From Fodinibius salicampi (GTDB lineage Bacteria; Bacteroidota; Rhodothermia; Balneolales; Balneolaceae): DNA of 64,000 nt. Location: NCBI RefSeq assembly GCF_039545095.1, contig NZ_BAABRS010000004.1:62001-126000 (forward strand). Reading direction: 5' to 3'. Made by a program: the position numbers and the translations under genes. The notes beneath the pieces were generated by a model that saw nothing but the letters and a program-made list of their open reading frames with translations, searched no databases and was not told the origin of the DNA. Of this stretch, positions 1 through 64,000 are shown one piece after another; position 1 is the first letter of the stretch; every line of letters begins with the position of its first letter.

Positions 1-239
1 TATCCTAATCCAACCGGGGATAATAACCATGAAAGCAGATCTTCATTACCAACAATGAGATTACCGCTCCGAAAGAATTGTAAGCCTAATACGGCAGATG
101 AGACAGGGGCTAAAATAATGGCAACGATCGCCCAAACGAAAAGGGTCCATATTGCCATCGGTTTCCATAAGTGAATGAGGCTTCTCCAAGCCGACCGGCT
201 ATGACGGGTATGAAAAATTTGAGAAAGATATTTCTTCAT
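1..239 (-). CDS. Membrane protein N-terminus, probable GDPD-type membrane domain (partial)
   Basis: An open frame of 79 codons starts at the ATG at 239 and runs off the left edge. The first 32 residues are basic and polar. They are followed by a long hydrophobic segment (about residues 33-56) and by the motif RSGNL-NEDLLSWLLSPVGLG. An 'SGN ... LL.FLLSP.G' pattern after the first helix is what I remember from the membrane domain that precedes glycerophosphodiester phosphodiesterases (GPDPase_memb), so that family is the best guess. The catalytic part, if there is one, lies outside the window. The coding frame is clear; the family is an inference from memory. Confidence 0.6.
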   Translation of the reverse strand, partial: MKKYLSQIFHTRHSRSAWRSLIHLWKPMAIWTLFVWAIVAIILAPVSSAVLGLQFFRSGNLIVGNEDLLSWLLSPVGLG

Positions 240-315
240 TACCCGACATAATAACCAATCAAAAATAGAATTCCATTAGTTTAAGTCTCGTATTACGGGT
301 CTAAAGTTAGACTTG

Positions 316-2499
316 TTAATTAAATGCAGTTCCTACCAATCCATTTGGCGGGCCGTAATTATTCTTTTGAGTGAAAATACATTCAAATTTTTGATAATCA
401 CTATCGGTGTTTGGCCATAGGAAGGTTCCGTTGAGTTGTTCAACCAAGGTTTCAAGAAGAAGGTTATGTAGCGTTTTTTGCTTCTTAACGGCTACCTGGG
501 ATTCGATAATATTATCACCTTCAAGGATAACATGAACTTGTTTCCCATATTGGCGAAAGATTATGTCAAGCTCTTTTCTGTTATTAACATTGGTGGTTTC
601 GAATATTAGACCAAACAACTCATTTAGAAGAAGTCCGCATGGAATAGCTTGGTTAATATTGAGAGATAAGTCAGTTTTATCAACATTCACTGTGATATTA
701 TGATTGTCAAGCTTTTGCTTGAAGGCCGGGGTATCAAACAGTTTCTTAATAAATTTATTGAAGGGGATATTATTTAAGTCTCCGCTTTGATACAAAACCT
801 CATGGATAGAAGCAATGGTTAGTATTCTATCTTGTGTATCGGAAAGTTTTTTCTTCAGGTGCTCATTATCAGATTCATAAACCTGAAGTTCCACCAAGCT
901 ATTAATCAGAGCAAGATTGTTTTTGACCCGATGATGAAGTTCTGACAATAATAGCATCTTTTCATTCAGGGCCTCCTCAATTTTCTGGCGATATTGGCGC
1001 TGCTGAGAAATATCCACATAAATTCCGTAGGTGGCAATTATCTCTTCCTGAAACTCCACAGGAACATTACCGATAAGCACGGGTACTTCCTGCCCATCTT
1101 TTCGAAGACGTAGTGATTCTTTTTGAAAAGTTCGACCGTTTTGAGTAGCAGAAGACATGGCTTCTGCCTCAGCCTTTTTATGATGGGGAGCTAATAATGT
1201 GTTGATATCTTTTTGCTCTATCTCTTTTTTTCGATATCCAAAAATAGTTTCAAAACTTTTATTGATTTGTTTGATCTTATTTTCGTTATCTACAATAGCA
1301 ATGCCTACCGGAGCATTTTGGAATAGTTGCTCGAGCATCAGCTGGTTTCTACGATTTTCTCGCTCAATATTCTTTTCTTCTGTTACGTCCAGCGCGGCTC
1401 CCGAAACATATTTATCTCCATCCTGGATAAACATTTTAGCTCCAATATAGTAGTCTCTAATCTCTCCCTTTTTATTAGTAATTTTTGTTTCCAAAGATAA
1501 TTCCTGGCCTTCAAGGCATTTCTTGAACTGTTTAAAATTATCTTCTTTGTGACCTTCAACAACAAAATCAAAGACTTTTTTCCCAGATAATTCTTCCGCA
1601 GAATATCCAAGTCGGGTTACTAGGTTTTCATTCCATCGAATCATTTCACCTTTATCATTGAGTACAAAAAATGCCCCGGGAATACTTCCGAGTGCATCTT
1701 TGATAAATTTTTTATTTCTGACCAGGTCTTGTTCTATTTCTTTTCTGCGACTGATATCCCGAATATTGACAATTGCACGAAGCTTTCCCGAATCGGTCCG
1801 ATAGGCACTGGAAGATATTTCCGCAGGTATTTTATGTCCCTTTTTATGAATCAGGTCCGTTTCAATCTGGTACTTACCGGTTTTTTTTCGTGTGGCAAGT
1901 GCTTCCTGGTATACAGGATCTTCTATATCCATGATATCTTCCCGGGAACATTCGACGAGATCCTCATGATCTCGCCCAAGAATATTTTCAGCGGCAGGAT
2001 TGGCGTCAAGGATTTGCCCTTTGGTATCCGTAATAAGAATACCGTCAAGGCTTTGTTCAAATTGAATCTGGTAGCGACTTTTATTTTCTTCGATTTGCTG
2101 CTTGGCTTTGATAGAGTCCGTAACCTCATCGTGGACCATAAGGAATTGCCCATTTTTGTCCAGTGGACGAAAGGTACATTTAAACCAATGATCATGGTCG
2201 GGTGTTTGGATAGGGTAGGTAAGTTTGTATTCTTTTTTTTCACCCCGCAACACTTTCTTTAATCCTATGATAAACTTCAAGGCATAGTCATTGCCCAGCT
2301 CCGCCGGTTTCTGTAGCATGGAAAAGAAATTTTCATCAGTGTCAGGACGTTTAATCTGCGCCTGGCTATCATCAAATTCTTCCCACGGCCTATTAGTTTG
2401 GATGATAGTACCTTCATAATCCATAGTTGCAATATGGGCACTTAGACTGTCTATTAAGCTTTTTTCAATCTTAGAGCTTGTAGAATTATTTGAAAGCAT
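316..2499 (-). CDS. PAS-domain HisKA_2-type sensor kinase with degenerate ATP-binding domain
   Basis: This is a soluble 727-residue protein with no signal peptide or membrane segment. It has four PAS-like repeats at about 15-135, 140-260, 262-380 and 385-505, each ending in a 'DIT/DIS'-type junction. A HisKA_2 dimerisation/phosphoacceptor segment follows with the family motif ELHHRVKNNL (phospho-His about H523). The next part should be a HATPase_c domain, but it has lost its signature residues. The N-box reads NELFGLIF, without the second Asn. There is no DxGxG box, only LEGDNI. The G2 glycines are replaced by LHNLLLETLVEQL. It may be a pseudokinase, a phosphotransfer scaffold or a sensor needing a partner kinase. 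It lies on the same strand as the kinase/regulator pair upstream, separated from it by 592 bases. Confidence 0.9.
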   Translation of the reverse strand: MLSNNSTSSKIEKSLIDSLSAHIATMDYEGTIIQTNRPWEEFDDSQAQIKRPDTDENFFSMLQKPAELGNDYALKFIIGLKKVLRGEKKEYKLTYPIQTPDHDHWFKCTFRPLDKNGQFLMVHDEVTDSIKAKQQIEENKSRYQIQFEQSLDGILITDTKGQILDANPAAENILGRDHEDLVECSREDIMDIEDPVYQEALATRKKTGKYQIETDLIHKKGHKIPAEISSSAYRTDSGKLRAIVNIRDISRRKEIEQDLVRNKKFIKDALGSIPGAFFVLNDKGEMIRWNENLVTRLGYSAEELSGKKVFDFVVEGHKEDNFKQFKKCLEGQELSLETKITNKKGEIRDYYIGAKMFIQDGDKYVSGAALDVTEEKNIERENRRNQLMLEQLFQNAPVGIAIVDNENKIKQINKSFETIFGYRKKEIEQKDINTLLAPHHKKAEAEAMSSATQNGRTFQKESLRLRKDGQEVPVLIGNVPVEFQEEIIATYGIYVDISQQRQYRQKIEEALNEKMLLLSELHHRVKNNLALINSLVELQVYESDNEHLKKKLSDTQDRILTIASIHEVLYQSGDLNNIPFNKFIKKLFDTPAFKQKLDNHNITVNVDKTDLSLNINQAIPCGLLLNELFGLIFETTNVNNRKELDIIFRQYGKQVHVILEGDNIIESQVAVKKQKTLHNLLLETLVEQLNGTFLWPNTDSDYQKFECIFTQKNNYGPPNGLVGTAFN

Positions 2500-3091
2500 A
2501 TTTGATCAATTGATAATAAATATTAGATCTTATGATCATCAATTTTGGCCTCTTTGGTAAGACGTTAAAAGCCTAATTTATTTATCATCTTAAATACCTA
2601 TTCTTTGTAGGTGTTTTTCACATTGATATGTTGATTTCCTTTTGAAGTAATTTTGACTGCTTTCTGTAGACGATACTCAGAAACACCCAGTTGGATATCA
2701 CTCAGCGCTCCCGCCTTTAATAAAGGTTTTGTGAACAGTTCCCGGCCGAATACATGGAGTACAGCCAATGGGAAGTAATTATTCTAATCAATTCTTTGCC
2801 GGGAATAGAATAATCGGCTAAATTACTTATAATTACATTGTAAGTTCCTGAGAGATGCTTTTTCAGTGGGAAACCTATAAGATGAAATTTTGGTAATCTG
2901 TCAGTTTTTTGCAGAAGACAACATATCTTCAACTGTAGCTGTGAGTTGAGAATTTTTACCCTGAAGTAGAATTTGCATTGATTGCACCCGGATTCTTTCT
3001 TTCTCAATCTATGGCTTTTTGTATAGGAATAATATGGCAGATAACGCCTATTTTGCCATGGGTGAAAACACCTAAGCGGTAAAGAGGGTTA
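2500..3091. other. 592-base AT-rich gap, possible gene relic
   Basis: No intact gene is evident. On the minus strand, open stretches occur in all three frames. One starts with an ATG at about 2970 (MQILLQGKNSQLTATVEDML) and stays open for 25 codons; a one-base shift would extend it slightly. A 96-codon frame covers 2717-3007. A third frame ends near 2600 with the helix-turn-helix-like LSDIQLGVSEYRLQKAVKI. This could be a decayed minus-strand gene, but none of the pieces is convincing alone. No terminator hairpin was found. Confidence 0.3.
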
Positions 3092-3757
3092 TTAGTTTAG
3101 GTCGACTAATTCATGCTTGATGGCGTAGGTGACCAAACCGGCGGTGTTCTGCGCTCCTGTTTTTTGGAGTAAGTTCCGGCGGTGGGCATCAACAGTGCGG
3201 GGACTGATATACAGTTTTTCAGCTATTTCGGCATTGGTATGTTCTTGAACGATGAGTTCCAACACCTCTTTTTCTCTATCAGTAAGTTGTGCAGGATCTC
3301 CTGATTTTTTTTGGGTCGGACTTTTTACAAGATCCATCATAACGCTTCGGGTGGCATCATCGCTGAAATAGTGTTTGCCATCTAATATCGCAGTGATCGC
3401 ATCAATGAGCACACTTCGATTCGAGTTTTTAAGTATATAGCCCGAGGCTCCCGCCTTTATCATCTGACGAATATGTTGTTCTTCATCCAGCATGGTAAGG
3501 GCCAGAATTTTAATCTCCGGGTGTGCCTCCTTGATTTGGCGGGTGGCTTCTATGCCATTCATATCAGGCATAGAAATATCCATAATAATAAAATCGATCT
3601 CTTCTTCTCGTTCAGTACAAATATCAACCGCCTCCTGACCATTTTGAGCCTCTGCAATTATCTCAAAACCTATTTCATCTTCCAAAAGGGCGCAAATACC
3701 ATCTCGTACAATATCATGGTCGTCAACAAGTAGTATATTAATTTTGGCCATGGCCAT
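3092..3757 (-). CDS. NarL/FixJ-family response regulator
   Basis: A 221-residue two-component regulator. The receiver domain (about 5-125) has the acidic pair D12/D13, phosphoacceptor D60 (IIMDISMPD), T88 and the conserved K110. A C-terminal LuxR-type helix-turn-helix (about 155-217) contains LTDREKEVLELI and EIAEKLYISPRTVDAHR. It starts 4 bases after the stop codon of the upstream kinase, so the two are certainly co-transcribed and form a cognate pair. An alternative start two codons downstream (MAK) is equally possible. The target genes cannot be read from the window. The cognate kinase has a cytoplasmic PAS array, so the signal could be redox, small-molecule or membrane-state related (inference). 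Confidence 0.95.
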   Translation of the reverse strand: MAMAKINILLVDDHDIVRDGICALLEDEIGFEIIAEAQNGQEAVDICTEREEEIDFIIMDISMPDMNGIEATRQIKEAHPEIKILALTMLDEEQHIRQMIKAGASGYILKNSNRSVLIDAITAILDGKHYFSDDATRSVMMDLVKSPTQKKSGDPAQLTDREKEVLELIVQEHTNAEIAEKLYISPRTVDAHRRNLLQKTGAQNTAGLVTYAIKHELVDLN

Positions 3758-3761
3758 TCCA

Positions 3762-6560
3762 TTACTTTAGCAGGGATTGGAGGTGTGGAATAGTGATGGT
3801 TGTTGTCATTCCCTTTCCTGGCTGTGAATTAATATCAAAAGTACCCTGTAAGTTAGAAACTCTTGTCTTTATGCTGCGAAGCCCCAGTCCCTTATTACTA
3901 TGTTCCTCTTCTAGCTGTACTCCTCTGCCATCATCTTCAACAATAAGTTTAATCGAATTACGGTTGACTTGCAACTCTATAGAAATTGTGGAACAATCGG
4001 CATGACGTACGGCATTGGAAACAAGTTCCTGAATAATACGGAATATATTTATTTCAGCCTGATCCTTTAAGTTCAGTTCCTCTTTGTTATAGTCAAAATG
4101 GAAAGCTATATCCGTACTTTTTTGAAGATTTTGGACCAGGTTTTTTACGGCTGTAATCAGTCCATAGTCTGCAATGGCTTTGGGCATCAGGTTATAAGCA
4201 ATACTGCGAGTTTCAGAAACGGCATTTTTGAGAAGTGAGAGTCCGGTGTTCAATTGATTTTGTCGTTTTTGGGGCAGCTTGTCAATATCGGACTTTACGG
4301 ACTCAAAATTCATACTGGCCGCAACAAGGTATTGTCCCAACCCGTCGTGCAGTTCATGGGCAATACGTTTGCGTTCTTGATTTTCACCTTCGATGACGGA
4401 GTCTATAATTTTTTGTTGCATGTGCTTTTGTTCGGTAATGTCGTGTATAAGCGCAAGCCTATAGGTTTTATCTTTGTACTGTACATTTGTTGCAGTCACT
4501 TCAACATGTATTAGGCTTTCATCTTTAGTAAGATGTCTCCATTCTCCAGTGTATGTTTTTTTGCTCCAGTGTTTATCAACAGCATTTTTTAGTTTTTCTA
4601 TATCCTCGGGCGGTCGGATATCAGCTAATGTCATATTTAAAAATTCTTTTTCCGAATACCCGTAGTGCTTGATAGCTGCCTGGTTCACTTCCACAAATTC
4701 CAGTGTATCAGGATTATAAATCCACATTGGTTGCGGATTTTTTTCAAAAATATGACGGTATTTTTCCTCAGATTCACGGAGTCGTTGTTCAAGTTTTTTC
4801 TGCTGTGTAACATCTATGACGGTTGAAATCATTAGGTTTTGTTCATACAAGGGGATGGCTTTATTATTAACAATTTTTGTTTCTCCATCCTGTGTTGTAA
4901 TGGAAATATTAGACCATTCCATCGCTTCGGGATCACCGCTTTCCATATCTTTCATGACTTGTTGTCTTATTCTGGAACGGTAATCTTCTTCGGGATAGAC
5001 ATGTTCAAAAAAGCTGTCTACGTCTTTGAGTATTTCTCTTGGCCATCCATAAATTTGACAAAAACGTTTATTCATAAGAGTAACTTGCCCGTCATCTATT
5101 GTATTAACAGCTACACCTATAGGTAGATTTTCGAGCGTGGTTTCAATAAAGGTATTTCGCTGCTTAAGTTTTTGTTCAGAATTCTTACGATCGGTTATGT
5201 CCTGTACAATACCCAACAATTTAATAACTTCACCCTTGTCATTTTCTTTGGATATTATTTTTGCCCGGACAAATTTCTTATTTCCCTTATCAGTTTTTAA
5301 TCGCAGATCAATATCACTGGATTCTTTCTTCTCTATGGCTGCTTCTATGGCCTTGTTGTGTTTTTTGCTGTATGCCCCGTAATAATTTGTTTGGATTTCC
5401 TCATAGGAGGGAGGCCCCAATTTTGAATCGCGTTCAAAGATCTCAAACATCGTTGGGGACCAATTAATTTTCTCGGTTTTTGGGTTGAATTCCCAGTCAC
5501 CAATTTGGCCAATCTTCTGAGATCGTATTAAGCGTTCTTGGCGCCGTTTAAGTTCCAGTTCGTTTTTCTTTTGATCAGTGATGTCCCTAACCAAGCTTAC
5601 TACCTTGTCAACTTCTCCTTCTTCATCATAAACCAGTGTAACCGTATGACCAGAATAGAAGGTACTTCCATCTTTGCGCTGCATAACAAACTCCGTCTGG
5701 AAAAACCCTTTTTCTTCAAGTTCGGCTGCGCCCATTTCATTAAATTCTTCAAACTTTTCCTTACTGACATGAAGGATTCGGGTGGAGTTTCCTTCGAGCT
5801 CTTCTTTGGTGTATCCGAATAGCTCTTCGGTGCTTTTGTTGCAGTTGATAATGGTACGACTTTCGTAATCCAGAATAATCAGGCTGGATTTCAGGCTTTC
5901 AAATATTTTTCTGAGCAGTTTCTGAGACTCGCGGATCTTTGCCTGCGACGCTTTAATCTCACTCATGTCAATCCCGATACCTACTGACGTATCATCCGTT
6001 AGGCGGACATTAGTCCAAGAGATCGGAATTTCTTCTCTGGATTTAGTGGTTATGTTAAATTCTTTCCATCCAACACCGGGACTGTTCATGAAATCGACAA
6101 CCTTTTCACGAATCTCCTTATCGGGATAGCAGGCCTCCATCAAGTTGATGCTTTTCTGTTCAATCTCTTCATTCGACCAACCAATTACTTTCTCGAACTC
6201 TTTATTTACTTCAAATGCCTCCAGGTCGGGATCGTAAATGGTGATCAGAACTGGAATACGCTCAAAGAGGATATCGTTGAGTTCTTTTTCCGTTTTAAGT
6301 TCTTCAACCAGTTTGAGTAATTCATTTTTGCTGGCAAGGGTTTGACGTTCGTGTAGTTTTAGTAGCCAGAAAAGACCAAGAGCAGTAATGATTACATAGA
6401 ACCATCCTTTGTAGGTTTGTAATATTGAAAGTGTGTGAGTATCGCTCGCTAGTGATTCAAGAAGTTGATCGGTAAAGGCAATCCAGAGACCAGCAACAAC
6501 AAGGTAAATAATCGTAATATTAAGAGGGGAAAGTGTTATGATTTGGTCATTATTTGCCAT
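3762..6560 (-). CDS. Multi-PAS HisKA_3 (NarX/DesK-type) membrane sensor histidine kinase
   Basis: A 932-residue kinase. Two N-terminal hydrophobic helices (about 12-30 and 50-68) with a short loop anchor it in the inner membrane. Five PAS/PAC units follow (roughly 85-205, 210-330, 335-460, 462-590, 600-715). The catalytic core is intact: the HisKA_3 motif RKRIAHELHDGLGQ (phospho-His about H738), N-box QELVSNAVRHA, G1 box EDDGRGV and G2 box KGLGLRSI. HisKA_3 kinases pair with NarL-type regulators, which matches the gene 4 bases downstream. The intact catalytic motifs contrast with the degenerate kinase at 316-2499, and the two sensors could work together (inference). Confidence 0.95.
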   Translation of the reverse strand: MANNDQIITLSPLNITIIYLVVAGLWIAFTDQLLESLASDTHTLSILQTYKGWFYVIITALGLFWLLKLHERQTLASKNELLKLVEELKTEKELNDILFERIPVLITIYDPDLEAFEVNKEFEKVIGWSNEEIEQKSINLMEACYPDKEIREKVVDFMNSPGVGWKEFNITTKSREEIPISWTNVRLTDDTSVGIGIDMSEIKASQAKIRESQKLLRKIFESLKSSLIILDYESRTIINCNKSTEELFGYTKEELEGNSTRILHVSKEKFEEFNEMGAAELEEKGFFQTEFVMQRKDGSTFYSGHTVTLVYDEEGEVDKVVSLVRDITDQKKNELELKRRQERLIRSQKIGQIGDWEFNPKTEKINWSPTMFEIFERDSKLGPPSYEEIQTNYYGAYSKKHNKAIEAAIEKKESSDIDLRLKTDKGNKKFVRAKIISKENDKGEVIKLLGIVQDITDRKNSEQKLKQRNTFIETTLENLPIGVAVNTIDDGQVTLMNKRFCQIYGWPREILKDVDSFFEHVYPEEDYRSRIRQQVMKDMESGDPEAMEWSNISITTQDGETKIVNNKAIPLYEQNLMISTVIDVTQQKKLEQRLRESEEKYRHIFEKNPQPMWIYNPDTLEFVEVNQAAIKHYGYSEKEFLNMTLADIRPPEDIEKLKNAVDKHWSKKTYTGEWRHLTKDESLIHVEVTATNVQYKDKTYRLALIHDITEQKHMQQKIIDSVIEGENQERKRIAHELHDGLGQYLVAASMNFESVKSDIDKLPQKRQNQLNTGLSLLKNAVSETRSIAYNLMPKAIADYGLITAVKNLVQNLQKSTDIAFHFDYNKEELNLKDQAEINIFRIIQELVSNAVRHADCSTISIELQVNRNSIKLIVEDDGRGVQLEEEHSNKGLGLRSIKTRVSNLQGTFDINSQPGKGMTTTITIPHLQSLLK

Positions 6561-6690
6561 AACTCCAAAAGTTACATCTTAAATAAACTATCCTAACAGA
6601 TTAACAGTGTAAGAGATATTTTGCTAAGATTGTAGGGCAATTTGTTGTGGGCTGGGTAATACAGGGTAGCTTGCAGAAAAATGGCTGATA

Positions 6691-6721
6691 AAATAAAAAG
6701 GCGACCGTTGTGGGTCGCCTT
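6691..6721 (-). terminator. Rho-independent terminator after the DUF2892 gene
   Basis: A perfect 9-bp stem (AAGGCGACC at 6698-6706 and GGTCGCCTT at 6713-6721) encloses a 6-base loop. Read on the minus strand it is followed by a run of T residues (TTTTTATTT). It ends the gntR-DUF2892 transcript. Confidence 0.9.
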
Positions 6722-6748
6722 GTAGCTTATGGTAATATGGAATTCAAA

Positions 6749-6952
6749 CTATTTCTGCTTCCGTGTCGATAGGCCAAACGGCATATACAGAGGACAAGTG
6801 CTTATTAAGCTAGTAAGCAGAAAGATGACAGCTAAAGCCCCCAGAATTATAGCAGTAGTTCCTGAAATGAGATTCAGAAAATAAAGAATACCTACTAAGA
6901 TGGCGAGCATAGTTCGAACTAGGCGGTCGATAGTTCCCATGTTCTTTTTCAT
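6749..6952 (-). CDS. DUF2892 (YgaP-type membrane domain) protein
   Basis: A 67-residue inner-membrane protein with the family pattern of an N-terminal 'MGTIDRLVRTMLA' amphipathic helix, two adjacent hydrophobic helices (about 13-30 and 33-50) and the CPLYMPFGLSTRK tail. The ATG at 6952 is preferred over the GTG at 6961 because AAGGTG lies at ribosome-binding distance upstream. DUF2892 modules are found fused or next to rhodaneses and sulfur-handling proteins (E. coli YgaP is a rhodanese-DUF2892 fusion). That fits the sulfur genes in this block. It lies directly after the GntR regulator in the same transcript. A second family member is encoded at 14642-14899. Confidence 0.85.
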   Translation of the reverse strand: MKKNMGTIDRLVRTMLAILVGILYFLNLISGTTAIILGALAVIFLLTSLISTCPLYMPFGLSTRKQK

Positions 6953-6987
6953 GATATACACCTTTTTTGTTGGGATGATTGCAACAG

Positions 6988-7788
6988 TTAATTGTTATCT
7001 CTAAAAACTGGTATTATTTCTTTAAATGGCAATTCGTCTTTTTTATTGGAATTTGAAGTTTGTCTTTCAGCCATAAGTTCAAATACCATTCTATCGTTTC
7101 GATAGTATCTTTTCTGATAATAAACTGGTTTATCTCCAATAGTATAGGAGATGCGATTCATTAATAATAATGGGGTTTGTGAATCAACTTTTAAGTGTTT
7201 AGCTAATCTATCACCAGCCATCGAAGCTTCAATGCGATAGCATCCTTTTTTGATCGGAATTTCAAATTCATCTTCGAGGATAGAAAATATAGTGGTTTTT
7301 TCCAGGTCATAACCTTCAATAAGCTGACCATAAAAAATGGGCATCCATGTAACATCATAGGCAATGGGCTCTCCGTCACCCAGTCGAACACGTTCCAATT
7401 GAATGGCAATAGTTTTGTTACCAATATCCAGGTATGAAAGCAGATCTTTGCGATCACTGATATCAGCTTGGTGAAAGGAAATAAGTTTCGAGCTTGCTTT
7501 CATTCCCGTTCCCGCCAACTCTTCAGTAAAGTCATTCAGAATCGAAAAGGATTGATGCGTTCGTTGATCAGTTACGAACGACCCCAGTCCTTGGCAGCGA
7601 TAAATCAGCTGTTCATTTTCAAGTGTTTGTAGAGCACGACGTACCGTCACGCGGCTTACATCAAACTTTTTACTGAGTTCATTTTCTGAAGGGAGCTTCT
7701 CGTCGGATGTTAGCGCCCCACTTTCAATCTCCTTCTTCAGCCAGTCGCTTATCTGTTTATGTAAGGGAATACCTTCTTTTAAATCCAT
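6988..7788 (-). CDS. GntR-family (HutC subfamily) transcriptional regulator
   Basis: A 266-residue repressor-type regulator. It has an N-terminal winged helix (about 8-75) with the GntR signature LPSENELSKKFDVSRVTVRRAL, followed by a UTRA effector-binding domain (about 95-235). The UTRA domain marks the HutC subfamily, whose members bind small molecules and recognise GT-N4-AC type operators. It is divergent from the DUF302/RND operon. The intervening 250 bases hold two operator-like repeats of that type, one near its own start and one over the -35 box of the opposing operon. Autoregulation and repression of the pump operon are inferred. The ligand is unknown. Confidence 0.93.
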   Translation of the reverse strand: MDLKEGIPLHKQISDWLKKEIESGALTSDEKLPSENELSKKFDVSRVTVRRALQTLENEQLIYRCQGLGSFVTDQRTHQSFSILNDFTEELAGTGMKASSKLISFHQADISDRKDLLSYLDIGNKTIAIQLERVRLGDGEPIAYDVTWMPIFYGQLIEGYDLEKTTIFSILEDEFEIPIKKGCYRIEASMAGDRLAKHLKVDSQTPLLLMNRISYTIGDKPVYYQKRYYRNDRMVFELMAERQTSNSNKKDELPFKEIIPVFRDNN

Positions 7789-7847
7789 TTTTTTAATCGT
7801 CTTTGATAATTCAATTAAAGATAAATAAAAAAACGAATAAAAGAAAT

Positions 7848-7863
7848 ACCTGTAATAACAAGT
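7848..7863. promoter_or_regulatory. Operator-like inverted repeat near gntR
   Basis: ACCTGT-AATA-ACAAGT has two 6-base arms separated by 4 bases, with one mismatch. It fits the GT-N4-AC core expected for HutC-type GntR regulators. It lies 60 bases upstream of the gntR start codon and matches the perfect copy at 7966-7981. Confidence 0.55.
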
Positions 7864-7965
7864 TATTTCAGTTGTATTCTCCTTATAAATTCCATTTAAA
7901 AGCTTTTAACTATACTTAATGGGCTTATAGAATAAATATATCAACTCCATTGAATATATGTATTT

Positions 7966-7981
7966 ACTTGTATTGACAAGT
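7966..7981. promoter_or_regulatory. Operator-like perfect inverted repeat over the -35 box
   Basis: ACTTGT-ATTG-ACAAGT is a perfect 6-4-6 inverted repeat. It overlaps the TTGACA box of the promoter driving the DUF302/RND operon, the classical position for a repressor. It shares its right arm and spacing with the copy at 7848-7863. Confidence 0.65.
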
Positions 7982-8001
7982 TTAATTTCTGTGTCTATAT
8001 T
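7973..8001 (+). promoter_or_regulatory. Promoter of the DUF302/RND operon
   Basis: TTGACA (7973-7978), a 17-base spacer and TATATT (7996-8001) give a near-consensus sigma-70 promoter, 37 bases before the ATG at 8039. The -35 box is buried in the operator-like repeat. Confidence 0.7.
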
Positions 8002-8038
8002 CATGGAAGATAAATAACCAACCAAACCAACAGAAGTT

Positions 8039-8425
8039 ATGAAATATTTTTATTCAGCAACTACAGATAAATCATTTGATGAAGCTATTGATACCGTAGC
8101 AAACTTATTGAAAGAAGAAGGTTTTGGCGTCCTTACAGAAATTGATGTTAAAGAAACGCTTAAGAAAAAGCTGGACATAGATTTTAAAAAGTATAGAATT
8201 TTGGGCGCCTGTAATCCACATTTTGCCCATAAGGCACTTAGGTCTGAGGATAAAATAGGAGTGATGCTCCCATGCAATGTAATTATTGAGGAACATGAAA
8301 GTGGACAAGTGGAAGTTTCTGCCGTAAATCCGGTTGCTTCAATGCAAGCGGTTGAGAATGAGGAGCTGCATCCCATTGCCGATGAAGTGCGATCACGATT
8401 GGAGAAAGTGATCAATCAGCTGTAA
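8039..8425 (+). CDS. DUF302 family protein
   Basis: A 128-residue cytoplasmic protein of the DUF302 family. Recognisable parts are the N-terminal 'FYSATTDKSFDEAIDTV' strand-helix unit, the segment GFGVLTEIDVKETLKKKL, the FKKYRILGACNPHFAHKAL core with a single Cys and His, and 'GVMLPCNVIIEE'. The biochemical role of DUF302 is not established. Its genes often accompany membrane-stress, sulfur or efflux loci. It is the first gene of the operon, directly behind the operator-controlled promoter, and is followed 40 bases later by tolC. The conserved Cys/His residues suggest metal, heme or thiol chemistry (inference). Confidence 0.9.
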   Translation: MKYFYSATTDKSFDEAIDTVANLLKEEGFGVLTEIDVKETLKKKLDIDFKKYRILGACNPHFAHKALRSEDKIGVMLPCNVIIEEHESGQVEVSAVNPVASMQAVENEELHPIADEVRSRLEKVINQL

Positions 8426-8465
8426 AAGAAAATCTGATGGAAATTATCAAACAGGATAGAATACA

Positions 8466-9836
8466 ATGCGAATTATTGACAAAGTAACTGACAAAATATT
8501 AGTGCTGTTGGCTGGCGTGATGCTGATTTCCTTCCAGCCAGTGTTGGCTCAATTTAATGCCACGGATACGACAAGCGTTCGGGAGATAAGTCTTCAAGAG
8601 GCACTTGCTATTACTGAAGAGACCAGTTTTGAAATACGCATGGCCGAGGCGGATATAGCAAGGATCCGATCGCAATATCGGCAGACCAACGCTGCCTTTT
8701 TACCACAGTTATCCATTGAAGAAACCGGTATTTCAACAAACGATCCTCTGAATGTATTCGGTTTTAGATTAAAACAGGAAGCGGTAACACAAGCGGATTT
8801 TAATCCTTCAAGATTAAACGGTCCTGATACCTATGATAACTTTACTACTAAATTTGAGCTACGTCAACCACTTCTTAATGTGGATGCGCTTTTCCAACGC
8901 AGTGCGGTAAAAGAACAGTTGGAAGCAACCAAAGAGAAACTGGAGGGAACCCTTGAATATACGCGTTATCAGGTAAAAGATACCTACTATCAATTACAAC
9001 TGATGCATAACAGATTGTCAGTTATTGTTCAATCTCTTGAAACAGCGCAGGAAAATGAACGACAGGCTAAAAATCTTTATGAGCAGGATATGATCAATAA
9101 AGCTGATTATCTGGCTGCCAATGTCCGCGTTCTTGAGCTGGAAAGTCAACAGTCAAAAGTGGAAAATCAGCTACAGACAGTTCAGGATAACTTGCGGTAT
9201 TTGTTGAATATGGATGAGGTGGTCACCCTTGTACCTACAGATAGCCTGCAGATGCGTCCCGGATTATCTGATGAGAGGATTGATTCTGAAAAAGCTGTAA
9301 ATGCCGAGGTGCGAGCAATGGGACACCGTGTTTCTGCGGCCAAGCAGATGTTTAAGGCATCGAAATTTAATTTTGTGCCGACCATTAATCTTTTCGGTAG
9401 CTATGAGTTTAATGATGAGGTTCCCTTTGGCACCAAGGGAGAAAGTTATATGATTGGTGCTACGCTGAAATGGAACTTGTTCAGTGGCTTCAGCAACGTG
9501 GGAAAAGTGATGGAGTCAAAAGCGGAACTGAAGAAAGCCGAGCTGGCGTATGAGAGTAAAGTTTTTAGAAATAAGCTTGAAATCCAGCAGGCAAAGCGTT
9601 CACTGGATCAGGCTGAGATACAGCTTGACTTTGCGGAATCATCAGTAGAGCAGGCCGCCGAAGATTATCGCATCCGAAACAACCGATATGACCAAGGAAT
9701 GGAGAAAACTACGGATCTGCTATCTTCTGAGACAAAACTCCAGGAAGCCAAATTTCAGAGATTAAATGCTCTCTATCAATATAATTTAAGTGTGGCAACA
9801 CTCGAGTTGCTGCTTGAGCACGAAATGCCTTACTAA
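8466..9836 (+). CDS. TolC-family outer-membrane efflux protein
   Basis: A 456-residue outer-membrane channel subunit. Residues 1-28 form a signal peptide ending PVLA-Q. Two repeated helical-hairpin halves follow (about 40-240 and 260-450), each with long amphipathic coiled-coil helices rich in E, Q and A, typical of OEP domains. The C-terminal repeat has the NRYDQGMEKTTDLLSSETKLQ pattern usual in the family. It acts as the exit duct for the adaptor/RND pair encoded directly downstream (38-base gap), forming a tripartite efflux system across the envelope. Confidence 0.95.
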   Translation: MRIIDKVTDKILVLLAGVMLISFQPVLAQFNATDTTSVREISLQEALAITEETSFEIRMAEADIARIRSQYRQTNAAFLPQLSIEETGISTNDPLNVFGFRLKQEAVTQADFNPSRLNGPDTYDNFTTKFELRQPLLNVDALFQRSAVKEQLEATKEKLEGTLEYTRYQVKDTYYQLQLMHNRLSVIVQSLETAQENERQAKNLYEQDMINKADYLAANVRVLELESQQSKVENQLQTVQDNLRYLLNMDEVVTLVPTDSLQMRPGLSDERIDSEKAVNAEVRAMGHRVSAAKQMFKASKFNFVPTINLFGSYEFNDEVPFGTKGESYMIGATLKWNLFSGFSNVGKVMESKAELKKAELAYESKVFRNKLEIQQAKRSLDQAEIQLDFAESSVEQAAEDYRIRNNRYDQGMEKTTDLLSSETKLQEAKFQRLNALYQYNLSVATLELLLEHEMPY

Positions 9837-9874
9837 TTTTCCTAAAAGATTTTAATAACAAAACAAACAAAACA

Positions 9875-10969
9875 ATGAAACAGAGAATCATGAACATATC
9901 AGGAAGACTATTATCTGCACTTGCAGTGCTAATGTTGGTGGCAAGCTCTTGCAGCTCTTCTGACAATGAGCAGCCCGCTCAAGATCAGCCCATAACGGTA
10001 GGTACTCAAACTGCAGAATACGTTCAGGGAATAGCATCACACAGCTTTTCTGGGGCAGTAAGTAGTGACCGCACGGTCAACATGAGTACCAAAGTGATGG
10101 GACGTATCACACAGCTTGATCTTGAAGAAGGGGATTACGTCAGCAAAGGTGACGTGCTGGTTCGGATTAAGGATGACAATTTGCAAGCACAGAAGAATCA
10201 GGTTGAATCAAGCCTGCTGGAAGCTAAAGCGGCGCTGCAAAATATTGAGACCAATCATACCCGCATTAAGAGTTTGCATGAGCAGGAAAGCGCAACTCAA
10301 AAGGAGCTGGATGATATATCCACGCAGTACGAGATGGCCAAGGCCAAAGTAAAAATCTTGGAGAGCAAGCTTCGGGAAGTGGAAGATATGCTCGATTATA
10401 CAAGGTTAACGGCTCCTTTTAACGGATATGTGGTATCAAAAATGGCTACCGAAGGAGATATGGCCGCACCAGGGCAGCCCATTATTACGCTTGATCAGGA
10501 AAGCATCATGAAAGTGAATATCACGGTTCCTGAGAGCAATATTTCGCTGTTCAATTATGAAGATACTGTTTCGGTGGATATCAAGGCTGCTGGTTATAAC
10601 GATGGTATTGGAGTAGTTAAAAACATTAATCAGGCTGGTAACCGTGGTAGTCGGCAGTTTGCTGTTGAAGTGATGCTACCTGAACTGGAAAAGAATTCAG
10701 GTGTAAAATCGGGGATGTTTGCCCAGGTTGGACTGGTAACGGAGAGCGATCGTTCGATCATGGTGCCGAAGTCTGCCATTATTGAGCGCGGACAGCTGAC
10801 TGGCTTATATACGCTGAATGATAATTCTGAAATTGTGCTTCGCTGGGTTCGTCTTGGCGATGAAAGTGCTGATGGGGTAGAGATCTTATCGGGCTTGTCG
10901 GAAGGTGAATCGTATGTAGCTTCAGTTGATCAACCGCTACGTGAAGGACGAAAAGTAAGTACGCAGTAA
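9875..10969 (+). CDS. RND efflux periplasmic adaptor (membrane fusion) lipoprotein
   Basis: A 364-residue adaptor. The signal peptide ends in an ASSC lipobox (C26), so it is anchored to the inner membrane by lipid. A biotinyl-lipoyl half-domain (MSTKVMGRITQLDLEEGDYVSKGDVLVRI) comes next, then a coiled-coil hairpin (about 105-170), the second lipoyl half (TAPFNGYVVSKMATEGDMAAPGQPI) and beta-barrel/MP domains. The order TolC-adaptor-RND with gaps of 38 and 25 bases is a complete tripartite pump. The specific substrate cannot be told from the sequence. Confidence 0.95.
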   Translation: MKQRIMNISGRLLSALAVLMLVASSCSSSDNEQPAQDQPITVGTQTAEYVQGIASHSFSGAVSSDRTVNMSTKVMGRITQLDLEEGDYVSKGDVLVRIKDDNLQAQKNQVESSLLEAKAALQNIETNHTRIKSLHEQESATQKELDDISTQYEMAKAKVKILESKLREVEDMLDYTRLTAPFNGYVVSKMATEGDMAAPGQPIITLDQESIMKVNITVPESNISLFNYEDTVSVDIKAAGYNDGIGVVKNINQAGNRGSRQFAVEVMLPELEKNSGVKSGMFAQVGLVTESDRSIMVPKSAIIERGQLTGLYTLNDNSEIVLRWVRLGDESADGVEILSGLSEGESYVASVDQPLREGRKVSTQ

Positions 10970-10994
10970 ATAGAAACTATTTAGATATATCATT

Positions 10995-13900
10995 ATGAAG
11001 ACTGGAATTGCAGGAAAAGTTGCACAAGGGTTCATCGACTCAAAATTGACCCCTTTGTTGATGATCGTGTTCCTTGCGCTCGGATTTTACGGGACCTATT
11101 TAACCCCCAGGGAGGAGGAACCACAAATTGATGTACCGATGGCCGATATTTTTGTCGGCTATCCCGGAGCTACACCTGAGGAGGTGGAAAAGAATATTGC
11201 GATCCCTCTGGAGAAAGTACTCTCAAATATTGAAGGCGTTGAATATGTGTATTCTACTTCTATGCCTGATCAGGCCATGGTTTCGGCTCGTTTCTACGTG
11301 GGCGAAGATGTAGAGCGCAGTTTAGTTCGGCTCTATAACGAAATCATGAAAAACATGGATCGGTTTCCCGAGGGGGCGACCCAACCCATGGTGAAAACCC
11401 GTTCCATTGATGATGTCCCGATCATGACATTGACGTTATGGAGCAATAAATACAGCGATTTTGATTTACGGCGCTTAGCTGATGAAATGGCCCTAGAGGT
11501 TAAGCAGATCGAGGATGTGGCCCAGACCGATATCCACGGCGGGAGAACCCGTCAGGTTTCGGTAAATCTGGATAAGAATAAAATGGCCTCTTACGGCATT
11601 GATCCGATGCAGGTGGTCGGACAAATACAAGCGGCCAACCAAGAGCTTTCATCCGGATCATTTAGTAGTAACGATACTGAGTACTTGGTTGATACCGGAG
11701 ACTTTTTCAAATCTGCCGAAGAGGTTCGGAATGTCGTTGTAGATGTGCAAAACGGGGATCCTATTTACTTACACAGCATTGCCGAGATTCGCGATGGTCC
11801 GGAGGAGCCTTCCGAATATGTCTCATATGGGATTGGTCATCAAAAAGCTCAGGAAGCCGGCTTGAATGCGGGGGAATCGTATCCTGCGGTAACTATCTCA
11901 GTAGCGAAGCGTTCTGGCGCCGATGCGATGGCGATTGCTGAACAAATCCAAAGAAAAGTAGATAACCTTGATGGGAGTCTTATTCCATCTGATGTAAATG
12001 TTACGACCACACGTAATTATGGCGAGACAGCCTCAGCAAAGGTATTTTCGCTGCTTGAGCACTTGCTGGTTGCTATTCTGGCCGTAACCTTTGTGGTAGC
12101 CCTTGCTTTGGGTTGGCGCGGAGGACTGGTGGTGTTCTTATCAGTCCCGGTAACTTTCGCGCTTACCCTCTTTTTATACTACATGTTCGGCTATACTCTT
12201 AATCGGATTACACTCTTTGCGCTGGTTTTTGTGACGGGTATTGTGGTGGATGATTCGATTATTATTGCCGAGAATATGCACAGGCACTTTAAGATGAAGA
12301 AACTCCCGCTTAAGCAGGCGGCCATCGCCTCTATAAGCGAGGTGGGGAACCCAACGATCCTGGCAACCTTTACCGTAATTTCGGCGGTACTGCCGATGGC
12401 GTTTGTTTCGGGGTTAATGGGCCCTTATATGAGTCCAATGCCAATTGGTGCTTCATTGGCGATGATTTTCTCCCTGATTGTAGCGCTGGTTATTACCCCG
12501 TGGCTGGCCTATATCCTGTTGCCGCACGGTAAAACGGAGAAGGATGAGAATGGAGAGGAAAAAGAGTATGATCTTAAAGAGACATTCATCTATAGATGGT
12601 ATGAGCGTACGATGAATCCACTACTGGAAAATGCTACTAAACGTTGGTTGTTTATAGGTGGGGTGACGGTCTTGCTGCTGGCATCAACGCTGCTGTTTGT
12701 GTTCCGGATGGTGGAGGTAAAAATGCTGCCTTTTGACAACAAAAATGAAATTCAGCTGATCATTGACATGCCGGAGGGAACCACGCTCGAGCGGACCAAC
12801 GCCGTGGCCCGTGAAGTGGGACTGAGTCTGAAGGATGTACCGGAGATTAAGGACTACCAGATATATGCGGGTGATAATGCCCCCATTAATTTTAACGGTC
12901 TTGTCCGTCATTACGATTTGCGAAAAGGTCCTAATGTCGCAGATATCCAGTTGAACCTGATAGATAAAGGCAAGCGCAGTGATCAAAGTCACGCTATTGC
13001 TAAGCGCATTCGTCCCATTGTGCAAAAAGTGGGAGAAAAATATAACGCCAATGTGAAGGTTGTTGAGGTACCGCCCGGCCCGCCTGTACAGTCCACTATT
13101 GTTGCAGAGGTTTACGGTCCCGATACCGATGAGCGACAGCGTGTTGGTCGTAAAGTGAAAGGCATATTCGAGAAAACGGCAGGGATTGTCGATGTAGACT
13201 GGATGAAAGAAGCCCCACAGACTAAGTACAAGCTTGATGTAAATACCGAAAAGGCGATGATGTCGGGTATCTCATCACAGCAGGTTGTTCAAACTGTGAC
13301 AATGGCACTGCGCGGACAGGATGTGTCACACCTTTACAGTGAAAAAGAATTGAACGATGTCCCTATTACGGTAAAATTGCCGAAGGCCGGACGTTCTCAT
13401 ATCGAAAAGCTTAAACAATTACATATGAAATCGGCATCAGGAGCGATGATTCCTGTTGCTGACCTGGTAACGGTGACAGAAGATACTCTTGAATCGAGTA
13501 TACACCGCAAAAATCAGCGACGCGTAACCTATGTATTGGCTGAGGTGGCCGGTGAAATTGAAAGTCCTGTATATGCCCTGCTGGATACCGGGGGTGAAGT
13601 TGATGCCATTGATATGCCGGAAGGATATGATCTGGCACAAATTTTTGCTGGACAACCGTTTATGACCGATGATTATACTTTGAAATGGGACGGTGAATGG
13701 CAGATAACCTACGAGGTATTCCGCGATCTGGGTATAGCCTTTGCCGTAGTTTTGGTGATCATCTATATGTTGATTATCGGCTGGTTTCAGGATTTCAAAG
13801 TACCCATTATAATGATGATCGCCATCCCGCTTTCGCTGGTTGGTATCCTGGTGGGACACTGGGTGCTGGGAGCCTTCTTTACGGCTACATCGATGATTGG

Positions 13901-14219
13901 AATGATTGCTCTGGCCGGTATTATGGTACGAAACTCAGTGTTATTGATTGACTTTATCAACATACGGCTTGGGGACGGTGAGTCACTTAAGCAGGCTGTG
14001 ATCGAAGCCGGGGCGGTGCGTAGTATGCCAATACTGTTGACGGCCGGTACCGTGGTGATTGGTGCGGTGGTTATCCTGTTTGATCCGATATTCCAGGGTT
14101 TGGCAATATCACTGATGGGGGGTGCGATAGCATCTACAGCTTTGACGCTGGTCATGATACCACTGATCTACTTTATGGTAGAGAATAAGATGAAAGAGTT
14201 GAATGAGAAGAAAGCGTAA
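10995..14219 (+). CDS. RND-family efflux permease
   Basis: A 1074-residue AcrB/MdtC-type inner-membrane transporter, normal length for the superfamily. TM1 is at about 15-33, there is a first large periplasmic loop, six helices from about 350, a second periplasmic loop and six C-terminal helices. The proton-relay TM4 region reads LFALVFVTGIVVDDSIIIAEN, with the Asp pair of the HAE/HME families. TM11/12 contain GIMVRNSVLLIDF. The loop pattern is closer to hydrophobe/amphiphile (HAE) than to heavy-metal (HME) pumps, but the following small PII-like gene recalls cation-efflux loci. Substrate unknown; reactive sulfur or organic thiol adducts are a context-based guess. Confidence 0.95.
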   Translation: MKTGIAGKVAQGFIDSKLTPLLMIVFLALGFYGTYLTPREEEPQIDVPMADIFVGYPGATPEEVEKNIAIPLEKVLSNIEGVEYVYSTSMPDQAMVSARFYVGEDVERSLVRLYNEIMKNMDRFPEGATQPMVKTRSIDDVPIMTLTLWSNKYSDFDLRRLADEMALEVKQIEDVAQTDIHGGRTRQVSVNLDKNKMASYGIDPMQVVGQIQAANQELSSGSFSSNDTEYLVDTGDFFKSAEEVRNVVVDVQNGDPIYLHSIAEIRDGPEEPSEYVSYGIGHQKAQEAGLNAGESYPAVTISVAKRSGADAMAIAEQIQRKVDNLDGSLIPSDVNVTTTRNYGETASAKVFSLLEHLLVAILAVTFVVALALGWRGGLVVFLSVPVTFALTLFLYYMFGYTLNRITLFALVFVTGIVVDDSIIIAENMHRHFKMKKLPLKQAAIASISEVGNPTILATFTVISAVLPMAFVSGLMGPYMSPMPIGASLAMIFSLIVALVITPWLAYILLPHGKTEKDENGEEKEYDLKETFIYRWYERTMNPLLENATKRWLFIGGVTVLLLASTLLFVFRMVEVKMLPFDNKNEIQLIIDMPEGTTLERTNAVAREVGLSLKDVPEIKDYQIYAGDNAPINFNGLVRHYDLRKGPNVADIQLNLIDKGKRSDQSHAIAKRIRPIVQKVGEKYNANVKVVEVPPGPPVQSTIVAEVYGPDTDERQRVGRKVKGIFEKTAGIVDVDWMKEAPQTKYKLDVNTEKAMMSGISSQQVVQTVTMALRGQDVSHLYSEKELNDVPITVKLPKAGRSHIEKLKQLHMKSASGAMIPVADLVTVTEDTLESSIHRKNQRRVTYVLAEVAGEIESPVYALLDTGGEVDAIDMPEGYDLAQIFAGQPFMTDDYTLKWDGEWQITYEVFRDLGIAFAVVLVIIYMLIIGWFQDFKVPIIMMIAIPLSLVGILVGHWVLGAFFTATSMIGMIALAGIMVRNSVLLIDFINIRLGDGESLKQAVIEAGAVRSMPILLTAGTVVIGAVVILFDPIFQGLAISLMGGAIASTALTLVMIPLIYFMVENKMKELNEKKA

Positions 14220-14235
14220 CGCTAAATATTATTTG

Positions 14236-14264
14236 TAGCCGGGCGTCTAATAGTCATCCGGCTA
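14236..14264 (+). terminator. Hairpin in the pump operon (attenuator or weak terminator)
   Basis: TAGCCGG (14236-14242) and CCGGCTA (14258-14264) form a 7-bp stem with a 15-base loop, followed by TAATTTTAAT. It lies 17 bases after the RND stop codon and could partly reduce transcription of the two small downstream genes. The T-tract is weak. Confidence 0.4.
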
Positions 14265-14293
14265 TAATTTTAATACATAAAAACAAGAATACT

Positions 14294-14605
14294 ATGAAGT
14301 TATTAATCATACTCAGTATCGAAGAATACACTGATGATGTCCGCAAAATTTTAGCACAACAGAAGGTCCCAATTTATAGTGAAACCAATGTGCATGGTTT
14401 TAGAACGGGCGAATATCAGCCGGATATTACTAATTGGTTTGCAGGTGATGATCACGGAATTTATTCTACGTTATTTTTTTCAATTCAAGATGGTGAATGT
14501 GTGGAGCGCGTGCTTGAAGAAGTCAAAACATATAACAGGGAAACAGGTGCCGAACAGCAGAATCCACTCCACGCGTATTCTCTGAATGTGGAAGAAGCAG
14601 TTTAA
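14294..14605 (+). CDS. Small PII-like (DUF3240/CusX-like) protein
   Basis: A 103-residue soluble protein. The first strand KLLIILSIEEYTDDVRKIL, the turn 'VPIYSETNVHGFRTGEY' and the C-terminal helix ECVERVLEEVKTYNRET match the ferredoxin-like architecture of PII-superfamily proteins. Small PII-like proteins are known beside heavy-metal and bicarbonate transporters, where they sense ligands and bind the transporter. This one follows an RND pump gene and precedes a DUF2892 gene, which suggests it modulates the transport system (inference). The gene itself is secure; the fold is read from pattern only. Confidence 0.7.
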   Translation: MKLLIILSIEEYTDDVRKILAQQKVPIYSETNVHGFRTGEYQPDITNWFAGDDHGIYSTLFFSIQDGECVERVLEEVKTYNRETGAEQQNPLHAYSLNVEEAV

Positions 14606-14641
14606 TTAATTTCAAATTTTAATATTCAACAAAGCAATACT

Positions 14642-14899
14642 ATGCAAAAAGAAAATCCAAGTTGTTCAACAATGCGTCCTATGGAACGGGCAATTCGAGC
14701 TCTGGCCGGTGCTTTCGTAACTATAAGTCTGGTACTAGGATACTTCGTAAGTCCCTACTGGTTTTTATTTACCCTTTTTGTGGGTCTAAATTTATTTCAG
14801 TCGTCTATAAGTCGATGGTGTCTTGCTGAACAGATACTGGCTAAATTTGGTATAGGGGTTAACGACAACGATCAATCTAAGGCTAAAGCCCAAAGCTGA
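14642..14899 (+). CDS. DUF2892 (YgaP-type membrane domain) protein
   Basis: An 85-residue inner-membrane protein. After the polar start comes the family pattern 'MRPMERAIRALAGAFVTISLVLGYFVSPYWFLFTLFVGLNLFQSSIS', two helices with the conserved R-xxR-xxAG start and the FVGLNLFQSS turn. It then has 'WCLAEQILAKFGI', with a Cys where family members usually have CPL. The highly polar tail ends at residue 85. It is the second DUF2892 gene of this block (the other is at 6749-6952) and the last gene before a 229-base gap. Confidence 0.85.
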   Translation: MQKENPSCSTMRPMERAIRALAGAFVTISLVLGYFVSPYWFLFTLFVGLNLFQSSISRWCLAEQILAKFGIGVNDNDQSKAKAQS

Positions 14900-15128
14900 T
14901 TAATAGCAGCCAATATAATACCCTCATTTTTTATGTGCTAGATAGGTCAGTTGGTATTATGCAGCGGTATTGTGAATCGTTTAGACTATCTTTGCGCTTA
15001 ATCATATGAGTATAAGTTGACAAGTTAATTTATCCCTCAAAATTATTTATTATATCACAATAATAAAATCTTGACTGGGATTAATAAGAATTGTTGATCT
15101 TAGTATAAATTTGAAATGTGATAATGAT

Positions 15129-15689
15129 ATGATTGAGTTTTTACAGCAACCTATGCCTTGGTATATAGCGGGGCCGTTAATCGGATTAATTGTACCTGTA
15201 TTATTACTTATCGGGGGCAAGGAATTCGGTGTGTCTTCGAATTTGCGACACGTTTGTGCCGCCTGTATGCCCCGAAATATTGAATTTTTTCAGTATGACT
15301 GGCAAAAAGAGGGTGGATGGAATCTGGTATTTATTGCCGGTACGGTAATAGGCGGCTTTATAGGCGGGTGGCTGCTAAATAATCCGGAACCTATTGACCT
15401 TTCCCAACAGACCCTAGCTGAATTGAAAGCATTGGGGATAAGCGACTTTTCCGGTATGATGCCTGAAGACCTTTTTAGTTGGAGTAACCTAGGATCTCTT
15501 CAAGGAATTGTTGTAATGGTAATTGGTGGATTTTTAGTCGGCTTCGGCGCGCGGTATGCCGGTGGATGTACCTCCGGACATGCAATTGCGGGCTTGGCCA
15601 ACTTTCAGTTTGCCTCCTTGTTGGCTGTCATTGGCTTTTTTATTGGTGGACTTATTATTACCTACTTGGTGTATCCTTTTATACTGTAG
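15129..15689 (+). CDS. YeeE/YedE-type (DUF395) sulfur-compound transporter
   Basis: A 186-residue integral membrane protein with about five helices. It contains the DUF395 signature GFGARYAGGCTSGHAIAGLANFQFASLLA and an N-terminal CAACMPRN cysteine cluster. The E. coli relative TsuA (YeeE) imports thiosulfate through conserved cysteines, and related PmpA/PmpB proteins occur with persulfide-handling genes. I chose the ATG at 15129; the frame also opens at a TTG at 15111. The next gene encodes the partner protein 45 bases downstream and an MBL-rhodanese enzyme follows, so transport of thiosulfate or another reduced sulfur compound is likely. Confidence 0.88.
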   Translation: MIEFLQQPMPWYIAGPLIGLIVPVLLLIGGKEFGVSSNLRHVCAACMPRNIEFFQYDWQKEGGWNLVFIAGTVIGGFIGGWLLNNPEPIDLSQQTLAELKALGISDFSGMMPEDLFSWSNLGSLQGIVVMVIGGFLVGFGARYAGGCTSGHAIAGLANFQFASLLAVIGFFIGGLIITYLVYPFIL

Positions 15690-15734
15690 CTCATAAAAAT
15701 ATAGACGATAGAATAATAAATACTGGATTGATTT

Positions 15735-16154
15735 ATGAATACTTACCTGAAATACTTATCCACAGGAATTTTCTTTGGTTTCGTGCTTGTTAAATCAGAG
15801 GTAATTTCCTGGTTCCGGATACAGGAAATGTTTCGATTTGATGCTTTCCATATGTATGGTGTTATAGGTTTGGCTATCGTGGTGGCAATGATTTCTATTT
15901 CGCTTATTAGGAAGTTAAAACTGAAAGATTCCGAAAATAAATTGATTACCATACAGCCCAAAGATCCAAGTCAAATTACCCGTTATTTAGCCGGTGGCAC
16001 TTTATTTGGTCTTGGTTGGGCTCTGACGGGGGCATGTCCGGGACCATTATTTACACTTGCAGGTGCAGGATATGAAATTATTTTGGTACCTATAGTTGGA
16101 GCCGTAATTGGAACATGGACCTATGGAATAGTGAGGTCAAATATTAAACATTGA
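15735..16154 (+). CDS. DUF6691/YeeE-like sulfur transporter partner
   Basis: A 139-residue membrane protein with about four helices, homologous to the second half of YeeE/YedE transporters. It has TGIFFGFVLVKSEVISWFRIQEMF at the start and the hallmark GLGWALTGACPGPLFTLAGAG in the third helix, where the CPGP cysteine matches the transported-sulfur site of the family. Such short 'PmpB-like' proteins are usually encoded next to a PmpA-like protein, as here. Together the two genes probably form one transporter, equivalent to the single-chain TsuA. Confidence 0.88.
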   Translation: MNTYLKYLSTGIFFGFVLVKSEVISWFRIQEMFRFDAFHMYGVIGLAIVVAMISISLIRKLKLKDSENKLITIQPKDPSQITRYLAGGTLFGLGWALTGACPGPLFTLAGAGYEIILVPIVGAVIGTWTYGIVRSNIKH

Positions 16155-16220
16155 AAACACCTGGTATGACTACTGAAGTAGTATCGTATTCAACTATCTA
16201 AAATTTAAAACAATAAGGAA

Positions 16221-17612
16221 ATGTATTTCAAACAAATTCATGAGAAGAAGCTTTCTCAATATGCATATTTAATTGGATGCCCGGCAACGGGCGATGCAAT
16301 AATCATTGATCCCATGCGTGATATTGATCAGTACTATAGGCTGGCAGAAGAAGAAGGCCTAGAGATTACAGCTGCAGCTGACACTCATATTCATGCTGAT
16401 TACGTATCCGGACTGCGTGAATTTGCTGAGCGTGATGTTAAGGTCTATGCGTCTGATGAAGGTAATGAAAACTGGAAGTACGAATGGCTCATCAATAGTG
16501 ACTATAAATATGAATTAATTACTGAGGGTGACACTTTTAGTATTGGGAATATCAAATTTGATGTGATTTATACGCCGGGACATACGCCAGAGTCAGTAAG
16601 TTTTCTGGTTACTGATGGTGCGGCAACGGATCAGCCTATGGGGATGCTTACCGGTGATTTTGTTTTTGTGGGTGATGTAGGACGTCCAGACCTTCTAGAA
16701 ACAGCGGCGGGCCAAAAAGGAGCTATGATACCAGCAGCTAAGGAGTTATATAAATCAGTAGAAGATTTTAAGGGATTGCCTGAATATCTACAGGTATGGC
16801 CTGCTCATGGATCAGGTAGCGCTTGCGGAAAAGCATTGGGAGCAGTTCCGGAATCAACAGTTGGATATGAACTTCGTTTTAGCCCCGCTTTCAAGGCGTC
16901 GGGCAGCGAGGATGAGTTTGTGAATTTTATTTTGGATGGCCAGCCTGAACCACCGTTATATTTTGGGCGGATGAAAAAAGTAAATAGAGAAGGGCCAGCT
17001 ATATTGCATAAACTTCCCCATCCACAACGAATAACGTTACATGAAATATTAGAAAAGGATGGAGTTATTGTTGATACCCGGAATAAAAGTTCTTTTATGA
17101 AAGAAGGCCACCTTGCAGGTAGTTTGCTTTCGACGTTTGAAGATGAGTTCAATACTATTGTTGGTTCATATGTAGATGGAGAGTCAGATATTTACCTCAT
17201 CATTGAGGAGGCGAATGTTGAAGAGGCGGTACGTGATTTGATTAGAGTAGGAATCGATAACATAAAAGGTTATGCCACACCGGATGATCTAAATAGTTGG
17301 GACGATAAATTAGAGTATATCGAAGCAATAGATTTTGATGATATAGTTCAATTGAAAGATAGTGAAGACAATCAAGTTGTGGATGTACGCAAGGCCACAG
17401 AATATGCGGAAGGTCATATACCCGGGGCGTTGAATATTGCTCATACTCGTTTGGCAGATCATCTGGATGAGCTCCCAAAGGATAAAGAATTGCTGGTCCA
17501 TTGTGCCAGTGGCCGTCGTGCTTCATATGCTAGCAGCTTTTTGGCTAAGGAGGGCTTTAAAGTACAATGGGTAGATGATGATTTTGAAAACTACAATCAA
17601 AAAGTAGAGTAA
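16221..17612 (+). CDS. MBL-fold persulfide dioxygenase-like protein with two rhodanese domains
   Basis: A 463-residue cytoplasmic enzyme. The N-terminal metallo-beta-lactamase domain (1-245) has THIHADY (H56, H58, D60), the TPGHT histidine H121, D146 in TGDFVF, GDVGRPDL and H196. In ETHE1-type persulfide dioxygenases the iron is bound by the equivalents of H56, H121 and D146. Two rhodanese modules follow. The first (about 265-350) lacks an active-site Cys. The second (about 360-460) has an intact CASGRRAS loop (C428). The domain order resembles CstB-type enzymes, which oxidise persulfides to sulfite and thiosulfate. Its neighbours (YeeE pair, SulP, rhodaneses) support a role in reactive-sulfur detoxification. 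Confidence 0.92.
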   Translation: MYFKQIHEKKLSQYAYLIGCPATGDAIIIDPMRDIDQYYRLAEEEGLEITAAADTHIHADYVSGLREFAERDVKVYASDEGNENWKYEWLINSDYKYELITEGDTFSIGNIKFDVIYTPGHTPESVSFLVTDGAATDQPMGMLTGDFVFVGDVGRPDLLETAAGQKGAMIPAAKELYKSVEDFKGLPEYLQVWPAHGSGSACGKALGAVPESTVGYELRFSPAFKASGSEDEFVNFILDGQPEPPLYFGRMKKVNREGPAILHKLPHPQRITLHEILEKDGVIVDTRNKSSFMKEGHLAGSLLSTFEDEFNTIVGSYVDGESDIYLIIEEANVEEAVRDLIRVGIDNIKGYATPDDLNSWDDKLEYIEAIDFDDIVQLKDSEDNQVVDVRKATEYAEGHIPGALNIAHTRLADHLDELPKDKELLVHCASGRRASYASSFLAKEGFKVQWVDDDFENYNQKVE

Positions 17613-17667
17613 TATAAATTTCCCTTTCGCCGAATGCTGATACCCTACGGCATTGTTACGGATTAAT

Positions 17668-19404
17668 ATGAAAGAATTTTTTAACAAAATATCACCATTT
17701 GTACCAATGGCAGGGTGGATACGGAGTTATTCATCCAGTGATCTTAAAGGAGATCTCAATGCCGGGATAACGGTCGGCATTATGCTAATTCCGCAGGGTA
17801 TGGCCTATGCCGTACTTGCTGGATTGCCACCCATTTATGGGTTATATGCTTCCCTCGTACCCTTGGTTTTATATGCCATTTTTGGGACTTCACGCCAATT
17901 GGCTGTAGGTCCGGTAGCCATGGTTTCGCTACTGGTAGTTGCCGGCGTCGGAGAGATAGCCGAAGTAGGCAGCGACCGATTTATCCAGCTAGCCATTATG
18001 ACGGCCTTGGGGGTTGGGGTATTTCAGCTGCTGATGGGCGTATTTCGGATGGGTTTTCTGGTGAACTTTTTATCGCATCCAGTATTAAGTGGATTTACAT
18101 CCGCCGCTGCCCTGATCATCGGTGCCAGTCAGTTTAAGAATCTATTTGGTATAGATTTGCCGCGAACCAACTATGTGCATGAAATTTTATTGGGTTTATT
18201 TGAAAAAGCAGCCAATATTGAACCTTATACGGCCGCTATTGGTATTGGTTCTATTGTTCTTATTATCTTGGTTAGAAAGTGGAAACCGACCTTTCCATCC
18301 GCTTTGGTTGTGGTTGTATTAGGAACGTTGGTGACCTTCGTTTTCGGACTTCATCAAAAAGGTGTGGTCATCGTAGGAGAAATTCCACAAGGGTTGCCAT
18401 CACTGGAAATTTTGTCATTTAATCTGAGTGATTTCCAGCAGTTGCTGCCGACGATTTTGGTCATTTCACTGGTAGGATATATGGAATCTATCGCTGTGGC
18501 CAAAGCCATTGCGAATAAGCACGGCTATAAAGTGGATCCCAATCAGGAATTAATCGGTCTGGGAGTAGCTAATATCGGTGGAGCCTTTTTCCAGTCCTAT
18601 CCCACCACCGGTGGGTTTTCACGGACGGCAGTAAACGATCAGGCTGGTGCCCGAACAGGCATGGCGACTATAATCAGTGCGGCGATTATTGCACTGACCG
18701 TACTTCTGCTAACACCGCTTTTTTACTACCTGCCAATGGCGGTGCTGGCATCCATCATTATGGTAGCCGTGGCAGGACTTTTTGATATCAACGAAATGAA
18801 ATATCTCTGGAAAACAGATCGCAAAGACTTGGCAATGTTGGCGACCACCTTTGTTGCAACACTTGTGCTAGGTATCGAAGAAGGTATATTGGTAGGTGTT
18901 GTGCTATCACTTGTAGTTGTTATTTATAGTTCAACCAGGCCGCACAGCACTGAGCTTGGCCGACTGGGTGATACAAAAAATTTCCGCAATGTAAAACGCT
19001 ACCCGGAGGCCAAAACTGATGATAAAGTATTAATTTATCGTTTTGACTCCCAGTTATTCTTTGCGAACGTTACTCACTTTCGCGATAAACTGGATGATTT
19101 AATTGATTCACGAAATGAGGAACTTCAGCTGTTAATTCTGGATGCTTCTTCTATCCACGATATGGATTCCACGGGCATTCATGCATTACGGGACTTGATT
19201 GAGGATCTTCAAGAAAGGGGACTTGATCTCTATATTGCCGGTGCTATCGGACCGGTACGCGATAAGCTTAAGACCTGTGATATCGTCAGTGAGATGGGTA
19301 AAAATAACTTCTTTTTTGATGTGAATGACGCTTTGGCCACTTTCTATTCCGAACAAAATATGTCTAAAGAGTATGAGTATTCGCCTTTACAGACTAATAA
19401 TTAA
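17668..19404 (+). CDS. SulP-family anion permease with STAS domain
   Basis: A 578-residue SLC26/SulP transporter. It has LNAGITVGIMLIPQGMAYA, the conserved 'ASLVPLVLYAIFGTSRQLAVGPVAM' region and the SulP signature FFQSYPTTGGFSRTAVN, about ten to twelve helices in total. A C-terminal STAS domain occupies about 445-555 (LLILDASSIHDMDSTGIHAL). It starts at the ATG at 17668; a TTG lies five codons upstream. SulP proteins carry sulfate, bicarbonate or other anions. Placed 55 bases after the MBL-rhodanese gene, export or import of the sulfite/sulfate produced there is the natural reading (inference). Confidence 0.93.
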   Translation: MKEFFNKISPFVPMAGWIRSYSSSDLKGDLNAGITVGIMLIPQGMAYAVLAGLPPIYGLYASLVPLVLYAIFGTSRQLAVGPVAMVSLLVVAGVGEIAEVGSDRFIQLAIMTALGVGVFQLLMGVFRMGFLVNFLSHPVLSGFTSAAALIIGASQFKNLFGIDLPRTNYVHEILLGLFEKAANIEPYTAAIGIGSIVLIILVRKWKPTFPSALVVVVLGTLVTFVFGLHQKGVVIVGEIPQGLPSLEILSFNLSDFQQLLPTILVISLVGYMESIAVAKAIANKHGYKVDPNQELIGLGVANIGGAFFQSYPTTGGFSRTAVNDQAGARTGMATIISAAIIALTVLLLTPLFYYLPMAVLASIIMVAVAGLFDINEMKYLWKTDRKDLAMLATTFVATLVLGIEEGILVGVVLSLVVVIYSSTRPHSTELGRLGDTKNFRNVKRYPEAKTDDKVLIYRFDSQLFFANVTHFRDKLDDLIDSRNEELQLLILDASSIHDMDSTGIHALRDLIEDLQERGLDLYIAGAIGPVRDKLKTCDIVSEMGKNNFFFDVNDALATFYSEQNMSKEYEYSPLQTNN

Positions 19405-19523
19405 ACCAGCTTATGAGTACACTCGGACTTAAGGCCAATTGGAAATATTTAACTGCTGGTTCTTATATCATCTTTAAGAATATATAATAACCGTAGTTTG
19501 AATTTTAATATAAACAATTGAAA

Positions 19524-19916
19524 ATGGATACTTCGTTAATTGTAATAATCTTAGTCGGTGCCGCATTTGCACTTTTTTATCTCAATAGAATTAAAAATTC
19601 AAAGAATATGATTCCTCCACAAAAGTTTAAAGAGCTCTTAGAAGAAGACCCAGGTATTATTATTGATGTCCGAACAAAAGGTGAATTCAAAAGTGGGCAC
19701 CTGAAAGAAGTAGATCATAATTTTGATGTAACATCCGGGGAGTTTAATGAAAAAGTGAGGAACCTAGATAAAAACAAGGTATACTATTTGTACTGCCGAA
19801 CCGGTGCGCGTAGTGGACAAGCAGTTAACATTATGAAAAGAAACAATTTTGAAAATGTTTACAATGTTGGAGGTTTACAGAGCCTTGTGAATGCTGGATT
19901 CAAACAAACAAGTTAA
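19524..19916 (+). CDS. Membrane-anchored rhodanese-like protein
   Basis: A 130-residue protein with one N-terminal transmembrane helix (about 5-20) and a single rhodanese domain. The active-site loop CRTGARSGQA is intact, IDVRTKGEFKSGHL is the substrate-domain motif, and NVYNVGGL closes the fold. With the anchor N-terminal and no cleavage site, the domain probably faces the periplasm. The ATG at 19524 is preferred to the TTG at 19518. It is closely related to the following lipoprotein rhodanese, suggesting a duplication. Confidence 0.9.
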   Translation: MDTSLIVIILVGAAFALFYLNRIKNSKNMIPPQKFKELLEEDPGIIIDVRTKGEFKSGHLKEVDHNFDVTSGEFNEKVRNLDKNKVYYLYCRTGARSGQAVNIMKRNNFENVYNVGGLQSLVNAGFKQTS

Positions 19917-19950
19917 ATGTTAGTTAAAACTCCTAATCAATTATATAAAT

Positions 19951-20346
19951 ATGATAAAACATATAGCTAGAATAGGGCTAGTTGCCATAATCGGATTATT
20001 TATTATCCAAGCGTGTGGGAATGGATCTGAAGAGGTGAGAATTAGTTCTGAAGAGTTTGAACAGAAATATAGTGAAGTCCCGGGTATTGTCATCGATGTG
20101 CGTACCCAGGATGAGTATGACGAGGGGCATCTTGCTGTAACAGATCGTCATCACGATCTGCTTAATGGTGATTTTGAAGCCCGTCTCGACTCCCTTGACA
20201 AAAATAAAACCTATTATTTGTACTGTCGCTCTGGCAATCGCAGCGGTCAGGCTGCTAAGCTAATGATAGAAAATGGTTTTGAAAACGTTTATAACATAGG
20301 CGGCTTTGAGGATCTGGTCGCTGCGGGATTGGAAAGCAAGAAGTGA
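19951..20346 (+). CDS. Rhodanese-like lipoprotein
   Basis: A 131-residue rhodanese with a lipoprotein signal peptide (IGLFIIQAC, lipidated C22). The active-site loop is CRSGNRSGQA and the fold is otherwise the same as in the upstream gene (VIDVRTQDEYDEGHL, NVYNIGGF). It starts 34 bases downstream of its paralogue. Periplasmic rhodaneses can carry persulfide sulfur to or from envelope thiols. In this block they would sit between the sulfur transporters and the cytoplasmic MBL-rhodanese (inference). Confidence 0.9.
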   Translation: MIKHIARIGLVAIIGLFIIQACGNGSEEVRISSEEFEQKYSEVPGIVIDVRTQDEYDEGHLAVTDRHHDLLNGDFEARLDSLDKNKTYYLYCRSGNRSGQAAKLMIENGFENVYNIGGFEDLVAAGLESKK

Positions 20347-20402
20347 AATTAACAAAAAATGTACCGGCCATTTTAGAATGGAATTAGATCATATTTGATT
20401 CT

Positions 20403-21239
20403 ATGCAAGCATTGATAAATTTACTGGAACAGACTCAGGTATTGGCAGCGGTGATTGGACTAATTGTGCTGTTGATGATTGAGCAGGCACATCCATTTTT
20501 TGATTTTTTTAAGGGCTCTGTTAAAGAAAAAGGAAAACATTTGCTTGCGAATATGGCATTGGGATTGACCAATGCGCTGATCATTTCAGTTTTTTTTGTC
20601 AGTACCTGGCTGTGGGCTTCTAACTGGGCGTATGAAAACGGATTCGGTATCTTAAACTGGCTGGCGGCAGTAGGCTTGCCGGCCTGGGGACATACTCTCG
20701 GGGCCGTCTTGTTGATGGACTTGTGGATGTATTTTTGGCACTTGATAAATCATAAAATCCCGTTTTTATGGCGGTTTCACCGCGTTCATCATGCCGATCC
20801 CAATATGGATGTAACCACGGCCAGCCGGTTTCATACTGGGGAAATTATCTTTTCTTCGGCACTGCGAATAGGAGTGATCTTAATAACGGGTATTTACCTG
20901 TGGGAGCTACTGCTCTACGAAACCATCATGTTTGCCGTAGTGCAGTTCCATCATGCTGATATTGCACTTCCTGAAAAATTAGATAAAGCACTCCGAGCAA
21001 TCATTGTTACACCGGCAATGCACAAGGTACACCACTCACGCTGGCAGCCGGAAACTGATTCAAATTACAGTTCGTTATTTTCTTTTTGGGATCGCATTGG
21101 GAAGACATTTCGGCTCCATAACCCTCTCAAAACACTGCGTATTGGATTGGATGAATTTGATTCCGATAAGGATAGGAAAATAAAGGGATTATTTGATATG
21201 CCTTTTCGGGAAGGCGATAAAAGGGACAATGATAAATAA
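20403..21239 (+). CDS. Fatty acid hydroxylase / sterol desaturase superfamily membrane protein
   Basis: A 278-residue integral membrane di-iron enzyme. The three histidine clusters of the superfamily are present: HLINH (113-117), HRVHH (126-130), and HH at 183-184 with HKVHH (207-211). Four or more hydrophobic helices lie before and between them. Members hydroxylate or desaturate lipid or sterol-like substrates with O2; the substrate here is unknown. It overlaps a lipid-modification theme with the methyltransferase-like gene 5 bases downstream, and may be the distal part of the sulfur operon or a separate unit (56-base gap). Confidence 0.9.
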   Translation: MQALINLLEQTQVLAAVIGLIVLLMIEQAHPFFDFFKGSVKEKGKHLLANMALGLTNALIISVFFVSTWLWASNWAYENGFGILNWLAAVGLPAWGHTLGAVLLMDLWMYFWHLINHKIPFLWRFHRVHHADPNMDVTTASRFHTGEIIFSSALRIGVILITGIYLWELLLYETIMFAVVQFHHADIALPEKLDKALRAIIVTPAMHKVHHSRWQPETDSNYSSLFSFWDRIGKTFRLHNPLKTLRIGLDEFDSDKDRKIKGLFDMPFREGDKRDNDK

Positions 21240-21244
21240 AGTAG

Positions 21245-21700
21245 ATGTTGAAGCTTAAAATACCTCCTGCAGTTGTTGCAATCTTTTTTGCTTCTTTGAT
21301 GTGGATAATGGATAACTTCTTTCATTTTCATGGGACTGACTTTCGGATATCCTGGTGGGTGTCAGTATTTTGTTTTGCAGCGGGAGGAATGATTGGGGTG
21401 GTGGGACTGATTCAGTTTTATAGGAAGTCTACTTCCATCAATCCTCATAAGCCAGATAGTGCCAGTAGTTTGGTTGATAGTGGGATTTATCGGTTTTCGC
21501 GAAATCCCATGTACCTGGCCTTATTGCTGATTTTAATTTCCTATGGAATCTATCTTGGGAATATGCTTGCCATTTTAATCCTGCCTCTCTTCGTATTGTA
21601 CATGAATTACTTCCAGATTATACCGGAAGAGAAAGTACTTCACAAAAAATTCGGGGAAGAATTTGAGAAGTATCGATCGAAAGTACACCGCTGGATTTGA
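21245..21700 (+). CDS. Isoprenylcysteine carboxyl methyltransferase-family membrane protein
   Basis: A 151-residue protein with about four helices and the ICMT/PEMT family core: 'GIYRFSRNPMYLALLLILISYG', then 'PEEKVLHKKFGEEFEKYRSKVHRWI' at the C-terminus. The RNPMY and EE...F...Y...V.RW motifs form the SAM-binding site in the family. Bacterial members methylate unknown membrane substrates. The gene begins 5 bases after the fatty-acid hydroxylase gene, so the two are translationally coupled and may act on the same lipid. Confidence 0.9.
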   Translation: MLKLKIPPAVVAIFFASLMWIMDNFFHFHGTDFRISWWVSVFCFAAGGMIGVVGLIQFYRKSTSINPHKPDSASSLVDSGIYRFSRNPMYLALLLILISYGIYLGNMLAILILPLFVLYMNYFQIIPEEKVLHKKFGEEFEKYRSKVHRWI

Positions 21701-21896
21701 TATTTTTATATAACTGCCTCTCTTTACCTTTTTATTGCTCTTCATAAATACCGGATGATTGTGTAACCTTATTATTAATAGACAAGCTTTCTGCTCATAT
21801 TGTTTTTTCTGGGAAGTCTTGAGTGAAGGATTAGAATTATCATTTAAGTACTCACATTCCTTATTCTGATATAGCGGAAAGTTTTTTGAAAATAGA

Positions 21897-21927
21897 GGCA
21901 ACCCTTATCCTTGAATTTCTTGTATAG
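21897..21927 (+). promoter_or_regulatory. Putative ECF-type autoregulatory promoter
   Basis: GGCAACCCTT (21897-21906) and TTGTATAG (21920-21927) lie about 70 bases upstream of the ECF sigma gene. An AACC-containing -35 box is characteristic of ECF sigma promoters. The spacing of about 17 bases between GCAACC and TGTATAG is plausible. The -10 assignment is tentative. Confidence 0.4.
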
Positions 21928-21996
21928 GGGGATAGAGGAAGTAAGATATGCTGTAGAGGTGAACTATAATTTAGTTTCTGGAAAATCGAGAAATCC

Positions 21997-22527
21997 TTGT
22001 TGAAAAAAATAATCAAAGGATGCCGAAAGCGGCAGCGTGACAGCCAAAAAGAGCTGTACAAAATGTTCTATGCCTATGGCATGAGTATAACGCTGCGCTA
22101 TGCCGATTCCAGGGAAGAGGCCGTAACCATATTGAATGATGCCTTTATGAAATTGTTTTCGAACATCGCTCAATACGATCCTGAACGTCCCTTTAAACCA
22201 TGGTTGAGAAGGATAATCATCAACACAGCAATCAATTATTTCCACAAGCATAAAAGTAGCCTGAAGCGGGAGCAACTGGAAAACGTTGAAAGCGAAATAG
22301 CTCATGACGAGACAATCATCAGCAAAATTTCTTACCAGGAAATTATTGATTTAATCCAACAGTTGAGCCCGGCATATCGAACCGTCTTTAACCTGCATGT
22401 GATCGAGGGGTTTCAACACAAGGAGATTGCTGAAATGCTTGGAATTGCTGAAGGGACTTCCAAGTCGAATCTTTCTAAAGCCAAAAAGAACTTGCAGGCT
22501 ATACTGGAGAAAAATTTAACGCAGTAA
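21997..22527 (+). CDS. ECF-family RNA polymerase sigma factor
   Basis: A 176-residue sigma-70 family factor with only regions 2 and 4. Region 2 includes DSQKELYKMFYAYGMSITLRY and EAVTILNDAFMKLFSNI. Region 4 is the helix-turn-helix LSPAYRTVFNLHVIEGFQHKEIAEMLGIAEGTSKSNLSKAKK. No in-frame ATG exists at the N-terminus, so translation starts at one of the tandem TTG codons (21997 or 22000); an in-frame TAA at 21967 excludes longer forms. The following gene, 6 bases downstream, has the architecture of a membrane anti-sigma protein and is the likely partner. Confidence 0.95.
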   Translation: MLKKIIKGCRKRQRDSQKELYKMFYAYGMSITLRYADSREEAVTILNDAFMKLFSNIAQYDPERPFKPWLRRIIINTAINYFHKHKSSLKREQLENVESEIAHDETIISKISYQEIIDLIQQLSPAYRTVFNLHVIEGFQHKEIAEMLGIAEGTSKSNLSKAKKNLQAILEKNLTQ

Positions 22528-22533
22528 CACAAT

Positions 22534-23793
22534 ATGTCTACAAACAAACATAATCCGGAAGATCCTATTGAGGAGTTTTTCCAGAAAAAAGTCCAGGAAT
22601 TTGATATTTCCTATCGGGAAAAAGACTGGATGAAGCTGGAAAAGAAGCTCGATATGGCAGCAAGAAAGAGATCCTTGGAGAAGAAGCGTCGATGGCTGAT
22701 TGCAGCTTCCTTGCTGTTATTTGCGCTGCTAGGATATTTCACCTATCAAAATTATGTCTCGATTGATGAAATTAATGAGCAACTCAGCGAGCAAACAGAA
22801 CAGCAGCAAGATCAACCGGAGCAGTCTGAGGAGTTGGAAACTCTTCCGGATATTACGTCACCGGAAGCCGATGATAATCTGGAGTCTGATCAGAATATCA
22901 GTGGAGAAATGGCTGATGAATCCTCAAATGGAGATGTAGAGGATAACAGGCAAAATATTGCTGGTACAAGGCAGGCAGAACAAGCCCAGCAGGAATATTT
23001 AGTAAGTAATCAGATGAGCAGAGGGTTGAATGTGAATGAGGTTTACTGTCCCGAATGTAATCTGTCTTCTTTGGGTAAAAAAGTATACCCAAAAGTATTC
23101 GCTACAGTCGAGTCAGAAGAAGGAAATGAGCGAACTGAAAATCAATCGATAACTTCTGATCATTCTGAGAATGGAGAAGGCATGATCGCATCCTCGCGTT
23201 TTGCTTTGGGTTTTGTGGCCAGTCCGGATTTTAGCACGGTGGGTTCATTGTCAAACTTTTCGGATATGGGATATAAAATTGGGGTGGCAGTGGAATACCG
23301 TCTGACAAAGAATCTCTCTGTTTCCGGGGGAGTTATTCAGTCGGATGTTCGATATACTGCCCAGGGAGGAGATTATAACCCTAATCAAGGGTACGGCAGT
23401 TATGGGAATCCCGGGGTTCTACCCGATGAAACATTTGCCCGCTGCCTTATTCTCGATATCCCGATAAACGTGAAGTATAACTTTCTAAATTTTGAACATT
23501 CCAGACTGTATGCGTCTACTGGTATTGCTTCCTATATCATGCTGAATGAAGAATACGATTTTAGATATGACCAAAATGGTGAAGGATTACCACAAAGCTG
23601 GAATAAAAGGACGGGCACAGGACACTTAATGAGTAATGTGGGATTTTCAATTGGACTGGAATATGATATCCATCCCAGGTGGAGCCTGAGGGCTGAACCC
23701 TATGTAAGAGTACCTTTGAAAGGGGTTGGAGAAGGGAACGTAAAGCTGTATTCCATCGGAAGTTTTGTGTCACTTAATTTTCAGCTTCAATAG
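22534..23793 (+). CDS. Anti-sigma-like membrane protein fused to an outer-membrane beta-barrel domain
   Basis: A 419-residue protein in three parts. A charged N-terminal segment (1-52) would sit in the cytoplasm and contains the 'DPIEEFFQKKVQEF...DWMKLEKKL' pattern seen in ECF-linked anti-sigma proteins. A single transmembrane helix follows (about 53-72). Then comes a long acidic Q/E/D-rich linker with a CPEC pair near residue 171, and finally a beta-strand-rich domain (about 220-419) ending in aromatic 'FVSLNFQL', like PorT-type outer-membrane barrels. It directly follows the ECF sigma gene. A polypeptide spanning both membranes could transmit envelope status to the sigma factor (inference). 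Confidence 0.85.
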   Translation: MSTNKHNPEDPIEEFFQKKVQEFDISYREKDWMKLEKKLDMAARKRSLEKKRRWLIAASLLLFALLGYFTYQNYVSIDEINEQLSEQTEQQQDQPEQSEELETLPDITSPEADDNLESDQNISGEMADESSNGDVEDNRQNIAGTRQAEQAQQEYLVSNQMSRGLNVNEVYCPECNLSSLGKKVYPKVFATVESEEGNERTENQSITSDHSENGEGMIASSRFALGFVASPDFSTVGSLSNFSDMGYKIGVAVEYRLTKNLSVSGGVIQSDVRYTAQGGDYNPNQGYGSYGNPGVLPDETFARCLILDIPINVKYNFLNFEHSRLYASTGIASYIMLNEEYDFRYDQNGEGLPQSWNKRTGTGHLMSNVGFSIGLEYDIHPRWSLRAEPYVRVPLKGVGEGNVKLYSIGSFVSLNFQLQ

Positions 23794-23908
23794 TTGAGAA
23801 GCTATTTGCAAATTATAATTAAAGATCAAAAAACGAGGGATTATGGAATATTCAGATAAGCAACAAGAGATAGAGTCGTTTTCCATTGGGGGGATAAAAT
23901 TCCGGTCA

Positions 23909-24337
23909 ATGCGTTCTTATTCACTGATTGTGCTATGTTCTCTGGGGATGCTGCTGGTATCCTGTGGGGACAGTTCTACCGATCCAAACGGAGGTAATGG
24001 GGGGAATGGAGGCAATGGAAACGAACCACCAGCGGAGCCAACTTTTTCCAATGTGCTGGAGATATTTAATTCAAGTTGTGGGGGGTCAAATTGTCATATA
24101 GGGGAACAAAGGAACGGCGTACGACTTGATTCCTATAATAATGTGATAGAAAGTGAGGGCTTACAATATGGAGAGCTGGTGGTTCAACCTAATGATGCAG
24201 CGGGAAGTCCTCTGGTGGATAAAATTGAACCTTCTCCTGATCAAGGACAGCGCATGCCGGTGGGAGGACCTTACTTATCTGACGAAGAAATATCATTGAT
24301 CAGGGAATGGATTGATGAGGGCGCGCAGAATAATTAA
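23909..24337 (+). CDS. Cytochrome c-like lipoprotein with an unusual CX4CH motif
   Basis: A 142-residue lipoprotein if started at the ATG at 23909, which gives a standard signal peptide with LVSC lipobox (C19). The frame extends upstream to an ATG at 23843, which would add an unlikely 22-residue polar leader. A Gly/Asn-rich linker (28-38) precedes a single-heme-like domain: 'LEIFNSSCGGSNCHIG' (C57, C62, H63) and later 'RMPVGGPYLSDEEISLIREWIDEGA', the typical tail of planctomycete-type cytochrome c domains. The spacing is CX4CH rather than CXXCH, so heme attachment is uncertain. It precedes YceI and DUF5777 genes, a common Bacteroidota trio. Confidence 0.85.
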   Translation: MRSYSLIVLCSLGMLLVSCGDSSTDPNGGNGGNGGNGNEPPAEPTFSNVLEIFNSSCGGSNCHIGEQRNGVRLDSYNNVIESEGLQYGELVVQPNDAAGSPLVDKIEPSPDQGQRMPVGGPYLSDEEISLIREWIDEGAQNN

Positions 24338-24365
24338 AGGATTAATCATAAAATCTAAAGCGGTT

Positions 24366-24917
24366 ATGCTTCATCGGGCTTTTATTCTATGTCTGTTCAT
24401 GGTTTATGGTTTTTCCCCGGAGGCTTATGGACAGGCCTTTATGACGGAATCGGGGCACGCAGAGTTTGACTCATCCGTACCCCTGCATACCTTTACCGGC
24501 GAAAGCGATTACCTGGTGGGTAAAATTAATCTGGATAATTCCGTTGTTGATTTTTATCTGGATGTAACAACCCTGAAAACTGGTATCGGTAAGCGCGACA
24601 AAGATATGCTAGAAACGCTGGAAGCTGAAGAATATCCCTTTGCAGAATTTTATGGCAAACTAACAACTCCCTTTGATCCGGAAAATGAAACGCCACAAAA
24701 AGTGACGGTTGAAGGTGAATTTACTATTCACGGGATTAGCAGGGAGAGAAGTATTGAGGGCACCCTTAAACCTACATCGGAGGGTCTTCATCTTACTTCT
24801 TCGTGGACCATTAATATCGAAGATTATGATATAGAACCTCCGGGAATTTTATTTTATCGCGTAAGTGAACAAATGGATATTAGAATCGAAGCAACACTCA
24901 AACCAATCGAGCAGTAG
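24366..24917 (+). CDS. YceI-family periplasmic protein
   Basis: A 183-residue secreted protein. The ATG at 24366 gives a clean signal peptide (MLHRAFILCLFMVYGFSPEAYG-Q). The upstream start at 24312 overlaps the previous gene and lacks one. The mature part has the YceI lipocalin-like fold: 'GHAEFDSSVPLHTFTGESDYLVGKINLDN', 'MLETLEAEEYPFAEF' and 'VEGEFTIHGISRERSIEGTL'. YceI proteins bind polyisoprenoid or amphiphilic molecules. The gene sits between the cytochrome-like lipoprotein and a DUF5777 gene, so all three probably act together at the envelope. Confidence 0.93.
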   Translation: MLHRAFILCLFMVYGFSPEAYGQAFMTESGHAEFDSSVPLHTFTGESDYLVGKINLDNSVVDFYLDVTTLKTGIGKRDKDMLETLEAEEYPFAEFYGKLTTPFDPENETPQKVTVEGEFTIHGISRERSIEGTLKPTSEGLHLTSSWTINIEDYDIEPPGILFYRVSEQMDIRIEATLKPIEQ

Positions 24918-24923
24918 AATCTT

Positions 24924-25778
24924 ATGAAAACGATGAACAAACAATTATTCTCAGTTCTGTTTATTATTCTTCTGATTACTTCCACGGTGTATGGCCAAAT
25001 GGAGCGGAAACGAGTACAAACTGATGGCCCGGTTCAGGATGTATTTTGGGCTCCCACATTGATTACCCAAGCAAGTACGGAACATCTGCCTGCTGGTAAT
25101 TTAAATAGTACCATTATGCATAGCTTTGGCGTTGCCACTCAGCGTCCACTTCAGACCTTCTTTGGAATCGATAATGTTCGAAATGTACGGCTGGGTATTG
25201 ATTATGGAATTACCGATCGATGGTCTATGGGTATCGGCCGTTCTTCACTAACTAATATCGTAGACCTGCGTACGAAGCTGGCAATTCTTCAACAAAATCA
25301 GTCGGATACCCAACCTATTAGCATATCCGTAAAAGGTGATTTTGGTATAGTAACCCAGGAGAACGATCGGCCGATTAAAGACGATGTGAGTACCTCCATA
25401 TCGGCCATATTTTCAAGGAAATTTAATGATCACCTTAGCTTGCAACTTACCCCAATGTATGGTCATATGAGCAGTGTTTCTGCCGGTGATCCCAATAGTT
25501 TTTTTGCAGTAGGATTGGGAGCTCATATGCCACTTTCGAGGCGCTTCGCGCTATCTGCGGAATACTATCCCGTGATTGGTGAACGGGCTGCTAATACCAA
25601 GAACACCTTTTCACTAGGATTGAATATAGAGACCGGGGGACATGTTTTTCAGCTTTTCTTTACCTCTACGGAATGGCATCTTGAACAATATGTTTTAGCT
25701 ACAAACAGGGAGCAATTTTGGGCAGGTGATTTCCGATTTGGCTTTAACGTGAATCGAGTTTTTTCTCTGGTAAAATAG
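24924..25778 (+). CDS. DUF5777 family beta-barrel protein
   Basis: A 284-residue protein with a signal peptide (ends STVYG-Q, about residue 25) and a strand-rich mature domain. It has the family segments 'LINQASTEHLPAGNLNSTIMHSFG'-like opening, 'RNVRLGIDYGITDRWSMGIGRS' and a C-terminal 'FRFGFNVNRVFSLVK' strand. DUF5777 proteins are predicted outer-membrane barrels of Bacteroidota, frequently encoded with YceI and cytochrome-like proteins, as here (6-base gap). Function unknown. Confidence 0.9.
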   Translation: MKTMNKQLFSVLFIILLITSTVYGQMERKRVQTDGPVQDVFWAPTLITQASTEHLPAGNLNSTIMHSFGVATQRPLQTFFGIDNVRNVRLGIDYGITDRWSMGIGRSSLTNIVDLRTKLAILQQNQSDTQPISISVKGDFGIVTQENDRPIKDDVSTSISAIFSRKFNDHLSLQLTPMYGHMSSVSAGDPNSFFAVGLGAHMPLSRRFALSAEYYPVIGERAANTKNTFSLGLNIETGGHVFQLFFTSTEWHLEQYVLATNREQFWAGDFRFGFNVNRVFSLVK

Positions 25779-25817
25779 GTGCTAGTTGCCGACGGGACAC
25801 ATAGTCTGCAGCAATTG

Positions 25818-26441
25818 TTACTTTTGGGCCAGGTCCCTAATCCATTGGGCAAAGTTAGAAGAGCTATAATCAGCTATGCCTTCCTTTTTATACACAATCT
25901 GTCCCTCTTTGGAGAGGACATAGGTTGTTGGCAAGTACTGACTTCGAAAGTGGTTCGGTAGCGCGGATGCAGGAAAGAAATAGGGCATAGAGAATTCTTT
26001 TCCCTCCATAAAATCAATGGCCTTTTGTTGATCCTCATCCATTGCCAGAAGGATAAACTGAATATTTTTTTCACCGGCAACATTGTCATAGAGTGTTTCG
26101 ATAGTAGGCATTTCAGCCACACAGGGTGGACACCACGAAGCCCATACATTTATAAAAACTACATTGCCACGGTAATCACTCAGTGAAACAGTCTTTCCAT
26201 TCTTTTTTTCCAAGGCAAAACGATAGTCCGACTCAGATAAAAATGATCCCTCGGTGGTAGCAATTTCAGAAGTATCGGCATCGAATAGTCCGGTCCATAG
26301 CAGGGCACGCTGCATGGTACCGAGTACCTCGGTATGCAATCCCGTAGCATAAAGAATGGCAATAACTACACCGATGAGGCCCCATTCGATTAACGTTCTT
26401 TTAAGGCCAGAAGATTTTTGATTGTTATCAGTAGAATTCAT
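25818..26441 (-). CDS. TlpA-family membrane-anchored thioredoxin-like reductase
   Basis: A 207-residue protein with one N-terminal helix (about 16-33) and a periplasmic thioredoxin fold of the AhpC-TSA/Redoxin type. The active site is WASWCPPC (C104, C107), with 'LPTTYVLSKEGQIVYKKEG' carrying the cis-proline and the family's strand. TlpA/ResA proteins reduce apocytochrome c cysteines or copper-binding thiols. It converges with the cytochrome-like lipoprotein/YceI/DUF5777 group (39-base gap to the DUF5777 stop), but is transcribed in the opposite direction. Confidence 0.93.
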   Translation of the reverse strand: MNSTDNNQKSSGLKRTLIEWGLIGVVIAILYATGLHTEVLGTMQRALLWTGLFDADTSEIATTEGSFLSESDYRFALEKKNGKTVSLSDYRGNVVFINVWASWCPPCVAEMPTIETLYDNVAGEKNIQFILLAMDEDQQKAIDFMEGKEFSMPYFFPASALPNHFRSQYLPTTYVLSKEGQIVYKKEGIADYSSSNFAQWIRDLAQK

Positions 26442-26613
26442 TAGCTGAAAAATAAGAGTTTTGGAACAAATATATACATCGTTTTGTTAGCTGATGAACA
26501 ATGAAAGCTTCATGAATCATTCAATTAATTTTTTATCATAATCATAATTCGATTCTTTATTAAAAGAGGTTATTTTCTTTAGGAAAATATTCACATTAGC
26601 AAATGTCGATTAT

Positions 26614-28251
26614 ATGAAACTTTTAAAAAGTATAGGATTTGTTGTTTTAACCCTGCTTATTGCAACCCAGTCTGTATGGGCACAGAATAATCTATCTGAA
26701 AAAGATAAGCCTAGGCTGGTTGTTGGTATAGTGGTTGACCAGATGCGATATGAATATATCCCTTTGTATTGGGATAAATATGGAGAAGATGGTTTTAAAC
26801 GATTGGTGAATGAAGGATACAGTTTTACCAATAATCATTTCAATTATTTTCCCACTTACACTGGTCCCGGACATGCTGCTGTTTATACGGGAACAACGCC
26901 AGCGGTAAACGGGATTGTAGGAAATTCGTGGTACGATCGTAATATTGACAAAAATATGTATGTGGTTGCAGATTCAACTACAACACCTGTGGGAACGGAA
27001 GGAGAGGCCGGTAAGATGTCTCCCGCAAATTTGATGAGTACAACCGTTACTGACGAACTTAAAGAGGCCAACAACGATCATAAAGTGATTGCTTTATCCA
27101 TTAAAGATCGGGGAGCTGTTCTGCCAGCGGGACATGTAGGAGATGCCGCCTATTGGTATGAAGGAGACTCCGGGAACTTTGTGACTAGCTCTTGGTACCG
27201 CGACCAGCTGCCAAAATGGATCCAGAACTTTAACGAAGAAGGATTGGCTCGTGAATTGAGTAATAAAACCTGGGAAACGCTTTTGCCTATTGAAAACTAT
27301 ACCGAAAGCAATGCCGATAATACCTCATATGAAGGTACTTTTGAAAATGAAGAAGCCCCGGTTTTCCCGCATGATCTAGAAGCAAACAGGGGAGACTCCT
27401 ATGGAATCGTAAGTTCCACTCCTTTTGGTAATACCCTGGTAAAGGAATTAGCTAAAAGTGCAATTGAAGGAGAGGATTTGGGATCTGATGAAACGACTGA
27501 TTTCCTTGGAGTTAGCTTCTCTTCCACCGATTATGTGGGTCATCAATTTGGACCAAATTCTATTGAACTGCAAGATACTTACTTACGACTTGACCGGGAC
27601 CTGGCAGATCTGTTGAATTATCTTGATAAGAAAGTCGGCGAGGGAAATTATCTTGTTATGCTGACCTCCGACCATGGTGCGGTAGATGTTCCCCAGGAAC
27701 TGATCGATAAAAAACTGCCGGGCGGATACTTCAGAAGTGATGCAGTCATTGATGTGCTTAAAGGATATTTAAATCGCAGATACGGTGAAGGCGAATGGGT
27801 AGAAGCGTATGCAAATCAGCAGGTTTACCTGGATCATGATTTGGTCAATAGAAATGGAGTCTCGCTTAAGGAATTACAGAAAGAGGTAGCAGAATTTCTT
27901 TTGCAATTTAAAGCCGTAAACTCCACAAATACGGCCTATAATTATCGCACCAAGGGATATTCGGAGGGATACCAGGCGATGTATCAGCGGGGATTTCAGG
28001 AAGATCGTTCCGGGGATGTATTTATTCAGCTAAAACCGGGCTGGCTGGACAGCAGTTATGAAACCGGGACTTCACATGGATCTCCCTACAATTATGATAC
28101 GCATGTGCCGCTTCTTTTCTATGGGTGGGGCGTACCACAGGGCTCTTCAAGTGAAAAGACAACTATTCCTCAAATTGCTCCGACCCTATCCAATATGTTG
28201 GGTATTAGCTTTCCCAGTGGATCATCGGCAAAAGTCCTGGAGTTTAAATAA
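26614..28251 (+). CDS. PafA-type alkaline phosphatase
   Basis: A 545-residue secreted enzyme (signal peptide 1-24, ending VWA-Q). It matches the PafA group of alkaline phosphatases, which use a threonine nucleophile. Expected catalytic features are present: VVDQMRYEY (metal-binding Asp), the nucleophile T83 in FPTYTGPGH, N104 (GIVGNSWYDR) and the KDR pair K164/R166. Metal ligands appear in DYVGHQFGP and TSDHGAV and near SHGSPYNYDTHVP. These enzymes hydrolyse many phosphomonoesters in the periplasm and supply phosphate. No Pho-box could be identified upstream. Confidence 0.93.
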   Translation: MKLLKSIGFVVLTLLIATQSVWAQNNLSEKDKPRLVVGIVVDQMRYEYIPLYWDKYGEDGFKRLVNEGYSFTNNHFNYFPTYTGPGHAAVYTGTTPAVNGIVGNSWYDRNIDKNMYVVADSTTTPVGTEGEAGKMSPANLMSTTVTDELKEANNDHKVIALSIKDRGAVLPAGHVGDAAYWYEGDSGNFVTSSWYRDQLPKWIQNFNEEGLARELSNKTWETLLPIENYTESNADNTSYEGTFENEEAPVFPHDLEANRGDSYGIVSSTPFGNTLVKELAKSAIEGEDLGSDETTDFLGVSFSSTDYVGHQFGPNSIELQDTYLRLDRDLADLLNYLDKKVGEGNYLVMLTSDHGAVDVPQELIDKKLPGGYFRSDAVIDVLKGYLNRRYGEGEWVEAYANQQVYLDHDLVNRNGVSLKELQKEVAEFLLQFKAVNSTNTAYNYRTKGYSEGYQAMYQRGFQEDRSGDVFIQLKPGWLDSSYETGTSHGSPYNYDTHVPLLFYGWGVPQGSSSEKTTIPQIAPTLSNMLGISFPSGSSAKVLEFK

Positions 28252-28277
28252 CAGGTCATAAGCTTGTAAGGATATAA

Positions 28278-28310
28278 GGCAGGGTCTTTACAGAATAGCC
28301 CTGCCATTTT
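28278..28310 (+). terminator. Terminator hairpin after the phosphatase gene
   Basis: GGCAGGG (28278-28284) and CCCTGCC (28299-28305) form a 7-bp stem with a 14-base loop, followed by ATTTTC. It lies between two converging genes and may serve both. Confidence 0.6.
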
Positions 28311-28317
28311 CTATAGC

Positions 28318-28692
28318 TTATATTGCTTTCCCAAGGGTAAAGCCAAGCCAAACAAGCAGAAGTCCCAATCCAAAACTGCCTATGGCATATAGAAAAGCAT
28401 AGCCGGTATGCTCATGCTGAAGCAGGGAGAAGAATTCATAGGAAAAAGAAGAGAAAGTGGTGAATCCACCGCAGAAACCGGTTGCCAGCAATAGGCGATA
28501 AGGTTGACTTAAATTTTCGCTTATTACAGAAGCGATGATGATGCCTATAAAAAAAGAGCCCAATAAATTGACGAATAGGGTGCCCCACGGGAAAATAGAC
28601 TGGGCACTTGTATTAACGTAATGGGTCATTAGATAACGGAAAATACTTCCAAAAAAACCACCGACACCGACTATTAAAATGGATTGTAGCAT
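28318..28692 (-). CDS. crcB: Fluc/CrcB fluoride ion channel
   Basis: A 124-residue four-helix membrane protein with all Fluc hallmarks: GVGGFFGSIFRYL at the start, WGTLFVNLLGSFFIG in helix 2, and GFCGGFTTFSSFSYE in helix 3, which contains the Phe and Thr/Ser residues of the fluoride pore. The channel works as an antiparallel dimer that exports fluoride; one gene is present here, as in homodimeric types. CTGGAG gives a ribosome-binding site. A fluoride riboswitch lies directly upstream, so fluoride induces the gene. Confidence 0.97.
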   Translation of the reverse strand: MLQSILIVGVGGFFGSIFRYLMTHYVNTSAQSIFPWGTLFVNLLGSFFIGIIIASVISENLSQPYRLLLATGFCGGFTTFSSFSYEFFSLLQHEHTGYAFLYAIGSFGLGLLLVWLGFTLGKAI

Positions 28693-28727
28693 AGGATACT
28701 CCAGTTGGGTTATTTCTATAAATTGTT

Positions 28728-28790
28728 CACACAGGAGTCATCAGCTCTCTTCTAAAAGTAGAGAACGGCTATGGGCGAACTCCGTCGCCG
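28728..28790 (-). promoter_or_regulatory. Fluoride (crcB) riboswitch
   Basis: The minus strand reads GGCGACGGAGTTCGCC, then CATAGCCG, a TTCTCT...AGAGA hairpin and GCTGATGACTCC. This is the conserved pseudoknotted core of the crcB-motif fluoride aptamer. It ends about 36 bases before the crcB start codon and controls it. Confidence 0.93.
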
Positions 28791-28834
28791 TAGATAAATG
28801 AGAAAAACTACTTAAAACCGAGCTTATTTGCAGC

Positions 28835-29305
28835 TTAAGGTTGTGATTTTACTGGTAGCCGAATGGATTGCGTATCAACACGACTGTAGGTCAAGGTTAT
28901 ATCCACCGAATCACCAACGCTAAGATTCCTGTTGAGATCTTGAAGCATAATATGAAATCGCCCGGGACTCATATGCAATTTTTCCCCGGACGGAATAACC
29001 GGTTGGGAGACTGGACGCATTGCCATAATGCCGTTTTCGCCTTTATACGATTCATGAAGTTCAGCTTTAGCGGCGGCACTACTTGAAATATTCATCAAGG
29101 TATCCCGGGAGACTGTACCGTTACTTATAGTCAGATAGGCTGCACTCATACCTCCTTTTGTGGCGGGTCTAACCCAGCCATCTGATAATTCTATTTTACC
29201 GAATATGACTCCTTCGTGTTGTCCTTCCTTACTTTCATTGGAAGTACATGCACAGATCCCAACTATTACTAATCCGGTTAAAAGAATTAAGCGGGAAGAA
29301 TTCAT
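28835..29305 (-). CDS. PCu(A)C-type copper chaperone lipoprotein
   Basis: A 156-residue protein started at the ATG at 29305, giving a lipobox VGICAC. A longer frame (to 29368) would overlap the SCO gene and bury the signal peptide. The mature domain has the PCu(A)C core: 'DGWVRPATKGGMSAAYLTISNG', then the copper site H...M...HM...H-M (HESYKGENGIMAMRPV, KLHMSPGRFHIML). These periplasmic proteins deliver Cu(I) to the CuA or CuB site of cytochrome oxidase. It lies 13 bases downstream of a SCO-type gene, its usual partner. Confidence 0.93.
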   Translation of the reverse strand: MNSSRLILLTGLVIVGICACTSNESKEGQHEGVIFGKIELSDGWVRPATKGGMSAAYLTISNGTVSRDTLMNISSSAAAKAELHESYKGENGIMAMRPVSQPVIPSGEKLHMSPGRFHIMLQDLNRNLSVGDSVDITLTYSRVDTQSIRLPVKSQP

Positions 29306-29318
29306 GGCATTAATATCA

Positions 29319-29900
29319 CTAACGTATTTTTTGAAGGTCTTCGGACACATGTTCCGGGGGAACAACATTAGCAGGATATTCCGTTCGGATGCGTCCCTGT
29401 TTATCCATTAAATAGATGGTATTTGAATGGTTCATAAAGTATTCACTGCTATCTTGCTGCAGGGAATCAATTTGCGTTTTTTGGGCCACAATATTGAGCC
29501 TGTTTAGCAGAGAATCGACCTCGGAGGCAGAACCGGTAAGAAGAGAAAACTGGTCGTTAAGGTCATAAAGCTTTTTATATTTGGCCAATGTCGATGGGGT
29601 GTCCCGTTTCGGATCAAAAGTAAGTTCGACAAAACGAATATTGGTAGTGTCATCCAGTTCCGCTTGTATATTTTTCATATTCGCCGTAATAGCAGGACAC
29701 ACGTCCGGGCAGTGGGTATAAATAAAACTAATGACCGTTGTTTTACCTTTATAATCATCTGGGAATTGTACCTCTGTGCTGTCAGAATTAAAGAGTGTAA
29801 AGGATTCATTTCCAAGGTCAACAATAGTTTCAGGCCCGCAAGAAGCCAGCGCAATTGATAAGAGAAAGATAACCCAAACGAATAAGGACGTGGATTTCAT
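29319..29900 (-). CDS. SCO1/SenC-family copper chaperone lipoprotein
   Basis: A 193-residue lipoprotein (lipobox LASC, C21) with a thioredoxin-like SCO domain. The copper-binding CPDVCP motif (C64, C68) and distal His (H158, MNHSNTIYLMD) are intact, as is 'ELTFDPKRDTPSTLAKY'. SCO proteins bind Cu and act as thiol reductases for the CuA centre of cytochrome oxidase. The PCuAC gene follows in the same transcript. No oxidase genes are in the window. Confidence 0.95.
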   Translation of the reverse strand: MKSTSLFVWVIFLLSIALASCGPETIVDLGNESFTLFNSDSTEVQFPDDYKGKTTVISFIYTHCPDVCPAITANMKNIQAELDDTTNIRFVELTFDPKRDTPSTLAKYKKLYDLNDQFSLLTGSASEVDSLLNRLNIVAQKTQIDSLQQDSSEYFMNHSNTIYLMDKQGRIRTEYPANVVPPEHVSEDLQKIR

Positions 29901-30227
29901 AAGTGAAATATAAACGTTGGTAACAGTTTGAAATTCGTGGAGAGTGTTTGTTTAGGTCTCCAAAACTTTTCAAGGCAATGAAAAAATAATAACTATCAGA
30001 AAATGAGATAAGTTCAGTATAAAAAAGATATTATCTGTTTCTGACATGGAAAGATGATTATCACAAAGTAATGAACTTAAAAAAAGAAACGCACTTTAGG
30101 AAGGCGATGAAGTTAGTTGGAGAGAAACTTAGATATTCGTTAATTACCTGAGTCTTTCCAATAGCTCAGATACGACTATGAAGGATCAATAATAGCCACT
30201 TACTTTACTTCCTGATCTAGGGTTTTA
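29901..30227. other. 327-base gap without recognised gene
   Basis: The stretch between the SCO gene and the small DUF3309 gene is AT-rich. It should carry the SCO/PCuAC promoter and the end of the DUF3309 transcript. I found no convincing ORF, hairpin terminator or promoter match. Confidence 0.5.
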
Positions 30228-30383
30228 TTAAATGTGTCCCAGTAGCCAAAGGATCAGAAAAATGATCAGAAGTGTACTGAGAAGTCCACTGGGGCCATAT
30301 CCCCATGTCCGGCTGTATCTCCAGGTTGGCAGAGAACCGAGAAGCATCAGAATCAGGACGATAATAAGAATAGTACCTAGCAT
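30228..30383 (-). CDS. DUF3309 family small membrane protein
   Basis: A 51-codon gene. The translation starts MLGTILIIVLILMLLGSLP, followed by TWRYSRTWGYGPSGLLSTLL and a second hydrophobic helix ending LLGHI. This is the complete DUF3309 pattern: two helices joined by a W-rich 'WxYSxxWGYGPSG' loop. The function is unknown; members are common, short and often stress-related. A longer 66-codon frame in another phase covers the same bases but has no family resemblance. Confidence 0.9.
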   Translation of the reverse strand: MLGTILIIVLILMLLGSLPTWRYSRTWGYGPSGLLSTLLIIFLILWLLGHI

Positions 30384-30587
30384 AATAAACCTCATTAATT
30401 AAATATGAGTGAAACACCGGTCATTCTCAGTTTACAATCCTTTAAAGTTGGTATACCTCAATTATGTTCCCAGACAGGAAGATAATTTTGAGAATACCAA
30501 GTACTACTCTGATAAATGATGCTTATTGTTTGGAATGATTATGCCCATCAAGTATTCTTCTGTAGCCTATCTGAAGTTACTTAGAGA

Positions 30588-31865
30588 TCATTTCTTGTTT
30601 TTGTTCCATTCTTCAAGCAATTGACGCATAATTATTTGAGCTGTTTGCCGGGATATCTCCTCAAGTTTTTTTCGATCTGCGGCATCATCCACTTCATAGG
30701 TGACGGCGTCAGCTCCAAAAGTGTGATAAATCCAATTCTTGGCAATAGGGGAGTTAGGCGGAAAAGGTTCAACATTAATGGGCATGTCCGGCGCCGCCTT
30801 TATGAGCGTATCTATCCACCCATAGGTAAAGTCTTCCGGGAAGGTCGAAATGTCTCGGTTAATCGGATAGAATATATTCTCATTCGTCGAGTGGAAATCA
30901 ATTCCGTAGTACACGGTGCGGCTGGAATCATTGGTTAATGGCAGAAGATCATCACGAATAGCCTTGGTTTCCGGCTGATTAAAATGTTCCCAATCCCGGT
31001 TAAGGTCTATGCCCGCACCGTTATGTCGCCAGTGTCCGTTATCCACGCCATCCGGATTTACTACTGGATAGATCAGGATATCAAACTTGTCGCGGAAACT
31101 CTTTGCAAGTTCGCTGTCGTTGAGCATTGTTTCAATAAAGTATTGACTGGCTAGTCCCCCGGTAACTTCCGGCGGATGTTGACGCCCTGTGATAATGAGA
31201 ACACCCCGGTTTCTGGTGGAGATATTTTGTACCGCACTAATTTTCAGGATGGGGCGGTTATTATGAGAGTATCCCACGGTATCCAGCTTGGCTACGGATG
31301 CTGAAGTGCTAATAGAGTCCGCCCACTGCTGCATGTCATCAAAGGTGAGTAGTTCCTGGGCCGATACCCAAAGCGGTTCTTCATATAGGTCAAGGGTAAG
31401 GGTAGCAGTCCCGGCTGCTGTATCTGCTTCAATTCTTGACAGAGGAATAGGACTCCAATGTTCGCCATCGATACTCAATTTGGGAAAATAGCGATGTTTT
31501 CCGTGTTTATAGGCAAGCTGCAGGCGTATTTTTTGAGGAGAATCGCTATGAATTTTAAAGGAGTACCATGGACTATTATTTATCGGATGATTTTCAGGCT
31601 CAATTACAACGCGATAGAGTGAATCTTTCACCCTGTAAAAATTGTTCATTCGGGCTCCGTCAAATTCATTGCTTATCCATACACCGGTCGATGATACGCC
31701 AATCGTTCGCTTGTGTTGCTCCTGTATTTCCTTATCAGTTGTATTGGTGACGCCTTCAGGATCGTAGGAATATCCGGTAAATTCGTCTGATGAAGTACAA
31801 CTGCTTAACAGCAGTAACAAACTGAAGAGGCAGACAAAAGAGACAAACCGTAGATGCATTGCCAT
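30588..31865 (-). CDS. M14-family zinc carboxypeptidase lipoprotein
   Basis: A 425-residue lipoprotein (lipobox LSSC, C23). Residues 30-165 form a beta-rich N-terminal domain of the type found in M14 cytosolic-like and Bacteroidota peptidases. The peptidase domain (about 180-420) has the zinc ligands H230/E233 (RQHPPEVTGG) and H325 (DFHST), the substrate-binding NRDW (N289/R290) and the general base E391 (TYEVDD). It probably trims peptides at the cell surface or in the periplasm. No co-transcribed gene is close. Confidence 0.93.
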   Translation of the reverse strand: MAMHLRFVSFVCLFSLLLLLSSCTSSDEFTGYSYDPEGVTNTTDKEIQEQHKRTIGVSSTGVWISNEFDGARMNNFYRVKDSLYRVVIEPENHPINNSPWYSFKIHSDSPQKIRLQLAYKHGKHRYFPKLSIDGEHWSPIPLSRIEADTAAGTATLTLDLYEEPLWVSAQELLTFDDMQQWADSISTSASVAKLDTVGYSHNNRPILKISAVQNISTRNRGVLIITGRQHPPEVTGGLASQYFIETMLNDSELAKSFRDKFDILIYPVVNPDGVDNGHWRHNGAGIDLNRDWEHFNQPETKAIRDDLLPLTNDSSRTVYYGIDFHSTNENIFYPINRDISTFPEDFTYGWIDTLIKAAPDMPINVEPFPPNSPIAKNWIYHTFGADAVTYEVDDAADRKKLEEISRQTAQIIMRQLLEEWNKNKK

Positions 31866-32043
31866 AGCTGATAGATTTATATAGGTTTTTAATTTTAACT
31901 CAAGGTATTGAAAAAATGAAGAATCGAAAACTGTATCTCAGATGTTATAAATCGCTTTTTGATCAGTAAAACCATTATCTTATAATATTTCCAAACTCTA
32001 TTAGGCGGCGCTCATACTTTTAAATAGCTATAAGTAACGAATA

Positions 32044-33960
32044 TTGTTTCCCCAAGTTGTTATTCACATATTTTTTGTCGGACTGCTGTTAGCCGGATGG
32101 ACTACTGACGGGAGCTCCGCTCCTAATGATCCCGAACGTCCCCAGGTTTGGAAGGTAGAAATAGAGGGGAATGAGGCTTTTTCGGACGTTTTGCTGAGGG
32201 ATCAAATTGCAACAGAGGTGCCTCCCTTCTTTAAAAAATTAATCTATGGTAGTAGAGAGGGGTATAGTCTGAATGAAACGACCATACGAAAGGATAATAT
32301 TCGACTGGCAAATTATTACAAACGCCGGGGCTTCATCAACGTAAATGTTAATTATGAAATTAAAGAAGGAGATGAGCCCTGGAAAAAGGAAGTGTATTTT
32401 TATATAGATGAAAACGCTCCCGTTCATATAGAAAAGTTAGAGTACCAGATTGACAGTGAGGGACTAGATGAACAGGAAGTTCACTCCAAAAATAGTTTCG
32501 AAAGGGTGAAAAGAAATCATGCCTTCCAGGAAGGTAACAGGTATGAGTCCATACGAGAGCCGGAGGTAATTGGTAGTTTTACTGATGTACTTAAAAATAT
32601 TGGCTTTGCCCATGCCTCTGTGAGTATTGAGGCAGAGATTGATTCTACAAATTTGAGTGCCAGTGTAATGATACATTGTAAGGCGGGTCCCCTTACTACT
32701 ATTGGTGAGATAGAAATCAAGGATAACAATCGCCTGTCTGATGAATATATAAAAAGACAGGCTTCTCTTGAGGTTGGAGAACGATACAGTCTGGAAAAAT
32801 TGCAGGATGCTCAACAACAGCTATTTAATCACCATCTTGTACGTTTTGCTACTATTAGTATTCCGGAGGAGCAACCCAGAGATTCTACTCTACGTTTGGT
32901 ATTGCGGGTGCGGGAGAGAGAAAGTCGGTCCGTTGAATTATTAGCAGGGTTTGGAACCGAGGAGAAATTTCGTGGACAGGTAAGTTGGCAACACAGAAAT
33001 GCATTCGGGGCTGCACATCGGTTTACTTCTACCGGCCGGGCGTCTTTTATCGAACAATCCCTCAGTCTTGACTACCTTTTTCCATATGTTTTTAATACGA
33101 AAAGCAGTGTTATTCTGTCTCCTTTTGTGCAGCATCTTCTGGAGAGTAATTTCGAATTATTCAGGACAGGTATTACCAATAGTTTTATTTATCAATACAG
33201 TAAAACTTTGACCGCATCCGCCTCTTATGAGTACACCAAAAACCGGGAGCTTTCGCAGCAATTTGCACAAAATATGCCCGATTCAACACAAAAATATGAT
33301 CTCTCATCCCTGCAATTTTCGAGCTATTATACGCAAGGGTACGGTCGGCAGCAGGAAGGATGGGTAATACAGCCTTATGCGGAAATATTTGGTTTTATGG
33401 GACTAACCTCTTTAAACTTTCAGAAAATTTCGCTTGATGTCCGAAAATTTACACGGTTAAGCAGTTCTACCATGCTTGCTACCCGGGTACAGGGAGGACG
33501 CTTGTTTAATGTATCCACCGATTCTTTACCGCAAAACATCCGATATTATATGGGAGGTACCAATTCCGTTCGGGGCTGGCAACGTCGCCAAATGGGTCCA
33601 AAGCGGGCAGAAGTTGATAGCAGTGGTTTCCAGCGCTATGTGCCTTCAGGAGGGCGAGCCATGTTTGGTTTTAATCTGGAAATTCGACAAGAACTTAATG
33701 CACTCATAGATGGATTTGGAATAGCTGTATTTTTAGACGGGGGACAGATATGGGATTCAAACGTTGATCGGGGAATTCGTCCGATTCAATTTGGAACGGG
33801 TGGAGGTTTACGTTACCAGTCACCTATAGGGCCTGTGCGTCTTGACGTCGGATACAAAATTAACCCTACTCAGCAAGATTTAAATTTCTATAGGGGGCGT
33901 AATTATGGCAGTTCATGGGATCGCATTGGTATTCATGTTAGTATAGGTCAGGCATTTTAG
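32044..33960 (+). CDS. tamA: TamA/BamA-superfamily outer-membrane assembly protein
   Basis: A 638-residue Omp85 protein. The hydrophobic N-terminus (1-26) is a signal peptide. POTRA domains cover about 35-300 (VWKVEIEGNEAFSDVLLRDQI, ANYYKRRGFINVNVNYEI, TIGEIEIKDNNRLSDEYI, EKLQDAQQQLFNHHLVRFATI). The barrel follows, with the GGTNSVRGW loop-6 motif and a terminal strand ending GQAF. No ATG is in frame near the N-terminus: an in-frame TAA at 32035 forces the TTG start at 32044. The next gene, with no gap, is tamB, so this is the TamA partner rather than BamA. Confidence 0.9.
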   Translation: MFPQVVIHIFFVGLLLAGWTTDGSSAPNDPERPQVWKVEIEGNEAFSDVLLRDQIATEVPPFFKKLIYGSREGYSLNETTIRKDNIRLANYYKRRGFINVNVNYEIKEGDEPWKKEVYFYIDENAPVHIEKLEYQIDSEGLDEQEVHSKNSFERVKRNHAFQEGNRYESIREPEVIGSFTDVLKNIGFAHASVSIEAEIDSTNLSASVMIHCKAGPLTTIGEIEIKDNNRLSDEYIKRQASLEVGERYSLEKLQDAQQQLFNHHLVRFATISIPEEQPRDSTLRLVLRVRERESRSVELLAGFGTEEKFRGQVSWQHRNAFGAAHRFTSTGRASFIEQSLSLDYLFPYVFNTKSSVILSPFVQHLLESNFELFRTGITNSFIYQYSKTLTASASYEYTKNRELSQQFAQNMPDSTQKYDLSSLQFSSYYTQGYGRQQEGWVIQPYAEIFGFMGLTSLNFQKISLDVRKFTRLSSSTMLATRVQGGRLFNVSTDSLPQNIRYYMGGTNSVRGWQRRQMGPKRAEVDSSGFQRYVPSGGRAMFGFNLEIRQELNALIDGFGIAVFLDGGQIWDSNVDRGIRPIQFGTGGGLRYQSPIGPVRLDVGYKINPTQQDLNFYRGRNYGSSWDRIGIHVSIGQAF

Positions 33961-36900
33961 ATGGTTAAAACGGCATCACATAGCAGGTTAAAAAAATGGA
34001 TGATTCGCCTCGGATGGGTGACCGTTATTTTGCTGTTTCTCATAGCTGCTCTGAGATTTTCACTGACAACTGATCCGGTTCGTAACTGGGTTAAGAATTA
34101 TACCGTGAATGCTATCAATAGCCAACTTAACGCTAATTTAAGTATCGGGTATCTTTCGGGCGACCTATGGCGTGGCATTACATTGGAAAAAATACAACTG
34201 AATGTAGAAGATGAAGCTACTTTAGCGAGCATCGATTCAGTTCATGCCACTTATTCAATATGGAGTTTTTTTTCTGATCAGATGGTAGTATCCGATTTGA
34301 ATGTATATAAACCTGTTACCCATCTGGAGCAACAAAATGGCCGATGGAATATGGAGAATCTGATAAAACCCACTCCTCCGCCAGATACGACTTCATCGGT
34401 ATTTCCATTTCGTATAGATCATTTGTCCATTGCAGGTGGAGAGTTACACATAAATGGAGATTCCTTGGCACTGACCACTCCGATTGAAATAGCAAATATT
34501 GAACTCTTTGGTAATCTCGATATAAAAGAATCGGATTTTGAGGCAAAGGTGGAGGCTCTCGATTTCGAGTTTAATCATATTGCCGAGGGGAAAAAAGTAT
34601 TTGTTGAGTCTGCAGCTACTTTTAAAAACAAACAGCTTACGCTAGAAGAACTGCAGTTATCTACAGCAGAATCAAGCTTACGTTCTTCCGGACTGGTGAA
34701 TCTATCGGATTCGACTGTTGAGCTAGCTCTTTCTGCAAACCCATTATCTTTTCAGGATTTAGTTCCTTATAGCGAAGAGCTCTCATTACAACAGGAAATA
34801 GAGGCAGAGATATCACTTACAGGATCTTCGGGTGATTATAAGGCAAGTCTGCAGGCTCGTTCAAAAGACATTTACAATTTCAATGCAGAAGCAGACCTTA
34901 AGTGGGCCCCCGGAAGCGGAAGTGATCTGGAGAGATTACAAATGCAGGCCGATCGATTGGATTTGCAATCGCTGTTGGGAGATACAACTCTGCCAGCTAT
35001 CGAAGAACTGGATCTGAATTTTACAGGTAATGTACCGCTGGCAGACTATCAGCAAAGCAAAGGCGATCTGGAATTGACAATAGCTCAGTTAGCGCATCCA
35101 TCAGTTACGTTTAATCAGATTGAAAGTAAAGCCCAGTTACAAAATCAGGAGTTAGCGATTGACTTTCAGGCTATGGAGAATAAACAAAAGTTATCTTCAA
35201 GTATTACCATTCAACAGGTTTGGGGAAATCCCGGTATCCGGGGAGAAATTAGGGCACAGCGTATTAATCCGGGATATTGGTCCCAAAATGAGATGTTGGA
35301 TAGTGAATGGGATATAGTCAGCACATTTTTTGGTGCAGGTTGGTATCCAGAGGAGAGTCCCTGGAAATATCATATCAGTGCTATTGATCATAGTAAAAAT
35401 CGTTCCTACAACAGAAAGCTATCAATGCAGGGGCAGGTGAATATGAATGGGCTGACAACAAAGGGACGTCTCAATCTAGGGGATGGTTTGGTAAAAGTGG
35501 ATGCCCGCCTTAATGAGTTGCAAGACCAGCCCACCTATAATTTTAATTTAGGAATGGATCAATTAGATCTGGGGGAAGTCTTTCAGATTGATTCACTGCA
35601 AACTTCTCTTAATGGATCTGTTTCTGGTAAAGGCACCGGTTTTACACCCGCTGATATGCAGTTAAACCTGGCTTTGGCCATTGATTCTTCTGTGGTAAAT
35701 AAGGAATCTATATATCAACTGGATGGAAAAATATCTGTAATAGATACGGTGGCCGAGGTTAAAGGAATTGAACTATCAAGTATGATTGCCGACGGAATGA
35801 TCAAGGGGCAAAGGCATCTTCAAAATCCTTTGGATCCTGACAATAGATTTAATATCAATCTGAGGGTAAAGGATATAAGTTCATTGGCTCCTCTTATGGG
35901 TGTAGACACTGTTGCAGCCGAAGGGACCGTTAATGCGGAGTTGCATCTTGCTGAAGGCAATGACTTACAAATGGAGAGTACTTTTGAACTGTCAAATATC
36001 GTTTTGGATGAATTATTTACCACGAAACAAGCTCATGGAGATATTAGCGCTGTTATTAAGGAAAAGAACGAGTATGCGTTGGATATTAATTTAATTTCTC
36101 CTGTTATTTCTGATATTCAGCTACATGATGTATGGATAAAAACCGCCGGTGAAGTTAGAGAGGATGAAACAGCAGGCAACTACGAACTTCGCTTTAGTGG
36201 TACATCAGGAGAGTATTTAGAGCAGAGGGGACAATATGCTGTGAGCGATGATTCAACAAATGTTCGAATATCCGAATTTGATATTGTAAGTCCCGATTTG
36301 GTCCTTAGCCTTAATGAGTCGTTCAATGTAGATTTTTCTAAAGGAGTACTCCGGATGGATACCTTGCAGATGACCTCCTCCAGTGGTGCCTTTGTTGAGT
36401 TGGCTGTTCCGTATGCCGATTCACTCCGCCAGCAAGGATCGCTTCAGGGAAATAGTATAAATTTGGCCCCCATTCAGGAGGCATTATTGAAAGAATCCTA
36501 TGTAAATGGCATTCTTTCCGGTGAAATGGAGTTCAATCGTACAGATACTACGTTACGGGCCGATGGAAGTATAGTAATGTCCGGTCTTTCATATCAGGAA
36601 CTTAATTTTGATTCGCTCTCTATTGATGGAAAGATTGATGAAGAACGCTTAACCGGCAGCCTGTTAGTACAAGATCAGGGGGACGAACTGATGTGGGGGA
36701 AAGCAGATGTGCCGTTTCGGTTAGCAGATCCGGAAAGTTTGCCAGATACGTTTTTTGATGAGTCCGTTAATGGGGAACTGAGGATTCGGGCTATTGCAAT
36801 GGAACGTTTTGAACCTATATTTGAGGAACTAGGATTTACAGAAACTTCCGGAATTTTGACCGGAAGAGCTGACCTCTCAGGAACCGCAGGTTCTCCTCAG

Positions 36901-38430
36901 TTTTCTGCCCGAACAACGTTGCATCAGGCGGTTCTTTCTGGTGTAGAACTTGACTCAGTATCCGCTGCAGTCAATTATGAGCATGCTCAATCCGTACTCA
37001 ACCTCAATGGTTCTATTACTTCCCTTAAACAGACAGCTGCAGAACTAGAGACCGTCCTTCCCTTCTATATGGATTTTAAAACCTTTGAGGTTACCTATCC
37101 GGATGGGAACGATCCTATATCAGCGAATATCAAGACTCAGGATTTTAATTTAGCAGCGCTCAATGATTTTCTGGACGATCAAACAGCCCGGGATTTGCGC
37201 GGGAGTATAAGTGGTAATGTCATGCTATCCGGTCCTATTGATAGTCTGGAAACGAATGGTGCTTTTACGCTGCGCAGAGGAGGTATCCGTATAATTCCGC
37301 TGGGAATTCGTTTGAATGAAATGCGATCTGATATCCACTTCGAGAAGGGGCAAATGCGAATAGCGGAATTTACTACCCGTAGTGGTAATGGTAGGCTTAA
37401 TATAACAGGGACCACCGATTTTGCTGATTTCGGTATTAGTAATATGGATATTCGCCTGCGTACAAAAAATTTCAGGATCGCTAATACCAATGAAATGAAT
37501 GCCATTGTAAATGCTGACATGCGGATGCAAGGTCCCTTTTATGGAGCACACTTGTCTGGTGATCTGGAGTTTGTTAGTGGTTTTTATGAGTTACAGAACT
37601 TTGGGGAGGAATCAGTAGAAAATATAAAGCTGGATTCTGAGACAGAGGAGGAGCTGAATTTTTCTGTATTCGATTCGTTGAGTATGGATATGAATATTTC
37701 CTTCAACAGACGGTTTTTTGTCCGAAATAGCCAGTATCTTGATATGGAGATGGAATTGGATGGTTCCCTTGATGTGGTTAAGGAGAAAGGAAATGATATG
37801 CAGCTTTTTGGTACCATGAATACAGCAGATGGGTATGCTCGTCCTCTTGGCAAAAGATTTGAAATTGAAGAAGGTTCGGTCATTTTCAGCGGAGAACCCA
37901 CCAATCCACAGATGAGCGTTCGGTCAATGTATGCACCGCCACAAACCCAGGAAGAGATCAGGATATGGTATATTATTGAGGGAACGGTAGAAGATCCAAA
38001 GTTTAAGTACGAGAGTCAGCCGCCAATGGAGCTGGAAAATATTCTCAGCTATACCCTTTTTGGTCAGCCCTTCTATGCACTGGATTCCTGGCAGCAGGTA
38101 GTGACAGGGTCTGGCAACAATACATCTGCTACCACTATCGCTCTGGATGTGCTGCTCGATCGTGTGGAGTCTCTGGCAACACGGAAGCTTGGCATTGATG
38201 TAGTGAGAATTGATAATACCAATACCGGCGGACAAACGGGGACCTCAGTTACCACAGGTTGGTATATTAATCCAAAGGTATTTTTTGCTATACAAAATGT
38301 GATAACGGGCTCTACCCCTAATACTGGTTTTCAGCTGGAATATCTGTTGCGCGAAAACCTGAAATTGATGCTGCGCCAGGGAAATGGAATCCGGGAAGGC
38401 ATAGACTTAAAGTGGGAGCACGACTACTAA
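33961..38430 (+). CDS. tamB: TamB-type translocation and assembly module protein
   Basis: A 1489-residue protein with one N-terminal transmembrane helix (about 17-36) and a very long repetitive beta-strand region of the AsmA/TamB kind, which forms a hydrophobic groove spanning the periplasm. The C-terminal 300 residues have the DUF490 domain: 'FTLRRGGIRIIPLGIRL', 'GTMNTADGYARPLGKRFEIEEGSVIF', and 'LGIDVVRID' followed by a typical 'ILLRENLKLMLRQG'-type end. TamB works with TamA in outer-membrane assembly or lipid transport. The ATG follows the tamA stop codon directly, so expression is coupled. Confidence 0.93.
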   Translation: MVKTASHSRLKKWMIRLGWVTVILLFLIAALRFSLTTDPVRNWVKNYTVNAINSQLNANLSIGYLSGDLWRGITLEKIQLNVEDEATLASIDSVHATYSIWSFFSDQMVVSDLNVYKPVTHLEQQNGRWNMENLIKPTPPPDTTSSVFPFRIDHLSIAGGELHINGDSLALTTPIEIANIELFGNLDIKESDFEAKVEALDFEFNHIAEGKKVFVESAATFKNKQLTLEELQLSTAESSLRSSGLVNLSDSTVELALSANPLSFQDLVPYSEELSLQQEIEAEISLTGSSGDYKASLQARSKDIYNFNAEADLKWAPGSGSDLERLQMQADRLDLQSLLGDTTLPAIEELDLNFTGNVPLADYQQSKGDLELTIAQLAHPSVTFNQIESKAQLQNQELAIDFQAMENKQKLSSSITIQQVWGNPGIRGEIRAQRINPGYWSQNEMLDSEWDIVSTFFGAGWYPEESPWKYHISAIDHSKNRSYNRKLSMQGQVNMNGLTTKGRLNLGDGLVKVDARLNELQDQPTYNFNLGMDQLDLGEVFQIDSLQTSLNGSVSGKGTGFTPADMQLNLALAIDSSVVNKESIYQLDGKISVIDTVAEVKGIELSSMIADGMIKGQRHLQNPLDPDNRFNINLRVKDISSLAPLMGVDTVAAEGTVNAELHLAEGNDLQMESTFELSNIVLDELFTTKQAHGDISAVIKEKNEYALDINLISPVISDIQLHDVWIKTAGEVREDETAGNYELRFSGTSGEYLEQRGQYAVSDDSTNVRISEFDIVSPDLVLSLNESFNVDFSKGVLRMDTLQMTSSSGAFVELAVPYADSLRQQGSLQGNSINLAPIQEALLKESYVNGILSGEMEFNRTDTTLRADGSIVMSGLSYQELNFDSLSIDGKIDEERLTGSLLVQDQGDELMWGKADVPFRLADPESLPDTFFDESVNGELRIRAIAMERFEPIFEELGFTETSGILTGRADLSGTAGSPQFSARTTLHQAVLSGVELDSVSAAVNYEHAQSVLNLNGSITSLKQTAAELETVLPFYMDFKTFEVTYPDGNDPISANIKTQDFNLAALNDFLDDQTARDLRGSISGNVMLSGPIDSLETNGAFTLRRGGIRIIPLGIRLNEMRSDIHFEKGQMRIAEFTTRSGNGRLNITGTTDFADFGISNMDIRLRTKNFRIANTNEMNAIVNADMRMQGPFYGAHLSGDLEFVSGFYELQNFGEESVENIKLDSETEEELNFSVFDSLSMDMNISFNRRFFVRNSQYLDMEMELDGSLDVVKEKGNDMQLFGTMNTADGYARPLGKRFEIEEGSVIFSGEPTNPQMSVRSMYAPPQTQEEIRIWYIIEGTVEDPKFKYESQPPMELENILSYTLFGQPFYALDSWQQVVTGSGNNTSATTIALDVLLDRVESLATRKLGIDVVRIDNTNTGGQTGTSVTTGWYINPKVFFAIQNVITGSTPNTGFQLEYLLRENLKLMLRQGNGIREGIDLKWEHDY

Positions 38431-38590
38431 AACGAAACTAACCGTTTAGCTACGATAAATATTCAAAGATTAAGTATTATAATTTTTATTATTCGTATTT
38501 ATGTTCATGGATGCCCTGGATCGCCCCTGAATGAAGGATACAAACACAAAGAGAATAAACGATATAGAATCAAAAATTGATAGGTAAGCT

Positions 38591-39697
38591 ATGTTTAACA
38601 ATAAAGACCAGCAGTTAGCCGATAAAATTCTCAACTTCAGTTGTGAGCTTAAAGAAGGACAAAATGTGATGCTTCAGTTGGTAGGACTCAATGGCATTGG
38701 ATTGCTTCGGGCCTTGGTAAAAAAAGTACGGGAAATGAATGCCCATCCCTTTGTACAGATTGAAGATACTGAAGTTCGCCGCATACTTGCTGAAAAGGGA
38801 GACAAAGAATTTTGGAAAAATCAGGCTGAAACAGATCAGCTGCCCCTTATGAAGAAGATGGATGCTTTCGTAGGCATCCGGGCCTCGCTCAATATCTATG
38901 AACAGGCTGACGTCAGTAAAAAGGCCAATAAGGCCTATGCCGATTATTTTGCTGATCCGGTTCACTTTAAGGAACGAGTGAATAATACTAATTGGGTAGT
39001 GCTCCGCTATCCTTCAGAAGCCTTTGCCATGAATGCCAGAATGCCAACCCAAAAGTTTCGCGATTTCTACTATAAGGCTTGCCTGTTGGATTACAGCGAA
39101 TTAGCCGAGGCTATGAAACCGCTTCAAAAACGACTGGAAGATACCAAGAAAATCCGTCTGGAAGGTGAGGGGACGGATATTGAATTTTCGGTAAAAGGTC
39201 AGACATGGATTCCCTGTTTTGGAAAGCGTAATATCCCGGATGGGGAGCTGTTCTCTTCGCCTGTCTTATCGTCTGTTAATGGACATATTACCTATGCTCC
39301 CAGCGTATATCAGGGCAAACCGTTTGAGTTTGTTAAACTGGAAGTCTGCGATGGAGTAGTAGTGGATTCTGACTCCTCCGATAATGAAGCGCTTGAAGAG
39401 ATACTGGATACGGATGCCGGAGCACGACAGTTTGGGGAGTTCAGCTTTGGATTGAATCCCGTGATTGAGGAGCCGATGTACGATATCCTCTTTGATGAAA
39501 AGATTTATGGTTCCAATCACCTGACCCTCGGTAATGACTACGAAATTGCCCCCAATGGAAATGAAAGTAATATCCACTGGGATTTGGTCTGTATAGGTGC
39601 CGATGTGTATCTGGATGGCGAGAAAGTCAGGGAGGGACGCACCTTTATTGCGGATGATTTGAAGGGCTTGAATCCAGAGAATTTGTTGTCCGACTGA
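38591..39697 (+). CDS. M29-family aminopeptidase
   Basis: A 368-residue cytoplasmic metallo-aminopeptidase of the AmpS/AmpT (thermophilic) family. The metal-binding and catalytic residues are in their usual surroundings: 'NIPDGELFSSPV' (Glu), 'GARQFGEFSFGLNP' (Glu), 'SNHLTLGNDYE' (His) and 'ESNIHWDLV' (His, Asp). The N-terminal half has the 'MLQLVGLNGIGLLRALVKKV' region common to the family. After the TGA stop, the same frame stays open for 29 codons encoding a membrane helix. Confidence 0.95.
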   Translation: MFNNKDQQLADKILNFSCELKEGQNVMLQLVGLNGIGLLRALVKKVREMNAHPFVQIEDTEVRRILAEKGDKEFWKNQAETDQLPLMKKMDAFVGIRASLNIYEQADVSKKANKAYADYFADPVHFKERVNNTNWVVLRYPSEAFAMNARMPTQKFRDFYYKACLLDYSELAEAMKPLQKRLEDTKKIRLEGEGTDIEFSVKGQTWIPCFGKRNIPDGELFSSPVLSSVNGHITYAPSVYQGKPFEFVKLEVCDGVVVDSDSSDNEALEEILDTDAGARQFGEFSFGLNPVIEEPMYDILFDEKIYGSNHLTLGNDYEIAPNGNESNIHWDLVCIGADVYLDGEKVREGRTFIADDLKGLNPENLLSD

Positions 39698-39787
39698 TTT
39701 GAAACTTACGTAATACCGGCAATTATTTTCCTTGGGTTTATCATTCTGGGGGCGATTCTTTTAAAAAGGGATCGGCCCCAAAAATAA
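39698..39787 (+). other. In-frame 29-codon extension after the M29 stop, membrane-helix-like
   Basis: Directly after the aminopeptidase TGA, the same frame continues FETYVIPAIIFLGFIILGAI, then LLKRDRPQK and TAA. This is a hydrophobic helix with a basic end, the classical look of a membrane anchor. There is no ATG, GTG or TTG start in the frame. It could be a stop-readthrough anchor, a remnant of a small gene, or chance. Confidence 0.3.
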
Positions 39788-39865
39788 TTAGGGATAAAGG
39801 GGCAAATATTATTTTTTTTCGCTATAATAATAGTCCCACCTTAATCATAAAAAACAGAGAGAAAA

Positions 39866-41254
39866 ATGAACCAGGAAAAAAAGGAAAAAGGGATGAAAGA
39901 GACCGGACATCGAAATCCAGATAAAGATAAGATTTCGATACCTTGTTGTCCGGAGTTGAAAACCGACGAGGCATGCGATATTATTGATTTTCAATATCGT
40001 ACCGTACATAATGCCCAGGTTAGCCTTGATAATACCAGTCGTAGAATTCCAGTTGAGGTTATCATTAAAGCCCGGTTGGAACGTTGTACAGGACCACTTG
40101 CGCTTGGAGATTTAGTATATACTAATACACTTTATCCTGGTGAGAAGGTGCGCCTGTTTAGCATAGATCGCCGAAGTCGATTTAGTTACGACAGCAGTAC
40201 AAACATAAGCTATCGGCATGAGCAGACCTCAGAGGAGCGTTATTATATGTCTTCGATGAGTGATTTTATGTCTGACCTGTCTATTCGGAATGAAGGGAGT
40301 TCCTCTAATAAAAACCGGGGGAGTACAAAAACAAGCGGAGGCACCAGCGGCCCTATCGAAACCTTCTTTTCAGGCCCTTCAGTGGATATTGAAGGAAGTT
40401 ACGATGCCGAATCTACCAGTACGTTCCTTCGTGAGCTTAATCAGCATGTTGAGTCGTCCCACCACAGTTCGGTGCAAGCGACACGGACGGCCAGCAGTGT
40501 TTCGGTAGGTGAGGTTAATACCCGTAGCCATGCCGAGGGAGAAACCGAAGATCATTTTGAATCTTCTTCCCGGGTATTTTCAAACCCCAATCATTGCCAT
40601 GCAATTACATACTACTTTTATCAGATCAATAAAACTCAAACCATAAAATTTACGATTGAGTCTATTCGACGAAGAGTCATTGACCCGGCAGCCAATACAA
40701 AGGTTGCCAACAACCCGTTTATTTCCCGGGGAGATATATCGGTGATACCTAACTCGGTGCTGGCAACGGATGAAAATAGGTTATCGGTAGAGCGTCGGGG
40801 ACGTGAAAGCGTCTCGGCCGATCTTGATAATGCTGTACGCCTCAATCCGGATCAGAGGTTTTCCCGGGTTGATACGGCGGCAACATTTGCTTCGTTCAAC
40901 ACCGCTGAGCCTTTATCTCCATCGATACGGGCAGAAGCACTTGCGATCGTAGATCGGGATTTGGTGAACGCCGGATTGCTGAAAGAAGAGGGAGGAGATA
41001 TTTCAGAGGAAACCCGTCAAAAGTTTTCTTTTGAGCTTACATCTTCTCTGCCAACGCCCGGATTGTTCGTACGCAGTTGCTTGGATGAATGTAATATTTG
41101 TGAGCCAGCCGTAATGCGTGAAATACAGTTGGATCTGGAATACAAAAAATTGCAGAATAAGTTACTTGAACGTCAGATAGAGTTGCTTGAAAAGTCGCAG
41201 GAGTATCGTTGTTGTCCAGCTGATGAAGAAGAATCCGAGGACGATGATGGATAA
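39866..41254 (+). CDS. Unrecognised 462-residue protein with cysteine clusters
   Basis: I do not recognise this family. There is no signal peptide or membrane helix. The first 22 residues are highly charged. A cysteine cluster follows (C27, C28, C37), then a conserved-looking domain (about 38-130, including PLALGDLVYTNTLYPGEKV, RRSRFSYDSSTNISYRHEQ). A Ser/Gly-rich low-complexity stretch covers about 145-170. A charged, Ser-rich helical region and 'CHAITYYFYQINKTQTIKFTIESIRRRV' come next. The C-terminal part has CLDECNIC (about 410), a coiled coil (about 420-448), CC near 453 and an acidic tail. It stands alone between an aminopeptidase gene and a strong terminator, so it is a single-gene transcript. 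Confidence 0.85.
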   Translation: MNQEKKEKGMKETGHRNPDKDKISIPCCPELKTDEACDIIDFQYRTVHNAQVSLDNTSRRIPVEVIIKARLERCTGPLALGDLVYTNTLYPGEKVRLFSIDRRSRFSYDSSTNISYRHEQTSEERYYMSSMSDFMSDLSIRNEGSSSNKNRGSTKTSGGTSGPIETFFSGPSVDIEGSYDAESTSTFLRELNQHVESSHHSSVQATRTASSVSVGEVNTRSHAEGETEDHFESSSRVFSNPNHCHAITYYFYQINKTQTIKFTIESIRRRVIDPAANTKVANNPFISRGDISVIPNSVLATDENRLSVERRGRESVSADLDNAVRLNPDQRFSRVDTAATFASFNTAEPLSPSIRAEALAIVDRDLVNAGLLKEEGGDISEETRQKFSFELTSSLPTPGLFVRSCLDECNICEPAVMREIQLDLEYKKLQNKLLERQIELLEKSQEYRCCPADEEESEDDDG

Positions 41255-41276
41255 TCCGTTTATCCATTAATAGAAT

Positions 41277-41311
41277 AAAAAGCAGCACCATAATCTGGTG
41301 CTGCTTTTTTA
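41277..41311 (+). terminator. Strong rho-independent terminator
   Basis: AGCAGCACCA (41281-41290) and TGGTGCTGCT (41296-41305) form a perfect 10-bp stem with a 5-base loop. T residues follow and A residues precede it, so it works on both strands. Confidence 0.95.
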
Positions 41312-41405
41312 TAAGCCTTTAGTTTGATAAAAATATTTATGGGCCCTTAAAATCTGCCAGGATTAGATTGAGGTACAGAAATTATGTGCTTTCAATTAAG
41401 TAAGT

Positions 41406-41767
41406 ATGAGCATGAAGAAGCGACATACAACGGATTATCCAAAAGCCTATCGTTACCGCCGTATTGTCCGGGCTAAACGATATATAGATGAGCATTTTAA
41501 TGAATCCATAGATCTGGAAGCAATTTCTGAGGAAGCTAATTTTTCCAAATTTAATTTTTGCGACTTTTTATAAGTGCATATAGTAAAACGCCCAATCAAT
41601 ATCTTACTGAACGGAGGATAAAATATACCTACAGATTATTAACGGAAGATCAGTTATCGGTCTCTGAAATATGTTTTGAGAGTATTGGTTCGTTTTCATC
41701 ATTATTCAAACGAGAGTTGGGGTTGTCAAGGCGCGGATGGGTATCCGGATGGAGAGCCGGGAGGTAA
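41406..41767 (+). pseudogene. Broken AraC-family regulator gene
   Basis: The N-terminal part (41406-41573) reads 'KKRHTTDYPKAYRYRRIVRAKRYIDEHFNESIDLEAISEEANFSKFNF', a typical start of a short AraC/XylS helix-turn-helix protein, but ends 'CDFL' at a TAA. The next frame (from 41558) continues 'LRLFISAYSKTPNQYLTERRI' to 'SVSEICFESIGSFSSLFKREL'. One missing T in a run of T residues at 41555-41559 explains the shift. A second lesion appears in the second HTH: four residues (usually VGFE) are missing between ICFE and SIGS. The C-terminus is also abnormal. A sequencing error alone would not explain all of this. A DUF1761 gene follows; similar regulators are often found beside such genes. Confidence 0.8.
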
Positions 41768-41830
41768 GCAGCCAGGTATTATTCACCAGACAGATTAATA
41801 AACTGAATATGTTACCAGAGTCTATATAAT

Positions 41831-41861
41831 TAATCTTGTCCTGTATCTCCGGTGCGGGATG
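41831..41861 (+). repeat. REP-like palindromic repeat, copy 1
   Basis: A 31-base element that begins with TAATCT and contains GTATCTCCGGTGCGG. It matches the copy at 42436-42466 at 26 of 31 positions. The core can fold back on itself using several G-U pairs. Confidence 0.6.
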
Positions 41862-42006
41862 ACAGTATAAGCCATATCCTATAGGGAAAAGCGGTAGGTA
41901 AAACAGTCTTTATGCGAGGAGCGGGCAACTTATTAATAATATTTAAGTTGTTTTTTAAAATATTTCTTAATTACATAGAGTAAACCTCTACTCTAAAGCA
42001 ACGTTT

Positions 42007-42417
42007 ATGTCTGAAATAATCTCTTCCCTTAACTGGCTGGCGGTTATTGTAGCTACCGTGGTGTATTTTGCTTTAGGCGCACTCTGGTACAGTAACCTGC
42101 TTTTTGCAAAAACGTGGATGAAGTTACGAAATGTTACCGAAGAAGATATCGGAGAACCTAATCCGGTTATTTTTCTCTACTCTTTTATCCTGCAGTTTAT
42201 AGCCGTTGCTTCTCTTGCATTGTTTATGAAAGCAATGGGTATTGGAAGTGCTGGAAATGGAGCCTTAATAGGATTTGGGGCAGGCGCCGGTTTTGTATTC
42301 ACTCTTGCTGGAACGACCGGAATCTTTTCCGAAGTTCCTATGAAACTTCATTTTCTTGATAACGGCTATCACGTAATTGGATTAGTGTTGGCCGGACTTG
42401 TACTTGGTTGGTGGTAA
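42007..42417 (+). CDS. DUF1761 family membrane protein
   Basis: A 136-residue integral membrane protein with four helices. The DUF1761 pattern is clear: 'NWLAVIVATVVYFALGALWYSNLLFAKTWMKL' at the start, 'FLYSFILQFIAVASLALFM' in helix 2, 'GALIGFGAGAGFVFTLAGTTGIFSEVP' in helix 3 and 'NGYHVIGLVLAGLVLGWW' at the end. Function unknown. It lies after a broken AraC-type regulator gene and is flanked by REP-like repeats on both sides. Confidence 0.92.
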   Translation: MSEIISSLNWLAVIVATVVYFALGALWYSNLLFAKTWMKLRNVTEEDIGEPNPVIFLYSFILQFIAVASLALFMKAMGIGSAGNGALIGFGAGAGFVFTLAGTTGIFSEVPMKLHFLDNGYHVIGLVLAGLVLGWW

Positions 42418-42435
42418 AAATATCGGCAGTCGGTT

Positions 42436-42466
42436 TAATCTCGTCCCGTACCTCAGGTGCGGAATG
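42436..42466 (+). repeat. REP-like palindromic repeat, copy 2
   Basis: A 31-base element. Its core CCGTACCT-C-AGGTGCGG forms an 8-bp stem with one G-U pair and a one-base centre. It is the same family as copy 1 on the other side of the DUF1761 gene. Confidence 0.65.
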
Positions 42467-42475
42467 TATAAAAGA

Positions 42476-42496
42476 CTGCGCACCAGAGGTACGCAG
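42476..42496 (-). repeat. REP-like palindromic repeat, copy 3 (inverted)
   Basis: CTGCGCACC-AGA-GGTACGCAG forms a 9-bp stem with one G-U pair. Read on the minus strand it contains GTACCTCTGGTGCG, the shared core of copies 1 and 2. AATCT also flanks it. It lies 9 bases from copy 2 in the opposite orientation, as in paired REP units. Confidence 0.65.
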
Positions 42497-42565
42497 CCCA
42501 GATTTAGATCTTAGATTTTAAGTAGGGTAGAATATTCCTGATTTACAGTAAACTGCTAACTGCAT

Positions 42566-45199
42566 TTAATCTGCCCACGCTTCTGCGTTATCAAACACTT
42601 CCGCAAATTCGATACTCTCACCGTCCTTGCTGATGGTAGCCTCAAAATGGGCTTTGGCTTCTTCTTCACGCTTGATCAGTTCAGTAGCAAGCTTGTCGAT
42701 AATCTTCGTTTGTATTAGTCGCTTAAGCGGACGGGCTCCGTATACGGGATCGTATCCGCGTTCGGCCAGCCAGTCTTTAACATTGTCTGAAACCGACAGC
42801 TTGATATCCTTTTTGTCCAGCATCTTGTGGACGCGGCTGAGTTGGATATCCACAATTTCCCGGATGTGTTCTTTCTCCAGCGGATGGAATACAATGACAT
42901 CATCCACACGGTTTAGGAACTCCGGACGAATTTGTTTCTTGAGCTGCTCCATCAGTTGATCTTGCAGTTTGTTATAGACTTCATCCGTGAATTTTCCGCC
43001 CGTCTCTTCAACTTTTTCGGAGATAAGGTGAGAACCTATGTTGCTGGTCATAATGATTATAGTATTAGTGAAATCCACCGTTACGCCTTTGTTGTCCGTA
43101 AGGCGACCTTCATCCAGTACCTGCAAGAGCATATTGAATACATCGGCATGTGCTTTTTCGATCTCATCCAGTAAAATGACTGAGTATGGCTTGCGCCGCA
43201 CAGCTTCGGTAAGCTGACCGCCTTCATCGTAGCCTACATAGCCAGGGGGGGCACCCACCAAGCGACTTACGCTGTGTCGTTCCATGTACTCACTCATATC
43301 AATGCGGACCATGGCATCTTCGTCATTAAAGAGGAAGTTGGCCAGTGAACGGGCAAGCTCGGTTTTACCAACTCCCGTTGATCCGAGGAAGAAGAACGAT
43401 CCGATGGGACGCTGGGCATCCTGCAAGCCGGCGCGTGAACGCCGCACGGCATTGGATACCGTTTCAACTGCGGGATCTTGTCCTACAACGCGCTTATGCA
43501 GTTCCTCCTCAAGGTGAACCAATTTTTCCCGTTCGCTCTGCAGCATCTTCCGAACCGGGATGCCGGTCCATCGTGATACAATATCAGCAATATCTTCGTA
43601 TTCGACTTCCTCTTTGAGCATGGCACGGCCTTCCTGCACTTCTTCCAGCTGTTCTTTCGTCTCTTCAAGATCTTTTTCCAGCTGGTTGATGGTGCCGTAT
43701 CGCAGCTCGGCTACCTTCTCATATTTTCCTTCGCGTTCCGCCTTTTCGGCTTCATTGCGCGAGGTTTCTATCGCCTGTTTGAGATCGCGTGTTTTCTTAA
43801 TCAGGTCGCGTTCGGTATCCCATTGGTTGCGCATGGTCGACCGTTTCTCTTCAAGATCAGCCAATTCTTTTTCAATATTTTCAATTTTTTCTTCATTCTG
43901 TTCCCGTTTCAGGCCCTCGCGCTCGATTTCAAGCTGACGTATTTGCCGCTCCACCTGGTCCAGTTCTTCCGGCATGGAGTCGATCTCCAGTCGCAATCGG
44001 GAAGCAGCCTCGTCAATCAGGTCGATAGCCTTGTCTGGCAGGAATCGTTCGCTGATGTACCGGTGAGAGAGTTCCGCGGCGGCTACCAGGGCTTCATCTC
44101 GAATTTTTACTCCGTGATGGAGCTCATAGCGTTCCTGGAGTCCGCGCAAAATCGAAACTGTATCTTCCACACTGGGTTCATTGATCAGCACTTTCTGCAT
44201 ACGGCGCTCGAGGGCACGGTCCTTTTCTATATACTTGCGGTACTCATCGAGGGTAGTGGCACCAATAGCGTGGAGTTCGCCGCGGGCCAGCGAGGGCTTC
44301 AGAATGTTAGCGGCATCCATAGAGCCTTCGGAAGCACCGGCTCCAACCAGTGTATGGATCTCATCAATAAAGAGAATAATTTCTCCTTCTGAGTCCTGTA
44401 CTTCGTTAACAACTGCTTTCAGTCGTTCTTCAAATTCACCACGAAATTTGGTCCCTGCCATCAGGGCCCCCATATCAAGAGCAACAATACGCTTGGACTT
44501 CAGCCCCTCTGGCACATCGCCGCGGTTTATACGCAGTGCCATTCCTTCTGCAATAGCGGTCTTTCCTACTCCGGCCTCTCCGATTAATACCGGGTTATTC
44601 TTGGTGCGCCGGGAAAGAATCTGCATGACGCGCCGGATCTCCTGGTCGCGGCCAATAACTGGGTCAAGTTTATTCTTTTCAGCCTCTTCATTAAGATCAC
44701 GGGCATATTTTTTGAGCGCATTATAGCGGCTTTCCGCATTGGGGTCATCTACTTTCTGAGAACCACGGACATCCTGCATAACCTGTAAAACATTATCCTT
44801 GGTTACACCGTGTTGTTTTAAGAGGCGTCCCGCTTCGTTTTGAGCTTTTAGCATTCCAATTAGGATATGCTCGGAACTGATGTACTCGTCTCCCATTTCA
44901 TTTGCAGATGATTGGGCCTCATCAAACAGTTCTTTGGTATCGTTTGCCAGGTACTGTCCGGATACAGATGCACCCTTAACGACCGGCAGCTTGTCGATAC
45001 GTTCTTCTAGTTCCGATTTTAGTTGAGGCACCCGCACGCCAACTTTGTTGAGAATGGTATTTACCACATTATCAGCATCGGTGAGTAACGCCATGAGAAT
45101 ATGGGCCGGAGCCACCGCCTGGTGGTTATTGCCGGAAGCCACATCAACAGCTTCCTGTACCGCTTTCTGGGCTTTAAGTGTAAATTTATCTAAATTCAT
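42566..45199 (-). CDS. clpB: ATP-dependent disaggregase ClpB
   Basis: An 877-residue Hsp100 protein, typical length. It has two Clp_N repeats (about 5-145), AAA-1 with Walker [10 protein letters not shown] (207-215) and Walker [13 protein letters not shown], a long coiled-coil middle domain (about 410-530) that distinguishes ClpB from ClpA/C, and AAA-2 with GSTGVGKTE (about 604-612) and [12 protein letters not shown]. The C-terminal D2-small domain contains [10 protein letters not shown]. It works with DnaK/DnaJ to rescue aggregated proteins. The other quality-control genes nearby (cbpA-like, DegP, Hsp20) are separate transcripts. No -24/-12 or obvious heat-shock element was found in its leader. 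Confidence 0.98.
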
Positions 45200-45456
45200 A
45201 GTGTTATAATCACTCTGTTAAAATTCATTGGTTGATCTATTCTGTTATTAAAGAAGCCAATACCATACCGCATCTTGAAATATGTCTATTTTTCAGTTTT
45301 GATATGTCATAAAGGGTGAAGCAATGAATTTGTTACTGTAACTGTGAAACCATAACCTGCCATATAGGACTAAAATGAGCAGCTTTGGCAGTTATTGAAT
45401 GATAGAATTATAATTTGTTGTTTAAATCACTAAAGCACCAATTAAATTGTTGTTTT

Positions 45457-46002
45457 ATGAAAAAGATAACATTCAAAGGCAGGATAGTTGAACTGAAGCG
45501 CGGAGATATTACCAATCAACCGGATGTGGATGCGGTGGTAAATGCTGCCAATGCTCAGCTCCGTACCGGTGGAGGAGTTGCAGGAGCAATTCATCGGGCT
45601 GCGGGACCTGAACTTACTGAAGAAACTCGTTCGATGGCACCGATCAAGCCCGGTGAAGCAGTCATTTCAGGGGGACACAATCTGCCCAATAAATATATAA
45701 TACATTGCCTGGGACCGGTTTACGGGCGGGATAAGCCAGAAGATAAGCTATTGGGATTTTGTTATAAAAATTCACTTAAATTAGCAGAAGACCATGAGAT
45801 AGAACGTATTGCTTTCCCCGCGATTTCAACTGGGGCTTTTGGATATCCCATGGATGAGGCCGCAAATGTTGCATTCAAAACTATTAAAGCAAGTATACCC
45901 AACCTGAAATGGGTACAGCTGATTCGGTTTGTCCTCTGGGGAGAAGAAGCCATGAAAACACATAAAAAGATAATGGAACAGGTATTTGAGAGTAACGGAT
46001 AA
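45457..46002 (+). CDS. Macrodomain (ADP-ribose-binding) protein
   Basis: A 181-residue macrodomain protein of the YmdB/AF1521 type. It has VDAVVNAANAQLRTGGGVAGAIHRAAG (ADP-ribose loop) and 'FPAISTGAFGYPMDEAANVAF' (second loop), with 'YIIHCLGPVYG' between. These proteins bind or remove ADP-ribose, or deacetylate O-acetyl-ADP-ribose. I chose the ATG at 45457; the frame continues back to a TTG at 45415, which would add 14 unrelated residues. It converges with the nuclease gene downstream. Confidence 0.93.
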   Translation: MKKITFKGRIVELKRGDITNQPDVDAVVNAANAQLRTGGGVAGAIHRAAGPELTEETRSMAPIKPGEAVISGGHNLPNKYIIHCLGPVYGRDKPEDKLLGFCYKNSLKLAEDHEIERIAFPAISTGAFGYPMDEAANVAFKTIKASIPNLKWVQLIRFVLWGEEAMKTHKKIMEQVFESNG

Positions 46003-46022
46003 TTATGGTTTATCCATTATCC
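45997..46022. terminator. Hairpin holding both converging stop codons
   Basis: GGATAAT (45997-46003) and ATTATCC (46016-46022) pair to a 7-bp stem. The arms contain the stop codons of the macrodomain gene and of the opposing nuclease gene. There is no T-tract, so efficiency is uncertain. Confidence 0.4.
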
Positions 46023-46802
46023 ATAAATTTGATTTAATACATATGCCAGACGTACCCCGGCTTTAAGTAACTGTTGGTCCAAAAGATCGCGGTTATTATA
46101 CTGGTATTGATAGCCAATTTGATTGTCATCGGGGAGGTCATAGATTTGGTCACGATATTCCATGGACTCATGTGCCCAATCCAGTATATCTCCCTGTTGC
46201 CACTCTCTCAGTTGTTCTTCTGTTGGATGATTAACAGCGTTAGAAAATTCTGTATAGCTTAGCTTGGTATCATCAATGATTTCGGAGTCCCATACTCGGT
46301 GGAGGTTTGAAGGCTCATAAAACCACTCAACTTTGGTATCATTGCCACCACGGTCTTCCCCCGTTCCGACATGCATCGGCTGATGCAGATCTCCGACCAA
46401 ATGAATGAGCATTTTAAGCTTTTTCGCTTCTTCCTCTTCTGATAAATTTCCTTCTTTCAGTTCCGTAATGATGGTTTGAAGAGCGTTAATAAGGTCGCCA
46501 TCAGGATTTTTTTCTGTTTCCTCATAGGTCATTCCGTCGGGAATGGTCACCCAGTGCCAGGCATGAGTATGGTCATATCGTGAATCGGATCTTATTTTAT
46601 CCATCCAGGTACTGGCAATGGCCATAGATTCATGCCCTAAAATTTTTGATATAGCCATTTCAGCTTTTTTATCCAGGTAATCAGCTGCAATATCACCTAC
46701 AATGCGATGACCTGTTTGTCCCCACTTTTTTTGCTTATTATCCGATATATCCACAGGATTAATGAGGAGCAGAGACAGGATTAAGGTGATTAGAAAAGTC
46801 AT
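46017..46802 (-). CDS. S1/P1-type zinc-dependent nuclease
   Basis: A 261-residue secreted nuclease. After the hydrophobic signal segment (1-about 17), the mature region starts with KKWGQTGHRIVGDIA; in the S1/P1 family the N-terminal Trp and the following His bind the trinuclear zinc cluster. Other zinc-ligand motifs follow: HAWHWVTIP, LIHLVGDLHQPMHVG, GGNDTKVEWF and NLHRVWDSEII. These enzymes degrade single-stranded DNA or RNA and release phosphate. The Trp here is at residue 27, so the exact signal cleavage site is uncertain. Confidence 0.93.
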   Translation of the reverse strand: MTFLITLILSLLLINPVDISDNKQKKWGQTGHRIVGDIAADYLDKKAEMAISKILGHESMAIASTWMDKIRSDSRYDHTHAWHWVTIPDGMTYEETEKNPDGDLINALQTIITELKEGNLSEEEEAKKLKMLIHLVGDLHQPMHVGTGEDRGGNDTKVEWFYEPSNLHRVWDSEIIDDTKLSYTEFSNAVNHPTEEQLREWQQGDILDWAHESMEYRDQIYDLPDDNQIGYQYQYNNRDLLDQQLLKAGVRLAYVLNQIYG

Positions 46803-46906
46803 ATGTAGAATAGATTAAGTCAAAATTTTCAGGCAGTTCAAATATGCCTACTTTTCAGTAAAAAGGTAAACTCTTTTCTGAATTTTAATATAGTTACGGA
46901 GTCTGA

Positions 46907-47284
46907 ATGTATGAGCTACTTAACATATTCTTTTTATTTTTTCATACCGCATGGATGCTGTTCAACCTTTTTGGATGGATATGGAAAAGAGTCCGGAAAT
47001 GGAATTTATTATCTTTGCTGCTAACTGCTTTTTCGTGGTTTGGACTTGGAATATGGTATGGATTGGGATATTGCCCCTGCACTCATTGGCACTGGCTGGT
47101 GCGCAGGGAACTTGGCTATACGAATATGCCTAGCTCCTACATAAAGTTTTTAATTCAGGAGCTAACGGCAATGAATATCAGTGCAGTCGCAGTAGATTGG
47201 CTGACTGGGGTGAGCTTTGGTCTTGCGCTTATACTCTCTGTGGCTCTAAATATCAGGGATTACAAACAAAACCGGAGGAGGTAA
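46907..47284 (+). CDS. DUF2784 family membrane protein
   Basis: A 125-residue integral membrane protein with four helices and the DUF2784 motifs: 'HTAWMLFNLFGWIW' in helix 1, 'GLGYCPCTHWHWLVRRELGYTNMPSSYIKFLIQEL' as the conserved central loop, and a last helix 'LTGVSFGLALILSVALNI'. The family is uncharacterised. It has its own promoter region and converges with the DnaJ-like gene, with a short AT-rich hairpin (ATAATTG-TCG-CAATTAT, 47294-47310) between the two. Confidence 0.93.
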   Translation: MYELLNIFFLFFHTAWMLFNLFGWIWKRVRKWNLLSLLLTAFSWFGLGIWYGLGYCPCTHWHWLVRRELGYTNMPSSYIKFLIQELTAMNISAVAVDWLTGVSFGLALILSVALNIRDYKQNRRR

Positions 47285-47321
47285 AAGAATACTATAATTG
47301 TCGCAATTATTCCGTTATACA

Positions 47322-48356
47322 TTACTTTTGAGCCAACTTTTTGAAGAGTTTTTTCTCCTCGGCTGAAAGTTGTTCCGGTACTTCTATTTGAATACGAACC
47401 AAGAGATCTCCCTGTTTGGATGAATGCTTGAACTTAGGCATTCCCATTCCATTCAGTCTGAAGAGTTTTCCACTTGAAGTCCCTTCCGGGATCGAAAGTT
47501 TGGCCTTGCCACTTAGTGTTTGCACGACTGTTTCACCACCCAGTACTGCGGTATATAAATCTATGGGATGATCGAGATAGAGGTTATCTCCTTTACGTTC
47601 GTACTCTTCGGGCATATTAATACGGACAGTCAGGTAAAGATCACCGCGCGCGCCGTTTCGGGCTCTTGACGTTCCCTTGCCTTTAAGTTTTAGGCGCTGA
47701 CCGTCTTTAATACCGGCTGGTATTTTAATCTTCATCTTTTCTTTCCCAACCCTGAGCGTACGGGAGGTACCTTCAAAGGCCTCTTTTAGTGAGATAGTAA
47801 CCTCGGCCTTGGTATTCTGTTTCGTTTTTGCTGATGCAGACCGCTTACGGGCATTACTTTGGTATCTTCGGCCCTGGGTGCGAGTCTGTTGAGCCTGCTC
47901 AAAAGGATTGCGCCCCCCGCCAAAAATGGTTTCAAAAAAACTGGAAAAGCCACCGCCGCGTCCGCGGGCACCTGCATCTCTGGCACCGCCGCCACCAAAC
48001 AGATCATTAATGTCAAAACCCTTTTGATAGCTTTGCTGGCGCTGTTGTCCGCCAAAGCCACGTCCCTGACTTTGTTGGCGGGCGTAGTCTGACCAGTTAA
48101 AGTCTTGGGCATTACCGCCAGCACGCTGATATTTTTTCCAATCTTTGCCGACTTTATCGTAGAGGTTTCGTTTTTCTGGGTCGCTTAACACTTCATAAGC
48201 CTCCCCGACCTCCTTGAATTTATCTTCCGCGGAGTCGTCGTCAGGATTCTTATCCGGATGATATTTGGCCGCCTTTTTGCGGTAGGCCTTTTTTATTTCA
48301 TCCTGAGATGCATCTCTGGAGACTCCCAGTATGTCGTAATAGTTTTTGTATTCCAT
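47322..48356 (-). CDS. DnaJ-family co-chaperone (CbpA type)
   Basis: A 344-residue Hsp40. The J-domain (4-68) has the HPD triad (H33-P34-D35). A Gly/Phe/Arg-rich linker follows (about 90-160). There is no cysteine zinc finger, so it is the CbpA (type II) rather than DnaJ class. The two-lobed C-terminal peptide-binding domain covers about 190-335 ('[22 protein letters not shown]', '[19 protein letters not shown]', '[14 protein letters not shown]'). It delivers substrates to DnaK. A -24/-12 promoter lies 51-66 bases upstream of the start codon, so the gene is probably under sigma-54 control. Confidence 0.95.
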
Positions 48357-48406
48357 AATGCCATTTAAACTCTCATCACTTTCAAGTGTTTGCTATATAT
48401 AGAAAA

Positions 48407-48422
48407 AGCAAATAAAGTGCCA
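48407..48422 (-). promoter_or_regulatory. Sigma-54 (-24/-12) promoter of the CbpA-type gene
   Basis: The minus strand reads TGGCAC-TTTAT-TTGCT, exactly the GG-N10-GC layout with the TGGCAC-N5-TTGCW consensus of sigma-54 promoters. It predicts a start of transcription about 40 bases before the start codon at 48356. A similar element precedes the Hsp20 gene. Confidence 0.75.
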
Positions 48423-48476
48423 TCCTGAAAAGACTAACGATTTGTCAAAAAGAGAGAATGTCTTCGCCAGCTTGTC

Positions 48477-48513
48477 ATAAAAAAGCCCCTCCGGCTTAGA
48501 ATCGGAGGGGCTT
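48477..48513 (-). terminator. Rho-independent terminator after DegP
   Basis: AAGCCCCTCCG (48483-48493) and CGGAGGGGCTT (48503-48513) form an 11-bp stem with a 9-base loop. It is followed on the minus strand by a T run. It ends the degP transcript. Confidence 0.95.
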
Positions 48514-48544
48514 AAAGAGCATTTGTCGTTAATTTTAAGAAGAA

Positions 48545-50032
48545 TTAGAGCTCAAAAGCGATGTATTGCTTGTTACCGCCACGCAATACCTGTAAGAGAA
48601 CAACATTATCGTCTCCTTCAGCGATACTGCGAACAGCTTCTTGAAATTCACCTACAGAAGATATAGGATTGCGATCTACTGATATGATAACATCGCCTCT
48701 TTGCAGGCCCTGTTGCTGAGCATTACTTCCGCGCGTAACCTCTGTTACTACAACGCCTTCCTGACCGGGATCCAGCTGTAGCTGCCGCGCGATTTCACTA
48801 TTCAGATTACGGACGCTAAAGCCAAGCTGTTCGTCCATTGATTCTCTGTCAGTAGGTCTGTTTTGGTTCGCCATCATCTCGTCAGGCATTTCACCAAGGG
48901 TGACCGTAATATCCCGGGTATCTCCATCACGATTTATCGTTAATTCTACCTCGTCGCCCGGAGAGGAGGTACCGATTTCAGTGCGGAACGCACCCCAATT
49001 TCGGATGGGTTCACCATCAATAGCCTGGATAACATCATCTTCTTGAAGACCAGCCTCTTTTGCAGGACCATCTTCCTCAACGCTACCTACAATAACGCCG
49101 TATGGCTGATCAAGACCCAGAGCTTTTGCCATGGTAGCATCCACTTCACCACCCATTGAGATACCTAAATATCCACGTGTAACATGGCCGTGCTCAATAA
49201 TCGATTCCATCACGCTTTTGGCGATATTTATGGGAACCGCGAAGCCGATACCGTCATTACCTCCGGAACGCGAAGCAATTGCCGTATTGATGCCGATAAG
49301 CTCGCCATTCATATTGACCAATGCGCCACCGGAATTACCGGGATTAATAGCAGCATCCGTCTGAATGAATCGCTCATAGCCTCCCTGTTCCGCTAGAATG
49401 CCAACATGGCGATCTTTAGCCGAAACAATTCCCATCGATACGGAGTGGGCAAGTTCAGCCCCAAGGGGACTTCCTATGGCCAGTACCATTTCGCCCACGC
49501 GGATCTGTTCGCTGTTACCCAACTCAATCACGTTGAGATCTTCTGTATCAACCTTTAAAACAGCAATATCCGTTTGGGGATCTGTACCCACGACCTCAGC
49601 GGTTGTTCTTGTGTCGTCATAGAATTTAACTTCTACTTCATCAGCATTTGCAACCACATGATTATTGGTCAGGATATATCCGTCCTGTGATACGATGACA
49701 CCGGATCCTAGTCCTTGACGCCGATACTGTTCAGGTTCTCCCTGGGGATTGCCAAAAAAACGAGAAAATGGATTTTGTCGTTCTACGGTCTTAGTTACCC
49801 GAACCGTTACTACCGTAGGATTTGTTTGATCGGCAATATTGACAATAGCGTCGTTGAAGTCCTGAAGGGTAGGAGCATTCTGATTATTTGATTGGGGGAC
49901 TTCTGTAGTAGAGGAGAAATCGGGCATGGTAAAGACAGAGGCTTTCTCCGACTCCAAATCAAGGGTATAAAACCCTAAAAGGAGTACCGCAGCCAAAATC
50001 CAAAGTACATTCGAATATTTAATGTTTTTCAT
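48545..50032 (-). CDS. DegP/HtrA-family periplasmic serine endoprotease
   Basis: A 495-residue Do-family protease. One N-terminal membrane/signal helix (8-25) directs it to the periplasm. The trypsin-like domain has the full triad H125 (TNNHVV), D155 (DIAVLKV) and S234 (GNSGGAL). Two PDZ domains follow (about 285-375 and 410-490), with YLGISMG and GFSVRNL at their starts. It degrades or refolds misfolded envelope proteins. There is a well-formed terminator downstream. The 190 bases upstream of its start contain no clear sigma-54 element. Confidence 0.96.
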   Translation of the reverse strand: MKNIKYSNVLWILAAVLLLGFYTLDLESEKASVFTMPDFSSTTEVPQSNNQNAPTLQDFNDAIVNIADQTNPTVVTVRVTKTVERQNPFSRFFGNPQGEPEQYRRQGLGSGVIVSQDGYILTNNHVVANADEVEVKFYDDTRTTAEVVGTDPQTDIAVLKVDTEDLNVIELGNSEQIRVGEMVLAIGSPLGAELAHSVSMGIVSAKDRHVGILAEQGGYERFIQTDAAINPGNSGGALVNMNGELIGINTAIASRSGGNDGIGFAVPINIAKSVMESIIEHGHVTRGYLGISMGGEVDATMAKALGLDQPYGVIVGSVEEDGPAKEAGLQEDDVIQAIDGEPIRNWGAFRTEIGTSSPGDEVELTINRDGDTRDITVTLGEMPDEMMANQNRPTDRESMDEQLGFSVRNLNSEIARQLQLDPGQEGVVVTEVTRGSNAQQQGLQRGDVIISVDRNPISSVGEFQEAVRSIAEGDDNVVLLQVLRGGNKQYIAFEL

Positions 50033-50155
50033 ATTTAACTCCGTTTTGAATCATAATTTTGTTTAAAAAAACTTGTAAGTCCTGATAGATGAATAAACCC
50101 CTTAAATGCGTTTATTATTGTGCAATATTTTTATGTCATATTAAACGAAGAGAAA

Positions 50156-50186
50156 GGCGGAAGCTACTTTTCAGGCAACTTCCGCC
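50156..50186 (-). terminator. Probable terminator after Hsp20
   Basis: GGCGGAAG (50156-50163) and CTTCCGCC (50179-50186) form an 8-bp stem with a 15-base loop. On the minus strand TTTCTCTT follows. It lies between the Hsp20 stop and the degP promoter. Confidence 0.6.
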
Positions 50187-50222
50187 ATTGGGATCGGGAT
50201 AATAAGGGATTGTGAAAATCAG

Positions 50223-50651
50223 TTAACTTATTTCAATTTGTTTTTTCACTTTGTCTTCATTTTTGTCGATGGAGATATTCAGAAGGCCGTCTTCATACGA
50301 GGCTTGAATGCTATTCTCATCGACGTTGTCCGGAAGCTGGAAGGAACGGTTGAAAGAACCATAACTGGTTTCTACCCGATGGAAGGTTTTGCCTTCCTCT
50401 TCATTTTTAAATTGCCGTTCACCGCTGATGCTCAGCCGTCCATTTTCCAGACTGATATCAATATCTTCCTTTTTCATGCCGGGCAGCTCAGCAGATATTT
50501 GGAACTGCTTTTCTGTCTCTGAGATGTCAATGCCGGGCACAAAACTATCACGGCGCGAACTTACAACATCGTTGAAAAATTCGTCCATGATATCAGAAAA
50601 TCGTTTGGATGCCACGTCTTTGTTGGGTCGGTTATATCTTACAAGTGTCAT
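50223..50651 (-). CDS. Small heat-shock protein (Hsp20/alpha-crystallin)
   Basis: A 142-residue chaperone with the alpha-crystallin domain at about 40-140: 'VPGIDISETEKQFQISAELPGMKKEDIDISLENGRLSISGER', 'RVETSYGSFNRSFQLPDNVDENSIQASYEDGLLNISI' and a C-terminal I-x-I-like KKQIEIS tail. It prevents aggregation under stress and hands clients to DnaK/ClpB. The gene has the strongest ribosome-binding site in this region (AGGAGG, 7 bases before the ATG). A -24/-12 sigma-54 type promoter lies about 70 bases upstream. Confidence 0.97.
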   Translation of the reverse strand: MTLVRYNRPNKDVASKRFSDIMDEFFNDVVSSRRDSFVPGIDISETEKQFQISAELPGMKKEDIDISLENGRLSISGERQFKNEEEGKTFHRVETSYGSFNRSFQLPDNVDENSIQASYEDGLLNISIDKNEDKVKKQIEIS

Positions 50652-50718
50652 AATAATTACCTCCTAAAAGGTTTTTGTTTAAAAGTTGTTTTGTTTCAAT
50701 CAAACTCACTTTTAAAGG

Positions 50719-50735
50719 AGCAATAGCTATGCCAA
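50719..50735 (-). promoter_or_regulatory. Sigma-54 (-24/-12) promoter of the Hsp20 gene
   Basis: The minus strand reads TTGGCATAGCTATTGCT. It has GG and GC separated by exactly 10 bases and matches TTGGCA-N6-TTGCW. Transcription would begin near 50709, giving a leader of about 58 bases with an AGGAGG site. It has the same layout as the element before the CbpA-type gene at 48407-48422. Confidence 0.7.
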
Positions 50736-50877
50736 GGCGGGAAAGAGGAATAAGCGGCTGACATTCAGCCAGAAGGAACTGATTTTTTTACAGAAACGAT
50801 GGAGGGCAGCAAAAAAATGTCATAGCTCCCGTCGACAAAGCGACAGCGGGCTGTATTTGTGGCAGGGATTAGTAAAT

Positions 50878-50926
50878 TGGTTGTCAGTTATTGGTAATTT
50901 GGGATGAGACCAATAACTGACAACCA
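50878..50926. repeat. 18-bp perfect inverted repeat
   Basis: TGGTTGTCAGTTATTGGT (50878-50895) and its exact reverse complement (50909-50926) enclose a 13-base loop. It lies 24 bases beyond the DAHP synthase stop codon. The minus strand after the hairpin reads AATTTACTAAT, so it is a poor terminator and more like a mobile-element remnant or a protein- or RNase-binding hairpin. Confidence 0.7.
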
Positions 50927-50950
50927 GTAATAATGGATTTTAATAGATTA

Positions 50951-52351
50951 TTAACTATAACTTTTTTTCCATTCTTTAGCTACAAGGAAAGCCATTTCTA
51001 AGCTTTGTTCATAGTTAAGGCGCGGATCGCAGTACGTTTCGTAGTTGTGGTGAAGCTCTCCTTCATGCAGACCTTTAGCTCCTCCCACACACTCCGTTAC
51101 ATTATCTCCGGTAAGCTCCAGGTGTACACCGCCAAGGTAACTTCCCTGGTCGCGGTGGATGGCAAATGTTTTGCGCATTTCGGAGAGAATATCGTCGAAA
51201 TTACGAGTTTTTATATCGTCATCGGTAGCAAAAGTATTTCCATGCATGGGATCGCAACTCCATACTACCGGCATCCCCTCATGCTTGATGCGCTGGATTA
51301 GGTCCGGCAGTCCCTTTTCTACTTCGTCTTTACCGAAGCGGGTAATAAGAACAATCTTTCCCTGCTCGTGGACCGGATTCAGCTTATTGATAAGATTCAA
51401 CGTTTCATCTATATCGTAATTTGGTCCGATCTTAATTCCAATAGGATTACGGATTCCACGCAAATATTCTACGTGTGCTTCATCTATATTGCGGGTCCGA
51501 TTTCCCAGCCATACCATATGGGCACTCAGATTGTACCATCCTTCGCGGCGGGGCACCTGGCGTGTTTGTGCAGAATCGTAATGGAGATTCAGAGCTTCGT
51601 GCGAAGTATAAAGATTAACTTTCTGTACAGTATTAAACTGGTTGGGCGTGATGGTTTCCATAAAGCTAACCGCTTTCTGTATGGAGTTAACCATCTCTTC
51701 GTATTCCTTATAATACTTGTTTTCGCGCATGAAATCCAGCTCCCAATACTCCGGATGGTGGAGATCTGCAAAGCCCTCATCGGCCAATCCGCGGAGGAAA
51801 TTAAGCGTTAAGGCCGCCTTTTCATATCCTTTGAGAAGTCTTTGCGGATCAGGCATGCGGTCCTCGCGAGTAGGGTTGATGCTATTGATCAGATCGCCCC
51901 GGTAGTTATGAATCTTTTCGCCATCCACAATTTCAAAATCATTGGAACGGGGTTTCGCATACTGTCCGGCAATACGTCCGATACGGACGATAGGTGTTTC
52001 CATCTCGTGAATGAGTATAAAACTCATCTGTAGCAATACCTTCAGCAAATTGACAATCTTGGGCGACTTGCATCCGGCAAAGCTTTCAGCACAATCTCCT
52101 CCCTGTAGCAAAAAACTGCGTCCCGCAGCTACATTTGCGAGTTTGTTCTTTAGTGCTTCAACTTCCCAGGAAGTAATAAGCGGTGGATTTTTCCGTAATT
52201 CTTCATACGCTTTTTGCAGTTCTTCCTCATCCGGATATGGAGGTAACTGCTTGATGGGAAAGTCTTTCCAAGAAGTTGGAGACCAGTCTTTAGGGTTTGC
52301 AACTTCGGTTGCTACAGATTTATCTGAAAACATGATGTTACTTTGATTCAA
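50951..52351 (-). CDS. Class II 3-deoxy-7-phosphoheptulonate synthase (DAHP synthase)
   Basis: A 466-residue enzyme of the plant-like/type II DAHP synthase family: LQGGDCAESF, RIGRIAGQYAKPRS, WVG/WLGNRTR, 'GIRNPIGIKIGP', 'WSCDPMHGNTF' and 'GVHLELTGDNVTECVGG', with the typical C-terminal CDPRLNYEQSLE. It condenses phosphoenolpyruvate and erythrose 4-phosphate in the first step of aromatic amino acid synthesis. The listed start gives six more residues than the internal ATG at 52333; either could be used. No other shikimate genes are near. No leader-peptide attenuator was seen. Confidence 0.96.
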   Translation of the reverse strand: MNQSNIMFSDKSVATEVANPKDWSPTSWKDFPIKQLPPYPDEEELQKAYEELRKNPPLITSWEVEALKNKLANVAAGRSFLLQGGDCAESFAGCKSPKIVNLLKVLLQMSFILIHEMETPIVRIGRIAGQYAKPRSNDFEIVDGEKIHNYRGDLINSINPTREDRMPDPQRLLKGYEKAALTLNFLRGLADEGFADLHHPEYWELDFMRENKYYKEYEEMVNSIQKAVSFMETITPNQFNTVQKVNLYTSHEALNLHYDSAQTRQVPRREGWYNLSAHMVWLGNRTRNIDEAHVEYLRGIRNPIGIKIGPNYDIDETLNLINKLNPVHEQGKIVLITRFGKDEVEKGLPDLIQRIKHEGMPVVWSCDPMHGNTFATDDDIKTRNFDDILSEMRKTFAIHRDQGSYLGGVHLELTGDNVTECVGGAKGLHEGELHHNYETYCDPRLNYEQSLEMAFLVAKEWKKSYS

Positions 52352-52445
52352 AATTAAACCCTTAATGTATATAAAAAAGGGTATAGGAACAACGTAAATG
52401 CCCTATTAAATTAATAAATTATAATGATAAACTGGATAAGTAAAA

Positions 52446-53504
52446 TTAACGGGTCGGCTCGCGAACAAAAATACCCTGCTTATTGAGGTACCCGTATTTA
52501 TCACCAAGCTTAACTAACGCAAAGTTACCGGAAAAATCCCAGGCAAAATCGTAAATAGGATCGATTGCGAGCTTGCCCTGACCATTGACAAACCCAAATT
52601 TTCCTTTTTTCTGGACTCTTCCCCGACCTTCTTTAAACGCAAAGGCCTGCTCAAAGGTGGGTTCTACGATAAACCTGCCTTCCCGATCAATATAGCCAAA
52701 TTTCTTTTGATTAAGATTGGCATTGTTTACAGGCATTGCCACTACGGCAATACCTTCGGAAAAGGGCTCGGCTTCTAAAAATTTGGACGGGATGACGGTA
52801 GCACCATTTTTATCGATATAACCCCATTGCCGAAATTCCAGTTGTACCGGAGCTAAACCGTTGGCAAAAGATTTTGCATCCCGGTATTGGGACTCAATAA
52901 CTATTTCACCTTCTCGGTCGATATATCCCCAGTCGCGGTGAGCAGCGGTTTGAACAAGGGCCCGTCCGTCAGAAAAGCTTCGGGCAGAAATAAACTGCGG
53001 TTCGATAACAAAGTCGCCGTCCCTGTTGATGAATCCCCAGTTTCCGCCCCGCCCTTTTTGAACAACAGCCCTGTTGTTTTGAAATTCATAAGCCTGATGG
53101 AATTGTGGTTCAATTACAAAGTCTCCGGAATCATCTATAAATCCGTATTGTCCCTCAAGTTTGACCAGCGCCATACCATCATTAAATGGTTTGGCTTCTT
53201 CAAATCGGGGTTCAATTTCCGTTTCTCCAGAGCGATTAATATATCCTATGGAGCCGGACATAGGAACAGCGGCTAATCCCTCAGAAAATGAATACGGCCA
53301 AATAGTACTCTCCGACAACTGGAACTGCGGCATAATTTGCTGGATTAACTGGTCATCCATAAATCCAACTTGCTGGTTTTCTACATAAGGATATAGCGGG
53401 CTGCCAGATTTATCATCCGAAAAAGGGAGTTCAATGATTTTGCAGGAGGTCCAGAGTACGATGACTATAGAAAGAGCAGCGAACTTATAGAAAAAAGATC
53501 TCAT
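52446..53504 (-). CDS. WG-repeat lipoprotein
   Basis: A 352-residue lipoprotein (lipobox WTSC, C21) built of about seven to eight WG/KWG-type repeats of about 40 residues, each with a 'WGYIDREGEIVIE.QY..AKSFANGLAPVQ'-like pattern (GYIN, GFID, WGFIN, WGYID, WGYID, GYID, GFVN, GYLN). The repeats form a beta-propeller-like or beta-barrel-like structure. WG-repeat proteins of Bacteroidota are surface or periplasmic proteins of unknown function. The gene stands alone. Confidence 0.92.
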   Translation of the reverse strand: MRSFFYKFAALSIVIVLWTSCKIIELPFSDDKSGSPLYPYVENQQVGFMDDQLIQQIMPQFQLSESTIWPYSFSEGLAAVPMSGSIGYINRSGETEIEPRFEEAKPFNDGMALVKLEGQYGFIDDSGDFVIEPQFHQAYEFQNNRAVVQKGRGGNWGFINRDGDFVIEPQFISARSFSDGRALVQTAAHRDWGYIDREGEIVIESQYRDAKSFANGLAPVQLEFRQWGYIDKNGATVIPSKFLEAEPFSEGIAVVAMPVNNANLNQKKFGYIDREGRFIVEPTFEQAFAFKEGRGRVQKKGKFGFVNGQGKLAIDPIYDFAWDFSGNFALVKLGDKYGYLNKQGIFVREPTR

Positions 53505-53570
53505 GAAACGTATTCATTAAACAGTGTTATGGATTCATAGTTGTATACTCGGTTTTCAGAAATTGTTCCA

Positions 53571-54227
53571 TTATGACGGCAGATACGATTCGGAGGGTAT
53601 ATTTTTGCTATTACCAGCCAGGCTTTTATAAATGACAGCGGTAGCCATGGTTGTTAGGGGGTAGGTGAAGATTATTCCAATGCCAAAGAAAAGAACACCT
53701 ATAATATTAAGACTTACCACTGTTGTACCGAACAGGAAAAGTTCAAGTGTCAGGTTTTGAGTTATGTAATAACTTTTTTGCAAGGCGGCAATAGCCGTAT
53801 CGTTGTTTATCAAAATGAAGTAGGGATAAAAAAGAAAACGAATAGCGATAAAAATAGCGGGCAAGACCAATAGAAAAATTCCGATCGTAATTCCTATCAT
53901 GTAGATAAAACTGGCTACGAAATAACTCAAAAAGGGGCGGAAATTATTGAATAAATCGCTTACCTCTACGTACTTGTCATCGATCAGCCAGAGCATAATT
54001 TTAATAAACCCCAGACTCAAATAGAGTTGAAGCACGGTTAAAACTCCTGAGAGGATCTGACTTTCGGTAGTGGGATTCGCAGGCGCATATGTCAAAAAGT
54101 AAACCTGAGGAATAATAGCAAGCACGTAATAGGTCGTCATAATGCCAATAACAAAGGAAAGATACTTTTTGTACTTACCGAAACTATATTTAAAGAGCTG
54201 AACCAGATCAATAGATTGGTTTGGCAT
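53571..54227 (-). CDS. Predicted polytopic membrane protein (DUF975/GDPD-membrane-like)
   Basis: A 218-residue membrane protein with about six hydrophobic helices. The N-terminal 'LFKYSFGKYKKYLSFVIG' followed by 'VLQLYLSLGFIKIMLWLIDDKYVEVSDLFNNFRPFLSYFVASFIY' resembles proteins related to DUF975 and to the membrane domain of glycerophosphodiester phosphodiesterases. 'LLVLPAIFIAIRFLFYPYFILINNDTAIAALQKSY' is the typical second half. The exact family was not established and the function is unknown. It is divergent from uvrA. Confidence 0.75.
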   Translation of the reverse strand: MPNQSIDLVQLFKYSFGKYKKYLSFVIGIMTTYYVLAIIPQVYFLTYAPANPTTESQILSGVLTVLQLYLSLGFIKIMLWLIDDKYVEVSDLFNNFRPFLSYFVASFIYMIGITIGIFLLVLPAIFIAIRFLFYPYFILINNDTAIAALQKSYYITQNLTLELFLFGTTVVSLNIIGVLFFGIGIIFTYPLTTMATAVIYKSLAGNSKNIPSESYLPS

Positions 54228-54398
54228 AATTAATAAGGTGAATTAAAACAGATGAATTTTGGTTATAATACGATGTCCCAATAAAACAAGTTTTACAGGA
54301 ATTAAAAGCTTCAAAAAATACGATTTATCTGTATCTTTAACAGTTTAATTGAATTGGGCTTTGTATTGTCCTTTTGAACCTAAAAGTTTGTATCACCC

Positions 54399-57254
54399 TT
54401 GCGAGAAAATATTGTAATTCGCGGCGCACGAGAGCACAACCTGAAAAATATAGATGTCAATATTCCCCGTGAGGAACTGGTAGTTGTCACAGGTATATCC
54501 GGATCGGGAAAATCTTCCCTGGCCTTTGACACCATCTATGCTGAAGGACAGCGGCGGTTCCTGGAATCGCTTTCGGCATATGCCCGGCAATTTTTAGGAA
54601 TGATGGAGCGGCCTGAAGTAGATTTTATCGATGGGTTGTCACCTGTTATCTCTATTGATCAGAAGACCACAAATCGTAATCCCCGCTCTACGGTTGGTAC
54701 AGTAACTGAAATATATGACTTCCTGCGCCTCCTTTATGCTCGTATTGGGGTTCCTTATTCTTGGAAGACAGGCAATAAGATGGCGAAACAGACTGCAGGT
54801 GAAGTTGTTTCGGCCATTATGGAGCTGCCCGAAGGGACCAAGGCCTACTGTCTGGCACCGGTCGTACGGGGACGTAAAGGACATTACCGGGAGCTGTTTG
54901 AACAGACGATGAAGCAGGGTTTTGTACAGGTGCGTGTAGACGGTGAGTTTATGGACCTGGAAGAAGATATGAAAGTAGATCGCTATAAGAGGCACGATAT
55001 AGAAGTGGTGGTAGACCGCTTTGTTATTAATGAAAAGAGCGAGAAACGTATTGCAGAGAGTGTCCGTCTGGCACTGGAAATGGCCGAGGGCAATGTAGTG
55101 CTTGCTGTTCCCAAAGAGGAAGATGGTGAGGTTGTCTTTGAGGATCATCTGTTTTCCAAAAATTTATTTGATCCGGAAAGCGGACTGGCATATGAAGATC
55201 CTGCCCCCAATATTTTTTCTTTTAATTCACCCTATGGGGCTTGCCAATATTGTGATGGATTAGGTTATACTTACGATGTAAATCGTGACTTGGTTATTCC
55301 TAACAAAGAGCAAACGATTGAAGAAGGGGCCATCCGATTTTTGGGGCAGCCGCGAGATATTTTTGCTTTTAAACAGTTAAAAGCGGTACTGAACAGCCTG
55401 AACCTGGATTTTGAAACCCCCATCAATGAGTTCTCCGAGGAGGCTATGGAATTGCTTTTTGAAGGAGGCGGAGATAAGAAATTCGATGTAAGCTATGACT
55501 TCCGCCAGGATAATGTGACCTATAAGCATTCCTTTAAAGGGCTTCGGAATATGATTAGTGAACAGTACGAGGAAAGCGGATCCAGAAAAAAAAGAGATAA
55601 GGCTAAGGCCTTTATGAGTAAAATTGATTGTCCCGAATGTGACGGGGGACGTTTAAACCGGGAGGCCCTTTCTTATGAAATTGATGGCTATACCATCGAT
55701 AATTTGGTGCAGATGGATATTAAGCAGCTGCGTAAGACCATAAATAATCTTGAGCTGGATGAACGCCAGCAAAAAATCGGAAGCCAGGTTCTTAAAGAGG
55801 TCCGTGATCGAGTAGACTTCCTGCTAAATGTCGGACTCGATTACCTGACGCTCGATCGGGAAGCACAGACCCTCTCCGGTGGAGAAGCACAGCGTATCCG
55901 GCTGGCAACACAAATTGGAACCCAGTTGGTGGGGGTGCTTTATATTTTGGATGAACCGAGTATCGGACTGCATCAGCGGGATAATATTAAGCTTATCCGA
56001 TCGCTGGAAACACTTCGCGATTTGGGTAACAGCGTTATTGTGGTTGAACATGACCGCGAAACTATCGAACAGGCCGACTACGTACTCGATTTGGGGCCCG
56101 GCGCGGGAGAATATGGCGGGGAGATTGTAACCCAGGGGAAACCTGAGGAGCTCGATCCGGAGTCTATGACGGCAAAGTTCTTAAATGATGAAGAAACCGT
56201 TCCCTACCCTGATACCCGCCGTGAAGGCAGTGAAAAGACGGTTCGTCTTGAGGGAGCAAGGGGACATAATCTCAAGGAAGTAGATGTGGATATTCCTCTG
56301 GGTAAGTTTATCTGTGTGACGGGAGTAAGCGGGAGTGGCAAGAGTTCATTAATCAATCAGACACTCGAGCCTATTCTTTCTACCGAGTTTTATAATTCGA
56401 AATCTGTACCTCTGCCTTATGATGAGGTGTACGGAATCGACAACCTGGATAAGATTATCTCCGTGGATCAAAGTCCGATTGGCCGTACGCCCCGCTCAAA
56501 TCCGGGTACATATACCAAAGTCTTTGATCATATCCGTAAACTGTTTGCCGAACTTCCCGAATCCAAAATCCGTGGCTACGATCAGGGACGATTTTCTTTT
56601 AATGTAAAAGGAGGGCGCTGCGAAAGCTGTAATGGCGATGGCGTCCGAAAGATTGAGATGAACTTTCTTCCGGATGTTTATGTAGACTGTGAAACCTGCA
56701 ACGGGAAGCGTTATAATCGGGAAACATTGGAAATCTATTATAAAGGTAAAAACATTTCCGATGTATTAAATATGTCTATTCAGGAAGCCCATGAGTTTTT
56801 TGACTCAGTGCCTGCAATCAACCGGATATTAGGAACGCTGGTGGATGTAGGGCTCGGATACCTCCGACTGGGACAACCGAGTACCACATTGTCCGGTGGC
56901 GAAGCACAGCGTATAAAACTGGCCCGCGAGCTGGCAAAGGTAGGTACCGGCGATACGCTTTATATTATGGATGAACCTACCACCGGCCTTCATTTCCAGG
57001 ATGTTCGTATGCTGGTGGATGTGATCCAGCAGCTGGTGGATAAGGGAAATACCGTGATTGTTATTGAACATAACATGGATTTAGTCAAAGCTGCCGACTG
57101 GATTATTGATTTAGGTCCGGAAGGAGGCGATGAAGGAGGCAGGATTATTGCCGAAGGTACTCCTGAAGAGGTAGCAAATACCGAAGATAGTGCTACAGGT
57201 ACTTATCTTAAGGAAGAATTTGAGCGCGAAGATAAGCAGACTATAACTGCTTGA
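54399..57254 (+). CDS. uvrA: Excinuclease ABC subunit A (UvrA)
   Basis: A 951-residue DNA-repair ATPase. There are two ABC cassettes with Walker [10 protein letters not shown] (32-40) and GVSGSGKSS (about 640-648), two LSGGEAQRI signatures, and zinc fingers CQYC...CPEC and CESC...CETC. It recognises bulky DNA lesions and loads UvrB. There is no ATG in frame near the N-terminus: the frame is closed by a TAA 18 bases upstream, and TTG at 54399 is the only suitable start, giving [19 protein letters not shown] as expected for the family. Confidence 0.97.
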
Positions 57255-57405
57255 GACATTAAGTAAATATGAGTAGTACATACTTTTTTAGGTAGACTTG
57301 ATACTCATAATCTGGTTGCGCAGCAAGGGAATAGCATTCAGAATAATTGAGAGAAAGTAAAAACCATTTGTCCCGTTGCTCCTTTCTGACTATTTTCAGC
57401 CACTG

Positions 57406-57948
57406 ATGAAACGACTTCGTTCATATATAACCCGATTGCTGGTAGCCCTGCTTGTTTGTTCAGGGTTAAGCCTTTATTGGATACAGCCCGTGCAAGCCAG
57501 CCATAATTCGTATGCCTTTGCTCAATGGTTGAGCATGATGGCAGAATCATCCCAGACTACGGATTTTCAGCAAGAACTGGAAGATCTGAAACGATCGGGA
57601 GGAGACTTTGAAGACTTTGTGGAAAAAGCTTCGGAGCTTGTTTCAAATAATGATGATTTTGATTTTCCATTCGCCAATGAAGACACCTCGCGTGAGATAC
57701 ACCAGCTTTTATTAATTGAATGGAAGCAATTTCAGACCGGTAATGCAATGGCCAATATGCCGGTCCCACATACTGTTAAATCCCTTATGTTGCTTCATAT
57801 TGATAAGGGAGCTTTTGGATCATTTGGAAATATACAATGTGAAACGCCGCAGTTTGGGCTAAAACCAATTTCTAAGGCCAACAATACAAGAGTTATCAAT
57901 GTATCTATTGAGCCCATGAGCGGTGGGATAGCCATAGGTGCTCCTTAA
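57406..57948 (+). CDS. Hypothetical secreted protein
   Basis: A 180-residue protein with an N-terminal signal peptide (MKRLRSYITRLLVALLVCSG to about QPVQA-S). The mature part has an acidic, helix-rich centre (QQELEDLKRSGGDFEDFVEKAS) and a C-terminal 'IGAP' tail, and contains one Cys outside the signal. No family was recognised. The ATG at 57406 is preferred to the frame's TTG at 57376. It is between uvrA and secD and probably has its own promoter. Confidence 0.75.
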   Translation: MKRLRSYITRLLVALLVCSGLSLYWIQPVQASHNSYAFAQWLSMMAESSQTTDFQQELEDLKRSGGDFEDFVEKASELVSNNDDFDFPFANEDTSREIHQLLLIEWKQFQTGNAMANMPVPHTVKSLMLLHIDKGAFGSFGNIQCETPQFGLKPISKANNTRVINVSIEPMSGGIAIGAP

Positions 57949-58039
57949 TTCTTTTTCTCCCCTCCTTTTTACTATACAGAAATAATTACTGTTTTATTTA
58001 TTAAGAAACGCAATTCTAACCATTTTAAAGTGATTTATT

Positions 58040-59860
58040 ATGCAGGGTAATGGAACTAAAATTGGATTTATAGTAGCCTTTCTGGCGATGTCGGTTTATT
58101 ATTTGTGGCCGACAATAGCTAATACACTCGAGCAGAATTATATAGAAGATCTGCCTGAAGCGGAACGCACCGAATATGTAGAGGAAAATGCGCAGCGCCT
58201 TCAGAATTTGCGCGAAGAATCCCTTTCGCTTGGTCTCGATTTACAGGGGGGGATGCACGTGACGCTGGAGGTAGGTACTCCACAACTTATTTTGGAGTTG
58301 GCTGGCGATTATGCAGATGAAACGCTGGAAGAAGTTATTAACATAGCCGATCAGCGAGCACTGGAGAATAACACTGATTTTATCGAAGAAATGGTAACAG
58401 TGTTTGAAGAGAAATACCCGGATGCGCGCCTTAGCCGCTATTATCGGTCGGATGCTCAGGATATAACACGTAGATCCAGTAATGAAGAAATTGAAGAATA
58501 CCTGAAAAATCAGCGCGATTCAGCGGTGGACCGGGCGATGGAAATCATCCGAACACGGGTAGATCGGTATGGAGTTACAGAGCCTGCCATTTTTGTACAG
58601 GGTAATAATCGGGTAGTCGTTGAGTTGCCTGGAGTAGCGAATAAAGAGCGAATTCGGGATCTCTTGAAAGGAACCGCCCGATTAGAATTTCGTTTGACTG
58701 CTACGCCTGATCAGATCAGTAACGCACGTGAGCGGGTTGTAAACTATTATAGCGAACTTGCATCGGATACGACCGATACTACACTCCAGCAGAATAATGG
58801 CCAGAATCCTCTGACTCAAGTATTGGCTACGCAAACGCGTAATGCCTACTCTTTTGGATATGCAGCGGGACGTGATACCGCCCGGGTCAATGAACTTTTA
58901 CAACGATCTGAAGTACAGGATCTGATGCCGCGTAATGTTCAGCTGATGTGGGGAGCAAGTCCTTTTTCAGAGACTCCACAAGGGCAAGAGCTTTTTGAAT
59001 TGATTGGTGTTCGTCCCGAAGCTGAGATGACCGGTGAGGTTATTGAAGAAGCCAGCGTTAATTTTGATGAGGCAACTAATCAGCCGCGTGTGTCGATGAA
59101 TATGGACTCCGAAGGCGCACGTCAATGGTCGCGTATAACCGGGGCCAATATCGGCAAACCCATTGCTATTGTACTGGATGGTTATGTTTATTCCTATCCC
59201 AATGTAGAGTCAAAAATTGCGAGCGGCCGCTCTTCTATATCAGGACTGGAAAATGTACAGGAAGCGGAAGACCTTGTAAATATCCTCCTTTCTGGTGCTT
59301 TGCCTGCTTCCCTTGAAATTATTGAGGAGCGTACCGTCGGTGCGACATTGGGGGAAGCTTCTATTCAGGCTGGATTTTATTCAACGCTGATCGGGCTGAT
59401 TATTGTGGCGATTTTTATGATTATCTATTACCATGCCGGGGGTGCAATAGCTGACTTGGCACTTCTTCTCAATATTATTTTCATATTGGGGATACTAGCG
59501 GCTTTTAATGCCACCCTTACATTACCCGGTATTGCAGGGATTGTATTGACGATTGGTATGGCTGTAGATGCAAACGTGCTGATATTTGATCGTATCCGGG
59601 AAGAACAACGGACCGGTAAAACACTCAGGGCAGCTATTGATGGAGGCTATTCTAATGCCATGAGCGCGATTGTAGATGCAAATGTAACAACCTTCTTTGT
59701 TGGAATCATTTTGTACAGCTTTGGAGTAGGGCCGATTAAAGGTTTTGCCGTAACATTGATGGCCGGTATTGTAGCCTCATTATTCAGTGCTATTGTTATA
59801 ACCCGGGTAGTGGTGGATTACCTGACGCAAGAGAAGTCCGCCGAAATTAGCTTTGGTTAA
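58040..59860 (+). CDS. secD: Protein translocase subunit SecD
   Basis: A 606-residue SecD protein. TM1 is at about 8-25, then a P1 head region. The family motifs LGLDLQGGMHVTLEV, AMEIIRTRVDRYGVTEPAIFVQG, RVVVELPGV and 'IVLDGYVYSYPNV' are clear. Five more helices occupy about 430-600, with 'TVGATLGEASIQAG' and 'GMAVDANVLIFDRIREE'. SecD with SecF uses the proton-motive force to pull proteins through SecYEG. The SecF gene begins 45 bases downstream, so both belong to one transcript. Length is normal. Confidence 0.97.
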   Translation: MQGNGTKIGFIVAFLAMSVYYLWPTIANTLEQNYIEDLPEAERTEYVEENAQRLQNLREESLSLGLDLQGGMHVTLEVGTPQLILELAGDYADETLEEVINIADQRALENNTDFIEEMVTVFEEKYPDARLSRYYRSDAQDITRRSSNEEIEEYLKNQRDSAVDRAMEIIRTRVDRYGVTEPAIFVQGNNRVVVELPGVANKERIRDLLKGTARLEFRLTATPDQISNARERVVNYYSELASDTTDTTLQQNNGQNPLTQVLATQTRNAYSFGYAAGRDTARVNELLQRSEVQDLMPRNVQLMWGASPFSETPQGQELFELIGVRPEAEMTGEVIEEASVNFDEATNQPRVSMNMDSEGARQWSRITGANIGKPIAIVLDGYVYSYPNVESKIASGRSSISGLENVQEAEDLVNILLSGALPASLEIIEERTVGATLGEASIQAGFYSTLIGLIIVAIFMIIYYHAGGAIADLALLLNIIFILGILAAFNATLTLPGIAGIVLTIGMAVDANVLIFDRIREEQRTGKTLRAAIDGGYSNAMSAIVDANVTTFFVGIILYSFGVGPIKGFAVTLMAGIVASLFSAIVITRVVVDYLTQEKSAEISFG

Positions 59861-59904
59861 CAGATAGATAAGATATTAAAACATAAAATAAAGGATTTAA
59901 TACC

Positions 59905-60816
59905 ATGAGATGGTTCGAAACACCCGACTTTAACTTTCTAAAAGCCCATAAAATTGGCTATGTCGTTTCAGGCATACTTTTAGCTGCTGCACTCATTGGC
60001 ATCTTAACCAAAGGATTGCAGTATGGTATCGATTTTAAAGGGGGAAAAACATTTGTGCTCCAATTTGAGGATCCTGTAGAAGTGCAGGATATTCGGAGTG
60101 AATTGGCGGAACCCCTGGGAGGAGCTCCCGAGGTTAAATTTTATGGATCTCCCGAGGAAGTTCTGATACGTACTGATAATCCGGATGATATTACAACCGT
60201 ACAGAATGCCATAACAGGAGCGATGGGACAGCTTTATCCCGATAATCCGAATCAAGTAATAAAAACAGATATTGTAGGCCCCCGTTTTGCTGAAGACCTT
60301 AAAAGGGGGGCTGTTAATGCAATTATTTTTGCATTGATTGTCATCTTCATTTATATCCTTATCCGTTTTAAAGACTGGACCTATTCGGCAGGAGCTGTTG
60401 CCGCCTTGTTTCACGATGTTCTCATTGTGCTGGGGGTCTTTACATTATTATCGGATATAGTTCCCTTTAGTCTGCAGATAGATCAAGCTATTATAGCTGC
60501 CTTTCTAACAATTGTGGGCTATTCGCTAAACGATACAGTGGTGGTCTTTGATCGTATCAGGGAGAATAGCTTACTCTATAAGACGATGGATTATGATGAG
60601 ATGATCAACAAGAGTCTTAATGATACGCTTAGCCGTACCGTAATAACTTCCGTTACGACCTTTTTTGTGGTTGCCGTACTCTTTTTATTTGGCGGAGAAG
60701 TCTTAAGAGGATTCTCTTTTGCCCTTATGCTTGGCGTTGTAATTGGTACCTATAGTTCCCTGTTTATAGCCAGTTCCATGGTTATTGAACTGAATAAAAG
60801 ACAACAAAAATCCTAA
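59905..60816 (+). CDS. secF: Protein translocase subunit SecF
   Basis: A 303-residue SecF with six helices. It has 'GLQYGIDFKGGKTFVLQF', 'FALIVIFIYILIRFKDWTYSAGAVAALFHDVLIVLG' and 'GYSLNDTVVVFDRIRENS', the SecF version of the motif that carries the proton-conducting Asp. SecD and SecF encoded by adjacent genes is the common arrangement; the 45-base gap contains a short SD-like stretch (AAAGGA). Confidence 0.97.
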   Translation: MRWFETPDFNFLKAHKIGYVVSGILLAAALIGILTKGLQYGIDFKGGKTFVLQFEDPVEVQDIRSELAEPLGGAPEVKFYGSPEEVLIRTDNPDDITTVQNAITGAMGQLYPDNPNQVIKTDIVGPRFAEDLKRGAVNAIIFALIVIFIYILIRFKDWTYSAGAVAALFHDVLIVLGVFTLLSDIVPFSLQIDQAIIAAFLTIVGYSLNDTVVVFDRIRENSLLYKTMDYDEMINKSLNDTLSRTVITSVTTFFVVAVLFLFGGEVLRGFSFALMLGVVIGTYSSLFIASSMVIELNKRQQKS

Positions 60817-60977
60817 AATGGTTAGGAAAAAAAATCTGGTTTCAATAGGTTATGGATATTTGAAGGGTGTAACAAAATTAGCATCCCAAGCGTAATATTT
60901 ATTTATTAATTAGGGTAAATAAATCTAACTTGTTGTCTAAAGATTAATTTTAAATATATAGTTACAGGAGATCAGAT

Positions 60978-61328
60978 ATGAATTTCAATGTATCGGAGCG
61001 GTATAATTGTGTTGTAATCGAATTTAAGGGAAACGTGATGGGCGGACCTGACGCCGTTAAGCTGAATGAAAAGCTCCACGAACTTATCGAGGATGATAAA
61101 ACGAATGTGGTAGCTGACCTGGGAAGGGTTAAGTTCATGAATTCATCCGGATTAGGTATGCTTATCGGTGGATTGACAACGATGCGTAAGGCCGGTGGTG
61201 ATTTGCGTATCGCCAATGCAAGCGATAAAATAGAGAGCCTCTTGGTAGTTACTAAGCTGATAACGGTGTTTGATAACTACAAGTCGTTGGATGAAGCAGT
61301 GGAATCGTATTCTAATGACGAAGAGTAA
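60978..61328 (+). CDS. STAS-domain anti-sigma factor antagonist-like protein
   Basis: A 116-residue single-domain STAS protein (SpoIIAA/RsbV-like). The phosphorylation loop is VKFMNSSGLGML, with S56 at the position of the regulated Ser. The usual DSSG has become NSSG, so control by a kinase is possible but not certain. Helix and strand order fit the family. It comes before a strong terminator and 161 bases after secF, so it is likely a separate transcript. Partner anti-sigma/kinase genes are not in the window. Confidence 0.92.
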   Translation: MNFNVSERYNCVVIEFKGNVMGGPDAVKLNEKLHELIEDDKTNVVADLGRVKFMNSSGLGMLIGGLTTMRKAGGDLRIANASDKIESLLVVTKLITVFDNYKSLDEAVESYSNDEE

Positions 61329-61350
61329 TTTGAACTTAAATTTTAAATAG

Positions 61351-61377
61351 AAAAGGGGGCATTGCACCCCTTTTTTT
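61351..61377 (+). terminator. Rho-independent terminator after the STAS gene
   Basis: AAAAGGGG (61351-61358) and CCCCTTTT pair across an 8-base loop, followed by more T residues. It lies 70 bases before the purA ATG and separates the two genes. Confidence 0.85.
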
Positions 61378-61392
61378 ATGTCTGATTTATAA

Positions 61393-62696
<1,304 letters not shown>

Positions 62697-62745
62697 AAAG
62701 GACTTCATATGTTTCGGAAAGTTTGCGAAAAAATGTCAATTTAAG

Positions 62746-62777
62746 TTGAAATGTAATAAAGAATAGTCTTATATTTG
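62746..62777 (+). promoter_or_regulatory. Promoter of tRNA-Gly (FCB -33/-7 type)
   Basis: TTG (62746-62748), a 21-base spacer and TATATTTG (62770-62777) fit the TTG/TAnnTTTG consensus of Bacteroidota-type housekeeping promoters. It lies 75 bases before the tRNA. Confidence 0.7.
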
Positions 62778-62852
62778 GTCTCTTTGAAAAGCGGGAGTCC
62801 TTCTTCGCTAGAAGCTACGGAGGATGAGAGCTTTATTTTTATTGACTTATTA

Positions 62853-62924
62853 GCGGGAGTAGCTCAGCGGTAGAGCATCTCGTTGCCAACGAGAAGGTCG
62901 CCGGTTCAAATCCGGTCTCCCGCT
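62853..62924 (+). tRNA. tRNA-Gly (GCC)
   Basis: A complete cloverleaf: acceptor GCGGGAG/CTCCCGC, D-arm GCTC-AGCGGTA-GAGC, anticodon stem TCTCG/CGAGA with loop TTGCCAA (anticodon GCC, 62885-62887), T-arm CCGG-TTCAAAT-CCGG and discriminator T. The CCA end is not encoded. Confidence 0.97.
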
Positions 62925-62931
62925 CTCAGCT

Positions 62932-62966
62932 CAAAGCCCTTGTAGTTTCCTACAAGGGCTTTGTTA
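62932..62966 (+). terminator. Terminator after tRNA-Gly
   Basis: CAAAGCCCTTGTAG (62932-62945) and CTACAAGGGCTTTG (62950-62963) form a perfect 14-bp stem with the 4-base loop TTTC. A short T-rich stretch follows (TTATTTG). It ends the tRNA transcript. Confidence 0.9.
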
Positions 62967-63145
62967 TTTGGGGTATGTATCAAACTTATTTTATGCAGCC
63001 AGCCAATTGACTAGTACTATCCCGACCATTTCTCGGAGGGGTTAAAAGAGGTTGAAACGGCATGATTGCAGGGACATTGATAATAGCTAGATCCCCCTGG
63101 AACTGTAAGTCTTTTGACAAAAAAATAAGCTGACTGAGGAAGTTT

Positions 63146-63316
63146 TTAGGCACAAACTACGCATTTTGTGGTTCAGGGCATAAACTTAAGGCGACCAAAT
63201 GGCGTTATCAGGAGCAATGGGTTTTATCAACTCTTTAGATGCTCAATTTCTTCTTTAGTTTCAACAATTTTTTTAAGAATAATTGTCTCTAACTTCTCCT
63301 GTTCCTTTTGATTCAT
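63146..63316 (-). pseudogene. dksA/traR-type relic with internal deletion
   Basis: The minus strand begins MNQKEQEKLETIILKKIVET (63316 down) and stops after 29 codons. One base added near 63233 restores ELIKPIAPDNAI, and one base removed further on gives GRLKFMP; then TKCVVCA and a stop follow. DksA/TraR-family proteins have 'ETKEEIEHL..L.KPIAPDNAIGRL' near the N-terminus and '...CGxxIPIGRL...P.S..CV.CA' at the end. Here the first 'AIGRL' seems joined directly to the last 'GRL', with the middle of the protein lost. The relic is minus-strand and divergent from purF. Confidence 0.7.
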
Positions 63317-63540
63317 AGCTTTCTTTATGTTTTTAAGATTTTGTTAAAGATACTTAACTTCATGCTATGGAAGAAAAAATCTTCCGTTACCTCACAACAT
63401 TGTTATCACTGAGATTGCTGTGTGAAGATTTTGATGCAGGGTTCTGTCGCTCAGAATCAGTTGTTAATTTTGTTACTAATTAGTGATTGAATTTATTAAC
63501 TTTGTGACCACCGAAAATTATTTACTATCGGATACCTTCA

Positions 63541-64000
63541 ATGATTGATAAACCACGAGATTATTGCGGCATCTTTGGAATTCAAAACCATCCGGATGCA
63601 GCTCTTCTCACCTACTATGGATTGCATGCACTGCAGCATAGAGGGCAAGAATCAGCAGGCATCGTAACCTCATATTTTGATGAGGACAAGGAGCGCTGGA
63701 TAATGCCTGCACATCGAGACTTCGGATTGGTTCTCAATGTCTTTGACGACCAAAATATTTTTAAGAGGGAACTACAGGGACGGGCTGCCATCGGCCATAA
63801 TCGATACTCTACAACGGGTGCGGCCAAGAATCCTGCGAACATCCAGCCTTTTCGCGTACATTATCACGAAGGAAATATCGCCATTGGACATAATGGGAAT
63901 TTAGCGAATGCCAAACAGCTTCGTGATCGCTTCAGGCAAGAAGGGGTACTGTTCCAAAGTACTTCTGATACAGAGCTTATTCTGCATTTAATTTCACATA
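63541..64000 (+). CDS. purF: Amidophosphoribosyltransferase (partial)
   Basis: The first 153 codons are present and run off the right edge. Residue C9 in 'DYCGIFGI' is the amidotransferase nucleophile after removal of a short propeptide. 'YYGLHALQHRGQESAGI', 'GHNRYSTTG', 'IGHNGNLAN' and 'DTELILHLI' are the N-terminal nucleophile domain of PurF. It makes phosphoribosylamine from PRPP and glutamine. The TAACTTTG element at 63497-63504 may be its -7 box, but the -33 spacing is not good. Confidence 0.95.
   Translation, partial: MIDKPRDYCGIFGIQNHPDAALLTYYGLHALQHRGQESAGIVTSYFDEDKERWIMPAHRDFGLVLNVFDDQNIFKRELQGRAAIGHNRYSTTGAAKNPANIQPFRVHYHEGNIAIGHNGNLANAKQLRDRFRQEGVLFQSTSDTELILHLISH

Follow-up and report, generated by a model that had tools for sequence, protein, structure and literature searches.

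The window analysed here, a 64,000-nucleotide stretch of DNA, carries on its minus strand a small heat-shock gene, hsp20, preceded by the sigma-54-type -24/-12 element TTGGCATAGCTATTGCT. Within this 17-mer, the GG at 50733-50732 is followed by ten bases and then by the GC at 50721-50720, which reproduces the GG-N10-GC spacing described in the initial annotation; the AGGAGG ribosome-binding site described there is likewise present, at 50665-50660. The TGGCA of the element begins 83 nt upstream of the hsp20 ATG at 50651, and the usual -24/-12 numbering predicts a transcription start at approximately 50708, so that the leader, which has a strong ribosome-binding site, would measure ~57 nt. A second element of the same type stands before a gene for a CbpA/DnaJ-type co-chaperone, and the distance between the two sites, given earlier as 2.3 kb, was measured as 2.31 kb. 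The features of the locus, all on the minus strand, are as follows.

42566-45199, minus strand: ClpB disaggregase (NCBIfam TIGR03346, above cut-off)
45255-45270, minus strand: weaker variant -24/-12-like element CGGTATGGTATTGGCT before clpB (keeps GG-N10-GC; conserved)
47322-48356, minus strand: CbpA/DnaJ-type co-chaperone, 344 aa (Pfam DnaJ and DnaJ_C)
48407-48422, minus strand: sigma-54-type element TGGCACTTTATTTGCT of the cbpA/dnaJ-like gene (exact motif match)
48443-48447, minus strand: TGACA box of cbpA, 25 bp upstream of the cbpA -24 element
48545-50032, minus strand: DegP/HtrA-type protease, the contrast gene, with no such element upstream
50156-50186, minus strand: terminator-like hairpin 3' of hsp20 (consensus scan only)
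50223-50651, minus strand: Hsp20, small heat-shock protein, 142 aa (Pfam HSP20, 2e-29)
50660-50665, minus strand: ribosome-binding site AGGAGG, 8 nt before the hsp20 ATG
50719-50735, minus strand: sigma-54-type -24/-12 element TTGGCATAGCTATTGCT of hsp20 (sequence, motif scans, conservation)
50759-50771, minus strand: dyad TGGCTGAATGTCA with its TGTCA half at -29, a putative enhancer-binding-protein site (box and dyad scans)
50818-50822, minus strand: second box of hsp20, TGACA, 88 bp upstream of the -24 element
50860-50864, minus strand: third box of hsp20, TGCCA, 130 bp upstream of the -24 element

The named loci nearest by Hsp20 identity belong to Fodinibius/Aliifodinibius (77-82%), and the CbpA/DnaJ-type protein reached no NCBIfam equivalog cut-off. 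Terminator-like hairpins were returned by the consensus scan downstream of both hsp20 and degP, so these genes may be separate units; the scan found eight hairpins against a shuffle mean of 4.1, and it also flagged the dyad stretch 50759-50771 as a hairpin. Further upstream, a long inverted repeat, TTGGTTGTCAGTTATTGGT ... ACCAATAACTGACAACCA, spans approximately 50878-50926 of the window and separates hsp20 from the gene at 50951-52351. At the corresponding position, three relatives (loci L026, L032 and L036) show by eye an apparent hairpin of different sequence.

The window holds two exact matches to TGGCAYN5TTGCW, one at 50719 and one at 48407, and each is oriented in the sense of the chaperone gene that follows it. 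When up to two mismatches are allowed, 62 matches are found versus a shuffle mean of 56, which is chance level. Across the whole genome (3.94 Mb), eight exact matches were found versus six for a reversed-pattern control, so the motif alone is not enriched. Five of these eight sites lie ~40-100 nt before a chaperone start in sense orientation, and the genes behind them are hsp20, cbpA, grpE-dnaJ, a second hsp20 and hsp20-dnaK (the dnaJ-like, miaB-like and flagellar genes of this genome were named by eye). The remaining three are situated before a multicopper-oxidase gene, downstream of a miaB-like gene and inside a gene. A strict site was not found for the fourth hsp20 gene of the genome. Dropping the last base of the motif added two sites in flagellar regions and others inside genes. 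In a relative (G008), four of the six exact sites fall inside genes, and the two non-coding ones precede GrpE and Hsp20 genes. It is the placement of the sites, not the motif count, that exceeds chance.

Conservation was assessed in a family sample of 92 Balneolaceae genomes, including the present one, of which 90 had an Hsp20 match and 89 were examined, one genome (G071) being left out of the hsp20 set with a best Hsp20 match of only 46%. The relaxed pattern TGGYAY-N5-YTGY was present at -90 to -50 of hsp20 in 84 of the 89 genomes, these 84 coming from 19 of the 20 genera examined, and the strict pattern TGGCAY-N5-YTGC in 62. Four control windows contained no hsp20-type element, and the shuffle maximum over the 89 genomes was one. 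The TGG, A and TG that are invariant in the 84 cores are so partly by construction, as the selecting pattern demands them. The five exceptions retain near-matches such as TGGCATTAGGTTTGA. Among 22 named Balneolaceae-like loci, the hsp20 site was strict in 20, and 15 had a strict site at the cbpA position, followed in 14 by a DnaJ-type gene. The initial annotation had proposed comparing the upstream regions of the Hsp20 and CbpA-type genes in relatives, and had held that loss of the element in close relatives would count against it; the element proved to be kept before both genes (hsp20, relaxed form, 84/89; cbpA, 9/10), and all but one of the genera retain it at hsp20. As a separate observation, GTGA occurs 10-11 nt past the -12 element in 40 of the 84 hsp20 leaders, near the predicted transcription start.

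The grpE gene was traced in the same way. A grpE match was obtained in 37 of 39 family genomes, and the strict site was present in 29 of 30 fetched loci, placed by BLAST, with the remaining one reading TTGT. Seven further loci all carried TGGCAYN5TTGC (7/7), so that grpE is preceded by the element in 37 of 37 Balneolaceae loci in total.

The genes around hsp20 were compared in 20 syntenic loci, in which clpB was found in 19 and cbpA in 10. The relaxed element precedes hsp20 in 20/20 and cbpA in 9/10; it was found before clpB in 0/19 and before degP in 0/20, several degP starts having fallen on a codon other than ATG, which makes those degP windows approximate. Of the 14 loci (among 21 stretches) where clpB could be placed, 13 carry the variant GGYAYNRTWTTNG between -80 and -40 of the gene, and the control windows carry none. 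The groES gene has a TGGTAT form, TGGTATGGTACTTGC, ~140 nt upstream. The set of genes with the element is thus wider than the two initially named. The same annotation had placed ClpB and DegP between the two sites, had described both as devoid of the element and had divided the quality-control genes into two regulatory groups. For DegP, the position, the absence of the element and the split all stand; ClpB, however, lies beyond CbpA and has its own conserved -24/-12 variant, and the division does not apply to it. In another locus (L066, from 7211 onward, the same place as L311), the cbpA-position element TGGCACTTTATTTGC is kept and is followed, by eye, by a phage-type-integrase-like open reading frame; neither cbpA nor clpB was found in this stretch, where a mobile element has perhaps been inserted right behind the cbpA-position promoter.

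A second conserved feature, the pentamer TGNCA, accompanies the elements at a nearly fixed distance, with positions counted upstream from the T of TGGCA in the -24 element. It lies between -29 and -27 in 81 of the 84 hsp20 promoters and in all 29 grpE promoters (one of the 30 grpE loci, L115, being unplaced in this count), and at -26 in 11 of 15 cbpA promoters. The hsp20 promoters have further TGNCA boxes at -90 to -87 (80/84) and at -132 to -130 (40/84). Seven grpE promoters that had not been used to find the box carry it at -28/-27 in six cases; in the exception, G079, no TGNCA lies closer than 140 bp to the grpE site, and the hsp20 site likewise has no box between -25 and -29. A 13-bp dyad, TGNCR-N3-YGNCA, counted when at least seven of its eight positions matched, was present at 43/84 hsp20 (shuffle mean 3.1), 15/15 cbpA (0.4) and 9/11 clpB promoters (0.2). 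It starts mostly at -36/-35 in hsp20 and at -26/-25 in the others, a shift of ~10 bp or one helical turn. At Balneolaceae grpE, the dyad is weak (2/29, shuffle mean 1.1). A full palindrome TGNC-N5-GNCA at every promoter was considered and rejected, since most Balneolaceae grpE promoters retain just one of its halves.

Within the present genome, TGNCA at 25-29 bp was found only for hsp20, cbpA and grpE, with the box elsewhere at hsp20b (-36), hsp20-dnaK (-37) and groES (-18). The flagellar, miaB-downstream and multicopper-oxidase sites have no TGNCA at the 25-29 bp distance. For comparison of grpE outside the family, 30 non-Balneolaceae genomes were hand-chosen from 148 phylum genomes. Of the 16 sampled Bacteroidota outside the class, 11 have a loose TGG-type grpE site with TGNCA at exactly -25/-26, as exemplified by TGACATTTTGACATTTTTAAAGAAATGGCAGTACTTTTGC.

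In other bacteria, the HrcA/CIRCE system controls the same kind of genes, including grpE, whereas the present genome (98.5% complete) gave no match to the HrcA profile PF01628, which had matches in 7 of 14 control genomes. Ten genomes of the same class outside the order were sampled, and in seven of them an hrcA-like coding sequence, called by a short motif, immediately precedes grpE; these seven have no grpE sigma-54 site by the pattern used. In the sister family of the order, the same motif found hrcA-like sequence upstream of grpE in 0 of 4 genomes, and TTGGTATGAAATTTGC-type sites are present at grpE. The distribution is consistent with a swap between HrcA and sigma-54 control, as judged from a small sample and an hrcA call by short motif.

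The genome encodes one complete RpoN with all three Pfam domains. The sigma-54 activation domain PF00158 has eight matches, four of them strong (E-value 2e-69 or better), and the weak ones include ClpB. The four clear enhancer-binding proteins comprise three with a receiver domain, one of which is encoded among flagellar genes, and one without. Together with conservation, the complete RpoN and these four proteins strongly support the sigma-54-type promoter that had been postulated before Hsp20. The receiver-less protein is a 434-aa AAA+/Fis protein whose gene is followed by lptE. It has an N-terminal AAA+ domain with GESGVGK (Walker A) and GSFTGA (a GAFTGA-type loop), ~125 aa with no Pfam hit and a C-terminal Fis-type helix-turn-helix (HTH). 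No receiver or other Pfam sensor domain was found in it. In domain order it resembles the PspF/HrpS type, with AAA+ at the N-terminus, no receiver and a Fis-type HTH at the C-terminus, and it differs from that type in its linkage to lptE and in the ~125-aa segment before the HTH. None of the 25 NCBIfam models shown for it reaches its cut-off, the PspF profile also scoring below its own.

Of 30 loci, 21 have an lptE-like motif, a crude motif only, downstream of the activator gene. The receiver-less activator query has a match in each of the 148 phylum genomes, but the search also sees paralogues and only ~75 of the best matches extend to its C-terminus, so that the protein may be less than universal. 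The expected arrangement, in which groESL follows the lptE-linked activator gene, was not encountered here, with groES on contig C2 and the activator on C1.

The receiver-less protein was the only enhancer-binding protein found in four genomes (G079, G089, G090 and G085), all of which retain TGGCAYN5TTGC at grpE. The activator scan skipped GSFTGA proteins; those of the four genomes passed, and that of a fifth genome, G192, was read from its neighbourhood. At hsp20, the site is strict in G079, reads TGGCATACCATTTGT in G085 and is the deviant TGGCCTCCGTTTTGC in G089 and G090. G079 is the most complete of the four (96%); the other three reach 87-90% completeness, and their data may therefore have missed a second activator. 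By elimination in genomes where no other was found, the receiver-less protein is the best candidate for the activator, although the absence of the usual TGNCA box from G079 speaks against a simple link between activator and box. In G192, which is complete and has a single activator, no grpE site was found by the patterns used. Of note, a thioredoxin-like gene in G192 (locus L179) is preceded by a sigma-54-type site, upstream of which lies TGTCTGACA.

In view of its conservation and placement, the hsp20 element is probably a functional RpoN promoter, one of a set that would drive much of the cytoplasmic chaperone machinery of Balneolaceae. Members of this set would be three hsp20 genes, cbpA, grpE-dnaJ, dnaK and probably groESL and clpB. 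The sigma-54 holoenzyme would occupy TGGCAY-N5-TTGC in a closed complex, and an enhancer-binding protein would be bound at TGNCA-type sites 25-36 bp upstream, and at hsp20 also at ~88 and 130 bp. Its ATP hydrolysis would open the complex under protein-folding stress. Both the binding of RpoN to the elements and the inducing signal are what we infer from sequence. We lean, by a modest degree, towards the 434-aa receiver-less protein beside lptE as the activator. That it binds the TGNCA boxes is a proposal that falls just short of probable. More speculative, and in our estimate rather unlikely, is an idea prompted by the lack of a Pfam sensor domain: that a partner, perhaps a chaperone, holds the activator back and frees it when unfolded proteins accumulate.

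The strongest competing explanation leaves sigma-54 in charge of the gene and assigns the TGNCA box and dyad to a separate regulator, either a repressor or a co-activator. We regard it as the lesser possibility, albeit one to be taken seriously. The spacing between the box and the -24 element, constant to within 3 bp in 81 of 84 hsp20 promoters, is rigid for an enhancer, and G079 retains its promoters with no box at that distance; both points favour this alternative. On the other hand, the intervals of ~43 and 60 bp between the hsp20 boxes and the shift of the dyad by one helical turn are as expected for enhancer sites, and sigma-54 needs an activator in any case.

In a second alternative, the promoter is again of sigma-54 type but its activator is one of the three enhancer-binding proteins with a receiver (two-component type), for instance the one encoded beside a PAS-type histidine kinase (G000:C3:466638). 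The box missing from its usual distance in G079 could then belong to another activator that was lost there. However, receiver-bearing activators were not found in any of the four genomes in which the receiver-less protein was the only one found, and grpE keeps its sigma-54 element in all of them, which leaves this alternative improbable. Heat control by an RNA thermometer in the leader, with the promoter incidental, could appeal to the ~57-nt leader and its strong ribosome-binding site, but stable structure around that site was not found in the 25 of 84 leaders that were folded (no stronger than shuffles, mean z 0.13), and we rejected it as very improbable. An element unrelated to sigma-54, arising by chance or as part of a vegetative promoter of the Bacteroidota pattern TTG-N17-22-TAnnTTTG, can be practically dismissed: the genomic motif count equals that of the control and TAnnTTTG alone occurs in 8/89 hsp20 upstream regions and near 7/29 grpE sites, but the full pattern occurs in 0/89 hsp20 upstream regions, which largely refutes a vegetative promoter there, the sigma-70 scan returned no site between the hsp20 ATG and 51000, and chance is ruled out by placement and conservation.

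The sigma-54 promoter favoured at hsp20 has a counterpart in E. coli ibpB, a small heat-shock gene whose sigma-54 promoter supplements sigma-32; in the present genome, the promoter type recurs across chaperone genes. Sigma-54 control of chaperones in Bacteroidota is not new, as it was predicted in 2025 by Carrera-Reyna et al. (PMC12316311), who, in the passages considered here, describe a predicted sigma-54 chaperone regulon in Bacteroidota and Planctomycetota, enriched in Flavobacteriia, Bacteroidia and Cytophagia, with GroEL, GroES, an IbpA-type small heat-shock protein, GrpE, DnaJ and DnaK as predicted targets. That article calls grpE sigma-54 dependent and cites its reference 80 for this; under that number, its reference list gives a paper about nitrogen recycling in Blattabacterium. 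Its main text does not contain the terms Balneol-, Rhodotherm-, Hsp20, HrcA, LptE or UAS, and the same passages assign no activator to the chaperones. Our sites at grpE-dnaJ, hsp20-dnaK, three of the four hsp20 genes and groES (in the TGGTAT form) parallel the regulon as outlined there, whereas cbpA, the clpB variant, the fixed TGNCA box and the candidate activator are additions of the present analysis. As far as our searches reach, the depth of conservation in Balneolaceae, the membership of cbpA and clpB, the fixed box and the activator candidate are new, and chaperone control in Bacteroidota and their relatives is known only from promoter prediction.

On a broader scale, we tentatively suggest, as possible rather than probable, a proteostasis response across Bacteroidota that operates with neither sigma-32 nor HrcA. 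The single receiver-less, lptE-linked activator would be an unrecognised chaperone master of the phylum, reading TGNC-N5-GNCA at a fixed distance from the sigma-54 promoters of grpE, hsp20, cbpA, dnaK, groES and clpB, with HrcA acting on grpE in Rhodothermia outside Balneolales. If this were true, the heat-shock response of a major bacterial group would be an ATP-driven, enhancer-dependent switch instead of relying on a dedicated heat-shock sigma factor or HrcA. What makes it testable is that the data single out one candidate activator and one fixed DNA element.

Two of the exact genomic sites outside the chaperone genes deserve mention. The site at L063 5623-5637 (minus strand) is of exact sigma-54 type and precedes the multicopper-oxidase gene with no TGNCA box, and that at L048 2190-2204 lies just 3' of the miaB-like gene, where that strand encodes no gene. 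The gene of the receiver-less activator is located directly 3' of a miaB-like gene in both G192 and G089, and this adjacency suggests that the L048 site may mark a rearrangement.
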